Assembly: GCA_030062745.1 (NCBI GenBank)
Contig: CP099843.1
Location: 18,890,997-18,954,996, forward strand
Direction of reading: 5' to 3'
Length of the DNA stretch: 64,000 nucleotides
DNA from: Capitulum mitella
Taxonomy: Eukaryota > Arthropoda > Thecostraca > Pollicipedomorpha > Pollicipedidae
Below are positions 1 through 64,000 of the stretch, one piece after another. The translations under genes and the position numbers were made by a program. The notes beneath the pieces were generated by a model, which worked only from the letters and a program-made list of their open reading frames with translations, searched no databases and was not told the DNA's origin. Every line of letters begins with the position of its first letter. Position 1 is the stretch's first letter.

Positions 1-345
1 AAATAAGTACTGAAACTTTGTTTGGGCTGGCTCTTGAGATTCAGAAGTCATTCACGAAAAACCAAGGCGTGCCGTAATTGAGATCCCCCGGCGATGTCGG
101 GTTAAGCAAGCTGGCCTAGATAATCTATATTTAATGCTCTGATCACTGGGGCCCCGTTAAGAGTAGAGGTCCCACTTTTTTGGATCTGAAAGGTCAGACA
201 GCCTGCCAGGTGCCAACCTGCCCATATTTTCACTGAACCGCTTTGATGGTCGCTTAGTTACGCCACTGCAATACCCTGCACTGGCGTCCGACAGCAATGC
301 CAGGGCAGGGATTTCTTTCCTACTACGAGCTGCCTTTATTTACCG
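1..345. other. No gene recognised
   Basis: I see no open frame, repeat unit or splice-flanked exon that stands out in this stretch. Composition is mixed and unremarkable. Confidence 0.5.
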
Positions 346-800
346 ATGTTCCCTGACCTTTCCAGGTCAGTGGACATTGGGGCCCAGTGGACATTTAGGA
401 CATGCCAAGGGCCCGGGCCAGGGGATTCCCTTCCCACGCCAAACATTTCTAGAACTGGGATGACAAGACCCCTAGGGCCCTTGGCTTCGTTACGTCACTG
501 GACCTCCCTTCCCGACACACCCACACCATTCATGGCAGGCGGACCTTTCCTGGCTGGCGGCTCCTTTGCATGGAAGGATCCTTTCCGGTACTCGCCTTTT
601 GGTACGTGCCGGGGGACCCACTTACTTTTCCCGGTCAGGGGGCACCCCGCTATCTGCCAGAGGGGTCTTTGCCTGGGCTCTGAGGGCCTTTTGCGGAGGA
701 GCTGGTTTGCCTTTTCCGGCCAGGAAAGCCCCTTTAGGCAAATGCCAAGGGCCCCTTCGTGGGCCGAAAAATTTCGGGGATCCCAGGACCCCCTAGCTAC
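346..800. repeat. Degenerate short-period tandem repeat block
   Basis: The block is made of loosely repeated phrases of about 30 bases with a GGCCCC / CCTTTCC / GCCAAGGGCCC flavour. Three overlapping frames stay open across it, on both strands, which is expected of a GC-rich repeat and not of a gene. Its texture resembles the longer arrays near 13.3 kb and 19.7-21.3 kb. The unit boundary cannot be fixed by eye. Confidence 0.4.
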
Positions 801-1533
801 GCTACTGGCCTGAACCGATATCACAGGTTAAGAGGTACAATTATTTTTGAAAACGACGTGAAAAACACCAGGGCGAACATTTAAGCTTCAGAACCGCTGA
901 ACCATGTCAAGTCTCAAAAACAAACATGAAAAAGGCCGAAAGTTTAGCAGACTTTCGGTCAATGACCTGGACAGTTCCGAAAAAAATGGAATGGAAGAAT
1001 TATTTCTATTGCTGTCCTTTACGAATATGGAAAATTTGACACTAATCGATACATTTTACAAACGTTATGCCGCTTTGAATTTTTGGGGAACATGGTCGTA
1101 CATAACCTGACCTATGCTGACGACCTGAGGTTACCCTGAGTTCGAAAATTTGCATGACTCGTAAGACTAACTTATGAAAAGGTACATCCAGATTCATATT
1201 TATGCGCCTTTTCGTTTTTTTAGCTTTCCTTAGAAAACCAGAGGAGGTTTCTCATGAACCCATCTGTTGTAACTAGTTATGAATAGATTATTCCATAGAG
1301 AAAAAGACTATCTGCAGCACGGATGGTTTAGTATATTAAACATTCTGAATTTCAAGTTAACATGATATTTGCGCCTAGTATCTAAAAGTAACCAAATACA
1401 TAGTTGGAACTGATAGGCCAAAACAAATCAGGCAAATCAAAACGCCTTAACATCAATAACACAGATAATTAAACATCTGTTGCGGAAATTACCATTGGTT
1501 TGATGTTGTTTATGATTTCTATGTTTTGACAAA
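801..1533. other. No gene; part may be old dispersed repeat
   Basis: No coding signal is seen. The part around 830-1140 has the GACCTG / TTCCGAAAAA texture also found near 17.8-18.2 kb and 38.0-38.2 kb, so it may be a diverged piece of the TTAA-type element family described below. Confidence 0.35.
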
Positions 1534-2766
1534 TTAACCGTATTCCCGAAGGGCTAGACGGTATGGCCGATTCCCGGCAGGGGGGGGGGGGGCGTATTCG
1601 ACCCTCTACGTGAGATCACGAGAACCGTACATCCCATGTCATCGCAACAAACGGCAATCGATTTGCCATGATGTAAACTACATTTTCGCAAAAAAGTTAA
1701 CAAAATTTTGAAAGGGGTGGATACACGGGCAAAAAAGTCAAAATAGGGGATATTTTTGGACTTCTTATAACTCCGTTGTTTATGAACCGATTTTCATGAA
1801 ATTGACATGAATCCAAATATTATGAATGGGACTTTTACCATTGGTCCAGAGATCTGAAATTCTGAGAACATTCGTAGGCGTTCACAGGGTTTCGAAAATA
1901 GGAGCATCAGTTTTTCAAAAACTGAATTAACAAAAATGTTAAAAGCACACTTTTGGCTTCTACTAGTCATGTTATGCTGGAAAAGTACAAATCATATCAC
2001 AATGTTTGTATAATCTTAGCACAGGCGGTGCCAAGCACATGAAACAAGGGGAACTGTCATGGTCACATGTTCTTCAGATCAACTTACGACCTTTGACTTT
2101 AAATGGCCTCTAATAACCTTAGAGTCGTTTGGAATGATCTCGTGGGCATTTAGTATTATATGAAAACGTTTCCAATCATTTGAATTTACTCTGTTTCCGA
2201 AATTCTATTTTACGGCTATTGTATACAGGGTATTGTATATAGGGTACGCACATAGACATTTTAGGTCATAGCTTCGTGACTCAACCTGATTTCAAGCTGA
2301 AACTTAGTACACAAGTAGAGGGCACCCTTCTACGTTATTTACACTCCGGGTTTGGTATTTAAAGAAATAGCGCAAAACGTATTAAAATAAAACCAAATTT
2401 TAACTTTTGATTTTACCTGACCTTGTAAAGTGACTTCAGACGAACAAAAATGTATTAGTATGTTGCCCACCTGTTTGGTTACACATCCATATCAAATTTG
2501 AAGTTTTATCTTAAAAACGCTATTTTTGGCGGTCATTTTCCTTTTACCCTCAACAGGGCCAAAAATGGCCTGAGGTTCCTCCCAAAAACGTTGCCTGGCT
2601 CCGTTCCTGAGCAAAAGAATTCCGAAATTTTGTCGCAGTACGTAGAACGAATAGCTAGGAAAAGTGATCAAATTTCGTGAAGCAACGTCAAACACACTGG
2701 AATTGGCAAGCAGAAAACCCGAGGGAGGGGGGCGGATTCAGCCCCACCTGCCGGGAATAGGATTAA
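1534..2766. mobile_element. Non-autonomous TTAA-target DNA element, copy 1
   Basis: The segment is bounded by TTAA on both sides (1534-1537 and 2763-2766). Just inside, the ends are short inverted repeats: the left begins CCGTATTCCCG and the right, read in reverse complement, begins TCCTATTCCCG. A second copy lies in reverse orientation at 37956-38919 and shares the subterminal phrase GGGCTAGACGGTATGG and much of the interior. No transposase frame is present, so the copy is non-autonomous. TTAA targets are used by piggyBac and Kolobok elements; which of the two mobilised this family cannot be decided here. Confidence 0.7.
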
Positions 2767-3285
2767 GGGCCCGGCGTCACCCCCAGCCAGCATCACTGAC
2801 ACAGGTGAATAAGCAAAAAAGGCGAACTGGAGTGAAATGAAAAAACCGCAAAAATTTAACGTATCGTACTGTCACAAATCGCAACAGATTATTAACCTTT
2901 AAGATGTCATTTTGACATGAACTTGAATGGCTTTGATTCAAATGCGTACCAAAATTTATGGCACTAACGCAAGGAAAGACCGCAAATTTGATCCCACCAC
3001 ATGGATCCACATGTGAAGTAATGTTTACCCCAGGCAAAAAACTGGGTGGTGCTGTAGGACATTATACGGACTACCAAGACCACAACACGGCAGCCCAACA
3101 GATGAAAATGACTGTTCTGTTACGGTCTCCTCAGCACTGCCTCCTTGTTATTATTGCACTTTTGCACCTCGTTACCACACATTGGGTCAGAGTCGAGCAT
3201 GTTACCTCAGAGCCAGGGGACAATACGCTGAATACTGCTGTTCTGTGAATAAAGCAAAGTTGAACTTATGTTCGTTTGGACGAAG
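2767..3285. other. No gene recognised
   Basis: Short frames on both strands overlap without splice signals or recognisable motifs. I support nothing specific here. Confidence 0.4.
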
Positions 3286-3288
3286 AAC

Positions 3289-3608
3289 CAAGCGTCTGTG
3301 TTGCTCTGCCCCCCTGGGTGAAATATCGCATGCTTGTGCCGCACAGCTAATTGAAGCAGGGCCGGTTTGTATCTTTTTTTTTAGTGAAACATCGTTTGGT
3401 TATGCCGGCCACCTGGGTGAAGCAGCGTCTGTTTGTACATGTCAGCCGGATGACGCAGCGTCTGTTTGTACCGGTGGTCTGGGTGAAGCACTGCAAGTTT
3501 GTGCCGCTAGCCTGGGTGAAGAGGCGTCTGTCTGTGTTGCTTACCTGGGTGCAGCAGCGTCTGTATGTGCCGCTTACCTGGGTGAAGCAGCGCATGCTGC
3601 GGGCGCAA
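3289..3608 (+). repeat. 33-bp minisatellite (11-residue repeat if translated)
   Basis: The phrase CTGGGTGAAG recurs at 3413, 3479, 3512, 3545 and 3578, with a diverged unit at 3446, giving an exact 33-base spacing. In the plus frame the unit would read roughly LGEAASVCAAY, and the minus strand is also open. The period is a multiple of three, so open frames on both strands are expected without selection. Whether it lies in a real exon is unresolved. Confidence 0.7.
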
Positions 3609-3960
3609 AGTCGGGTCAGCCGGCCCTGAGATGAGCAGAGGGCAGCACTGAGCCGGCGCCGCTGAACGGCCGACGCAGAGGGCGCGGAGGGCGCCTCCAG
3701 CTGCAGCTGTAGGCTGTCAAACGTCTGCTGCTCGATTAGCATGGCGTCCTGCAGTAACTGGATCAGCTCCAGCAGGCCCTGCAGAACGGACAGCAGACAG
3801 ATCATCAGCTGTCCGCCGCGGCCGGACCAGCTCCAGCGGGCCCTGGCCAGCAGCCAACGCCAGCTTATTTTACATTTACAGCTGTGTCAGCTCCAGCACA
3901 CAATGCCGGCAGCCACCGCCAGCCCACTGCCAGCGCGCGACGACAGCCCACGTAACAGCA
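3609..3960. other. Coding-like GC-rich block, strand ambiguous
   Basis: Both strands read plausibly. On the minus strand a pyrimidine-rich tract ending in CAG at 3779 is followed by an open frame starting GLLELIQLLQDAML, which looks like a coiled coil. On the plus strand an alternative frame reads LDQLQQALQNGQQ and then a Pro/Ala-rich tail ending in a stop near 3957. The repeated CAGCTCCAGC motif makes both frames glutamine/leucine-rich. A real exon is possible but I cannot choose the strand. Confidence 0.25.
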
Positions 3961-6411
3961 GGCGGCGACCTAGCCGGTTGTCGCACTGGCCCAGCGGCCG
4001 TCCCCAGCGGTTTTAGGGACGGGGCCCGGGCCCGCCCTGTGCTGTGGCGAAGTGACGATGATCGACGGCCACGATGGGCTGTGAATCGCATACATTTTTT
4101 TGCATCTTTCATTACTAATTACTAAACCTTCAAATGTAGCACTAAAAGTATTAATTACTAAAATGCTTCTAGTAATATACACTGTTTTCTGTATGGTGAT
4201 ACATGTCATACGACCGTGATTGTGTGTGCCTGTCATGTAATGTGTGGCTAAACCCTCGGTGGAAACCGCAGCGAACGAGACAAAAAATTGGCCAGGCTCA
4301 AAATCGCACCCCAATTGTTTCGCAGTGGATACCAAAAAGTCAGCTTTGTGCTCAGTACAGCAAGTCGATAGTGGCGGACTCCGGCCATTCGGGGATCTTT
4401 TTCTCTGCTTGCATTGGCTGTTTTATTATACCTCGACTTAAATGTCATTATCTGTTTTTCTTGGAAAATTCGATGGCATACAGTGAACAATACATGAGTT
4501 AACCATAAAGACATTAAAAACGCGATCGTCTGTTCCTCGTGAGACATAACCTGCCCGTGTTGGAGGTGAAGAGGAAGGTCATCGTCCCTTCGCACCACTG
4601 CCTGGAGGAAGAAGTCCTTTGTACATTCGTCCGATCGGGGCCTCACAGGCTAGACATAACGTTTACAAGCCGCTTTCACTGTGACACGCGTTGGTGGAAA
4701 ATTGTAAGTCAAAGTGCATTTGCCTAAAACGCCATTTTATGGTTGCAAGAAGCTTCTAAGAGAGAAAAAAAGAGGAGTTCACACATGCTATTTAGCAAAA
4801 ATGTGGTATTTTCATCGTGGCAGAACCACACTGTGCCTCTTAAAAGATGTTTGGACATTTCTAAACGTTTTCTTGTTCTCTGCTTAACTTTGCAAGAACG
4901 GTTTTCTCAATCTGTTGTGCAGATGGCCAGGATCATGGGGACCGATGCCGCATTCCTTACGGTACAAAGTACAACTGTCACACTGCTTTGACAAAATCTT
5001 TCTCGGAGCGCGCATTTACAAGAATGAACGTTTGACCGTTTGACGTGAGTTAATATGGCTAAGTACGGCCAAATAATACAACGGTGTATTTGCCCCATTT
5101 TGGCATATTTTTGTGATCGTCATTTTACTAAAAATAAGCGACGGGTATGCTGTAAAAGCACCGCTTTGCTTTTTGCGCTCACGAGCAATGAATAACGCCA
5201 GTTGATGCCATTTTCAAGAATGGTTATGGCTTCCAGTCGAGTGTCAGGTACCAGCTAAACCAGATGGAAACGCGTAGCGGCACCTAATGCGTATTTGATG
5301 CTCCAGGTCCACGGTTACTGAAGTCAATACGAATGTATGCGGACTAAATACAAACTGATGTCACCCGCACCACGTACACGGTTTTTCCACACAATTTTAC
5401 AGTTCAAACCATTTACTCGACCAGATCAGTAATCTTTTCGGACAATCCATACCACGCTGTCTCTGAGGGTTTTTGTTTGGCAGTGAAAACGTCGGTGTTG
5501 CGAGTTGTCTCTTTGCCCGGGATTTCAGCCAGAAAGGTAAACGTTATTTCTCCACAATGTTGCGATACGTGAGCGGCAAGCGGAGGGAGCTTTGTAGAGT
5601 GGCCTGTCATCCATCGATGTAGAGAATTTTGTTGACGGCTTGGTCACACACGAAATGTTCTACGTTACTAATAAAAACACAATGTTTTCAAGCCGGACTT
5701 AGGCTTTCGGTTTATGTCGTTCGCCTGATTTAGTGCATGTGTGCTGATGAAAAATAATGGAATAAACTAGCTCATTTGTCGGAACAACCGGAAAAATACT
5801 CACGACGCAAATGAAGTTCTTTTTTTAACCAAACGATGTTTAAATTGCGGCATAGATTTACACGGTTAGCTAAGCCGTTCGTAGAAATTCAACATGCTTG
5901 GCCGAAAACGCTCATTCTTGTACCGTATTGCAACAAATACAAACATGCGGGATATAGTTCCTTTTATGCAATCCCGGCAGGTAAAATTCAAATTCCTTAT
6001 CCAAAGAACACTTCTGATCGTGAAAAGTCAAATGTTTATTAATGTTTAAAACCTTGGCCTGAAATATGTCAGCGGGTAATATTTCGCTGTTCGTGACTTA
6101 TTCTTTGAAACCCCAGATGGCCATTTTTGCTCAGTCGTAACGAACGGTTAATCTATGAAAGAAAATTTGGCTCCATCAACTCAACATCGTATAGGCTTTA
6201 GAAATAGTTCTTGAGATTTATCAACTACCGGAATACTATAGTTAGCACAATAAGCCTGTGGAAACCATTTAGACGTTGTAAATTACGAAACATTCTCTTA
6301 AGAATATATCAGGTGAAATCCGGAGCCTACGGACGCAGCCACCTTGTAGGAAACGATACACAATACCACCAAAATGACTGTATTCTATTTGACACTCGGT
6401 AATGAACTTAC
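3961..6411. other. Mostly non-coding; no firm gene
   Basis: A few phrases read like exons on the minus strand (around 4540-4640 and 5413-5610), but none has both splice signals in a consistent phase. They would be on the same strand as the 99-bp exon at 6412-6510, which sits in the right position to be upstream of them. I do not call them. Confidence 0.35.
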
Positions 6412-6510
6412 CCTTTCCGACAGTTGTCCTAACGTCACATCAAACTCTTTTTCCGTACACCAAATCAGGTGATCTCTGCCGTCTGGCGTGAGCTCAGACA
6501 TCAAATCACC
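6412..6510 (-). CDS. Internal exon of an unidentified host gene
   Basis: On the minus strand a pyrimidine-rich tract (TTGTTTGTTTTGTTCCAG) ends just before 6510, and a donor AAAGG|GTAAGT begins at 6411. The enclosed segment is 99 bases, 33 codons, with no stop, and is phase 0 at both ends. It encodes a peptide starting GDLMSELTPDGRDHLI and ending VTLGQLSER, an acidic, soluble-looking sequence. I do not recognise the family. Earlier exons would lie at higher coordinates and later exons at lower ones; none is secure in the window. The evidence is the combination of both splice consensus sites and clean phase; the protein function is unknown. Confidence 0.55.
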
Positions 6511-6519
6511 CTGGAACAA

Positions 6520-7690
6520 AACAAACAAGGAGTTAGGGCGCCATGAACGCATCACATGTACAGGTCCCCACAAAAGTAATGGTTGGTATCAGGGTTCTTG
6601 TGGTAAACCGGCCATAGCTCCGGTATTTATGGTGCTAATGTAATGTAATTTGAGCAGCTGTTTGCCGCGACGTAGGAGAACCCCGTAAAACTTCAAACCT
6701 GTTTTTCGTGTTTTAATTTCATGCCGAAAAACCATATTTACGCTCGGTAGGCGGAAATGTTGGGCAGGTTTCTTAGTTCCGCCACTGCGCTAACCCTCTC
6801 GGCTCTGAAACTGATAAGATCAGTTGCGATGTGAATGGGATACTGGGTAAAGTATCCCATTAGTATATAGTATAGTAAAGGCTATGAGGAGGGAGTGCGT
6901 CTTGATCACATGACGTGTTCTGCCGGAGGGCTGTGAGGGCGTCGTGGAGACTGACCAAGCCGTGTCCGACCTGTAGTCCTTTCCAGACAGTTTTTCACCT
7001 GACTGCATTCTGAACATTCGACCCGAGCAATGACGGCTGAGCGATCTCTGAGCAACAGCGTTGGAAATAACTTACATACGAATGAACGATTCGTATTGTG
7101 CACACAAGAAGCCGTTATGATAATCATACGGCAAATGTCATTGCCAGTGCAGATTAATGGTAATGACACGATGTCCAATGCACATATACTGCGTTTATTT
7201 ATACGGGAGCACTTGACTCGCCCGAATTTATTTCGACGTACATACACACATATCGCAAAGGCCGAAACTTTGTATCTCTTGGGTGGGGGGCATCCCCCAC
7301 TGTTCAGCTGGCTTCCCAATGTTGAGCTCCCCTTCCTCTAATGCTGGACTGGCCCCCTCACAGTGTGGAAATTGACCCCCAATATTTTATCAGTTTGCAA
7401 TAACAAGAGCTCAACCCTCGCCGAACGAGGCGTGGATACCAACCCCAAGCATTGTTTCCGGGACCACGGCAAAACGGTGCACGACAGCGCCGTGAAATCT
7501 GGGTGACCACATCTTGTCTCAGGGCACCGAGTCGTGGCAAACTACTGAAAACGCAGAGCGATTTTTGCGCCAAATGTCGGTGTCTTCACTGTTTTGGGGC
7601 AATAGACGTGCATAAACGGCAGATGACGGGCATGAAATCGGTTCAGAATCCATACGTAATCCAGTAGTCCATACGAGAACAGGTCATTTT
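6520..7690. other. No gene recognised
   Basis: The longest frame here (minus strand, 6906-7319) has no recognisable motif, splice support or biased composition. Confidence 0.4.
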
Positions 7691-7769
7691 AGACAGCCTA
7701 ATGACCTTTTCGACGTCAAAGAAGATCAGTGACCTTAGATGACCTCTTCTGGCCTTAAAATGTTCCTAC

Positions 7770-8010
7770 GCAGTTGTTTTGGGCGCAGGACGATTTTAGG
7801 CCTATTTGACCCCAAATGTGTCGTATTTAACTGGGGAAAGTCGATTTGTAGCTCCCAAAGATAAAGTCTGACCTGACCTAGGAGGTCACTGGTTGACCTG
7901 ATGGAATTGACACGGTCACCATTGGATTCCTTGGGCATACGGCTGTCGATTTCTTTTGTCCCGAGGCGCTAGCTTAATTAGGGGCCACATGGCAAGGGAG
8001 GCGCCTACGC
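7770..8010 (+). repeat. Dispersed repeat, related to 15920-16130
   Basis: This stretch and 15920-16130 share the ordered phrases GAGGTCACTGGTTGACCTGA, then AATTAGGGGCCA, then GGGAGGCG, with similar spacing. They are diverged copies of one dispersed repeat. No ends or coding frame are visible. Confidence 0.5.
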
Positions 8011-10335
8011 CCCCTGGTCATCGGTGCGAGTGAAAATCCTTCCCGTCCGGCGAGGATTAAACAAGCGTAGGCATTAGTGCTGTTAATGATGGAAAACATG
8101 GATATGCATACCATACCCATATCAGACATTCCAAGTGGCGTCAAAATAATACAAGCAGAAAAGGGCAAATGATAGAACGGTTATCCGTTTCCGGATAACT
8201 GTCCTAGGATGACCAGTCAGAGCATAACTTTTGACACCATGGTGTCATTAGTACGGACCCACTCATGTCACCAACGTCTTCCATTGGATAGCTTTGCATA
8301 ACTGTAGCTTCTGTTTAACCTGGCTAGGTCTGACCCGTTTGCGCAGATTACCAGTGGTGCATGATATGCATGCCTTTGCATACGCATCATTACAACGAAA
8401 CGAATGAAACGGGCGACCGTGTAGTACTTTCGCGAGATAACCATACAGTAGTAGTCTTTGGTATCACCGCAGAGGCGTAGGAACGTTTCATAAAGGGGCT
8501 GGGGACATTGCCAAATTAGTTTTGCTGACAGAGTACCGAAGGGAGGTGATTAAGCTCGACAAAAATGTTTCGTTTGAAATAGCGTGAAGGTATATTTGGC
8601 ATATTGTAAAACATTAATCATTCTTTGGAATAGCGACAGTGTAAAATGTTCCTGCAGGGGCTTCCCTGGAGTGAGACGTCGTTCTGAAAGGGCTTCATGT
8701 TGGAAATCTCCGGCCGGAATCCAGTGGAGGGGGAGAAATCCATCCCCGCCTCCTACCTCATGTTTGTCGCAGATTGTCTATTTTCGCACACCTTTAACTG
8801 ATATCTAGTGCCTCGTCAAAAAAAAAGAAATGGACATTTTTGAGGGTATGGCCCCGTAAAGTCAACCGTAGAGCGGCAAAACCAGCCGACTATCCCCCCC
8901 CCCGGCCATGCGTTACCAACTGCAGTACTAGGTGATATACGAGCGATGCGATGTTAAATGTTGTAATCTATTTTCTGGTCATCGTGGATCACCCTTTGAA
9001 ACAAGGATAAGTCTGATTTTGGCATTCTTGCGATCAAATATGGTAATCATCCGAGAACAAGTCGCAAAAGCTGCCAAATCGATGAAATTTCGAACATCTC
9101 CCCGATCTGGCCTTAAAGGTGTTGCCCTTGGATCACGAAATCTAGACAAATGTAGCTGTCCAGTTTTCCCCTCACTCTGAAAGTTTCATGTCATTAGCTG
9201 GTTTCTGAGATTTGGGGTGGAGGGAGGGGGTGGAGAATTTCGCGCCTTTCCTCCACTGCGTGTAATTTTCAGAAGTCATCCACTGCGCTTGTCAAAAACA
9301 TAAAACAAGTTGTTTATCAAGCATAATTACACATAAAGCAATGCCAAGACAGACGTCAGGTGTGTCCAACGTTCTTAACTTTGCGGACATTTCGCAAGAC
9401 AGGAGTTTAGTATTGCTCGCCGCCTGCTAGGAATTAGAGCTCCGTCTGCCCCGACGGAGCCTAAATGCCTTTTAATGCCATCTTAATCAAAGATATCACT
9501 CGCTGCCGGTTTACGTTGGGATGGGCTTTATGCCTTCCCCAAAGCAGACATCACTTTTTGTAGCTGATGGGTTCATTCCAATCGCCTGATAGTGCAACGC
9601 ATGTGTTCCCGACAAAGTATGCATCCCAATGCTCCCATGCGACCCATGTGGTCAGAAATGAGAATAGAGGAGAAAGGAACAAAACGGCTATCCAAGGGGC
9701 GCGAACTCGCGATTCCGCATCACCCATTTCAGGTTAAACGATATCCACTCGGCCAACCAAGAACTCTGCGCAGCGCGCGACTGTGTTGGTAAAGTTGTTC
9801 GGAATTTAGCCACTACGCCAATGAATGGGAAGCTGGTCCTCTCCTCCCTCTTACGGCGCACGAAACACATCCGCTTATTGGTCGGCGTGTGAACAGTTGT
9901 CCGATCTACTACGAAAGGCAGCCTCTAAACATGCCCCCGACACAACCGGCCACCTGTCAGCGAAGGGTCGTAACTGGCAGGGACGCAATCAGCAGGAAGT
10001 GGTGAAAATTCTGGCAAGTGAAGCAAAAAACATTATTTTGGGAAATTTCGCAAAGCTAAGACAATGCCGAAGAGCGCATCTGTGTAGAATGATGCGAAGC
10101 ATTGTCACCTACCATGTTGTGTTCTTGTGACGATGTATTACCCACAGTTCGGAAAATACGCTCCATATTGTCACGGGACCTAATACCTACCATTACTTTT
10201 GTGGAGAACCATACATATCTTATATATACAGCTATATATATAGCTCATAGAGTGATCTTTTCTCTACAAGCTGAACAACTATTCCAAATGCTCGTTGAAA
10301 CAAACTCAGGAACAAGGAAAAGGGGGGGTGGGCGG
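8011..10335. other. No gene recognised
   Basis: Only short unsupported frames are present. There is no clear repeat unit, RNA gene or splice-flanked exon. Confidence 0.4.
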
Positions 10336-10336
10336 A

Positions 10337-10500
10337 GGGCGTGGTGTAATGGTTTTGCCTTACGACCGAAAGGTCCTCGGTTCGATTCCGGGTAACAACG
10401 ACATTACGGCAGCTCCGCGACAACCGGTGTGAGTCATTGCGACGCGAATTAAACCTGGCAATCGATTGCGCCGATAAATGACAAACAGAATAAAACAGCA
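10337..10500 (+). repeat. tRNA-derived SINE
   Basis: A box-A-like sequence (TGGTGTAATGG, near 10349) is followed about 35 bases later by a box-B consensus GGTTCGATTCC (near 10379), as in a tRNA-type RNA polymerase III promoter. The intervening hairpin GACC-GAAA-GGTC sits where an anticodon arm would be. The body continues for roughly 100 bases past box B into non-tRNA sequence, which is typical of a SINE and not of a functional tRNA gene. No convincing target duplication was found. Confidence 0.6.
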
Positions 10501-13260
10501 ATCCAAGTTTAGAAAAATGATAACCACAACCGACTAGGGAGCAGCGACATTCATAATGATTTGCAACGATATGAAACATTCACAATTAAATGCACTAAAA
10601 ACCGTTCTCATATTATCAACAACGTTCATCAAATGACGAAGCCACACCTCGACTTTAGTACGAGTCGCCTCGGACTCGAGTCTGAACTTGTAAGGTTGTT
10701 GTCTTTCGACCCATGCGATTAGACTCACAGGGTTCAGCTTGAGTAAGAGAAGACCTATAGCTGGGCATGCGTCAACCTATCTACATCTGTCAGCGCTTTT
10801 CATTACGGAGGACTGGTCGGGCTTAACAAGCCGATGGCCTTTTTGGTTCACTTTGGCATGCTTTGGTGACCGCCATTTTTTCTTACCTAAGATAGACAAC
10901 AATTGAGTTGCAAAAGCATTGCTAACTGATCCTATTTAAGGCTACTGGACAACATTCACTACGTGTTTATTTCACCGGTATGTCGGCCTTCATAATAAAT
11001 ATCGGACATAGACTAGATACTTGAAAACTACAGGTTACCGAAGCTGCATGCGTTCGGAGCACGAGCACCATAGCTACCGATTACAAAGATTTTAACGGGC
11101 GACGCAGAAAATGACGCCACCTGAACCACATAAATAATCCATTTACGTCATCCAAATTGGGATATAGTTTCCAGTTTATTTCTAACACAAAAAGAGAAGT
11201 CCCAAAATGTGAGCAGCCAGGAAAACGAGACTGTGGTGTCAACTGCTCTGCATAGATGGCGCGGATTTTGTTGAAGGGCATTTGGTTATTGACGCGGCGG
11301 TTTAATGACGAGATAAAGCTAGATGGCGTTTGGCATCGGAGTCAAACATACATATCGTATACAAAAGTTCCAAGTGAGGCGCGCCAGCCATACACATTGC
11401 CGAGCATACGCATAACATGGATTACGGTTATATTTAAAAGCGTTCTGAAGCATGCAGCTGTACATTTCCACACTTGTAGCATGTGCATTATTCGCAACTT
11501 TCCTGATGCTGCCGTTTTTGCCAATCCTGATTTTACGGCAACGACGACGGCCTTGACAGATGAAAAAAGTGGCTTTACTTTATTTACATCATATTACTTA
11601 TAACATCCTGCATTATCCCATGACGCTACCAATTTTGGAATTCCCGATAGCAGGAAACAATGATGACATTCCTTTGGCATGCACCTCTTTCAAGGTGTCA
11701 CTTTGTAGGAAGTGCCGTCGCAGAACGTAATGCATGTGCAACATTTACAAAGTCAACATAGTTGGTGATAGGTTCATTCTAACATCAACAACACAATCTC
11801 GGTCTGAAGTGCTGGAACAACGTGCAGATTTGTCGTGGTTTATCAACTGCATAGATTTTTCTCAGATTAAAACTTTTCTTTCTAGAATCTGAAACTTTGC
11901 ACCTTGCTGCAAACTTTTCCACAATATTTCACAACGACGCAAAACCAGAAGGTGCCAGAAATTCAGTCAGAGCACGTTTAACCAAGACTGGGATCGCACT
12001 CGCTGAAAAAATATAACTTGCACAAACAAGTTCATAAAGGCTAAAACAGATCCATACATGGCACACGTTGAAAATCGTTGCTGTACACTGGAGGGCGTCT
12101 CGCTGTGTAGGCATGATTTCATTTTAATAAAAAAAAAACATGAAATGAAACACGTTTTTGGAAGCATGAAACAAGGCATACAAAAAAACTTAATTTCGCT
12201 TTGTGTCCTGAGTTGACCCGTCTAAGCGGACGTGAATCAAAAGTTGCACGACTACTTGCCGACCAAGAAGACGCCGTCTATTCATTGCATCTGTATTATT
12301 TGTGTTCCATTTGATTCCCACGATAGATGGCCAGGTATGCCATAACCTGTGACGCTCCCACCCCTCAGAGACGGACAACAGTACCTCCCTGGTTAAGGAG
12401 GCTGTGGCGAGGGCTAGAGGCCAATAGTAAAAAAAATATATACTCAAAGAATACCACGCCCTTGATCCGCAACTTCTTGCTTGCAATGCAAGCCTGTTCC
12501 TGAATTTCATTTTAGACTCGTCTATCACTTGGGAGAGTGAGATAACTGAGTGCGTGTGTGCTGACATCTACTGACGGGTCTCATCATCCCCGATGTGCTC
12601 AGAATTCATGAAATGACCCTAACACAGCATTATGTCACCTTGATCTAACACTCAAACTTTTATCAGCTTGCAATATCACAACGAAATTCAAAATCCGTCC
12701 GTGTCATTTGATGAAACCTCTGCATTACATATTCGTCAACACATGACATCGTTTGGCATGTCAAATGGCATTTCATTACGATATGTGTACGCACAAGCTG
12801 AAATCCGATCAACGGCAATGATGCCTGGCATCACCTACCTCAAAATACTTGTGGGGGGAGGGGGCTTAAGCCGTCACTGACATCATGCACACTAAGCAAA
12901 CGCCATGTACAGGTTTTGAAGGATTCTCTCCATTCCTTGCAATTCAGGCATAAATATGTGCTGCTTTTGTAGCAATAAAGACCCGATCTAACATCCCCAC
13001 ATGTCTCGCAAAGACGTCTGCTTCAACCACGGTCGTCACCTTCCCTGGGGCCGCTGGGTTTGGTTTGGACCCTCCCTGGAATGTTTCTGATGGGTCCCGA
13101 TTCCAGCTGGAACTTGGGAGGGGGCCCGAGATATGGCACAGAATTACGGCTGCAGTCTCGTGAAAAGCATCTACCGAGAGTACTAAAGGTCGCCTTATAA
13201 AAAGAAAGGTTTCGCTATCCATAGTACGTATTCTTTGATAGCTCCTAAACCTCACCAGAC
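10501..13260. other. No gene recognised
   Basis: Short frames, including one of 125 residues on the minus strand at 12190-12567, lack motifs or splice support. I see no repeat structure. Confidence 0.4.
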
Positions 13261-13640
13261 AGTCACTTCATATCATCTGAAGGGTCTTGAACAGCACCAG
13301 AGTGCTTTCGAGCGTTACCTTAGAGGATTTCTAAATATCATTTAACCCCTACCCACTGAACTTTCCTGAACTTTTCAGAGAGCTCCTGTGCCTCCCGGAG
13401 GGCCACAGACCGCCGCAGATGGCATTATGTCTCATCAGAGGCCCCTGAACAATTCCAGATGGCCGTTGAACTTGCCAGGAGGTCGTCGCTAGAAAGACCC
13501 TAAACTTCGCAAAGAGGCCATTGGAATTCAAAAGCGAACCACTAAATCTGATCAAAAGAACTCTTAATTTTACCGTACAGACCTTGGGAGTCGCCTTTTG
13601 CACTATGACGTCACCAGAGGCTCCTAGGATCCTACCAGGG
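13261..13640. repeat. Degenerate ~30-bp tandem repeat block
   Basis: Phrases such as GAGGCCCCTGAACA, ATGGCCGTTGAACTTGCCAGGAGG and AGAGGCCATTGGAA recur about every 30 bases. The pattern matches the array at 19.7-21.3 kb (AGGGCCCCTGAGAC...), so both are probably the same repeat class in advanced decay. Confidence 0.45.
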
Positions 13641-14660
13641 GTTCGCGAAATTGCTTCTTGTTTCTTATTACTTTTTCTTTGACTGTTTTACCGATGATGA
13701 GTGTGAATACCAGTTCCATAAGAGATCAATGAAATGCATGACCATCATCGCGGCATTATCAAAAAGTCGCAGACGCTGGAAGGTATTGAGCCGGCTCAGA
13801 ACACTCGTATCCGATGACGGCGGGCATTTTCCTGCACTGCGGAACTCGGACCTCGCTGCGTCTGTTTTCGAGGGGCTAAAGAGTCTTGGAACGACACAGG
13901 AGGGTGGACTGTATGACTGGCATTCAAGCACGTGAATGGAACAAAATGGGAAGAGTAAAATGCAAATCCAAAAATAACAGGAAGAAAATGTATGTCGGCA
14001 AAAGAAGGAATAAAGATCAGGACAAGCAGCCAACACGGGAATTACCACCTGATCTGAAACAATGGAAATTTAAGTCAGTTTGTATTGCCGGTGGCTTGCC
14101 TTTTGGGTCTGACTTTGCCGGCCGTGTGACGTCGGGTCGGTGATGAGCTGGTGACTGAGGTGATGAGCAGTGTCTAAAACACGTCGTGTGACTGACTCAT
14201 CAGCACTGGGCATGAATGCTGCGTCTGAGATACAGATACACGGGCGCCTTTGGGGTCTTCCTGACTGGCTGGACCCAACTTGGAATATGGGCGTGGCAAA
14301 GCCCCTGCTTTCAGAGGAGACATTTTGTTACCTTTCATGATCGTGAGTAAAACGCCATTTGAGTTTTGCGGTCATCGCCCTCTTCAAAATGGTCTAGGAG
14401 CCATTGAAACCTGAAATATTCAGAGAGGCATGAAACAATCTAACTGAACTTTTGTATTCGAGAGGCTCGGGCCGGATTCAAAAATGCATGATACTGTCTT
14501 CTAACGTTCAAGTTCCGGTTGATGTTTTATAGAACCACGGCTTATTTAGATAATGGTCTAAGTTTATTCGTTCGAGAGTCTCTTAAACAGCGAGGGGTGA
14601 TCCATGCGCCCGGTTGGGTGCTGGCAAGATGTCTTCATCATATGGAATGATCAGGTGAAT
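13641..14660. other. No gene recognised
   Basis: There are only short, overlapping opposite-strand frames and no recognisable motif. Confidence 0.4.
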
Positions 14661-14669
14661 CACCTTTGA

Positions 14670-15060
14670 TTGACTGGTCCGTGCCCCGATTCTCAGACGT
14701 CGGTGTATGAACGGCAAAACCTGGTCATTCCTCAGGTGTGCAAACCGAGGCTGGCCACAGCGAGAGATCATCGTCCCGGAAGCGGGCCGATGTCGGCCAG
14801 TTGCCGGTCGGGGACCGGTCCCAGACCTGTCGGCGCCGGGCCTGCATCTGCCGCTGCAGCGTGCCGCTACGGGCCGTCAGCTGGCGGCGCCGACTGGCCA
14901 GTTGGCCCTCCTGACCTGGAGTTCCTGGCTGGTGGGACCGGTGCGGTGGCTCCGGGTGCATGGCTGGCGATCCGGAGGGGGGAGGGGTTGAGGGAGTCCG
15001 GAACTCCTTCCCAATGTTCGGGGATTTTAACCATCGCCCGCGGAGGTCCGAACAGCCCCC
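14670..15060. other. GC-rich CpG-dense block
   Basis: CpG density and GC content rise sharply relative to the flanks and all frames open up. A minus-strand frame (14725-14961) contains an Arg/Gln-rich stretch (QRQMQARRRQ) that could be part of an exon, but no splice signals frame it. It could equally be an unmethylated regulatory island. Confidence 0.3.
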
Positions 15061-15340
15061 ATGTTGTTTAGGGATAACTTCTACATGGCTGACCGGGTTG
15101 CTCTCAGATTTTCGCTACCATCTTGGACTTCAATTTTACCACTCCTGATGGAAAAACAAATTCGATGTTATGTAAAGTCACGGAGTTACGGCTTCCTGAA
15201 GAGGGACACCTCTGACCATTTTGCGATGAAATCGCGGATTCTCATAGCTTAAAACCGCAAATGACACTCGATATAACAGTTCGGGTCAAAAGAAATGTAA
15301 ACGGACCACAGCTCCGCTTTCTACCAGGTTCGAGGCCACA

Positions 15341-15500
15341 GGCGCAGTTAGGGGGGGGGGTGGCAGGGGGCGCGGCCCTGCCTCCCCTTAGGCCCGCATT
15401 TTTGGTGAAAACCATTGCACATCGCTGTCCTTGTAGATAGTTTTCGTATGATTTCAGTTCTAATTGAACTCCGCCCATAAGAAAATCCTGGCTGCGCCCC
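15341..15500. mobile_element. Small MITE, GGCGCAG termini, copy 1
   Basis: The left end reads GGCGCAGTTAGGGG and the right end, in reverse complement, GGGGCGCAGCCAGGA. Inside, the phrases TTAGGCCCGCATTTT, GTGAAAACCATTGCACATCG and GTTTTCGTATGAT also occur in the copy at 56016-56177. It is about 160 bases and non-coding. No clear target duplication is visible. Confidence 0.5.
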
Positions 15501-15919
15501 AGTTCGTGACCCTTCCAATGTCAACCGAGGCCACTAACCTCGGCAGACTACCGACTGACGCCCGACGAGACACAGGATTTGACTCAAGACACGGACTCTT
15601 GAGCCCAAGAGTCTGTGCGTCATAATTCACCACAAACAAACCAACATTCACTAATTTCGGATGGCCTCGAATAACCCTTTTGCGACCTCAGGTGGTTCCC
15701 ACGGTATTTTAAGACGTTGATTTCAAATAGCATTCATTTTACACCGTTTCCAACTCATTCATAGTCATTTCATGGCCGACAGATGGTCTTAGATTACATG
15801 CCGTTGCAGCCGGTCACGGGATTTGATCTGCCCAGACATGTGTCATTGACCGGAAGTGAAAATACAGCAGACCACCACATTAGCAAGGATTCAAGGCGTC
15901 TGGTTCTCATCCGGTCCCT

Positions 15920-16130
15920 ATACCTGCGCAACGTTGTACTTTATGGCCGTGCAAATGAAAAGTTTTGCGATTTTCGCTTATTTCGGGCCATTGACCTGAC
16001 ATAAGAGGTCACTGGTTGACCTGAAACCTTAAAACTGGATACCGTTTGCTTCCGCTACTGACGAGCAACACGCTCGTTTTTGTGTCGTGGCTGTAGCCCA
16101 ATTAGGGGCCAAACGCCACGGGGGAGGCGA
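15920..16130 (+). repeat. Dispersed repeat, related to 7770-8010
   Basis: It shares GAGGTCACTGGTTGACCTGA and CAATTAGGGGCCA with 7770-8010 in the same order. This is a diverged family member with no visible ends. Confidence 0.5.
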
Positions 16131-16389
16131 ACAGACCACGCAGTGTGGAACGCAGGAAAACAACGCGCCGAAGCGAGGGTTAACACTAGGTCTATGGCAC
16201 TGAAAGGAAAGAAACCGTCTGAAATCCTTTGTGGACCCCCCCCCCTAAATAATATTCGGAAATTTCCGGCCATGGTTCCGGGTCCACTCCGTACTAACGT
16301 TTTACTACACCGACACGCCAGGTTGGGTCCAGCACGACTCACAGGGACAGTGTCCGGCTCATCGGCCCTCACGTAGATGCTGACACTCA

Positions 16390-16860
16390 TGTTGTCCGAC
16401 TGACGCGGCTGACCTGGCGGCCTCCTGACAATGTCACACGGGTGTGCCCCGGCCGGACCCTCTCAGCACTGCGAGACACTGCTGACGCGTCGTGGCGATG
16501 CAGCCACCGCACCGGACCACGGCGAGCTGACCGCTTGCTCCACTGAGCCTCCTGCCCCGCTGCAGCCGACCGTCACACGTGACCCGCCACCGGTCGGCGC
16601 CGGCGCACAGCACCGCGTTCACGTGACCAGTCCGCGGCCGCGGCGCTGCACCGGCGCCAGTGGTCACGTGACCCGGCTGAGCGGACGGGTCGGGCCGCGG
16701 CGGTATGCCGGCCGGCTCTGCAGCGGTCACCCGGCGCTGGACCTGCCGCGGCGAACAGCAGGCAGCGGTCGGCCGCCGGCCGCGGCCGGTCCAGACGGTC
16801 GCCCCTGGCCATGGCCGGTCTGCTGTTGCTTCGGAGCAATAGCACACCCACGCAGTGCTG
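16390..16860. promoter_or_regulatory. CpG island with clustered CACGTG E-boxes
   Basis: The stretch is very GC- and CpG-rich and contains three CACGTG cores within about 100 bases: near 16576 (ACACGTGACC), 16620 (TTCACGTGACC) and 16663 (the palindrome GGTCACGTGACC). The last matches GTCACGTGAC, the known binding sequence of MiT/TFE-type bHLH-zip factors (CLEAR element). A promoter island is likely, but no gene start is identified on either side. Open frames on both strands here are explained by composition. Confidence 0.4.
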
Positions 16861-16897
16861 AGTGTGTGTGTGTGTGTGGGTCGGGGGGGGGGGGGGC
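16861..16897. repeat. (TG)n and poly-G microsatellite
   Basis: About ten TG dinucleotides are followed by a short TCG-bearing break and a run of about 14 G. Confidence 0.9.
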
Positions 16898-17084
16898 GTC
16901 GGCGGACCCAGACTTAAACCAAAGGCGCCTTTGAAATGTAAACATTGTGTACCCCCTGAAACCTAATGTTTTTTTGCATTTGTCTTTAGAACTGTTTACC
17001 CTTTTGAATTTCAAAATGGCGCTGAAAAAATATTTAATTAATAGCTTGGTTGATTAAGTGCCCAAATGTCTGTAATTTAACACG

Positions 17085-17510
17085 CGCCCAACTGTGGGTC
17101 GGAGCCATGCACGACCGACTGGGGGGTGCGACTGATCCCTTCCCCATCTAACTCCCGCACGGTTGATCGCATGATAAAAATAAGCACACCATGGGAAAGT
17201 TCGCGACGAGTGGAGCTCGAAACTGACCTCATTTTGGTTTTAGATAATATCCAGGCCATTTACGCCCTATATATATAGCCTCATAGCCGCCTACATGAGA
17301 CCTGAGAAACGGCCTGGATCTCAAGACCAGTGACTAATAAAGTCTAGAATCAGGCACCAGGGGACAGGTAAAAGTCTGCAGATGCCAATACACATCTAAT
17401 TTCGCTGATTTGTTTCATATATACGTGGAAACGTTGCGTTAAACACACGGCAATTTTCGTGCCGCTGTGGGCGGACGCCGCCGATGAAGGCGGCATGAAA
17501 TTAACGGGAA
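17085..17510 (+). repeat. Dispersed repeat family, copy A
   Basis: The ordered phrases AATAAGCACACC..GGAAAG, GAGCTCGA, GAGAAAC, AAAAGTCTGCAGATGCC and CGGCAATTTTCGTGCCGC correspond to 30555-30770 and 31128-31245. It is non-coding and no ends are resolved. Confidence 0.5.
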
Positions 17511-17799
17511 CTAATTTTAGCGCTCTTTTATTTCCGCGAAATATGTCTGCACGTGTTGTTTCTTGAACCTAGTCGTTTTTGTGATGGTTTCTCGTGCTTA
17601 AATGTTGAGAAATTCATTAGTTATCAATCCACATAATTGGTGGACCTTTATTCTCGAGAGCCTGTTTATTTCCAAAATTTGTAATTTTTAAACTTTTTGA
17701 GCTTCTTGGTATTATTCGTAACTGTGCGAGCCAGTTCTGCCATTTTCCACCCAATCTGAGTCATTCATCACCGATTTTGATGGCAGTGCATTTTGACTC

Positions 17800-18297
17800 G
17801 CAATAGTTATTCGTGACCTGACCTCGGGTCAGTGGCCGGAGGTCGCTGAAGCTTTGCCCATTGACGACGAATGAGTGTCTTGATCTCCCTCAAAGCTCAA
17901 ATTGTTACAAAAAATTTCGTCAGTTTTCGAAAAAAACGACGACATGTGTTGAAAACGGGCTTGACCTTAGGCCATTGACCCGGACATTTCCGAAAAAATC
18001 CGAGATACCAGATTTGCTGCATTTACCAAAATCCCCAGCACTTAAAACTTTTATTGCGATATCATGTTTTGCCAAAAAATGCAGGGCGCTAAACTTTTTT
18101 GGACATAGGTCTCCTTGACCTGGGCTAGGTCAGCCACCTGTCTTGACCTGAGATGAAAAAATCGGATGCAAGATGTAAAAATGATCAAGCAAAGGTACAC
18201 AAAGTTTCGAGGCGCTGCGTTTGTTTGTTCTCTCGCAAGCTCGGAAAAACCTCAGGGGAGGCGGTCAACCGCCCCCCAGTCGGGGGCGGGTTAAAGA
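17800..18297 (-). mobile_element. Fragment of the TTAA-type element family
   Basis: The right edge reads CGAGCTTGCGAGAG-like sequence, then a GGTTTTTCC / GGCGGTTGACCGCC motif, then a GGGGCGGGTTAA end at about 18294. The same terminal arrangement begins the insertion at 37956. The left edge is not defined and the copy is degenerate. Confidence 0.45.
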
Positions 18298-18299
18298 CG

Positions 18300-19690
18300 A
18301 TTTTGGCATACCCCGGCGCATGGTGGACTGAAATTACCCAAGTCCCTGGAACGAACAGACTAAAGCAAAACGCCAAGACAACGCTTTCACAAAGATGACC
18401 CTTGTAAACAAAGTTACGGCAAAATCCCCGCTAGTCACGTATTGGGAAATTTTTCAGTCGCAGTTTTTCTGGAGTGGGGGGGGGGACTTGATGACAATGT
18501 AGACCAAGCGCAGACTAGACTCGAAGCGCAGCGAGTTCTCGAACGGGTTAAACCAGTCACACGATGGCCGGTTTCGTCAAATTCCACACGTTGCAGAAAA
18601 AAAATCCCCGTCTATGGGAAGCATGCCGTGTGTAAATGAGCACACTGGACAGCTGCATTGCTGTCTGTGCCTCTGTTAGTGTCCCGTAAGGCATTTTTAA
18701 AACTGGGTCGCCTTGGATGTTTCTTTTTTAAATTAACATATCGTTACTATCATTCACATCATAATTTTTAAACAATATGTTGAAATGCTTGCAATTAACG
18801 TATCGGTGGTGGTAACGTTATGAAACATCTTGGAACAATAAGGTAAAAGTTTAAATGACCTATTAAGGCGAGGAAATGGGGCCTCCGACGGAATTTTTGA
18901 CCCGTCTGTCCATTTTCAACGCCCCAAGGACGACCCTGACCTAAGCTATCCAAAGGCCGTGATTTCGTCTAGGATTTTGGCTGCTTTAGTCTGCAGTTTT
19001 ATAGGAAATTAATAAACAGGCATCTCGAAACATTACGGAGCTACATGCCGACTGTTGCCTAATAGTGGCCGCATTGACAGCAACATCGTCGAAGGAGCAT
19101 TTCAAAGTTGGTAGGGCCTGAACTATTTTCCGGCTATTTTTTCGCGCAACACCTCACGAGTGTGATATTGAAATAATTCAAAGTTAAAAGGGTCACCACC
19201 AAGGTGGTCCACCCGCTTCCCCACCTGCCCTACGGACGCCCCATAAAGCGCCCTGTCAGCCTCTGGAGGGACCACCTTGCGGTCTGTAAGAAAGCCCCTG
19301 AACTTGCCTCCGGAGGACGACAAGGGCCCTTTATAGGTGGATAGAAGCCCCGTACAGATATGCAGTATCCTCCTCTCCCCTACTGGCTAGCAGGGGTCCC
19401 TAAACGTTCATTCAGGGGCCTTGCTTGCCTGTAAAGATGCCTCTGCCGACCTGTAAGGGGCACACGCCAGGTCGGCAGGGACGTCTTAACAGGCAAGCAG
19501 AGACCCCTTTACACTCCAGCGGGGTCCCTTTGCATGCCGAAAGTTTTTTAACCATATGGGGCCCCAATGATTACGAGGGCCAGGCGCAGATCCTAGCGCG
19601 AGCGATGGGGGCGATCGTCCCCCTCCCCTGATATCTGAGAAGAAGAATCCTCTCAGACTCAAAAAGGGGCCCGAAGGGGACCCGTATGAG
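18300..19690. other. No gene recognised
   Basis: Only a poly-G run (about 18474-18483) and unsupported short frames are seen. Around 19300-19500 the GC-rich repeat texture of the following array begins. Confidence 0.4.
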
Positions 19691-21250
19691 TTTCACGGGA
19701 TCTTTGTATGAACCTGACGGGGTTCTTGATGCAGTCTGGGGGCCTCCAGGAGGGTTAAATGGCCCTTGAGACGCACAGAGGACCCCTGAAGCTCCCAAAA
19801 GGCCCTTGAGACCATAACCGGGCCCCAACACGGCAGAGTGCCCCTGAGACCGTCAGAAGGGTCACAGGGCCCCTGAGACGGCAAGGATGAGGCCTGAGTC
19901 CCTAGGGCGGCATAGGGGCGCCTAGAATGTCATAGGGACCCCGAATGGGTTTCACGGGCCTTTGTGAAAAGCTGACGGTTCCTGATGAAGTCCAAGGGTC
20001 TCCGGGAAGGCTAGCGGGACCCTGTGATAGTAAGATGGATGGATGGATGGGATGGATGCCCCATGGATGATGGATGGGACCCATGGAACCCTCCAGGGGT
20101 CCCTGGGACTGCAAGAGGTGCCTAACACTGCAAAGGGTGCATGAGACCGCTTAAAGCGCCAGAGAGGCCCCTAAGACGGCAAGAATTTAAGAGGATGCCT
20201 AGAACGGCATAAAGAGACCTTGGCCAACCACAGGGACCCCCTGAACGGGGATTTATCGGTGACCTCAGCCTCGAGAGGAGCTCCAAATGGGCTACACTGG
20301 TCTTTTTGAAAACCTAAGGGGTTCTTGATGCAGTAAGGCAGCCTCAGGAAATTCTGGCGGATCCTAAGACAGCAAGATGGTCCCTACACGGCAAATGACC
20401 CCTAAGACCGCTAAAAATGTCGGAGGGCCCCTACGAGGCAAAGATGACAAGATGGCCTCTAGGACTGGTATGGGGGCCCTGGACGACCAGATGGCCCCCA
20501 AGTGTGTTAAGCGGGGTTCTGGCACGGGAAAGGTCCTCCTGAGATTGCCAGCAAGGCCCCTGAAGTACCAACAAAAGCCCGTGTTACGGCTAGAAGGACC
20601 TTAAGACTGTTAGTGCCCCATGTAACAGAGGAAGACCCCTGATACAGCCATGGGGACCACCGGAAACGTTCAGAGGGCTCATGACACTGCACAGAGGACC
20701 CTGAAATTGCCGAAAGTCCTTTTTTGCAACTGCCAGAGGGCTTCTAAGACAACAACAATGTTCCTCAGAGACGGCAGGAGGGAACCTGGGACAAAAGAGG
20801 CCCCCCCTTGAAGTTACTAAACCTCGAGAAGTCCAAAAGCTCCTGAAACGGCCAGAGGGTTTCGAGGACTACTAGAGGCGTCTCTGTCACAGGAGAAAGA
20901 AAGACTTGTGGAGGGCCTTTGTTACTGCCTGAGAGCTCCCTTAGACGGCAAAAATGCATCAGGGACGACAGGAGGGAACCCGAGATGGCTTAAGCGCCCC
21001 TGAAACGGCCAGGTGGGTCCCTGAAACTGTCCGAGATGCCCCTGAGACTGCCAGAGGAACGCCTGAGACGCCCCGAGGGACACGTGAAGCTGTGAAAGGA
21101 ACCTGGGACCACTAGGGGGCCCTGACACGCAGACGGCCCGAGCCCACCAAAAGTGCTCCTGTAACTGCAAAAGGGGACCTAATCTAAGCGGGCAAAAAAG
21201 TCTCAAGAAACTACGAGGGTTGGGGGTGGCAGACAGGCTCTTGGGCCAGA
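19690..21250. repeat. Long degenerate array of ~30-bp units
   Basis: The phrase CCCCTGAGACGGCAAGA and variants (CCCTTGAGACCATAAC, CCCCTGAGACCGTCAGAAGG, CCTGAAACGGCCAG) recur about every 29-31 bases for over 1.5 kb. Units are heavily diverged. Numerous short minus-strand frames rich in Gly, Pro and Ser are repeat by-products. It includes a short (GGAT)n tract at 20034-20060. Confidence 0.65.
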
Positions 21251-21299
21251 TGCAACTACGACATTTCAGATGACGAGAGGGACGGAGCCGCATAAAACC

Positions 21300-21570
21300 T
21301 CGCCGTTTTTGTCACATTTCGGTCTCTTTGTACGAAAATAAAATACGAAGTTTCCTCAAATAAGGTGAATCGATTCAGGTTTTTTTTGTTACATTATATG
21401 GCACAAAACGGAATATATATGCACATATGTCATCATATATTTCATAATACAATATATCAAATGCAATAAATCTAAATACATCACATATTTTCTCTTGGAC
21501 TCGCACAGATCAACGTTTTTTCATATCTGAAAAGCAAAAAACAGGCAGACTGGCCGGGTGGGGCGTCCAG
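21300..21570. other. AT-rich spacer
   Basis: The stretch is AT-rich with ATATAT-bearing tracts and no frame or unit worth calling. Confidence 0.4.
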
Positions 21571-21574
21571 CTCT

Positions 21575-21715
21575 GACCATTCGCCATCTCCCCCCCCCCC
21601 GGCTGGCCGTATCCTGAATCCGCCCCTAACGAGGGCCGCCATTGGTCATAAGACCCCCTTGGTCCGACTTGCCCCCCCCGCCCGGCAGAATCCTGACTAC
21701 GCCCCTGCCTATGGA
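21575..21715. mobile_element. Two adjacent MITE termini
   Basis: Two similar ends lie in tandem. Each has a C-run, then CCGGC..ATCCTGA and a final CCGCCCCT (near 21627) or TACGCCCCTG (near 21705). In reverse complement they read AGGGGCGGATTCAGGAT and CAGGGGCGTAGTCAGGAT. These look like right-hand termini of related non-autonomous DNA elements; matching left ends are not seen nearby. Confidence 0.4.
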
Positions 21716-21994
21716 CTGCTGCGCACGTGAACACCACTAACGAGACCGTTTATTAGTGGAGGCTAGCCTTCATTCTGCTGCATGCGCCTCCGCCCTACGT
21801 GTTTTGTTCCGATCCCCTAAAGTTCAGGTCACTCAGCGACCACGGCGCAGGGCTATAGACGTACGCAATGATAAGCGACGAGTTCTAGTCGCGGCGAGCC
21901 CCAGTTTCATATTTTTCAGCGTCATCATTAAATCGAATTTGACATTACATCTTCCATTTTCCTTCTCCATTTTTCTTATTAAAGTACATAAGTA

Positions 21995-22110
21995 CAGCGA
22001 TCGGTAGCTCAGTCACCAGCATACAGTACAACGCAATGATCGGTAGCTCAGTCACCAGTATGTAGTACCCCGTCCTGGTGAGACGGAGTTTGAAGCATCC
22101 TGGCATTCGA
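21995..22110 (+). repeat. Degenerate tRNA-derived repeat with duplicated box A
   Basis: GATCGGTAGCTCAGTCACCAG occurs twice about 35 bases apart, resembling a tRNA D-arm/box A. It is followed by GAGACGGAGTTTGAAGCATCC, a weak box-B-like sequence. This is most simply a decayed SINE head with a small tandem duplication. Confidence 0.35.
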
Positions 22111-22339
22111 TATTTGACCCGCAGGTCAGCTGGCCATTGGCCAACAGAGGATCACGCTGACCTCACGATCGTGTCGCATCCTTCTCAGCACGCTGAACTT
22201 TCGCCAGAAAACCACCCGTTACCCCGGACTGCACGATCGGATGTGCGTTTCTGATTCCGTGCACCGAGCTCCGCTAAGCGCTGGCTTTAATCCCAAGAAG
22301 ACAGCCTGAGCAAGATGATCTTTGGAAGCTGACCGTCGC

Positions 22340-22790
22340 CCGCCTACGGCCTTTTCGTAGGCTGTATGTGGGGTTGGCTGGTTGGCACAACCCCCACCAT
22401 TTTCACACCGCGCGTCCTAGAGCATCGCAGAACAAAAACCACCGAGTTGCGCGTGACGAGATCTCGCAACTGGTATTCTCCTTTAAGGTTTCAGATCAAC
22501 GGGTGACCTTCCAGGTCGGGTCAAATGTCAAAAATTGGCAGAAGGCGGTATTTTCTCGGGTCTAAAAACAAATGAACGCCAAAAGAAAAACGATCATAGG
22601 ACGAAACAGACATCATGCTGTTTGCCAATCAGTCATGAGCCGAGTCTGTCTGTACCCCCACATGACTGCATTTTGCCCAAGGAGTCCGATCCAGGTCACG
22701 CTAGGTCAATTCTTGTGACGCGGGGTCGTCAGCTTAAATGCGTTCTCCGAGCTGCAGAAGCATTTTTGTAGACAATAACAGAGCCGAAGA
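22340..22790 (+). repeat. Dispersed repeat, inverted relative to 55560-55990
   Basis: Shared phrases in reverse order include GTGACGAGATCTCG, TGACATTTGACCC (as its complement), CTGCCAATTTTTGACA (complement), GCTGACGACCCC (complement) and AGCTCCGAGAACGCATT (complement). The two copies are non-coding and moderately diverged. Confidence 0.55.
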
Positions 22791-22834
22791 CAAATGCAGC
22801 ATATAAATTTATCAATACCGTTGTCAAAAGGGCA

Positions 22835-23430
22835 TAAAGGTCATTTTGGGCCATCCGAGCCCACCCAAGGTCATCCAGCATTACCTTACGCCAGGGATCT
22901 ACAATGACCTCGGATTAGCCTAAAAAAATCGTGATTTAAATGTGTCAAAAGTGTTTTTTAAGCCTGATATCCAGCACAAACTCTAATATTGGGCATGTCG
23001 TAGTGTTGCAGACCCGTCACCCTCGGCCTGTCCGAGCGAAAGTCGCGAAATCTTAAGTGTGCTGAAGTCAAAGCTAACATCCGAACTAGCAACCAGTATT
23101 GTCGATTTAACATATTACGGTCATCCTAAGTCGTCCTAGGTCGTCCAAGGTCATCTTAGGTCATCCAGGGTTACCTTACGCCAGTGACCTAGATTGACCT
23201 CAGATTAACTTAAAATTGCGACTTAGTTGTATTAAAAGCTTTTTGGAGTTCACATCCAACACAAAATCCAATTTTTGGCATGCCGTGATATTCCAGGCTC
23301 ATCAACCCGAGGTCGACACCGCCCCGCCCGTCAGAGCAGAAATCAGGCATTCGCTGCGTTCCGCTCTCTGATGAAATAAAACACAAATTGCCCCCAGTAT
23401 TTTTTAATATGCACCAAATTGATATCATTC
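22835..23430. repeat. Tandem duplication of a ~300-bp unit
   Basis: Two neighbouring segments (about 22850-23090 and 23155-23400) share, in order, GGTCATCCAG..TTACCTTACGCCAG, TGACCTCRGATTA, CATCCAACACAAA-like, GGCATG.CGT and a CCGAG/TCAGAGC-type tail. They are separated by a run of GTCCTAGGTCGTCCAAGGTC half-site-like repeats. The stretch is non-coding. Confidence 0.55.
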
Positions 23431-23589
23431 AGTTCCGTACATCTCAGACAGTCCAAAAATACAGACTGCTTTGCGATACCTATTGTCTACCGCATTTCCA
23501 GAGACGAAAAGTAACGTGCCTCCGCCGTTGTTCCTGACTTCAGTTTACACCCTCCATAACCCCAGCAGTGATCATGAGTCTACTAAAGG

Positions 23590-23720
23590 TGTATATATAT
23601 TTAGACTTATTATATATATGTAATAACCTTATAGATTTATATAGGACTATGCATACAGCGTTAAAGCGTTAAAGTCCTATATATTTCTATAGGACTTATA
23701 TATATAGTGTATACCATTTC
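23590..23720. repeat. AT-rich palindromic tract
   Basis: TATAGGACT near 23650 is complemented by AGTCCTATA near 23680, with a duplicated GCGTTAAA between them. Further TATATA runs flank the hairpin. It could form a stem-loop; no function is implied. Confidence 0.5.
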
Positions 23721-24130
23721 GAGCCGATTGATATATGTTATTGTATCTGTGCGCTCCAACCGTCTAACAAGTTGACAAAGCGTAACATGGTTGCAGTTAT
23801 GACGTCATGGCTCGTTACCATAGCAGTGTACAGAAAATATTACATCATAAGATGCGAAAAGGATGCCCCAGAGGGTACATCAAGTTTCAGATGGATCACA
23901 CTAACCGTAAAGAAGTTGTCCTTTGAAAACCTCAGGGGAGTTGCACCCCCCCCCTGCACGGGCAAGGGTTAATATGCAGCGCTTAAATCACTGGTGCCAG
24001 TGGCCATGAAAATGGCCGTGGTAATCTAGCGGCAGGTACACACTCTCCTCGGGTTAGGCTGTGCCGTCCACTGCCTGGGGGCATGGGTCGGCCGGCGCCG
24101 CCGCGGAGGACGATAGATCGGGTGGCATTC

Positions 24131-24321
24131 AGCACCAGACGTCCTTCAAGTTAGCCTAGTGGACAGAGGTTCGTCGTCTCACCACTGCAAGGATTGTGGG
24201 TTCGAATCTCGACGTCGCTAGCTCTCGATCGGTGACACGCGTTGTGTGGACTGGACGGAGGACGTTTGAGTCCAAGTAGCTATGCGCACCAACCCAAATC
24301 AGGCAACAGCCAGCACCAGAC
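24131..24321 (+). repeat. tRNA-derived SINE with 10-bp target duplications
   Basis: The direct repeat AGCACCAGAC occurs at 24131-24140 and 24312-24321. Between them a tRNA-like head has box-A-like TTAGCCTAGTGGACAGAGG (from 24154) and box B GGGTTCGAATCTC (from 24199). A body of about 100 bases follows. The total length of about 171 bases is typical of a short SINE. The tail is not a long A-run. Confidence 0.6.
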
Positions 24322-24543
24322 CTGTACCGAGTGATTGTTTCAGTGGAGCAAATGCAGATATAATTAGCATCCAGTTACAATAAGCGAATTTAGTTGCAGC
24401 ATTCTTTGACAACTTCGTCGCGAAAAAAAATATGTCTGAACCCTATCAAAACGCAAAAGGCTCGCAACTGTCTTTTGGGCTGCCTTGCTGGAAATTTGAC
24501 AGGTCTGAAGTACAAGCACGGGTACGTGCGCCGACATACAGCA

Positions 24544-25640
24544 TCAGGAGTCGCTGGCCGATGGGTGATCTGGTCTGAGGTGTCGGGGAGACAGAGGACT
24601 GACCTGCGGCCCGGTCTGCGGCATCAGGAACCTTTCCTTGAGACTCGTGCGGTGCAGACTGAGTAGCGCCCACCAGCACAGCCGGTCGAGCTCTCTCGGA
24701 TCGTCATCGTTCCCAGAGAGCTGCGGCGGCGGGGCCTGCGACCAGCACAGCCGGTCGAGCTCCCCTGGATCGTCATCGTCGCCGCTGTGCTGCGGCTGCG
24801 GTGAGGTCTGCGTCGCGGACGTCGCCGTCCGGCCATGCAGGGCTCGGCGCCGCTCGCCTCGGCTGGGCTCGTCGACGCCACCGAGGCGGGGCACGAGCGT
24901 CACCCGCTTCACGTCGGCCGCCGGCGGCCGTTCGAGCGCCTGGAAGGTGGCGCTGCGACGCGGCAGCCGCGGCGCCCGGCCCGCCGTTCGAGTCGGCGGC
25001 AGCGTGCCGCACGAGGCGCGCCAGCCGGCCGGCGGGCATCGCGTGCGGCCGGCGGCGGTCGCCGCCTCCGGCCGAAACACGTCGACTGGACTGGCTGCGC
25101 GGGCTCCCGCTCCTGCAGCTTCTGACGGGTCGGAGCCGGGATTCAGAACAGTCCCCGCGGAGTCACCGTACACGGTACCGGCGGTACACCGCCGGAACGG
25201 ACTCGAACGTAAGCTACTGGGCTTCCCCGCAGACGCCGGGCTCCGCCCGGCTTCTCCATCAACTCCGGCCCGACTGTTCTTTTCTGTATCGGCTGGCGGC
25301 TGACCTGACACGACCCCAGGCCCGCTGGCGACGCCCTGCCTCTCAGCAGCGTCGGCCGGCGCCGAGTCGCCTCGCCCGGCGTCGTCCGTGACGGGCAGGC
25401 TGCGCTCCCAGCCGGGGCGGCCGGGCGGCTCGGCGCCACTGTCCGGCGGCAGGGACGCGCTCCGGGCGTGCGTCGGGCGCCGGCGCGGCCCGCCCGCCCC
25501 TTGGCTGTAGCTGCGCCGCGGCAACGTCACGCGAAGTCGCGTCACGCCCGTGTCCTCGGAGATGACGGCTCCGGCCGGGCCGTGTCCGGCGGCGGAAGGC
25601 CGAGCAGGCCTCCGGCTCAGTCCTAGCGGCGTCCGCCGGG
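24544..25640 (-). CDS. Candidate exon, Pro/Arg-rich minus-strand frame
   Basis: An uninterrupted minus-strand frame ends in a stop at its low-coordinate end and continues upstream past 25545 without an ATG, so it would be an internal or terminal exon. It is rich in Pro, Ala, Arg and Ser. Near the C-terminus a 23-residue unit is repeated (DDDPGELDRLCW then DDDPRELDRLCW, 69 bases apart on the DNA), followed by a Leu- and Ser-rich tail. No known domain is visible. GC-rich DNA keeps opposite frames open too (a plus frame covers 24638-25303), so this may be non-coding. In its favour, the acidic/tryptophan repeat is kept in frame. Confidence 0.3.
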
Positions 25641-26605
25641 CAGGTCGCCGCCTCCTGGCGCTGTCCGCACTCGGACACCGGAGTCCAGACGGAACGATGT
25701 GACGTCATCTGGCGCTGTCCGTACTCGGACTCCGGCGTCCGATCGGCAAGGCGTGACGTCACCTGACGCTTTCCACACTCGCATGCTGGCGTCCGGCCGT
25801 AACGATGTGACATCATCTGACGCTGTCCGCACTCGAACGCCGGCGTCCAGCCGGGACGGTGTGACGTCATCTGATACTGGTCTGCGCGGGATCTTTTACC
25901 CGACAAAGGAGACTCAACAAGACACGGTGTGGAGGAGCTGGTGGTTTCCGCTAGTCGTGCTGACATCGATGGTGCTTCGGGTCGGAGCGCAATTATTTCT
26001 CCTTTAAAACAACGGCTTGGTGAGGCCCATGTTTTCCGTGGTTTATGCTCACGTGATCCGCTTTCTCCCTCGAACGGCATGCTGGGGATGTCACGACACG
26101 GCCGCCGCCCTGCTGGAGGTCGCTCCGCACCGTCCATTACCTGTCGCTCACTAACGACTACAGCGCCGAGCCGCGGGCGGCCGGCCTCCTCCGTGCCTCC
26201 GCGCTGAGTGCGCTCCACCGCCGCCGGCCTGTCGCCCCGGCCGCTGTCGCTGTCCGTCCTTTGGCCGGGCTGACTGGCGCCAGGTGCCGCGGTCCGCACC
26301 GTCGTCGGCGCCGCGGCGGACGCCTGGGCCGCCGGCTCCAGGACGTCGACTCGGCGGGGCGGTCGCGGCGCGCTGTCCCAGTCGGAGCCGTCTGACGAGT
26401 CGTGGTCCACGCACGCCACGCAGCAGGCGGCCGGCCGGCGCGCGCAGAGTCGCATCTCGAGCGTCGACAACGTCCGCCGGCCCGCCAGCCGAGGTCTGGC
26501 CACGTCACGGGGCCAGCCCGAGTCTGTCGGATAGACGCCGTCCCCGGGCGTCCCGGAGCTGGGGCCGCACCGGCCGTTAGTGTACAGCGCGAGCCACTTG
26601 AGCAT
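25343..26605 (-). CDS. Candidate long exon with 18-residue repeats
   Basis: A 421-codon minus-strand frame from an ATG at 26605 (MLKWLALYTNGRCG...) is open to 25343; the frame also extends upstream of that ATG. It is low in complexity (Pro, Ala, Arg, Ser, Gly). Near 25640-25880 it carries four to five copies of an 18-residue unit of the type CGQRQMTSHRPGWTPAFE, encoded by an exact 54-base tandem repeat. It overlaps the previous candidate in another frame. No family is recognised. It may be part of a fast-evolving disordered protein, or an open frame by composition; on its own I cannot tell. Confidence 0.35.
   Translation of the reverse strand: MLKWLALYTNGRCGPSSGTPGDGVYPTDSGWPRDVARPRLAGRRTLSTLEMRLCARRPAACCVACVDHDSSDGSDWDSAPRPPRRVDVLEPAAQASAAAPTTVRTAAPGASQPGQRTDSDSGRGDRPAAVERTQRGGTEEAGRPRLGAVVVSERQVMDGAERPPAGRRPCRDIPSMPFEGESGSREHKPRKTWASPSRCFKGEIIALRPEAPSMSARLAETTSSSTPCLVESPLSGKRSRADQYQMTSHRPGWTPAFECGQRQMMSHRYGRTPACECGKRQVTSRLADRTPESEYGQRQMTSHRSVWTPVSECGQRQEAATCPADAARTEPEACSAFRRRTRPGRSRHLRGHGRDATSRDVAAAQLQPRGGRAAPAPDARPERVPAAGQWRRAARPPRLGAQPARHGRRRARRLGAGRRC
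25670..25880. repeat. 54-bp tandem repeat with CRE palindromes
   Basis: GTGACGTCAT or a close variant starts at 25699, 25753, 25807 and 25861, an exact 54-base period. Three of the four contain the full TGACGTCA palindrome (cAMP-response-element consensus); the third has TGACATCA. Confidence 0.75.
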
Positions 26606-26879
26606 GGCCACTCGACGTCGGGAGGAGCCGGGGCCGGAGCCGGGGCGAGGGTCGAGACCCAGGTCAGGCGCTAATGTCGGCGCTCGTGCCGTCCGCGTGC
26701 CCACTCGCCGCGCTCAGCTGGCATCGGCCGCTCGTCCCTCGCCGCCGGCGGCAGTTAGCGAGCACGACTGCACGACTGCACGCGGCGACTCCTTTCACCG
26801 CGGAACACGACGGAGTCTGCCCAGAGGAGACTCCCACACCAGCGGACCTGGTCAGGCCCAGCGAGCACGGCCGCCGGCC

Positions 26880-27275
26880 CCGCTCCTGCGTTCACTGTCG
26901 GCCGACGGTGGACCCCCTCCTGCCTTCACTGCTGGCCGACACTGGACCCGCTCCTGCCTTCACTGTCGGCCGACACTGGACCCGCTTCTGCCTTCACTGT
27001 CGGCCGACACTGGACCAGCTTCTGCCTTCACTGCTGACCGACACTGAACCAGTTCCTGCCTTCACAGCTGGCCAGCAGTGGACCCGGTCCTGCCTTCACT
27101 GCTGGCCGACACTGGACCAGCTCCTGCCTTCACTGCTGGCCAGCAGTGGCCCGGTCCTGCCTTCACTGCTGGCCAGCAGTGGACCCGGTCCTGCCTTCAC
27201 TGCTGGCCGGCAGTGGCCCGGTCCTGCCTTCACTGCTGACCGGCAGTGGCCCGGTCCTAGCTTCACTGCTGGCCC
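26880..27275 (+). repeat. 34-bp minisatellite
   Basis: TGCCTTCACT recurs at 26921, 26955, 26989 and onward at a spacing of about 34 bases, about eleven units in all, with variants GTCGGCCGACACTGGACCCGC and GCTGGCCAGCAGTGG. Because 34 is not a multiple of three, a single frame cycles through three different peptide versions, and all three frames stay open. This marks the overlying open frames (26580-27397) as repeat by-products. Confidence 0.8.
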
Positions 27276-27758
27276 TCGGCCGGCGGATCACGGTGCTGGG
27301 ACAACGACTGTATCCGCTGCAGGGCGTGTACCTCTCGGCTGGTGGGGTTGAGCTGGCTTCAATGTCTGGCAAAGGCCCGGCCACGCCCTGTGAATAGAAC
27401 GAATAAATCGACTTACATCCCTGCAGTTGGGAGCGCTGGGGCGTTGGGGTATCGGGACAAGAACAGCAGTTTTCACAGAAACACCAAAGACTTCGTTGTA
27501 CCGGTAGATCCTTGGTTCATCAGCGTACCACCGCCCTTCCCGCTGACTCGGGGTTTGAATGTGAAGCACCCCTGGCCGTTCCGGGGTTTCCCGAGGACAA
27601 AATTTTGTATAGGAGTATTGTTTTTTGTCTTCCTGTCTTAGCCGAGAGCACCACGACTTGTATTATTCTCTTTGGTTTGCAACTTTGATTTCTCTGGGAG
27701 ATAACGTAAGGTGACCTGTGTCATGGTGGATTTGGGAGGGATCATTACTGACCACCTG

Positions 27759-28006
27759 CAGGGGTGTCGATTTGTATTTCTTTGATGTTGTATTTCTTTC
27801 GTTGATATCGTATTTCTTTCGAGGGCGTCCTGGCCCATCCAATGCTGATTTGGGCCCCTCCAATGTTAGTTTGGGCCCCTCCAATATTTTCCGTCAGTTT
27901 TTAAGGGGATTGGGCGAAAACAATGAAAGAAACGTCCGCAATAGATAAAAGATAGGCAGAAAGCATAGAACGAGGTATGAAGTGATGCATCTATCCATCA
28001 TTCTAT

Positions 28007-28059
<53 letters not shown>

Positions 28060-28226
28060 ATGTACATGGGATATATGCAATTTTTATGTGAAAAATAGTA
28101 TAAAAAAATTCAAAATTTCCAATGATCAAAATAAAGTGGGCTAAATCCATTGAAAAACCCACATTTGGGGGAAGGTTAAGTTGTCGGCTCGGCCCACCCA
28201 GTCATCTACAGAAACTGACGCCCCTG
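27759..28226. mobile_element. CAGGGG-type hAT-like non-autonomous element, copy A
   Basis: It starts CAGGGGTGTCGATTTGTA and ends with the inverted form (reverse complement CAGGGGCGTCAGTTTC). The flanks are near-identical 8-base direct repeats, ACCACCTG (27751-27758) and GCCACCTG (28227-28234), differing at one base. The 8-bp duplication and CAGGGG termini point to the hAT superfamily. The interior is non-coding and contains a (TA)n tract at 28009-28056. Confidence 0.8.
28009..28056. repeat. (TA)n microsatellite
   Basis: About 24 TA units lie inside the CAGGGG hAT-like element, copy A. Confidence 0.95.
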
Positions 28227-28239
28227 GCCACCTGATAAT

Positions 28240-28965
28240 AGGCGGTTGGTAGAAAAAACCGCTCCCCGGGTCCTGATTTCGGTGTCTAATGGAGGTAGAG
28301 AAATGAAAACGACATGGAACGCAAACTCATCAGAGTCTGAAAAATAAGCATATTTTTAATACCCTGACTTGCATTTCGAAGCGGTTTCAGATGGCAACAG
28401 CGTTGCGTCACGTCTTTCCCAAACTGTTTAGGAAAACAGAAACTTTTGAGAACGTGTTACGTTCACCAAACACTCCGGAAAGGTTATGTCATATACTTCC
28501 ATGGTTAAAAAGCTATTTTCTAGGTTTCACGTCATATCAAGTCATGTCGGCACCCCGGGGAAAAGCGCAACGATTTATGCGGATATTGTGGGCAACAAAG
28601 CCGCACTGGGCGACGGTTTTTGGGTTATTATCATTCCTGCTGCGGCAATCATTGCAATTTATAGCAACAAACACCCTACTGCAGTAACCTAATGCCATAT
28701 CACACTACTTAAGGCCAGATCGTGCGTCTTGCATATTCCGCGATTGAGACCGTTTGAGCTAAGCAGTGTGTCATGACAATGAAACCAAAGCCATTTGATC
28801 AGAAAAAAACATCTTGAGCGATAAAGAAGTGGTAACGCCGGGCTGGGTCGATCAGGTCAGGGCAGGCAGAAGTGCACATACAACATCGCAGTCTGGGACC
28901 TAAAATTACGCAAACCTACGGCTACTCACGGGGAAGAGTGCTCCACCGGAGACTTTGTCCCTTCT
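28240..28965. other. No gene recognised
   Basis: A 98-residue plus-strand frame at 28391-28687 has no motif or splice support. Nothing else stands out. Confidence 0.4.
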
Positions 28966-28969
28966 CTGA

Positions 28970-31126
28970 GGGTCTCATTACCTCAAACATGTACCCATAA
29001 ACGAACATATTTTTTGCCAAACTTAGTGCTAATTCGTCAATTTTTGTCTCTGTCTAAAGCGGGCAATTACGATACCGAATGGATGCGGCGACATATTGAG
29101 GGCATAGCGCCGGAACGCGCTGGGCAATCAACACTCAGAATAGTGTAAGTTAGTCCAAAAACTTGCTGTCTGTCTCGCACAGCCACCTTGAGTCGCAGGT
29201 GTTCACGAAAAGGGCCAAAAGAGTAACAGCAGAATGCCATTTTTGGCGATAATTGTAAACATTGGGCTGGGGGAAGCGGGAACCACCATATTTACCCAAG
29301 GTGTGGGGTTGCAGTGCACCTTATGCTTGTTCTTGGCGACGGCCGTGGTGACCGGAGGCTGATAATGCGGCCAGCCTATGATCACACTGGGGCCAGGCCG
29401 TGAGAAAATGCCTGCAGGCTCTGGCACAGCAGTCTGGCAAGTGCCCGCGGGTTTCCTTTCCCTCACTGGCATGATGCAACATACCGACCACCGTAAATGC
29501 GAGCAGTCGGGAACCATTCCGTGGGTGGCCTCTATTGACCTTGGCCCATTCAGGCTGTCCGGTGGCGCCGATTTGCCGAGTTTCCACGGACGACATAGCC
29601 ATGCTGGGATGAGAAGAGTCTCGGCCGGCCGTGATAGACATATAAGACCACCGTATGCCTCGAACGTAAGGCGATTAAAGTTCGGGCATATATGCCGGCA
29701 TACGGGTACTACCTTTAAACAGCATCTTTAAAACCCTGAGGGTAACCGTCCTGCAGCGTGGCCCCAGTCGAGTCCGACGGCGGGCGTGGTTGTGGGGTAT
29801 ATCACATGATCTGGTGACGGCGGCATACATCACAGGCGCTGAACCGAGCGCCCAGGCTGCCTTCAGCGAGACACGTGCGGCTCCAGATGGAGGACGTTTT
29901 GTTGAGCGGCCGAGTGCAGCACAGCGTGCCTGCGGTGGCGGCCACGGTGTTCCGTGATTTATAGCCGGCAACTGGTGGTGCCGGGCAGTCTGTGGCCGCC
30001 CAGGCCGCCGCCAGAGGAGCCAGTGACGTCAGTCACGCCCTGTCAGTACCCTCACCTGATACGACCACTGGCGAATCCAGGGGGCAATCCAGGGTCATGC
30101 CCCCTTTCGTTAGAAAACGGGGCCAACATGTCTCTTGCCCCCCTTTTCGGATGTAAAAGTGTAAATACTTAGTTTCTGAAGCATTGTTTTTAATGCAAGT
30201 TAATTTTCGAGGACGGCAAAAAAGTATCCGAAATCCCAGAGGAATCAACATTCGGGGATAACTTAGGTTACATGGACAGGAATCTGGCCCCCTTAGCACA
30301 TGGTCTGGATCGTCCCTTGGATACCGCTGCACGGACATCGTTGACCATACATGGCGAGTGGAGGACACAAATACGTTTATTTGGGATCGGTCCACTATCT
30401 ATTATTGGTTTCCTAAATATCGAAACCTTCAATTCAATAGGAATTCATTACTTATCCGATCAACCCCTCTCGACTGGCGGTCGGCACCATGCTCGCCCGA
30501 CGGGGAATTGTTGGCAACATCCCCCCTCTCATTTACAAACGGTTGGTCATACAGCGAGAATAAGCACACCGTTGGAAAGCTCGTGGCAAGAGAGCTCGAC
30601 ACGAGGGTCATTTATGCACTTTTGAAAAACGTTTAAGCCATTTGAGCTCTACGTCGTCTTATATCAGATTACATGGATCCGAGAAACCTCTTGTTCTCAA
30701 GAACTGTGATGAATGAGACTCATTAAAAACACCACTGCATAAATAAAAGTCCGTAGGTGCCGCTGAGCGTAAAACGTAGACTTAAGAATGTTGCTTCATT
30801 TGTTGCTGAGTAAAGCCATCAATGATAAAAAATGAGTACAATTATTGTCAAAAAATGGCATCTGACGTTACTCTTTTGGCCCTTTTCGTGAACACCTGCG
30901 ACTCAAAGTGGCTGTGCGAGACAGACAGCAAGTTTTTGGACTAATTTACGCTATTCTGAGTGTTGATTCCACAGCGCGTTCCGGCGTTATGCCCGCAATA
31001 TGCCGCCGCATCCATTCGATAATGTAATTGTCCGCTTTAGACAAAGACAAAATTTGGTGAACTAGCACTAAGTTTGGCAAAAAAATATGTTTGTTTATGG
31101 ATACATGTTTGAGGTAATGAGACCCT
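28970..31126. mobile_element. Element or foldback with ~290-bp inverted repeats
   Basis: The arm 28970-29260 begins GGGTCTCATTACCTC and is matched in inverted orientation by 30837-31126, which ends GAGGTAATGAGACCC. The arms share long phrases such as CACGAAAAGGGCCAAAAGAGTAAC and are about 1.58 kb apart. No target duplication is seen at the outer ends. The interior is partly GC-rich (29.3-30.1 kb) and partly the dispersed repeat also present at 17.1-17.5 kb, with no recognisable transposase. Confidence 0.55.
30540..30800 (+). repeat. Dispersed repeat family, copy B
   Basis: It shares AATAAGCACACCGTTGGAAAG, GAGAGCTCGACA, GAGAAAC and AAAAGTCCGTAGGTGCCG with copy A at 17085-17510. A further piece at 31128-31245 continues the homology beyond the inverted-repeat arm. 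Confidence 0.5.
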
Positions 31127-31249
31127 AAAAAAAGTCCGCAGATACCGCTATACGTCTAATTTTTCTGCATTTCCACGGAAACGCCGAATTAAAAGACACC
31201 CCGATTTTCTACGCCACAGCGCTGCGGGCGCCGGCTTTAATCCATTTTT

Positions 31250-32450
31250 TAGTTCAATGCTACTCACGCCATAAGGTCAAAGTCCCCGTGCAGGCAGGAA
31301 ATGTTACGTAACTTTCCGTATTTCCCAGTTCTTACGCCCTGCCATTTCCAGCAAAAGGGATACATTTTCAAACATAATATCTATCCATCCGCCAGTGGTA
31401 AGAATAAGCAATGAAGGCATATTTACGGAAGGTTTCTGAAACGGCATGAAAGAGTTGCCCCGGATAAAACTGAGACCATAATCCTCCTTGGATCCTCAGA
31501 AAGGAGGGGCGGGGGGGGGGGCGGGGCGAGGGGACAGGACTACAAAAGATATTTGCCCTCCGAACCAAAGAGGTATGAGGCAGGCGTGTATCTGTTTCAC
31601 CTGAAGTGAATCGATTCAGGCTGGTATTTCCAGAGCAGGCAATTGATTGCGATTCAGATTCCGTGCGTTTTTTTTTTTAAGTAAGATGATTCCGTTCCGG
31701 TCCAGAGTCATTAGCGAATCGACTCAATTCTGGTTTTGTTTAGAACCACATGGACGCCCATATATATATATATATATATATATTGTTGAGTGCTGAAACG
31801 CAAATAACACAATACGTTCCAGATTCAAGAGACGTAAAAATGTAACTTCTTTAATTTGTCACGGTCCTCCGTGAACTTTTTGGTGAATCGATTCATGGTT
31901 GATTTTTCGGACAGGTATGTGATTCAATAATGATCCTGATTTCTGCGGGTTTTAACTGAATTGATTCGGATTTTGATTCACGACAAAAAACAAACTCCTG
32001 AATCGATTCACTGTTGAATATATCCACATATATTCTGCACCCGCCTGTGGCAGGATCCATGCATTTTATCCAGAATATTTTTTATCTGAATGCAAGCGCA
32101 GATTAACCATTTGAAAAAAAAACAGGGAAGCACTCTTGTCAACAAACTCCTCATTCGTCACATATCTGACTTGACAAAAAAAGGAAAAAAGAAAAGCAAA
32201 AAAGACGAGAACGAGTGAGCAGTCCCTCGTTTCTACAGTCACAATATAGTGCAGTTTCAGTGCAACCACCTATGCTGCTAATTTAACGCTTTTTTGCCCG
32301 TGCTTCGAAACTGTCGGATCAGGACATTTGGGCTTTCAAGCGTGGTTCATGGATTTTGAACTCATCAGTCAAAAGGATGCAGCGACGTGAATTAGACACC
32401 ATATCACACCAAGCCCCTCTCGGCGGATACACTCACTTAGTTGGCTGGTG
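31250..32450. other. No gene; AT-rich with GAATCGATTCA motifs
   Basis: Between 31600 and 32010 the motif GAATCGATTCA or a close variant (GAATCGATTC, AATCGACTCAA, AATTGATTCGG) recurs about nine times. A (TA)n tract lies at 31760-31783. No coding frame is supported. Confidence 0.45.
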
Positions 32451-32462
32451 TCTGCGGCCAGC

Positions 32463-32706
32463 CGTCTCCGTCCGTCCCTCAGCTGATCACTCGTCTCCGT
32501 CCGTCTCTCAGCTGATCACTCGTCTCCGTCCTTCTCGCAGCTGATCACTCGTCTCCGTCCGTCCCTCAGCTGATCACTCGTCTCCGTCCGTCTCTCAGCT
32601 GATCACTCGTCTCCGTCCGTCCCTCAGCTGATCACTCGTCTCCGTCCGTCTCGCAGCTGATCACTCGTCTCCGTCCGTCTCTCAACTGATCACTCGTCTC
32701 CGTCCG
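32463..32706 (+). repeat. 29-bp minisatellite
   Basis: The unit CGTCTCCGTCCGTCCCTCAG + CTGATCACT is repeated about eight times with only a few substitutions (TCTCTC, TCTCGC, CTTCTC variants). The low divergence indicates recent expansion or homogenisation. Confidence 0.9.
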
Positions 32707-32890
32707 CCACCGGAGCCGGCAGCGTGCCCGGCGTCCGATCAGCCACTGCAGTCGCGCGCTGCCAGGCCGACTCGACGCTCGGACTCGAAAGGGCGCTGCT
32801 CGGCCGGTGCGCGCGCCCGTGGCCTCGTCCCCGTCCCCACAGATTTCCCGCCTCCAAGCTCGCGCCGCACCAGAACGCGGCCAGCTGACA
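32707..32890. other. Short GC-rich CpG-dense segment
   Basis: CpG density rises sharply right after the minisatellite and drops again by 32900. It could be a small regulatory island; no motif decides this. Confidence 0.3.
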
Positions 32891-33427
32891 CGTGCTGACA
32901 CCATTATGACCGTTTCTATTTCATTGTTTCAGTCAGCTCTTTTGTGGTGGAGTAGTACACTTCAACACATCAGCGATTTTGTCGACCAGCGATGGACTAG
33001 TTTTTGCAGCTCGGTAAAGAGTGCGCAAATGACACTGATCAAGAAGATGATTGGAGGAAACGTGCCGTCGTATCACACAACTCGCTTGCACCGTATCAAT
33101 TGGATTTGTGGGCCGTTTCATTCTAACACTCGACGAAAACTCAAATGCACACAGCTTGTGAAGGATTCCATTAAATACGCGCTCTTAAGGTTTTGCCGAC
33201 AAGCGAACGAAAAGCAAATGTAACAGACCTGAAAGTTGAAAGTAGTACTTGGTTGATGACCGTTATGCATAACTTTTGTGATGCAGTTTTGCGAACGGTC
33301 ATTTTGGCTCGTGCACCCACATCCGAAAAAATTCTTGCGTAAAATCGAACATAAACCAAGGGATTTTCCATAACAACTAGTACTTCGAAATTCAGTGCTG
33401 TAGTAATATTCTGGAAGAGGGTCTGGA

Positions 33428-34092
33428 ATCACTGATCACGTAGTGTGCCATACGTCACACTAGCGGCCGGGCTTACACGAGGTGACCGGCACGATCCGTT
33501 GCCGGATGCGTAGACGCGCCCTGGAGGTAGACCATGGGGTCAGGAGCTTCCCTTAGGCCATCGATCGGAGTAATAGAAACATATGTTGTAACGTTATTTA
33601 TGAAACATATTTTAAACATATTCATTAAAAGCGACCGCTTCATAAATATCTGCGCGAAGGCACGTCCCAGATTCGATATGAGAGTGTACGTGTAGGGGAA
33701 GACTGGGCAACTGGTACGCTTGTTTGTCTGAATCTCTTGATTGTGGGCATTTTCAGGAAAGAAGTGCGGTCGTATTTCATAACATGTTAAGACATTCGAA
33801 TTACGTCCATCGTATCGCATGATGCTGGCAATCTACGTGTTAGCCTGCGCAGAACTCGGGAGGGCTCAAAGGATATTCCCTCTTTCAGTTTTTTTTCTGG
33901 CAGATTGTAGGAAAATTGGGGCCCATGAGTTGCCATGCATCGTTTTTTTGCCACACAATCGCTTTGCTCATATGCTGCATCCCCATGGTCTACCTCCAGG
34001 GCGCGTCTACGCACCTGGCAACAGATCGGGCCGGTCACTTCGTGTAAGTCCCGCAGCTAATGTGACGTATGGCACACTAGGTGATCAGTGAT
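33428..34092. mobile_element. Non-autonomous element with ~115-bp TIRs
   Basis: The left end ATCACTGATCACGTAGTGTG and the right end, reverse complement ATCACTGATCACCTAGTGTG, begin inverted repeats that run about 115 bases. They share GTGCCATACGTCACA, TTACACGA.GTGACCGG and CGTAGACGCGCCCTGGAGGTAGACC. The total is 665 bases with no coding frame. No convincing target duplication is seen. Confidence 0.7.
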
Positions 34093-34099
34093 CTTAGGT

Positions 34100-36160
34100 T
34101 TAGGTAAGCACTTTTTACCTTTGGCCCGATATTGACTAAACCTTTCCGAAAAATACGTGCTGGAGTTCTAGTTAATGATTACCCGCGAAATTCCATCAAC
34201 ACTGAGCAATCATTATGGAAATATGGTCAAAGCACTAGGGAGCACAGAGTTCGACACCTACAAGAAATGCATCAGACGGAGCATTTACGGAGACGGAGTT
34301 AAAGCATAATACGGACTATGCATTAACCCAAGGGCAAACAGAATGAGGATCCCTTTCGCGGTCATGAAAATTAGACGTGCAATGAGACCATCACTGACCA
34401 TGCATGAGATGATAGTTGCAATTCCGGTTAATTTAACACGCGCACTGGTTGGGACAAAAACTGCCCACCCCTATGTTAATCGCACTTAACTTTTGCAGTA
34501 ATAGTGCTGAAGAGCTGAACTGCCGTCTTCTTCTGGCGAATTCATAGCACATATTTTTCCGGTTGAAATTGCAGAATCGGTCGTTAACTTTTTCACACAG
34601 ACCGGCGAAACCTGTACACCTGTCGCGCGGCCGATCCATCGTCGGAGACGGACGGCAAGGGTGTCGGGTCATAGGACGGGCACTACTATGATGCCTGTGG
34701 GATACGGTATTCCAGACAGCCAGCTGTAAAATATTGTGAGGGGTTAGCCGATATAAGTTGACTATCTGGAGGCACAGACAGCCTAGGGCAGATGAATCAA
34801 GGTCAACCAAAAGCAGGCGATGAACAAAAACAGCCCAACTTTTCCCAGCTGATTTCTACAGTCGAGTCCAAGAAGACTTCGGAGTTAATTTACAAGATGA
34901 ACGCACTTTCCCGAAGCAGAAGTGATTTAGGTCGCGTCAGCTGAGATCAGCCGAGGTCAAGTGCTGATCAAGCTACATTTTGTGGAGGGGTTGTACGGGA
35001 TTTTGGTGGGGATTCTGGATGAATGATGAATGCACGCACCTCACAGCGTAGGCAAGCTAGGTCAGGCCAGCTGGGGGTATACAAGGTTAATCAGTGAAGG
35101 CGCAAAATTATTTTGCTCGAGATCTACTGAAAATTATTTTAGCCTGATTTTGTGAGGATCCATTTCGTTGACTTCGGCTAACCTCGGATGACCCCAGATG
35201 GCCTCAGTACATCACTTGACGTGCGGATATACGCAAAGGGTATCATATCCACTTACAGCGAGTTGCCCTCCAATTTGGGTGAAATGCAGCATTTTCAAAC
35301 ATTGGCATAGGTTGCCCTGACCTAGGTTAGCGTCACTGCGGTAAATCAGCTCATAAAATGGAATAAGGCTCCAAACAAACTGGTTGCGATCGGGCTAGGA
35401 GGCCCGGAGAACGGAAAGGGCACTTATTCCATTCCACTCCACTCCATTCCACTTACTCCATGTTTGACCTCGTTTCACCTTGATAGACTTGACCTAGGTC
35501 ATTGAGATTCCGGGGGTTGTAAGGTCACTAAGCAGGTTTTCTTCCCATTACATTTTGTTTGAATCGGCTGACAAGATCAGGAGATAGAAAGGGGAAAATA
35601 TACCTCCCTAACCAGCGCGCTGATTTCTCAGAAGGCCACCGGTTCGCGTGCCAAATAAAAACTTGATACTGATCGGATCGGATTTGATTTGATACCAGCT
35701 CATCGGAGCTCATCCGGGACTGAACAGACTCCTTATTGTTGAAGGTGTGTAAAACACTGAAATATTTATGCAATCCGATTTCTGATTTTATTGGCAGCAT
35801 AATAATACTGTACAATTTGCTACGACTGGGCAAACGCCGTAGATGAGTGAATAAGTTTAGGGGATCAACACTGGGAAAAAGTGGCTCACGCGCAGGATGA
35901 GGGACCTAAATCTGACCTTTATGGAACATTTGTCCTTTTCTTCGAAAACCTAAGGCCATACGAGAAAAAACTATTTGTAGTTTCACGACTTGTCTGAAAC
36001 ATGGAACATTTCCTATGTCATATTGCAATGGTTGTTTCAAAAAAGAGTGTGACAGATGGCAGTTTTCTGTGTCGCATGTTTTTGATTCTATGCTACGTAC
36101 ACCGGGGTCTAGCGTTCCGGCAGCCCCAGACCATGCGAGGTCCCCTGATGATCCGGCCTG
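34100..36160. other. No gene recognised
   Basis: There are only short unsupported frames. The part 34920-35220 has the GGTCA/TGACC half-site-rich texture common in this window. Confidence 0.4.
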
Positions 36161-36164
36161 GGGC

Positions 36165-36300
36165 GATGCTGGACTGTGTATGGCGTCTGGTGATCCAGCT
36201 CTGTGGCGGCGCTGGACTGTGTGGGGCGCTCTGGTGATCCAGCTCTGTGGCGGTGCTGGACTGTGAAGGGCGCTCTGGTGATCCAGCCGTGCGGTCCAGC
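36165..36300 (+). repeat. 43-bp tandem repeat, three units
   Basis: GCTGGACTGTG...GGTGATCCAGCTCTGTGGCGG starts near 36168, 36211 and 36254, a spacing of 43 bases. The GC-rich DNA downstream (to about 36510) keeps frames open on both strands. Confidence 0.75.
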
Positions 36301-36564
36301 GTCCACGAACACCGTTGCCGGCCGTGGACTGAACGATCCATCACGGGGCCGGCGACGTCTCGGCCGTGATGATGGTGTCCTGTCGCCGCCGCCGGCTCAG
36401 CTGTTCCGCGCCGGACACCTGTCACCCGCCGCCGTCTCACGGGCGCAAATGACAGGCACGGGCCGCGTTGGTTCACACGCGTTACCGCCCGGGGATCCCA
36501 GCAACTGACAGCTGGCGACAACTTCAGCGCTGGACTATGGGTTCGAAGATGGGAAAGGAACCTC

Positions 36565-37577
36565 TGAAACTGTTTGAATATATTGCTCATTAAAGATCAC
36601 GGCATAATGCGACCGTACCAGCTTGGTCTCGTTTTTCTCCACGTCTCTGATCAGACTTTTGGTTTCGGGAAGTGAGCTATAAATTAGGTTTCCAAGGCTC
36701 GTCATACATAATGCGAATAGTAGGTTAGAAATCATCTCTTCAAAATTACAACGTTTCGGAGATTTTTTCTAAATCGTCAGGTAAATATCAAAATGCACAG
36801 CGAAACAACGAATAGGTGCTTACAAGAGCAACAGTTCAATGCGCATGCAAAAAGTATAACTGACCTCACACTGAGAGGAAAGAACGGTTGTGTTTAATAC
36901 AGGGGAACTGTCGCACATGATTTCCGTTGTTTGTTGAGGCTCGGGTTAGGGTTGCGAATGTACAGGGCCTCGAGAACAGGTAAACGACGGCGATCATTAC
37001 ATGACTGAATGATAGTGGTGTTGTCGGTGTTAATCCGTCTGGTGATGTCTTGTTTGTGTTTTTATGCCATGTGTTCCCTGGGTGCATCGTCTCTCAAGTG
37101 CATGGTTAACCGTCTGGATAATGATGTCACCGTCGCGTCAGTGTAACTTATTCCTTGCAGTCTACACCCTGTATCCGGGCATGAGAACTGGTAAATTACA
37201 TTAGCTGACTTAAGCTGGCTTTTGACTGTGGCAGGACTGTTCTTCATCCCTATGCTAATTGTTTTCGTGCAGTTTATCATCAAATGTAGTTTTTCACTGT
37301 TTTTGCGTGTTACGTTGCTCCCGACTACACCTCTAATTATGCGCTCATAGATTTTATAGGCAGAAGACATTTTATTTTTGAAATACAGATTGATGTTACT
37401 GCACTTGTTTGGCGTCGTCACTGGTGTGGCTGTTTCCTATTGTAAGATGTTTGTACTTCTTGGTCTATCTGGGTATTACTATAGCCATTATTAACGAACA
37501 TTTGCCTTGTGCGTTCAAGTTTAGTGTGCAGTGCCTGCCACGTGGCGCAGGTGCGTACAGATCGCCGTGCGAACGCA
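36565..37577 (-). mobile_element. Penelope-like retroelement fragment (broken), left arm
   Basis: The minus strand encodes the C-terminal GIY-YIG endonuclease region typical of Penelope-like elements. Recognisable pieces are a VIYQFSCPDTGC-type start of the nuclease, a TxxSRRLTMHL motif and a DDAPREHM motif, then the lysine/arginine-rich tail. The preceding linker (SPATVKSQLK) is also family-typical. The copy is a broken 3' fragment with no complete reverse transcriptase domain. It is arranged head to head with the next entry. Confidence 0.7.
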
Positions 37578-37579
37578 CT

Positions 37580-39240
37580 CGCGTGCCACGCGCGTGCGTG
37601 GCAAGTGGCTCGTGGCATGTTCGGCACAGCACACCGAACTCGAACGCACAAGGCAAATAATCGCTAATAACGGCCATAGTAACACCAAGACGGACCAAGA
37701 AGTGCATAATATCTTGCAACAGGTCACAGCCACAACTGTGGCAACACCAAACAAATTCACCATCAAGCTATATTACAAAAATCAAAAGTGTTCTGCCTGT
37801 AAACCCGATGGGCACATTGTTAAGGGTATAGTCAGGAGCAACGTAACATGTAAAAACAGTCAAGGCAAATTCCAACTGACGACATCCTATAAGAACAGGG
37901 AAATAACTAGCATGGTAATGAAAAATAGTCCTGCCACAATCAAAAATCACCTTAACCCGCCACCGACTGGGGGAGGGGAAGACGGCCGGTTGACCGCCGC
38001 CCGAGGTTTTTCCAAGATTGCGAGAGAACGAATGAACGCCGCGCCACAAAACCTCGTGTATATTTTGTTTAATCACTTCTACACCTTGTTTCAAAGTTAT
38101 GACCTCAGGTCACTTAATGTGTCTGACCTAAGCCCGGTCAGGTGGACGTATGTCCAAAAAGTTTAGCGCCCTGTAACTTTCTCGGAAAACATTTTATCAC
38201 AATAATATGACAAAAATAGCCATAAAATGACATTTTTCAAATAGAGTATATTCATATATATATTGAAATAGAGTAAATTCAAATGATTGAAAACGTTTAC
38301 AGATAATGTTAAATGCACACGAGATCATTCCAAGTGACCCCAATGTCACTGGAGGCCATTTAAGGTGAAAGGTCACAAGTTGATTTGAAGAACGATTGAC
38401 TATGACAGTTCCCCTTTTTCATGTACCTGGCACCGCCTTTGCTAACATTATACAAACATTGTAATGCGATTGTTTACTTCTTTAGTATAACATGACTAGC
38501 AGAAGCCAAAAAAGGGTGTTTGCGTCTTGTTCATTCAGTAAGTAGAAAACTAATCCACCCATTTTTGAAACCCTGTGAACGCACACGAATTTTCTCAAAA
38601 TTTCAGATTTGCGGGCCCATGGTAAAAGCCCTATCCATAATCTCTCGATTCATGCCAGTTTCATCGAAATCGGTTGATAAACAACGGAATTATAAGACGT
38701 CCAAAAGTACCCCCCATTTTGACATTTTTGCCCCCCTGTATCCACGAATTTCAAAATTTTGAAAATTTCTTTTTATAAAAATGTAGTTCACGTCACGGCA
38801 AATCGATTGCCGTTTGTTGCGATGAAATCGGACAAGTAGTTCTCGAGATCTCAGGGCGAGGCCGAATCCGCCCCCCCTGTCGGGAATCGACCATACCGTC
38901 TAGCCCTCCGGGAATAGGGTTAAACACAACCGTTCTTTCCTCTCAGTGTGAGGTCAGTTATACTTCTTGCATGCGCATTGAACTGTTGCTCTAAACGTCT
39001 ATTCGTCGTTTCGCTGCGCATTTTGATATTTACCTGGCGATGGAGAAAGAATCTCTAAAACGTTGTAATTTTGAAGAAATGTTTTCGAACCTACTATTCG
39101 CATTATGTACGTATGACGAACCTTGGAATCCTATTTATAACTCATTTCCCGAAACCAAAAGTCTGATGAGAGATGTGGAAAAAAATCGAGAAGAAGCTGG
39201 TACGACCACAATATGCCGTGATCTTTAATTAGCAATACAT
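37580..39240 (+). mobile_element. Penelope-like fragment (broken), right arm, interrupted
   Basis: The plus strand from about 37630 to 37951 matches the left arm in inverted orientation (HTELERTRQ.., TPNKF.., SPATIKNHL). From 38920 to 39240 it again matches the distal part of the left arm (TTAAACACAACCGTTCTTTCC..). Between them sits the TTAA element at 37956-38919. The copy is broken. It forms a large inverted repeat with 36565-37577 around a centre near 37578. Confidence 0.65.
37956..38919 (-). mobile_element. Non-autonomous TTAA-target element, copy 2
   Basis: It is bounded by TTAA at 37952-37955 and 38920-38923. Read on the minus strand from the right end it begins CCCTATTCCCGGAGGGCTAG, closely matching the left end of copy 1 at 1538, and continues with the same interior (GGCAATCGATTTGCCGTG...). 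It is shorter than copy 1 by about 260 bases. It lies inside the Penelope-like right arm. Confidence 0.7.
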
Positions 39241-39249
39241 AAAAGAGCA

Positions 39250-39700
39250 TGTTCTGCCTAAGGAGACGAATATATATATATATATATTTGTGTAGTGAGG
39301 AGGTATATTTTTTAAGGCATGGTCCGTTAAAAACAAAGGCATGTCCCGCATTTACGATTCAAGTCCTCTGGCCTTTTTTTGGCAAAGTTGCCCGACTACA
39401 TATCAAATGTAGGAAATTATTCATTTACTGTCATGCTTAAGTTTCGAGACATTCATACCTTATCTTCAGATATTGAAGAATGGTGAACCTTCAGATTAGA
39501 GGAATTGGTGCAAGAAACAGTTTGCAAATTATTCACAGTGCACCAGGTTTATGTGTAATATGCACCATCAATATAGGAACTAAATAAATGGATAAAAAGG
39601 TTAATCTCTGTCCGTAAGAAACGATGAATTCTGAGGGAGGCAACGCCCTGTTCCTCGCAACTCTATGGTTATACAAGAATTTAGTTATTTTTTTAGAGCT
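39250..39700. other. No gene recognised; short (TA)n tract
   Basis: A (TA)n run lies at about 39270-39288. No frame is supported. Confidence 0.4.
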
Positions 39701-39704
39701 GGCT

Positions 39705-40470
39705 ATTTTCATGAATATGCACACTGCCGTATTCGAAGCCGTCTCACGTTATGGCATGTTCGTAATATGCTCGCACTGTCCGTGAGTTGTCGCGTTATTG
39801 TCTCTTTACGTTTTTTTCTCATACGTTGTAGTAGCGCGCTGTGACGTAGTTGCATAGTGACTCGTCTGGGGGGCGTCGTTGTGTAGTGCACTGGACGAAG
39901 TCTGCAACCTTCGTGACCAAAGCAAGTAAATCGGTACACTACAATGATGCTCTTAAATCTGTCTGATCGTGCATGGTTGTTTTTGACGGGGAAATCGGAA
40001 ATCTCTCTCTTTTTGTGGTAAATGATTAACTGCACTCTTCGCAACGTTCTTGCTGATCATTTCGCGACGCGATATCCCTGACCGTTTTTCCGTCTTGTTT
40101 GTGGGAATGTGTCATTTGGTTTCGGTTACGGATTACACTGCACTACCGAAACCCCGATTACACTATGCTACCAAAACTCAGATTACACTATACTATCGAA
40201 ACCCAGATCACGCTATACTACCGAAGCCCAGATTATACTACACTACCAAAACCCAGATTACAGATTACACCGGAAACCAGATTACACCTATACTACCGAA
40301 ACCAAATGACTTGCTACAAACAAGACGAAAAGCGATTAGGGAGATAGTGTCGCGATGTGTTCAGCCAAAACATGACGAAAGCTACAGTTCAACATTTATT
40401 ACAAAAAAAAAAGAGAGATTTCCGACCGGTGTGGTATACCAATTTACTTGTGAATACGAGTGGTGAAAAC
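39705..40470. mobile_element. Second head-to-head pair of Penelope-like fragments (broken)
   Basis: The minus strand at 39709-40044 encodes a GIY-YIG-like start (VVYRFTCFGHEGC) and a following RRVTMQL motif. The plus strand at about 40320-40466 encodes the related beginning (GVVYQFTCEYEW) preceded by the same KKKERF/KKREIS-type linker. The two pieces are inverted relative to each other around the 25-bp minisatellite at 40143-40310. Both are short, broken fragments. Confidence 0.55.
40143..40310 (+). repeat. 25-bp minisatellite
   Basis: The unit CTACCGAAACCCAGATTACA + CTATA is repeated about six to seven times with substitutions, decaying toward the right end. It lies at the centre of the inverted pair of Penelope-like fragments. 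Confidence 0.8.
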
Positions 40471-40772
40471 GTCTCTCGGTAGACAATAAATAAATAATTT
40501 TGTACATTTGGCATCTAATTTGGACAGCTTTTCTAAAAAAAGGTCGGGGAACTTGAAAGATGCATGAAAAATTAGTAAATGAGAAACAAGAGGTCCTTAT
40601 TAACGAAACGACCCCCCTTAAACACACACGCGCGCACGCACGCACGCAAGCATGCACGCTCATATATATATGTATGTATATATGCAAATATCGTTCAACG
40701 TGGTTGTGTTTCCACACTGCGTCCTTTTTTTGTACACACTTTCCGGCTTTCTCACGACTTTTCGCTAATCAG

Positions 40773-40836
40773 ACGAGACATTATGACGCAGATTGCTGAA
40801 AGAATGAGCCATCGAGACAAGAAAATTACATTCAAG
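40773..40836 (+). CDS. Candidate 64-bp internal exon
   Basis: A pyrimidine-rich tract (TTTCCGGCTTTCTCACGAC..CTAATCAG) ends at 40772, and a donor AAG|GTAATA begins at 40837. The enclosed frame, entered with one spare base, reads RDIMTQIAERMSHRDKKITFK with no stop. The peptide is not recognised. Both splice signals and an open frame fit, but the segment is short, so chance agreement is possible. No neighbouring exon is identified. Confidence 0.35.
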
Positions 40837-41289
40837 GTAATAATTGGTATAGTAACAAGTTATCCGGTAAGTTATGTCTATTTTTAGTGCTTCAACGTTT
40901 CAACTCACGTTGGTCATCTTCGGGAACTAAATTAAACAGTTCATACCATAGAGAGAGAAGTGAGGGAGAAGAAAAAACTTGGAGACATCTAGCACAATGA
41001 TAAGTACGTTACATTTACAGCGAATCCGATGTGCGCAGCATCTAAAAGAATATCCGTATAGGCATAGCCTGTTGATATGGGCGTCCAGAAGCTCCACCCA
41101 AGACAATGAAATCCTAATTGGAGGAGGTGACTGAAATCTGGGAACAGGCATCTGTAACTTCTGTCTTTTTTACATTCGTTGAAAATGAAAAACAATGGAA
41201 CACTACGCTTTTTTAGAATAAACTAAAAACATGCACGTAAGCGGCCACAAAACTAAACTGATCGGGAGTTCATGCCTTGAGGAAACAAT

Positions 41290-41930
41290 AGCTGAATGGA
41301 GAAATTATTTTGCAAGCCGAGCATGCGAACGGTCTCTGGTTTGTACGCCTAGAACGCGACTGTCATCTCCTCCAAACATTATCTGATCGATGGGCGGCCG
41401 ATCCAAGAAGATAGAGCACTTGTAATGTCCTTGAACAGCAGTCGTAAAAATGAACGCGCGATCAGTTTTTCTGTTGTAGGCAATTTTCAGACATAACGTC
41501 CCGATGCTGTCGTCGTTGTTACCTGTATAGCGTCGTTGCGGAAAAGAGGTAACCTCCGGGCGTCGTCAAATCGCATTACTTGCTCAAGCTCTGACGCACG
41601 AAACAAAGCTCACGAACGTCTTCGGGTTCAAAATTCTGTGCTCCCATCGCTTGAACATAATGTCTGTTGATGACCTTTCGGTTTTCTTCAAGCAAACTGC
41701 GGGTGCTATTGATTTCAAATCTACAAGCTGTTCATCCAGAAGAACCCTGTTCATGATCCTGATGTTGTTTGGCCGGTACCCTCGCCGTCACGTTGACTGA
41801 TGCAGCAGAAGATCGCAGCTCCACATGTGCCTTGTCTTCCGTGGTGGCAAGTGGAGATAAACTGGACGTCCGACCATCTTCAACTTCTTTCCCATCAACC
41901 TTGCTATCTGTCTTGTCTGACATCACGCCA
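41290..41930 (-). pseudogene. Unrecognised minus-strand coding remnant
   Basis: From a possible start near 41923 (MSDKTDSKVDGKEVEDG) the minus strand shows coding-like text in more than one frame. Pieces include RSLLEENRKVINRHY, FEPEDVRELCF, RFDDARRLPLFRND and, further on, GTLCLKIAYNRK and RPPIDQIMFGGDDSR. The character of these peptides (charged N-terminus, then globular) suggests one intronless gene that is no longer intact. I do not recognise the family and cannot say whether it is a host retrocopy or came from a mobile or viral source. It is therefore treated as a fossil and its breaks are not listed. Confidence 0.4.
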
Positions 41931-41959
41931 TGTTTCGAAACACAAATGGAATGTGCTTA

Positions 41960-42540
41960 ATGCGTAGTCCAAATTACTGAGATCATCTTTTGCACATAAC
42001 TTCAGAATATCTAACAAATCCAGCTACTGTGGTCTTCTTGCTTCATGTCACTGAGCGGCATTTGCGAATTAACTTGATATGAGTTGAATACTTTCCTAGT
42101 CACGTTTAAACCAAAAATATGAACAATGGTGTCAGTGGAAGGGTGTTAATTACCGTCTTCACAATGTAACCTGTATGTGCGGCCCTGGTCTAGAGCAACC
42201 AACGGAACAGCCCTAAAAATCTCGAGAATGCAAATATAATTCTGTCTGAGTCTGTCTGTTGCAATTCCGAACTAAAACGTAGCACGCTCGGTTTTGTTGC
42301 CAGTGCCTCTTGTGAAAAAACATAAGTACGACCAAAAAAACATTTACCGAGGAAAGGTTTGCAGACATCCCAAACCAACGCTACGCAGTTATGCGTGAGG
42401 ATACTCAACATCATGGTGGTAGATAAAAATACACTTAGCCTACACTCAGACTTACAGAGTCTTGGTTCATACATCAAGAGTCTAAATCAATACATACAAT
42501 CATTTTCCACCACAAGAAGTTAACGCTAACTTATTTCATT
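41960..42540. other. No gene recognised
   Basis: A 95-residue minus-strand frame at 42190-42477 lacks any motif. Confidence 0.4.
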
Positions 42541-42544
42541 TCCA

Positions 42545-43462
42545 CTTTGCTTTAGCCCTACCCCAGTTGGGAGGAAGGGTTTCAGGAGGCCTCCTCTGGT
42601 TTTCTGCTCACCATTTCCAGTCTTTTGAAGCAACTTCACGAAACCTGGTGAAGTTTGCTCACTGTTTACAACAACCATTTATAACAACCCAAACAGTTAT
42701 TTATAACAACCCAACAGCATAAAACTCCCTGAGTTTTATGCCGAATTTTCATAATTCTGTTTTGCTCGGGGCTAGAGCTAGGTCAAGTTTTTCAGAGACA
42801 CCTCAGGCCATTTTTGGTACTGTTGAATGTAACAGCAAAATGGCTGCAAAGAAACTTTAAGATACAACTTGAAATTTTGGATGACTGTATGGGTAAACAA
42901 CTGGACAAACATAAAACATTTTTTCTTGACCTGAGGTCACTTCACACGGTTAGGTACAGGTCAGAATTCCAAATTTAATTTCATTTAAATATTTTTCACG
43001 CTAATTTTTAAAATGCAAAATCCAGAATTTGTATGACTTAACGCAGTACCCTCTACTTGCGATTTAACTTTCTTTATATCAGGTCGGATCACAGAGCTAT
43101 GACCTAAAGTGTCCGCGCGTGTACCCTACATCACGACGACCATAAACATGACTTTTAAAAATTTAGTCAATAAAAATGGTTGGGAACGTTTTTTTTTTTT
43201 TAACACTGGCAATGAACTAAGTGCCATTCCATGTGACTCTCAAGTCATTTGAGATTATTTAAGGTCAAACGCCTTAAGTTTACCTGATGAACATGCCACC
43301 ATGATAGTTCCCACTTCATATCATGTCCCTGGCGCCGCCTGTGCCCACACTATAGAAACAAGGTAACACGATTTGTACTTTTGAAATATAACATGACCAG
43401 TAAAAACTAAAAAGCAACTTATATGTTAATTCAGTAAACGAATGCCCTCATTTTCCAAGCCT
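42545..43462 (-). mobile_element. Old TTAA-family relative, cut by the Mutator-like element
   Basis: On the minus strand the order of phrases follows TTAA-type copies 1 and 2: the TTAG-CCCTACCCC edge with a GAGGCCTCC..GGTTTT motif, GACCTGAGGTCAC, then the CATGACCAGTAAAAACTAAAAAG and CATTTTCCAAGCCTTGTGAA stretch that parallels copy 2 near 38490-38577. The homology stops at the insertion site of the 8.9-kb element. The sequence past the far end of that element does not obviously continue it. Confidence 0.5.
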
Positions 43463-43471
43463 TGTGAAAGT
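43462..43471. other. Target-site duplication, left
   Basis: TTGTGAAAGT matches 52401-52410 exactly. If the first base belongs to the right terminus, the duplication is 9 bases, the usual Mutator-like length. Confidence 0.75.
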
Positions 43472-43486
43472 CATGTCTGTCAAGAC

Positions 43487-43519
43487 AGCCCACGCTCAGC
43501 CCACGGTCAGCCCAAACTC
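43487..43519 (+). repeat. Subterminal 11-bp repeats, left end
   Basis: Three tandem units, AGCCCACGCTC, AGCCCACGGTC and AGCCCAAACTC, lie 15 bases inside the left terminus. Four related units in inverted orientation lie at 52344-52387. Short subterminal repeats of this kind are commonly transposase-binding sites; that role is inferred. Confidence 0.7.
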
Positions 43520-43689
43520 GAGACCTCTTTAAAATCGCCCAAAACGCGTAAGGAGATAAATGTTGACTAGCTGAGCTCATTGACACCATCAGACGTCCAT
43601 CGCATCTGTTACTTTGCACTACAGAGCAAGAAACACAAAACGCCACAAAAATACCGCGGATACAAATGTACATCAAAACCCCAACAAAT

Positions 43690-45190
43690 AGGTACTCAAA
43701 ATGTTCGTCTCGGACCGCTGAGTCCAAAAATGCAGCACACAACACATTTTGATCATAACATTTTGAGTTAGTGCGAAAAATAACCGTTTTTTTACCCTAT
43801 GCTTTATTTGCCATTGGATTTAACATGGGACCCTATGGAACTGATTTTGGCGGACCCCCTCGATTTCGCCCATTTCTTCTACACGAATACCCAGAACCGT
43901 CATACACACGAAACCATCATCAGAACTCTATCGCATTGATATCCACATGGTCAAATCGGGCTCCAAACAATATACGTCAAAAACACATTTTTTAATGTTA
44001 TTCCAAACCTAGGCAAACAGGTACTCAAAATGTTCGTCTTGTGCCGCTGAGTCCAAAAATAGCGCATACGTAACACTTCGACGAAAATTTTTTGAGTTAT
44101 AGCGAAACGGAACCGTTTTTTTACCCTATGCTTTATTTCCCATTGGATTTAACATGGGACCCTATGGAACTGATTTTGGCGGACCCCTTCGATTTCGCCC
44201 ATTTCTTCTACACGAATACCCAGAATCGTCATACACACGAAACCATCATCAGAACTCCATCGCATTGATATCCACATGGTCAAATCGGGCTCCAAACAAT
44301 ATACGTCAAAAACACATTTTTTAATGTTATTCCAAACGTAGGCAAACAGGTACTCAAAATGTTTGTCTTGTGCCGCAGAGTCCAAAAATGGCTCATACGT
44401 AACATTTCGGCGGAGACTCTTCGAGTTGTAGCGAAACGAAACCGTTTTTCTACCCTATGCTTTATTTCCCATTGGATTTAACATGGGACCCTATGGAACT
44501 GATTTCGGCGGACCCCTTCGATTTCGCCCATTTCTTCTACACTAATACCCAGAACCGTCATACACACGAAACCATCATCAGAACTCCATCGCATTGATAT
44601 CCACATGGTCAAATCGGGCTCCAAACAATATACGTCAAAAACACATTTTTTAATGTTATTCCAAACCTAGGCAAACAGGTACTCAAAATGTTCCTCTTGT
44701 GCCGCAGAGTCCAAAAATAGCGCATACGTAACATTTCGGCGGAGACTTTTCGAGTTGTAGCGAAACGAAACCGTTTTTCTACCCTATGCTTTATTTCCCA
44801 TTGGATTTAACATGGGACCCTATGGAACTGATTTTGGCGGACCCCTTCGATTTCGCCAATTTCTTCTGTACTGGTACCCAGAACCGCAATACACATGAGA
44901 CCATCATCAGAACTTCATCGCATTGATATCCACATGGTCAATGGGGCTCCAAAATATATACGTCAAAAACACATTTTTTATTATTATTCTAAACCTAGAC
45001 AAACAGGTACTCAAAATGTTGGTCTTGTGCCGCAGAGTCCAAACATGGCGCATAAGTAACATTTTGACGGAAACTTTTCGAGTTATAGCGAGACGAAACC
45101 GTTTTTCTACCCTATGCTTTATTTCCCATTGGGTTTAACATGGGACCCTATGGAACTGATTTTGGCGGACCCCTTCGATTTCGTTTCTCT
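43690..45190 (-). repeat. Left satellite arm, ~329-bp units
   Basis: The landmark CCGTTTTTxTACCCTATGCTTT occurs near 43784, 44112, 44440, 44769 and 45098, four full periods of 328-329 bases. The outermost unit is the most diverged. The innermost breaks off near 45185, where the transposase region starts. The orientation is inverse to the right arm. Confidence 0.9.
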
Positions 45191-45207
45191 TCATCTCATG
45201 GGAACCC

Positions 45208-47559
45208 ATGGCCTTACATGGGACCCATCGCACCCGACAAGAGAAGTTGGTCGAGGCCTCGGACGCAGAACTTCGTGACGGCAACACTTCGTCGGTGCCA
45301 AGTGCCCAAGTGCTGCGACAAGCAGCGGCAGAACAACGGGCTAAAGATCGCTACTCTCCCAGAGTAATCGAGGACCTAAACATTATGCGACGGATGTCTC
45401 ACGCTCTCGATGCTGCCAGCTCGTCCTCTCTGAAAGGTGACATCCACTTCATCGCGGGTGCTCCGCTCATGGTGCATGTTTACCGAAAGTTTTTTTTTCC
45501 AAAGGTACAGAATCGCACCGACGGAGCTCCATTTGGACTCAACCGGTTCAGTGACCAAAAAATATGGCGACATGGAGCCCCTCTACTACGCCGTGGTTGC
45601 AAAAGGGCAGGGTGGGAACACGTCGTACCCTATAGCCCACTTCCTGTCAGAGCGACATAACGTCCAAGCCATCATCCATTTTCTAATGCAGGTGGCTTAC
45701 GGCTACCGAGTGGCAAACGGAAATTCAGTATCACTCCGGCCGCCGCGCGTTGTGACGGACTGTTCGTACGCGCTGCTGCACGCCACGTGTCTGGCATTCA
45801 ATCAAATGGACCTCCCAGCGTACCTGGACGCATGCTGGAGCACCGCAGTGGAGGGGGGTGAGCACGCGCGGCCACCAGCTACATCTGTCAGCTTGTGCAC
45901 CGCGCACATGAGCCAGCAAGTTTCGTCTGCGATTGTCGCCCGCCTAGGGAGGAAAAAGAAAACCGAGCGGCAGAGGCTGATGTGGCTATTTGCACGCATG
46001 CAGCAGGCGTCCGACCTGGCAAAGCTAGACCGACTGTTCCGGTTCGCGTGTCGGCTGCTGCTGTCGCCGTGCACGCCTGCTCTCGATGTGCCGCTGCTTG
46101 ACGACGAAATGGACACACCGAAGACCAGCCGAAGCCACCCGAAGGCCAATCAGCCAAGGACAGGTGGCAGTCGTACCGACGCTCCACCAAGTTCGGCAAG
46201 CACTTCGAAGAAGTGATGATGTCTGTCGCAAAAGACGCTCAAAGTGAGAACCAAGGCGAAGAACAGAACAGCAGCTACTGCCCACTGCTGCTGTCTTCTG
46301 TTATGCCTCTCGCCCCTCTGTGGTCGCAGCTGATCACGACAAGGCCAGCATCAAATGCCTGCGTTGAGTCCTGGTTCAAGACCATCAAGAACCAGCTCAT
46401 GCAGAAGAGGAGGCGATTGCAGCCCGGCGAGTTCGTCGAGCTCCTGTTGCAAGACAGCTCGGCGCGACAAAAGGAGCCACTCATCCCACAGCAAAGCCGG
46501 AGACATAAAAGGAGGCTGTCAAGTGACATGGATGATGTGAAGGAGCAGTGGAAACCCAGAAAAGAAAAGAAACAGAGAAGGTTCACATACCTCCAGAAAG
46601 GTTTTCCTTCGTCATCTACTGCCTCCATCCACTCAGCAAGGAGCCAGATTACGCCAGCCGAAACTCCAGCCGAAACTCCAGCCAAGACTCCAGCCAGGAA
46701 TGCAGCCAAGACTCCATCCGAGACTTCACCTGAGACTCCGACCAAGACTCCAGCCAGGAATGCAGCCAAAACTCCATCCGAGACTTCATCTGAGACTATG
46801 GCCGAGGCTCCAGCTGAGGCTCCAGCTGAGACTCCGGCCAAGATCCTGGCTGAGACTCCAGCCAAGATCTCAGCCCAGACTCCATTCAAGACTCCGGCCG
46901 AAACTCCAACAGAGACAAGGAACCAGAGCATCACATCAGCTGGCCAGAGCTCCACGAGCGGGAAGGAACCCAGGAAATCGCTGAAGATCGGCAACCTGCT
47001 GGTACATTTTACCGAAATCGACAACCTGCTCATCAGCGGACGCGTACTTCACAGCGAAAGTGTCGCGTGGCTAGATGACAGTGTCATAGACGCCTTTTTG
47101 CTGTGTGTCGCCAACGCCAGCATTTTAGCAGTCTCAGTTTTCCAGTCCGCGTCGCTCAGCATAATGACTCGGCTGGCCCAGTCCAGACGCCTGGGCACGT
47201 ACCTCAAGGAGCGGTACGGCGTCCACCAGACAATGGCATGGCTCGTACCGTTTAACTTGGCGGCGTACGGAGGACCGTTACACTGGGTGTTGTTCGTCGT
47301 CGAACACACCGCCAAACGTGTCGTATACCTGGACTCAATGGGAAACAGGCATCCACCACGGCAAGCCCTGTATGACCTGCTGGCTCTGGTGAACGTGGGC
47401 CAGCCACCGTTCTGTTGGGCAGAATGAACCATCCTCATTCCGGACAACACACTCCGCCAGCGTGACGGTAGATCGTGCGGACTCCACGTTTGCCTGTATG
47501 GTGACGTTCTCTGCACGGGAAAGGTTTATGACATCGAAGAGAAGTCAGGCGACGCCTGA
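45208..47559 (+). pseudogene. DDE transposase fused to Ulp1/C48-like protease, interrupted
   Basis: The frame from ATG 45208 encodes an N-terminal region (SPRVIEDLNIMRRMSH). A shifted frame continues after a T-run near 45490. It holds the DDE core: first Asp in LHLDSTGSV, second Asp in PPRVVTDCSYALLHA, and a CxxH motif in LCTAHM. Near 46100-46165 the reading moves to a third frame (STKFGKHFEEVMMSV) carrying the likely Glu in NACVESWFKTIK. After a Thr/Pro/Ala/Glu linker of about 90 residues comes a Ulp1-like protease: WLDDSVIDAFL, His in HWVLFVV, Asp in VVYLDSMG. Past a TGA at 47425, Gln and Cys follow in LRQRDGRSCGLHVC, to the stop at 47557. All catalytic residues are visible, but two frame changes and one stop make this copy probably inactive. 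The protease fusion is known from some Mutator-like and other eukaryotic transposases. Confidence 0.75.
46640..46925 (+). repeat. Coding minisatellite in the transposase linker
   Basis: Twelve-base units of the type GAAACTCCAGCC (Glu-Thr-Pro-Ala) repeat through the linker. They include a larger duplicate reading KTPARNAAKTPSETS twice, 66-75 bases apart. The linker separates the DDE core from the protease domain. Confidence 0.8.
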
Positions 47560-48240
47560 TGGAGGTTCGTGTGTAAGTGGGCTTGTAGGATGTAGGTAGG
47601 TATGTAGGTATGCTGTGAGTCTGTATGCAGTTGTGGAAGTGTGCAGGCATCTGTGTTTTTGTACATCCGTGTTTTGTGGTGTCGTTGCCTCGATGTATCG
47701 GAACCTGCATGGCCCTAGATATGACTGAATGTCTCTCTGTGCTTGACTAGCGACGTAGTACATTACGAACAAGGCATTGTTGGACATTATGGGTTCAGAA
47801 TATTCTAAGAATATCTCGACATTCCACTGAGACTGCAGCATAATCCTGCTTGGTCGAAGCATGGCAGTCGTTGCAAAAAGCATACAGGATGTAATATCGT
47901 AGGTGTAGTCATGGGCAAGTAAAGTAATACCTTAGCTACACGTGTCTTGTGCACGGTCATAACGCTTGATATTCACTTTCTAATGCTAACATATTCTTCA
48001 GCCCGCAGCATCAAACGTGCATGGCTTAAATCATGCTATTCAAAAGCTGAAATGGTAGCTGATGGGGTTCGTGGTAAAAATCCGTCGTAAATCATAGTTC
48101 CTTTCATCAGCTTGCATCTGAAAATTTTGGTGGTAGGAGGTCAACACCACCTTAACATTTTTTTAAGTATCATTTTCCTACTGCAGTTTGGGACATAGCA
48201 TCCATTTTGCCATCTTGAACACGCCAATGAAACCACTGTG
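47560..48240. other. Non-coding spacer within the transposon
   Basis: No frame or recognisable motif is seen. A GTAGGTAGGTATGTAGGTATG tract lies near 47588. The stretch separates the transposase from the captured sequences. Confidence 0.5.
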
Positions 48241-48244
48241 TTCT

Positions 48245-48620
48245 GTCTTCACAGACTAAGCTGACAGCAGCTGGGACATCGGAGGTGATCTGGATGCCGC
48301 TGGCGTACCAGCTTGAGCACACACCGCGACGTTTCCCATTCACGTTGAAGGTCCAGCGGCTGCTTGGTGTATCCGTTCAGCAGTATCTTGTCGGCGTGTA
48401 AGCCTGGTCCCCAGATTGTCATCGTCAAATGTACACCACAGTGCTTCGTATGCCCCAAACTCATAATGCTCGTTCGTATGTCTTGTTTACCAGCGATAGG
48501 GCGGGATAAACATAATGTACGCCAATCATCGTCGTGCCCTTTTCTTCATAGGCGTGGATCGTTAACCGCCACCTTGGCCGTACTTTAACTAGGCCCGGTG
48601 CGGCTGCAGCGGAACCTCCG
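48245..48620 (-). pseudogene. Unassigned coding-like fragment within the transposon
   Basis: The minus strand shows coding-like text in two frames: VRPRWRLTIHAYEEK and MIGVHYVYPALSLVNK, then HCGVHLTMTIWGPGLHADK, and in another frame SRWTFNVNGKRRGVC and SGIQITSDVPAAVSL. I cannot assign it to a family. It may be a second captured host fragment, in opposite orientation to the adenosine kinase copy. Confidence is low because the frames are interrupted and no domain is recognised. Confidence 0.25.
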
Positions 48621-48853
48621 ACACGTTTCTATTGTCCTGGTACGACTGCAGCAGTGTCATCCGCACGTTCAGAGGGTCCTATGTTAAATCCGCTGCGGTG
48701 TCAAGCCGCACTAGGGCCCGAGAGACGTGACAATGACGATATCGCTGTAGTCGTGGCAATAACGTGCCGGTAACGCCGCTGTAGTCAGCTTGAGGTTGCT
48801 GCGCTGGTCAAGCAGAATCAAGCCAGGACCTTCTGGAGAATCGCCATCTTATT

Positions 48854-49855
48854 ATGCGTCTCTTTCCAGCTGTGCGTGCGGCCCCGGTGCCGCAGCCCCA
48901 TAATGGGCGACATCGCCACCGTCTGCTTTACTTCGGCAACCCGCTGCTGATCATGGTGCTGGATGTGAACAGTAGCGAACTATCGAGCAAGTGTGGCCTG
49001 TGGACCGACGACCAGACTGAGACTAACCAGCAGCAGAAGCCGCTGTCCGAGGTGTTCGGCAACGGCCAGGTGTCGTTCTGTCCGGGCGGCTCGGCGGAGA
49101 ACACCACTCGCCGGTACCGCCGGGTTCTGGGGGAGCTCGGATCGGTGGCCTTCATCGACGCTGTTGGTGTCGACAAGCTCCGTTAGAGGCTGGAGAAGCT
49201 GTTCAGCGCGGACGGCGTCGGCACCAGATACGTAGTGCACTTGGGCCAGCCCACGGGACGATTTAAGAACCTTGTTTGTGGTGCGGACCGCTCTTTAGTG
49301 AACGGCATCGACGGTGCCAATTTCTGCTGACCTGAGCGCGCCTTCGCGCCGCACAGGCTGGCTCTCCTCAGTAGCGACACTTGTGAACATTCTGATGGTG
49401 TTTCGTGACGGGTGACCCGGAGACGACCTTAGAGGTGCTCCGAACCAGCAAACAGCCGGCGTTCAGTTTGTCGGGCACGTATTTCTGCTAACGGCACGCA
49501 GCCACTGTCTGCCAGATGCTGCCCCACGTCACGCTCCTGGTCGGTCACGCGGCCCTGGCGCGCGCTGTCGGCCTCAAGGAGGACGATTTTGACGTGTCGC
49601 CGTCGGGGTTTTGCCGGCTTATCGCCGAGACTGCTGTCGTGCGACAAACGGTGGAGACCATGACAAGAGCAGAAAAGTCGGAACCAGCGGTCAAGGAGCT
49701 GCAGGATGGGAGCGTGCCAGATGTGAAGAACATCGTGACTCACACCGCCGAGTCGTTGGTGCTGCTGGACGCTGTCGGCACCTTATCGGTGGCCGTGCTG
49801 ACAATCTCGCCGTCTCTGATCGCCGACGGGAATAAACTTGTCTGTTGTTGATGCG
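48854..49855 (+). pseudogene. Captured adenosine kinase pseudogene
   Basis: The order of family landmarks follows adenosine kinase (PfkB fold, ATP-dependent phosphorylation of adenosine to AMP). They are GNPLL near 48937, CPGGSAENT (family PGGSxQN), FIDAVGVDKL, GVGTRYVVHLGQPTG (the QPTGTC region), RSLVNGIDGANFC, then SGTYFC (family SAPF), MLPHVTLLVGHAALA (family LPYVDxLFGNExEA) and SPSLIADGN, which sits where the catalytic VDTNGAGD motif should begin. The match is spread over about 900 bases with no intron, close to full length, and ends at the start of the right satellite arm, losing the Asp-bearing GAGD site. There is an in-frame stop at 49184-49186 and later stops, so it is not functional. 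Its position inside the transposon, on the transposase strand, indicates gene capture; the lack of introns suggests an mRNA-derived or intron-poor source. Confidence 0.8.
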
Positions 49856-49899
49856 TTGTCTGTCATGGCTTGGGCCAGTTTGGAAGCAGATTACAAAGT

Positions 49900-52140
49900 G
49901 TGGTTTTCACCCATTTTCTTTGGAGCCCAGTTTCACCGTTTGGATATCAATGCGATGGAGTTCTGGGGGTGGTTTCATGTGTATTACGGTTCTAGGTACC
50001 AGTACAGAAGAAATGGGCGAAATGGAAGGGGTCCGCCGAAATCAGTTCCATAGGGTCCCATGTTAAATCCAATGGGAAATAAAGCATAGGGTAGAAAAAC
50101 GGGTTTGTCTCGCTATAACTCGAAAAGTTTCCGTCAAAATGTTACTTATGCGCTATTTTTGGACTCAGCGGCACAAGAGGAACATTTTGAGTACCTGTTT
50201 GTCTAGGTTTGCAATAACATTAAAAAATGTGTTTTTGACGTATATCTTTTGGAGCCCGATTTGACCATGTGGATATCAATGCGATGGAGTTCTGATGATG
50301 GTTTCGTGTGTATTACGGATCTGGGCATTAGTGTAGAAAAAATTGGCGAAATCGAAGGGGTCCGCCAAAATCAGTTCCATAGGGTCCCATGTTAAATCCA
50401 ATGGGAAATAAAGCATAGGGTAGAAAAACGGTTTCGTTACGCTATAACTCAAAAAGTTTTCGTCGAAGTGTTGCGTTTGCGCTATTTTTTGGACTCAGCG
50501 GCACAAGAGGAACATTTTGAGTACCTGTTTGTCTAGGTTTGCAATAATATCAAAAAATGTGTTTTTGACGTATATCTTTTGGAGCCCGATTTGACCATGT
50601 GGATATCAATGCGATGGAGTTCTGATGATGGTTTCGTGTGTATGACGGTTCTGGGTATTAGTGTACAAGAAATTGGCGAAATCGAAGGGGTCCGCCAAAA
50701 TCAGTTCCATAGGGTCCCATGTTAAATCCAATGGGAAATAAAGCATAGGGTAGAAAAACGGTTTCGTTTCGCTATAACTCAAAAAGTTTTCGTCGAAATG
50801 TTATTAATGCGCTATTTTTGGACTCAGCGGCACAAGAGGAACATTTTGAGTACCTGTTTGTCTAGGTTTGCAATAATATTAAAAAATGTGTTTTTGACGT
50901 ATATCTTTTGGAGCCCGATTTGACCATGTGGATATCAATGCGATGGAGTTCTGATGATGGTTTCGTGTGTATGACGGTTCTGGGTACCAGTACAGAAGAA
51001 ATTGGCGAAATCGAAGGGGTCCGCCAAAATCAGTTCCATAGAGTCCCATGTTAAATCCAATGGGAAATGAAGCATAGGGTAGAAAAACGGTTTCGTTTCG
51101 CTATAACTCAAAACGTTTTCGTCGAAGTGTTACGTATGCGCTATTGTTGGACTCAGCGGCACAAGAGGAACATTTTGAGTACCTGTTTGTCTAGGTTTGC
51201 AATAATATTAAAAAATGTGTTTTTGACGTATATCTTTTGGAGCCCGATTTGACCATGTGGATATCAATGCGATGGAGTTCTGATGATGGTTTCGTGTGTA
51301 TTGACGGTTCTGGGTACCAGTACAGAAGAAATTGGCGAAATCGAAGGGGTCCGCCAAAATCAGTTCCATAGAGTCCCATGTTAAATCCAATGGGAAATAA
51401 AGCATAGGGTAGAAAAACGGTTTCGTTTCGCTATAACTCAAAACGTTTTCGTCGAAGTGTTACGTATGCGCTATTTTTGGACTCAGCGGCACAAGAGGAA
51501 CATTTTGAGTACCTGTTTGTCTAGGTTTGCAATAATATTAAAAAATGTGTTTTTGACGTATATCTTTTGGAGCCCGATTTGACCATGTGGATATCAATGC
51601 GATGGAGTTCTGATGATGGTTTCGTGTGTATTACGGATGTGGGCATTAGTGTAGAAAAAATTGGCGAAATCGAAGGGGTCCGCCAAAATCAGTTCCATAG
51701 GGTCCCATGTTAAATCCAATGGGAAATAAAGCATAGGGTAGAAAAACGGTTTCGTTACGCTATAACTCAAAAAGTTTTCGTCGAAGTGTTGCGTTTGCGC
51801 TATTTTTTGGACTCAGCGGCACAAGAGGAACATTTTGAGTACCTGTTTGTCTAGGTTTGCAATAATATCAAAAAATGTGTTTTTGACGTATATCTTTTGG
51901 AGCCCGATTTGACCATGTGGATATCAATGCGATGGAGTTCTGATGATGGTTTCGTGTGTATGACGGTTCTGGGTATTAGTGTACAAGAAATTGGCGAAAT
52001 CGAAGGGGTCCGCCAAAATCAGTTCCATAGGGTCCCATGTTAAATCCAATGGGATATAAAGCATAGGGCAAAAAAACGGTTATTTTTCGTACTAACTCAA
52101 AATGTTATGATTAAAATGTGTTGTGTGCTGCATTTTTAGA
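49900..52140 (+). repeat. Right satellite arm, ~329-bp units
   Basis: The inverted landmark AAAGCATAGGGTAGAAAAACGG occurs near 50091, 50421, 50751, 51081, 51411, 51741 and 52070, six full periods. Each unit carries an AATAAA on the plus strand (AATGGGAAATAAAGCAT). Diagnostic variants (ATTAGTGTAGAAAAAATTGG, GTGTTGCGTTTGCGC) recur at an offset of 1318 bases, that is four units, which indicates a higher-order repeat. Confidence 0.9.
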
Positions 52141-52343
52141 CTCAGCGGTCCGAGACGAACATTTTGAGTACCTATTTGTGGGGGTTTTGATGTACGATTG
52201 TCTCCGTCGTATTTTTGTGGTGTTTTGTGTTTTGTGCTCTGGAGTGCAAAGTAACAGATGCGATGGACGTCTGATGGTGTCAATGAGCTCAGCTAGTCAA
52301 CATTTATCTCCTAACGCGTTTTGGGCGATTTTAAAGAGGTCTC

Positions 52344-52387
52344 GAGTTCGGACTGACCGTGGGCTGACCGTGGGCTGAGCGTGGGCT
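52344..52387 (-). repeat. Subterminal 11-bp repeats, right end
   Basis: Four units (reading in reverse complement AGCCCACGCTC, AGCCCACGGTC twice, AGTCCGAACTC) mirror the three units at the left end. The right end has one extra unit. Confidence 0.7.
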
Positions 52388-52400
52388 GTCTTGACAGACA

Positions 52401-52410
52401 TTGTGAAAGT
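52401..52410. other. Target-site duplication, right
   Basis: TTGTGAAAGT matches 43462-43471 exactly. It directly follows the terminal TTGACAGACA of the element. Confidence 0.75.
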
Positions 52411-53735
52411 TTAGCACATGTAATCTACCGTTTATTCTTTGTCTGGCCACGATTAGCAGAAACGCCGTGTCGGAATTAGTCAGTAAATGAAATTGGGTAC
52501 TGCTGGAATCATCAGCCTGTTCTCTTCTTAGCGTCTTTACTTGTACTGCTGTATACTGAGACGAATTTAAGGAAACAGTCAGCCTCCTAAGGTATTAATA
52601 TGGCATGTACGTACAATGATCTTGCGCACCCATACTGATTTCCCATCCTAATAACATTTTGCATAAAAACATGCGGCGGAAATGCACAGTGGCCGTAGAT
52701 AACTGGTATGGAATGGAAACTGGCATAGCACTCCTTTCTCGGCGTTAGTTGAAGGGGAAACTGCCCAATGGGCGCCACCCTGGATAACTGCGTCACCCCC
52801 TATTACCTCCTCATTGCGAGAACTGATTAACAGATGAAGGTCAGTTTCCGAGAGAGATAGCATGGCAGCAAATTTGATCCTTTTTTCTTTCTCTCTGGCA
52901 GCGTTACAGACATGTGGTGCGTTTGTGAAGTTTCAGTGCAAGTTTGAAATAATTTTCCGGTTTGTGATGTCCGTGTATAACAGATCTATCAATACCGTAA
53001 AGCAAAGCTGATCCCCTGCAGTGCTGCTGTTGTGGAATGACGCTTCCTATTTGACTAGAATAGAGACCATACATGCGTGCGTTTTTTATCCTCGGCTAGT
53101 TTTGTCATGATAGAGCCATCGCCTTCTTTGCGCCACCATTTGCAGGGCCCAACTGCACCATTAGCGCAATCAGGGCACGACTAGCTTACGGTGTGCTGAT
53201 GATTGTTCCAGTGTTTTGCACAAGTCTGAGACCCACTTACAGCGAGAATCACGGGGGAAGAGATTTCGGCTGCAGAAGGGAAACATTAAGAGTGAGGCAG
53301 AAGCGTTGCCAGAGCTTCCTTGGGAAGGCTGTAGCCGTCAGTGCTCTCCCCCGCTGAGTCCGTTTAGCCCCCGCTGTCCACGCGGGCCGCGAAAACTAAT
53401 GTAAAGCACCATTTTTTCCCATTCATTACGTAATCAACGCCCCCAAGTCTCGCAGGCAGCCTTCAGGTCCAGAATCCTGGCGACACCCACGGAACGAGGG
53501 CCTCGCATCAATCGTGCGGGTAAACATTTTTTCATATTTTAGCCAGTTCATTTGGAGAGGTTGGCTCGCCGGTGACAACACTCTCTGTACCCTTCGGAGC
53601 AAGTGGCATCGCTAGCCCTCCCCCATTGGAGGATTTAGCTGCCAATGCAGGATTTTGCTCCATAGCTGACATGCTAAAATAGACAATGACGGGAAGAACG
53701 CATCCTTTTCATACCCAAAACGCTTTCGATTTCGA
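52411..53735. other. No gene recognised
   Basis: Short frames near 52587-52863 (minus) and 53216-53404 (plus) have no motif or consistent splice signals. The stretch beyond the transposon does not visibly continue the TTAA-family relative on the other side. Confidence 0.4.
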
Positions 53736-53744
53736 CGACCTTAC

Positions 53745-54235
53745 CAGGCGTGTCGGTTTGTATTGTTTTGAGAGGGCCCTGGCCCACCCGATGTTGATTT
53801 GGCCCATCCAATGATGGGCCAAATCTTGGCCAAAACTTGGCCCGGCCAAGCCAACATTGGATGGGCCAATGTTGGTTTGGTATTTCATGTTGGCAACAGT
53901 ATTTCCGGCCGCTTTCGAAGGGAAATGAGTAACAATGACGAAAAGAACTGCCGCAGCGGATAAGAGATAGGCAGAAAGCACAGAATGAGGTCTAAAGCGA
54001 AGCATCTATCTATTTTTTCTATCTTTTACCCTTACATATACCTGTATACATGTATACATCGACGTAAACGTAATTTTTCACCCAATAAACGGCAACAAAA
54101 AAACGCCAATTTCTGTTAGTCAAAATCGAGTGGGCTAAATCCGTTGAGAAACCTGCAATTTGGGGAGAGGTTCGGTTATCGGGTCCTCGGCTAGCCCCCC
54201 CCCCCCCAACCATGTAGAGATAATCAACACCCCTG
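53745..54235. mobile_element. CAGGGG-type hAT-like element, copy B
   Basis: The left end CAGGCGTGTCGGTTTGTA and the right end, reverse complement CAGGGGTGTTGATTATC, bound 491 bases. The flanks are GACCTTAC (53737-53744) and GATCTTAC (54236-54243), an 8-base duplication with one mismatch. The interior shares GGGCCAA.TTGG repeats and the GGATAAGAGATAGGCAGAAAGCA phrase with copy A. It is non-coding. Confidence 0.8.
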
Positions 54236-55559
54236 GATCTTACTTCGCCATTTGGAAAATGCAGGACTGTTTTATTTGCGGGCTTAACAGAGAAATATTT
54301 TTGGGTCACAATAGGGGTAGGAACCCCAAATCCATCGCGTGCTCTTATGTGGTTACCTCCATGGGGTCTGCCCAGCATCGTTATTTCCGATTTATGAAAG
54401 CTGGAACATTTCTGCATCGATCCATACTAATCACATTTTTTCTGTGTCAATCCATCACTGAGTTATTATCTTTATTACATTAATACATATACATTATTAC
54501 ATATATAAACATTATCTGCAATGTCCGTAAAAATCGGTGACCTTTCATGGCCTGTTACTTTGACCTCATGGGTCACCGAGGGCTAAAAATTGTCGGATGT
54601 CTATCCTTCCATAGGTACTACAAGTAGGGATGCACCGGATATCCGGTCCGGCCGGATATCCGGCCGGATATTTGAGATTATCCGGTATCCGGTATCCGGC
54701 CGGATATTTCCATGATCCGGCCGGATATTGCCGGATATTTGGCCTTGCGGTGTACAGTCCAGACGTTCTTATGTCTGTCTATAAAACCGTTTCAGGAGCA
54801 AAGTGCCTTGCTATATTAGACGGTCGATGTGTCTGACAGTTCCAGGGTCTGTCTGGAGCACTACTTTTTCATCTTAGTTCAAAAAGCTTGAGGCATTATT
54901 TGCAAGGATTGGACTGAAGCTCAATGTATAATAACAGCCAGCATATGTTCAGCCGACCACCTCGTGGCGCATCCTCCTCCTATTTTCCAAACATTTTTAT
55001 TTGTCTCAGATACTTCTGTACAAATTCATGAACCCTCTTAGGGGTTTGGTGGTGAGGGGGAGGGGGGAAATGGTGCAACCCCGCTGAGGTTTTCCGGGTG
55101 TCATGAGCTCATGTCGTGTGGTCATGAGGTACCACGACAAACACGTTATTTTTTATCTTTGGGAATGCGATAGGAAATAGGTATTGCAAAACAGCCTATA
55201 TATTCGGATTCCTGAAGTTGAAAGGAATCGAATGGTATAAATTTGGTGCAGTTTGTCCTTAATTTCATCTAAAGAGGGCTCAATGCAACGGACGCCTGAC
55301 TTTTGCTATGACGGGCAAAAGTCCGGCGTCGGCCGCGGAATGATGAGTCTGCAGTACGAGGGCATGCCTAGAATTTGACTTTGCTTTGGATCTCAACTCG
55401 GAAAACGCCTTTAAAGTATCTATGTTACGATATTCAGTTAAATCGAGGTCACCCTAGGTCACTGGATTCAGATGACCTTGGGTAACCTAAGATTACGCTT
55501 ATATGCTATTTGACGATAGTGTTGTTAATTGAGATACTATATTTGACTTCAGCATCTAT

Positions 55560-55990
55560 AACTGTATACAAAAAATGCTTCTGCAGCTCCGAGAACGCAT
55601 TGAAGCTGACGACCCCACTTGACAAGGATTGGCCTAGCATGGCCTAGATCGGACTCCAGGGGTTAAATACAATCATGTGGTGTACAGAGAGACTCATAAT
55701 TGATTGACGAACATTTTGGTATCCGTTCCGTTTCATCATCATTTATTCTTTGACGTTCATTTGCACTTAACTCACAAAGTACCACTTTCTGCCAATTTTT
55801 GACATTTGACCCGATGTGGAAAACCATCCATTAGCCTGAGACCTTAAGAAGGGATGCCAGTCGTGAGATCTCGTCACGTGCAACACGCTGTTTTTTTTCC
55901 GCGACGCTCTAGGACACAAGGTGTTGAAATGGCTGGGGGGATCGTGCCAACCTCCCTCTCCGCTATACGTCCACCTTATGCAGAAGGCAC
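55560..55990 (-). repeat. Dispersed repeat, inverted relative to 22340-22790
   Basis: Shared phrases include CTGCAGCTCCGAGAACGCATT, GCTGACGACCCCA, CTGCCAATTTTTGACATTTGACCCG and GAGATCTCGTCACG. It lies inside the 2.0-kb hAT-like element, so it is either part of that element or inserted into it. Confidence 0.55.
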
Positions 55991-56015
55991 CATACCGGCA
56001 AGTGTTAAGAGCATT

Positions 56016-56177
56016 GGCGCAGCCAAAGGCGGGCCCGGGGGCCCAGGCTTCCTTCTTAGGCCCGCGTTTTTTGTGAAAAACATTACACATCGTCTTCCCA
56101 GCAGGCGGTTTTCGTACGATTGCAGTTCACACTGTGCTCCGGGCCCCCTCCTCAAGAAATCCCTGGCTGCGTCCCTG
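56016..56177. mobile_element. Small MITE, GGCGCAG termini, copy 2
   Basis: The ends read GGCGCAGCCAAAGG and, in reverse complement, GGGACGCAGCCAGGG. The interior matches the copy at 15341-15500 (TTAGGCCCGCGTTTTTTGTGAAAAACATTACACATCG). It is nested within the 2.0-kb hAT-like element. Confidence 0.55.
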
Positions 56178-56639
56178 GTTAAAGGACAATATACTTCAGT
56201 GGACGCACCTTAGTATTTGTACAGAATGCTTATTAAGCCAGATATTTGAGATCTACCAAGGCGCTGTAATGGCATTCTGCGCATTTTGGAGCCTTTGCCC
56301 TTTGCCTTCAGACAGAGCTGGTGATCGGCGATCTACGCTATGATCGCTGTGCTCTTAAGTTGTTTTTTTTTTAGAATGAAACATGCGGAAACCTCGCAAT
56401 AACTCTGAAGAATACAGTTATTGCGAGTTTTTTTCCATTTTTTCAGACATTTCTTTTCCAGCGCAGTCATTTTTCGTCTCATTTTCTAGCAACAAATATC
56501 CAATAAAAATAGTTATCCATAATATCCGGTATCCGGCCGGATATCCGGCCGGATACCCAGCACCCGATCCGGCATATCCGGTATCCGGCCGGATTACAAA
56601 AATCCCGAACCGGTGCATCCCTAACTACAAGCCTACCAA

Positions 56640-57060
56640 ATTCCATCAAAATCGGAAGGGGTCGGGTCGAAAAGTGCCAATCTAGTGCGATTTGACGTAG
56701 AGACCTCTGTACATTTCCACTACTGGCCAATAAGCTTGACAGAGGAACGTGCGGCAGCTCGAGGCCACTACGTACATGTTATTTTTGAGGCTGATAGAGT
56801 AGGAATCCCGATTCATGAACCACGAAAGCATTTACGGTTCTGTTACCTTCTAACCATTAGGCTGCTCCGTCACCTTACTTTATTTCTGTAGTACGCTTGC
56901 CAGCGATCTGCTTCAGCATTAGGTACAACTGCAAAAACCCTTGCGATTTCGAAGTTACGCCATCTCGAGGCAACTCGGAACCCAGAGCCCTCTTTCTCTC
57001 CATTAGATGTTTGACGTGTTACCACGCCATGCTCCTACCTGTACTCGTCGTTTCAGCCGC
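56640..57060. other. No gene recognised
   Basis: No supported frame or repeat is seen. Confidence 0.4.
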
Positions 57061-57079
57061 TGTGGCGACTGCAGTGCGA

Positions 57080-57245
57080 GTGTACAGACCATCCAGCGGG
57101 TTTCCGCCACCGGCGGCCGCGCCCGGCCTCGCGTCGATCCTGCGCAGGTCACCGGCAGGGCGTCTCCGCCGGCGGTGACCTTGGCCAGCCGGCGGTCCCG
57201 GCGGCGGTGACCTTGGCCCGTTCGGCGACCGCCCGCGGCTGGATT
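57080..57245. other. Short GC-rich CpG-dense segment
   Basis: The unit GCCGGCGGTGACCTTGGCC occurs twice (about 57164 and 57199) in a very CpG-rich context. Open frames on both strands are due to composition. Confidence 0.4.
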
Positions 57246-57254
57246 ACTGGGCCA

Positions 57255-57400
57255 GACGACTGGCCGACGCCTCACGAGACACATGACTTGACACAAGACT
57301 ACGACGCTAATTGTCAACCCTGGCTGATGTGTCGATAAAGAAGACCAAACAAACTGGACTACCGCGTATGGCCAGGCCCGATCGTGACATCCAACTGCAG
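57255..57400 (+). repeat. Dispersed repeat related to 58060-58200
   Basis: The ordered phrases ACGAGACACATGACTTGAC, ACTACGACGCTAAT, TGATGTGTCGATAAAGAAG and AAACAACT-like parallel 58075-58185 and 63115-63225, and more weakly 15540-15650. Confidence 0.45.
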
Positions 57401-57559
57401 GACTGACGATACAGCTCAAAAATAATGCACATGCTGAATACTTGAACCCACGACACTGATATTCACATGCGTACAAATCTAAAGCCTTAAAATGGTCCAC
57501 AACACACTTTTCGTCGCGCTCCAACACCCAATGATCAAGGAAGAACATTCCAGTACAAT

Positions 57560-58013
57560 AGGACAGAAGATGCAAATGTAGACGTCATTAGTCTTCGCAA
57601 AACAAGGAACCTATTGGGTACTTTATGCACAAAGTCGCTGAATCGTTGTCCAGTTCTACATGGCTGGAATTTTCAGTTAGCTTAAATATGATAAGATAGC
57701 CGCAGAAATGATCATTGCTCTTTAATGGTGTTTGTTAAATACATTTTGTCCTGATCTTTCTGGCCCAGTTATGTGCGTTTAAGAAAAGCAATAATCCCCC
57801 TATGTTGCCGGTTGTTAAATATTTCCTCAGCGGATGGGCCATTCTAAAATCTTGGGAATGTATTATGACGTCAACGCATCAGCGATGTACCTGGTCTCCG
57901 TCTCTGGGAGGCACCCTCTTAATATCCTCCTTATAACATTTTCGTTAGTTTCCACTGCACATTGGTCTGGATAATAGCATACAGACTATGTTTCTCAAAC
58001 CATTTTGCAGCGT
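57560..58013. other. No gene recognised
   Basis: The stretch is AT-rich with no frame or repeat worth calling. Confidence 0.4.
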
Positions 58014-58226
58014 ATGTAAAATGTCATCGGCTGCTCTTCCCGTAGCTTACCGCTTTTCATTATTGGAAGGACAAGACGCATGACGAGACACTCGACTTGA
58101 CGAAGGAATAGTCGGCTTACGACTACGACGCTAATGGTTAATCCTGAATGACGCGTCGGAAAAGAAGCCAGAAAACAACTGTAGGATATAGATGGCCAAA
58201 GCGTGGAACATTGGTTGGCGCCTTGC

Positions 58227-58417
58227 AGGGGCGTCGATTTCTGTAAATGATTAGGGGGCCGAGCCGAGGACCAGACAACCTAACTTCCCCCCAAATGTAG
58301 GTTTTTCAACGGTGTTAGCTTACTTTATTTTGACCAAAGGAAATTTACAACTATTTTTGTTAATATTTATCAGATAAAGAAAAGTGGAGACTTACAATAA
58401 AAAAATCCGCGTATATT

Positions 58418-58501
<84 letters not shown>

Positions 58502-58720
58502 TAGATAGATAGATAGGTAAAGACGGATACATCGCTTATGACTTTATCCTTTACTTTCTGTCTGTCGCTTGTCTATCGCGGTCGTTCTTTTCGTCATTAT
58601 TACTCATTTCCTTTTAAACCGGCAGAAAATATTGGGTGAGGTCCAAACCAACATTGGGAGGCCTAAATCAACAATCAGAGGGCCAGATCCTTCTCAAAAG
58701 CCTACAAATCGACACCCCTG
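58227..58720. mobile_element. CAGGGG-type hAT-like element, copy C
   Basis: It begins CAGGGGCGTCGATTTCTG and ends with the inverse of CAGGGGTGTCGATTTGTA. The flanks are GCGCCTTG (58219-58226) and GCGCCATG (58721-58728), an 8-base duplication with one mismatch. Orientation is inverted relative to copies A and B. A (TA)n(GATA)n tract sits at the interior position where copy A has (TA)n. Confidence 0.85.
58420..58517. repeat. (TA)n-(GATA)n compound microsatellite
   Basis: About 24 TA units are followed by about 12 GATA units with one interruption. It lies inside hAT-like copy C. Confidence 0.95.
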
Positions 58721-58953
58721 GCGCCATGCGGCAGAGGGGCGCGGGACCGGCAGCGAGCGCGTGAACGAGAGGCGCGGCCGCCGAGACCGCCAGGAACAGG
58801 TGCTCACGGCTGTGCGGCCGGCTCCCACGCATGCGTGCGCTCAAATGAACGGATGTTGATGGTTCCAGCCCAGACATCGGGGCACTTCGTATCGTGGCTT
58901 CTCTCGAGTAAAGCTGAAGAGGGTTTGACCGATTACGAGGTGTAATTCTACTG

Positions 58954-59395
58954 TGTCTGTGCGATTGTCCGCTTGTGTGTGCCGTCTTGGTGAACCTTCG
59001 TTTTCGACGTTTTGTACTTCACGTATTCGTGCATAAATACCAGGGCCATTAATTGCGCTGACGATGTGTACGGCAAATAACGTAAGGTGGTGATTTCAAT
59101 ATATGACTAAGACTAAGACTTTCCCCTTCTTCGTGCGGGGTGCCGGGACTGCTCTACGGTGAACGCAGAGCAGTCCCATCTACATGTTAACCGGGTTGCA
59201 ATTACCGTGTGGCAGGCGGAGCAATAGTTGTTCCGCTGTCCTTATTGGTGGCCCGAATGATCACCGAGTCCCTGGTGGGCTAAGAAGGCGCCCAAGGCGT
59301 ACTTTACACAAACAAATATTGCAAAGAAATATTGTACAAACGCTGACTGGGAGAGGGGATCGTTATCATTTTGTTCCGAGACATCTTTGCCGAAG
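58954..59395. other. No gene recognised
   Basis: Only short unsupported frames are present. A GAACGCAGAGCAGTCCC / GGGACTGCTCTACGG inverted pair near 59145-59178 could form a small hairpin. Confidence 0.4.
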
Positions 59396-59399
59396 CCAC

Positions 59400-60055
59400 C
59401 TTAATCGGGACCTTAAACGACCTCAAACAACCTCAGAGTCACATGGAATGGCCTTGAGTTCATTTTGTAGCGTCTGAAAGTGCTTCCAATCATTCGAATT
59501 CAGCACATTTCTAAAAGTTCTGTTTATGGCCGTCGTGATGCAGGATACGGGCATCTTAGATCAGAGCTCCGTGGCCTGACCTGATATAAACCTGAGGCCT
59601 GAAAAACAACTGGAAAACTCTGAACTCAGTCATGCAGGCTCCGGATTCTGCAATTTAAAACTTAGCGTGTAGAATATTTGCATAAAACCAAATTTTGATA
59701 ATTGACCTTGGCCTGACCTTATGAAGTAACTTCAGACCAGCAAGAAATATTGCTGCATGTTTGCCCAGTTATTTGCCACATCACTCATGCAATATTTTAA
59801 GTTCTGTCTTAACTTTTTGAAGCTATTTTTTTTTGTGCCTTGAACAGTGTTCAAAATGGCCTAAGATGCCTTCCAAAAACTAACCTTTGCTCCACCCCTA
59901 AACATAAAATTACGAAAATTTGGCATAATGCGTAGGAAAAATATGTGAGATAAGGCACTACGTTTCGTGAAACTGCTTCAAAAGTCCTGGAAATGGCGAG
60001 TAAAAAGCCAGAGGGACGGTAGCTTCTGAAGTCCACCAAACGGGTACAGGATCAA
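59400..60055 (+). mobile_element. Diverged TTAA-family relative
   Basis: It follows copy 1 in order: CCTCAGAGTCACATGGAATGG, CCAATCATTCGAATTCA, GGCCTGACCTGATAT, CTTCAGACCAGCAAGAAATAT, CTTCCAAAAAC..CTTTGCTCC and a terminal GGGTACAGGATCAAG near 60055. The ends are decayed and no clean TTAA pair is seen. Confidence 0.5.
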
Positions 60056-60059
60056 GCGA

Positions 60060-62554
60060 TCAAAAGAAAGTTATGGCTTTTGTTTCGAGTGTTGCAGTTT
60101 TACGCGCAGGTTGAAGCGATTGCCAGTGAACACACTCAAAACGAAACAAAATATACAGAAGGCATGATGTTCAGAATTAAACCACGAAGATAACTTCCCA
60201 GCACCAAACACACTTCAGGACCGATGTTTTTCTCATGAAAATGCTTCCTGTTTCCAAGGAGTTTCTTCCAATGGTCATGATATCCCCTCTAAGCAGACAT
60301 CAGCGGCGTGGTATTAAGGCAACTTATCTCCATGACAACGTGTTCAGCCAAGGGCACCGAGAAACATGCACGTTATATTGGCTGGTATGATATTTCTGTA
60401 TGTTGTCTTTGTTCATATCCAAGGTTATGCGAGTCTTCTACAGCTTGTGTAACAAAACATGGGGACATTCGGAATCTACTTCATAAGTGACTGGTCACTA
60501 AAAGGCGTAGTAAAAGGCTATATCACCAGGCCGCGGGGAAAAAGTTTGGCCGATCGACGAAGCCGTCTGATCCGGTCCGGTCCCGGCTTGGCCATCACAC
60601 AGCCAACCAGAAAGAGACAGCCAGACAGAAGACGACAGAGAACACGGCGTATAAGCAGGTTTATTGTGATTTCGGCGAGCTGGTGCAGACAGCACCGGGT
60701 GAGTACAGCGGCCAGCGACCGGCCGCGCCCCCTGCACATACGGCAGCGGCCGACGCCCAATCAGAGGCTGTCCACCGCGCACAAGCCACGCCCATCGTAA
60801 TACTAACACGAGCACAAGCTACAACTGGCTGACGGCAAATGCTGACTGGACCATTCAGTGAGCTTATCCTAACATCGGCACGAGTGGTCATGGCTTAGTG
60901 AATGGGCACGCATTGTACCAGGCACGACAAAGACCCGAATCCTGGTCCACATCAAACCATTCAGAAAATACAGATCCAGGCGCAGCCGCGTAAACGGGAC
61001 GATTCCTTAACAGCTAACATTTCCAACTGAAATTCTGTTACGCACCTTGCTGAGTGGCATGATTCTGACGCCATTAGGTGCGATAATGACTACCACGTAA
61101 TGGTTTGCGACACGGGTCCCTCCAACACGAGTACCAGAGGTCGAGGGTGCACACATGGGCCATTCAGGCCAATTTACTGTCTCTGCCTGCATCGAGACAA
61201 GTGCACTGCTGCGTTTCCAACCACTAATGCAGAGGGCGATGCGGGAACATCATCCTGGTTTCCCAGATGTTACGGGCACGGGCTGACGCTACAGTGGGCA
61301 GTTTCCTTACTGGGGTTACTCCAGCTCAAACTGTTCCTCTTTCGTCGAAAGCTGTCCACCCCTGGACAATCAGCACAAACCAGCACAAATACCTGACCAA
61401 TAACATGACATGATGCAATAACGAAGTAAATGCTGAATGGAAACTACGGACGTAGTGAGGGATCTTCCAAGTTCTGAAGACAGGAAGGTAGGATGTAAAT
61501 GGGAAGCCTTTACAATATCCATGGGATCAGCTACAAGCTACATTTGAACAGTTCCATCCGTTTTAGTGCGAAAAAACAACCTACAAGACGCGAACATCAG
61601 AAGACAAAACCACACAAGGCCGCACAAAATTTAGGTCAGTTCCTCAATACATAACACCGAGCAACAACTTCGCAGTTTCCATGGCGCGCAGGCATTTCGT
61701 ATAAACTAAGCGATGGTCACCAGTTTTGATGACAGGAGGACCCAAAACAGCCTCTGACAAACATTCAACACGCCGACATATGATCTTTAGATATAACCAA
61801 AGCGTAGGTTATTCTTCGACAGCCGTTTATGATAAGGCCACGCACGAAAAAAAAACAGGTCCCTGTCCACACGAACATATGCACAAAATACACATTATGA
61901 CGTAAGCGGATAACGCGGCGAAAACCTGAGTTGTTCTTCGTGTTACGGCGTTTTCAGCTCCACCTCCACATCCAGAGCGACGCACTTCATAGAGTTCTGT
62001 TGCATTTACGCCACGACGTCCCCCTCGGAAAAGCTCTTCTGCGACCAGCGCCGCGACAGGTATATACAGCAGCAGCAGAAGAAGTAACCACAAACTTCGC
62101 AAAGCAGTCCCCGCATGCACCACCACGAGATAGTTTCGCATGAGAGCAGTAAACAGGCACCCCAGAAAACCACGGCAGCAAAAAGCTGTGAAAAGCTCTG
62201 TTGCAGCTCGCAAACAAGTTGTAAACCACTATCAAAACACGGGCTAGCGGTTGGCCCCGTAAAATAGTCATCATTGTACAGACGCCCCAGCCGAGATGAG
62301 GTGAAAAAGACATGACAGAGCAGACCTCACGCGCATTTGTCACAATCAAAGCCCACACTATCCCAACCTGCAGATATTCTCAAGTACCAAACCCAAACTG
62401 TAACGCCTTGGGATTCATAACCAATATCATTTCGGACTTGCCAGGACGACCCCAAGCGACGGCGCTCAATGGCCAGCAGAAGCGGAAACCTGCAGCTTCG
62501 ACAGGCACTCAGTAGGTGGCTCTTAGGTCGGCACGCTCAGCGTATCACTGGCAT
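60060..62554. other. No gene recognised
   Basis: A CpG-rich stretch at 60640-60800 includes GCCCAATCAGAGG (CCAAT box) and AGCCACGCCC (KLF/Sp-type) sequences on the plus strand, which could be promoter sites. Frames here are short and unsupported. Nothing else is recognised up to the gap. Confidence 0.35.
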
Positions 62555-63054
62555 NNNNNNNNNNNNNNNNNNNNNNNNNNNNNNNNNNNNNNNNNNNNNN
62601 NNNNNNNNNNNNNNNNNNNNNNNNNNNNNNNNNNNNNNNNNNNNNNNNNNNNNNNNNNNNNNNNNNNNNNNNNNNNNNNNNNNNNNNNNNNNNNNNNNNN
62701 NNNNNNNNNNNNNNNNNNNNNNNNNNNNNNNNNNNNNNNNNNNNNNNNNNNNNNNNNNNNNNNNNNNNNNNNNNNNNNNNNNNNNNNNNNNNNNNNNNNN
62801 NNNNNNNNNNNNNNNNNNNNNNNNNNNNNNNNNNNNNNNNNNNNNNNNNNNNNNNNNNNNNNNNNNNNNNNNNNNNNNNNNNNNNNNNNNNNNNNNNNNN
62901 NNNNNNNNNNNNNNNNNNNNNNNNNNNNNNNNNNNNNNNNNNNNNNNNNNNNNNNNNNNNNNNNNNNNNNNNNNNNNNNNNNNNNNNNNNNNNNNNNNNN
63001 NNNNNNNNNNNNNNNNNNNNNNNNNNNNNNNNNNNNNNNNNNNNNNNNNNNNNN
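62555..63054. other. Assembly gap, exactly 500 N
   Basis: A run of exactly 500 N is a conventional scaffold placeholder; the true size is unknown. Reading frames spanning it are meaningless. Confidence 0.98.
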
Positions 63055-63462
63055 ATGTAAAATGTCATCGGCTGCTCTTCCCGTAGCTTACCGCTTTTCA
63101 TTATTGGAAGGACAAGACGCATGACGAGACACTCGACTTGACGAAGGAGTAGTCGGCTTACGATTACGACGCTAATGGTTAATCCTGAATGACGCGTCGG
63201 AAAAGAAGCCAGAAAACAACTGTAGGATATAGATGGCCAAAGCGTGGAACATTGGTTGGCGCCTTGCAGGGGCGTCGATTTCTGTAAATGATTAGGGGGG
63301 CCGAGCCGAGGACCAGACAACCTAACTTCCCCCCCAAATGTAGGTTTTTCAACGGTGTTAGCTTACTTTATTTTGACCAAAGGAAATTTACAACTATTTT
63401 TGTTAATATTTATCAGATAAAGAAAAGTGGAGACTTACAATAAAAAAATCCGCGTATATTGG

Positions 63463-63550
<88 letters not shown>

Positions 63551-64000
63551 TAGATAGATAGATAGGTAAAGACGGATACATCGCTTATGACTTTATCCTT
63601 TACTTTCTGTCTGTTGCTTGTCTATCGCGGTCGTTCTTTTCGTCATTATTACTCATTTCCTTTTAAACCGGCAGAAAATATTGGGTGAGGTCCAAACCAA
63701 CATTGGGAGGCCTAAATCAACAATCAGAGGGCCAGATCCTTCTCAAAAGCCTACAAATCGACACCCCTGGCGCCATGCGGCAGAGGGGCGCGGGACCGGC
63801 AGCGAGCGTGAACGAGAGGCGCGGCCGCCGAGACCGCCAGGAACAGGTGCTCACGGCTGTGCGGCCGGCTCCCACGCATGCGTGCGCTCAAATGAACGGA
63901 TGTTGATGGTTCCAGCCCAGACATCGGGGCACTTCGTATCGTGGCTTCTCTCGAGTAAAGCTGAAGAGGGTTTGACCGATTACGAGGTGTAATTCTACTG
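63055..64000 (+). repeat. Near-identical direct repeat, copy 2 (runs off window)
   Basis: It starts at the first base after the gap and matches 58014-58953 to the end of the window. Differences are a few substitutions, one- or two-base length changes and microsatellite length. Confidence 0.9.
63267..63769. mobile_element. CAGGGG-type hAT-like element, copy D (segmental copy of C)
   Basis: It has the same termini and the same flanking GCGCCTTG / GCGCCATG pair as copy C, so it is the same insertion event copied with its flanks. The internal (TA)n(GATA)n tract (63464-63567) differs slightly in length. Confidence 0.85.

Follow-up and report, generated by a model that had tools for sequence, protein, structure and literature searches.

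A copy of the host adenosine kinase (ADK) mRNA has very probably come to lie between the terminal inverted repeats (TIRs) of a Mutator-like transposon in the barnacle Capitulum mitella, where it lost its coding capacity early and was carried to dozens of sites through cut-and-paste transposition. The window, the 64,000-nucleotide stretch of DNA analysed here (C5:18890997-18954996), contains one such element, in which a DDE-Ulp1 gene and an ADK copy free of introns have the same orientation, as the preliminary description of this DNA had claimed (Table 1). Directly visible in the sequences are the intronless exon joins, a 5'UTR exon together with 3'UTR, a stop codon common to the copies, distinct target site duplications and a neutral substitution pattern. 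The genome searched for related copies comprises 477 Mb in 16 contigs; barnacle assemblies with 16 chromosomes are mentioned in PMC11331182.

Table 1. Features of the transposable element and its ADK cargo in the window.
Feature	Position in window	Strand	Evidence
Left target site duplication TGTGAAAGT	43463..43471	.	Sequence; script pairing of termini
Whole TIR element with DDE-Ulp1 gene and ADK copy	43473..52401	+	Termini ATGTCTGTC...GACAGACAT; collinear copies
Left TIR: unique end and 330-bp tandem units	43473..45183	+	Inverted repeats; unit matches
DDE transposase, first piece (LHLDSTGSV ... VVTDCSYALLHA)	45434..46213	+	Open reading frame; relatives P0002, P0003, Amphibalanus P0048/P0049; other copies
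DDE transposase, second piece (NACVESWFK), and start of Ulp1 (Peptidase_C48)	46102..47424	+	Pfam PF02902, E 2e-4
5'UTR exon from host ADK, captured and joined by splicing to first coding exon	48758..48869	+	Alignment to L049; left limit approximate
Intronless ADK, pseudogenic: remainder of 5'UTR, start codon at 48903, coding exons 1-6 to host base 954	48870..49827	+	
Apparent residual ADK 3'UTR after internal deletion	49829..49872	+	Local alignments barely above shuffles
Right TIR	49878..52401	-	Inverted repeats; unit matches
Right target site duplication TGTGAAAGT	52402..52410	.	Sequence; script pairing of termini

Element structure and transposase

The element begins with ATGTCTGTCAAG at 43473, and the inverted copy of ATGTCTGTCAAG ends at 52401. 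The matching termini and 9-10 bp target duplication proposed in the preliminary description are both present, TGTGAAAGT occurring on either flank with a single unmatched C at 43472, between the left duplication and the element start. The TIRs, ~1.7 kb on the left and ~2.5 kb on the right, are composed of 330-bp units and show 94% complementarity over 816 nt (43902-44717 versus 50486-51301). None of the element repeats was found in the 54.5 kb of the window outside the element, and an Rfam scan of the window returned nothing at the gathering threshold. Elsewhere in the window, positions 24001-28000 reach a GC content of 63-66%, compared with ~40-53% in other parts, and contain long open frames that overlap and occur on both strands; part of the stretch 62421-63362 consists of N, translated as X.

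Target duplications of 8-11 bp and long TIRs are expected of Mutator-like elements (MULEs). Duplications of 8-10 bp flank six of the eight elements for which both ends were available (the window element, L028, L029, L031, L040 and L041), none being detected by script at the other two (L036 and L039). The long TIRs of the window element exceed the 13-1193 bp given for arthropod MULEs in PMC13359780. Searching the DDE part against Pfam at E values up to 10 gave no useful match and no MULE model; a relative of this part carries the automatic UniRef name MULE transposase domain-containing. Membership of the Mutator superfamily, based on the target duplication and TIR structure and on this automatic name, is provisional because no Pfam MULE model matched. 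Of the earlier proposal of an animal Mutator-like element with a captured ADK, the capture and the TIR and target-duplication structure hold, whereas the class name finds no Pfam MULE match.

The transposase gene of the window element is degraded. Its first DDE piece is broken by frameshifts and lacks the N-terminal domain, a part that another copy possesses. The Peptidase_C48 match (E 2e-4) exceeds the curated cut-off of the model. The Ulp1 domain is interrupted by a stop, with the remainder of the domain located downstream. Structure prediction of the DDE part was poor (mean pLDDT 39.0).

In the Amphibalanus protein P0049, a relative of the DDE part is fused to Peptidase_C48, and a search of the host genome with P0049 gave at least 77 matches, with 74 of 135 candidates scored. 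Open frames of 1181 aa contain two of these matches, C12:988502-989683 and C3:26147162-26148343. Both frames cover the entire Ulp1 part, and they adjoin the ADK of L015 and L020, respectively; the openness of the C12 frame over 988601-990443 was taken from the listing of frames rather than from the letters. The C12 frame matches Peptidase_C48 with E 6.5e-9, and its N-terminal part, which gave no Pfam match, is 51% identical to P0050. The left TIR of this locus was not found in the 4.1 kb upstream (984500-988600). The autonomous gene earlier described as still present is broken in the window itself, but open frames persist at these two other ADK-bearing loci. Among the P0049 matches listed, other open frames of ~800-1170 aa occur without known ADK. 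They include the related transposase matches at C13:19482016-19483173, C1:23421312-23422463 and C1:8750882-8751964, whose open frames measure 1167, 1064 and 1110 aa, respectively, none at a known ADK locus; these are possible autonomous relatives. Because open frames exist at C12, at C3 and in ADK-free relatives, transposase would likely be supplied to the family by copies with a long open frame, either those at C12 and C3 or relatives free of ADK.

Spliced host mRNA as source of the cargo

The host ADK gene lies at C1:22054320-22060186 on the minus strand, separate from the element. It comprises seven coding exons with GT-AG borders, a 3'UTR and a 5'UTR exon ~5.5 kb upstream, near C1:22065.7k, where the homology stops exactly at the GTGAGC donor. 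The best protein matches of this gene are from Pollicipes pollicipes (76%) and Amphibalanus amphitrite (68%). Element repeats are absent from both stretches around it (L044 and L049), so that a TIR-free parental copy is found elsewhere in the genome, as in Pack-MULEs and Pack-TIRs. A separate intron-bearing host gene, which the preliminary description had named as support for capture, thus exists.

Positions 48903-49827 of the window align with host ADK coding bases 1-954 as one block with 75% identity, crossing the host coding junctions at 164, 329, 498, 705 and 854 without introns, and one open piece of this block matches solved adenosine kinases (E 1.4e-4). Upstream, the 5'UTR exon aligns to L049 with a score of 66, versus at most 39 in 200 shuffles. 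The corresponding scores are 61 for L053 and 56 for L047 (shuffle maxima 40 and 43), the best score of L047 anywhere in the 8-kb L049 being 59, above the 56 at the 5'UTR exon. In L053, L051 and L052, exon 6 passes into exon 7 without an intron and the alignment continues into the 3'UTR; seven introns are gone in L053 and six in the window copy.

To judge from these alignments, the cargo derives from a full-length spliced host mRNA, because the exon joins are exact, the 5'UTR exon is spliced on, and the crossing from exon 6 to exon 7 extends into the 3'UTR. Exact removal of introns with UTRs included is a feature of processed retrocopies. In L053 and L051, whose ADK ends were inspected at the 3' limit, neither a poly(A) tail nor a target duplication of the retrocopy itself was visible; the family is old. 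Capture from genomic DNA, as in plant Pack-MULEs, is ruled out, introns being missing at every junction covered.

These results agree with the earlier description of the copy as intronless, with its expectation of ADK homology across several segments, since the whole stretch aligns to the host gene, and with its guess of an mRNA-derived source. The same description called the copy near-full-length, which it is not: of the 379 codons of the host gene it reaches only ~318, falling short of the GAGD motif and lacking the catalytic C-terminus, and it contains stops at host codons 96, 144 and 202. Just beyond this limit, the short segment before the right TIR aligns with the host 3'UTR, L053 and L051 with scores of 37, 40 and 39, compared with 36, 39 and 36 for the best of 500 shuffles, and all three alignments fall at one homologous place. 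It looks like leftover 3'UTR; the passage from exon 6 through exon 7 and on into the 3'UTR has gone from the window type through an internal deletion.

We propose that the spliced full-length ADK mRNA was first converted into DNA by reverse transcription and that the resulting retrocopy would then have ended up inside a Mutator-like DDE-Ulp1 transposon, flanked by its TIRs, an order of events that we infer. The transposon might instead have taken up cDNA itself, a break or gap at the MULE being repaired with ADK cDNA or through template switching, with no prior free retrocopy. The ADK indeed seems to lie between element sequences without a poly(A) tail of its own, and fork stalling with template switching has been proposed for multicopy Pack-TIRs (Tan et al. 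2021, PMC8277862). However, the original junctions are hidden by age, and a tail-less retrocopy made by LINE machinery would look identical. Moreover, the template-switching model as presented by Tan et al. uses genomic templates, and intronless captures were removed from their set (PMC8277862). We therefore regard direct uptake of cDNA as rather unlikely.

Spread, decay and ancestry of the copies

A DNA search with positions 48560-49880 gave at least 50 matches (40 of 81 candidates scored), the best reaching 97-99% along the entire length, and a protein search with the host ADK gave at least 119 (118 of 140 candidates scored). Clustering of the matches, with one weak match on C15 left out, yielded at least 70 ADK loci outside the host gene, the window's included, distributed over all 16 contigs. 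Two pairs of loci are ~3 kb apart, one of which (L043) lies within a single element. We read 57 of the 70 loci, in 56 stretches, and found element repeats in 55 of these stretches, L062 being the exception.

Several copies are collinear with the window element: L039 is 99% identical over 45185-49878, and L040 and L041 are about 98-99% identical over the shared parts. L040 and L041 have a common insertion of ~980 bp in the Ulp1 part (3700-4681 in L040, at ~5535 in L041), which by eye we take to be mariner-like. Since the two elements occupy different sites, the nested insertion must itself have been carried along. The same ADK in collinear copies with other target duplications is also incompatible with an ADK that was resident at the locus before the transposon. 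No match to the transposase region 45185-48700 was found in L025-L038. Among these, L028, L029 and L031 retain both termini, target duplications and ADK, and are classic Pack-MULEs. The search for further copies called for in the preliminary description has thus recovered both window-like and transposase-free elements. The family would have moved the ADK to dozens of sites by cut-and-paste transposition, and internal deletions together with loss of the transposase would have produced the Pack-MULE-like derivatives.

One copy differs in its architecture. In L043:2638-7273, ADK is present in both inverted arms (564 nt, 96% complementary), which run into TIR repeats and surround a transposase remnant; the right end was not recognised. 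The arms look as if the TIR grew inward over the cargo, and in this one of the copies read ADK would have spread into both arms.

The ADK frame appears to have been lost early. At host codon 144, TGA is found in 50 of the 51 readable sequences (of 55; four are gapped), including the early-branching L053; the exception, L047, has TGG, which could be a reversal or reflect an earlier branch. TGA144 derives from CGA, a mutable CpG, and its sharing could therefore be partly parallel. Codon 225 is TAG in L053, L054, L067 and L068, GAC in L033, and aligns differently in L047. Differences between copies at codon positions 1, 2 and 3 are 0.117, 0.111 and 0.107 (55 sequences; for these and the stop counts, the poorly aligned L069 and L073 and the duplicates L046 and L048 had been dropped). 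The common stop and the even differences over codon positions indicate that a nonsense codon probably killed the frame before most copies arose and that nothing coding has been kept since; by this pattern, the ADK is a neutral passenger in the element family. The early-branching ADK of L050 (C10:8767500-8771500) has two pieces in long open frames with few stops, its middle being frame-shifted.

In a nucleotide tree built without L069, L073, L046, L048, L051 and L052, the host gene, L053 and the group of L047 plus the rest meet near one point (72% support), whereas all copies apart from these are united in one clade supported at 100%. On this evidence, ADK was likely captured once. As the deep split is weakly resolved, more than one capture may have taken place, and related elements could have acquired ADK mRNA copies several times independently. 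Besides the near-trichotomy, the 3' limits of L053, L051 and L052, which differ from those of the main group, are in line with such repeated captures. Yet L053 has TGA144 like the main clade and TAG225 like L054, L067 and L068, and it has the same upstream sequence as the window element. Furthermore, the fully supported main clade has a breakpoint near host base 954-958 that is common to its subfamilies, in agreement with the shared capture breakpoints anticipated in the earlier description. Repeated capture is, in our judgement, improbable.

The cargo might also have been retained for an effect of its RNA: antisense or hairpin RNA of ADK would lower host ADK and thereby weaken transposon silencing. 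Such RNA would come chiefly from copies whose two inverted arms both contain ADK, and ADK feeds the methylation cycle. Plant viruses attack ADK to block silencing. Of 59 aligned copies, a set that still contains duplicates of four loci or poorly aligned sequences, 48 share an exact stretch of at least 21 bases with the host mRNA, the longest being 30. We consider this explanation for the retention of ADK very doubtful.

To place the capture in time, we compared residues among barnacles. At 29 sites, Pollicipes and Amphibalanus agree with each other against the host; at the 28 scorable ones, the elements have the host residue in 10 cases, that of the other two barnacles in 9 and a different one in 9. 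At control sites, the special state of Pollicipes was matched at 2 of 31 and that of Amphibalanus at 2 of 65, 4 of 96 when pooled (Fisher P 4e-5 versus the pooled controls and 0.008 versus the Pollicipes sites alone). Because the elements share residues with the host, capture in the host's own barnacle lineage is suggested, partway along the branch after the split from Pollicipes. Horizontal transfer of element and ADK from another species would fit the 23% divergence of the window ADK from the host gene and the presence of transposase relatives in ENA contigs of unassigned host. It is highly improbable, since the elements share 10 of 28 host-derived residues, compared with 4 of the 96 states peculiar to Pollicipes or to Amphibalanus. 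The ADK was kept through several amplification waves, but a working gene that still serves the transposon can be dismissed given the common nonsense codons, the frameshifts, a window type without the catalytic end and substitutions spread evenly over codon positions.

Relation to known gene-carrying transposons

Animal DNA transposons are usually viewed as capturing genes from genomic DNA, with gap filling or template switching as the mechanism. In the present family, TIR elements contain as a regular component a copy of spliced mRNA, UTRs included, at ~70 ADK loci, in forms with and without transposase and with ADK in the inverted arms. This shows that RNA-based copying and DNA-based transposition can act together in spreading a host gene. 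The family provides a dated, countable case for testing the entry of cDNA into TIR elements, the loss of cargo and its copying into TIRs.

The nearest known case is Ssk-FB4 of Drosophila melanogaster, in which FB4 was placed in the MULE superfamily and the elements were called Pack-MULEs (Tan et al. 2021, PMC8277862). As described there, long TIRs likewise enclose a near-complete host gene, the target duplications measure 9-10 bp, and the gene has been moved several times. By the same account, the captured Ssk came from genomic DNA, together with its introns and sequence upstream of it; it occurs in a few copies, and it is expressed and appears to function. The barnacle ADK, by contrast, is spliced, dead and present at ~70 loci, with some copies keeping the transposase gene. 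More generally, gene sequence between TIRs and several copies flanked by target duplications are shared with the Pack-MULEs and multicopy Pack-TIRs treated in that paper, of which a frog example was amplified to three chromosomes (PMC8277862). According to its methods as given, this animal Pack-TIR survey discarded intronless captures to exclude retroduplicates, and therefore the ADK type falls outside it by design (PMC8277862). Multicopy Pack-MULEs in animals are thus already known, and an mRNA-derived, high-copy one is new. No published ADK in such an element was found among titles and abstracts of the open-licence literature.

Further systems share single traits with the ADK elements. Rehavkus and other MULE groups resemble them in a 9-bp target duplication, long TIRs and minisatellite repeats (Dupeyron et al. 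2019, PMC6446971). Compared by description only, Rehavkus differs in its TIRs of 26-400 bp, its PHD finger and a one-sided minisatellite, and the word Ulp1 is absent from the main text of that paper (PMC6446971). Turmoil-1 of C. elegans, as portrayed by Sela et al. (2008, PMC2572040), carries host coding fragments within inverted terminal repeats, as does L043, but belongs to the Harbinger superfamily and is represented by eight fragments besides a single complete copy. In Pseudocercospora fijiensis, according to Dhillon et al. (2019, PMC6710886), a DNA transposon likewise carries a housekeeping gene, histone H3, in very many inactive copies; there the element is a fungal hAT and its copies were inactivated by RIP.
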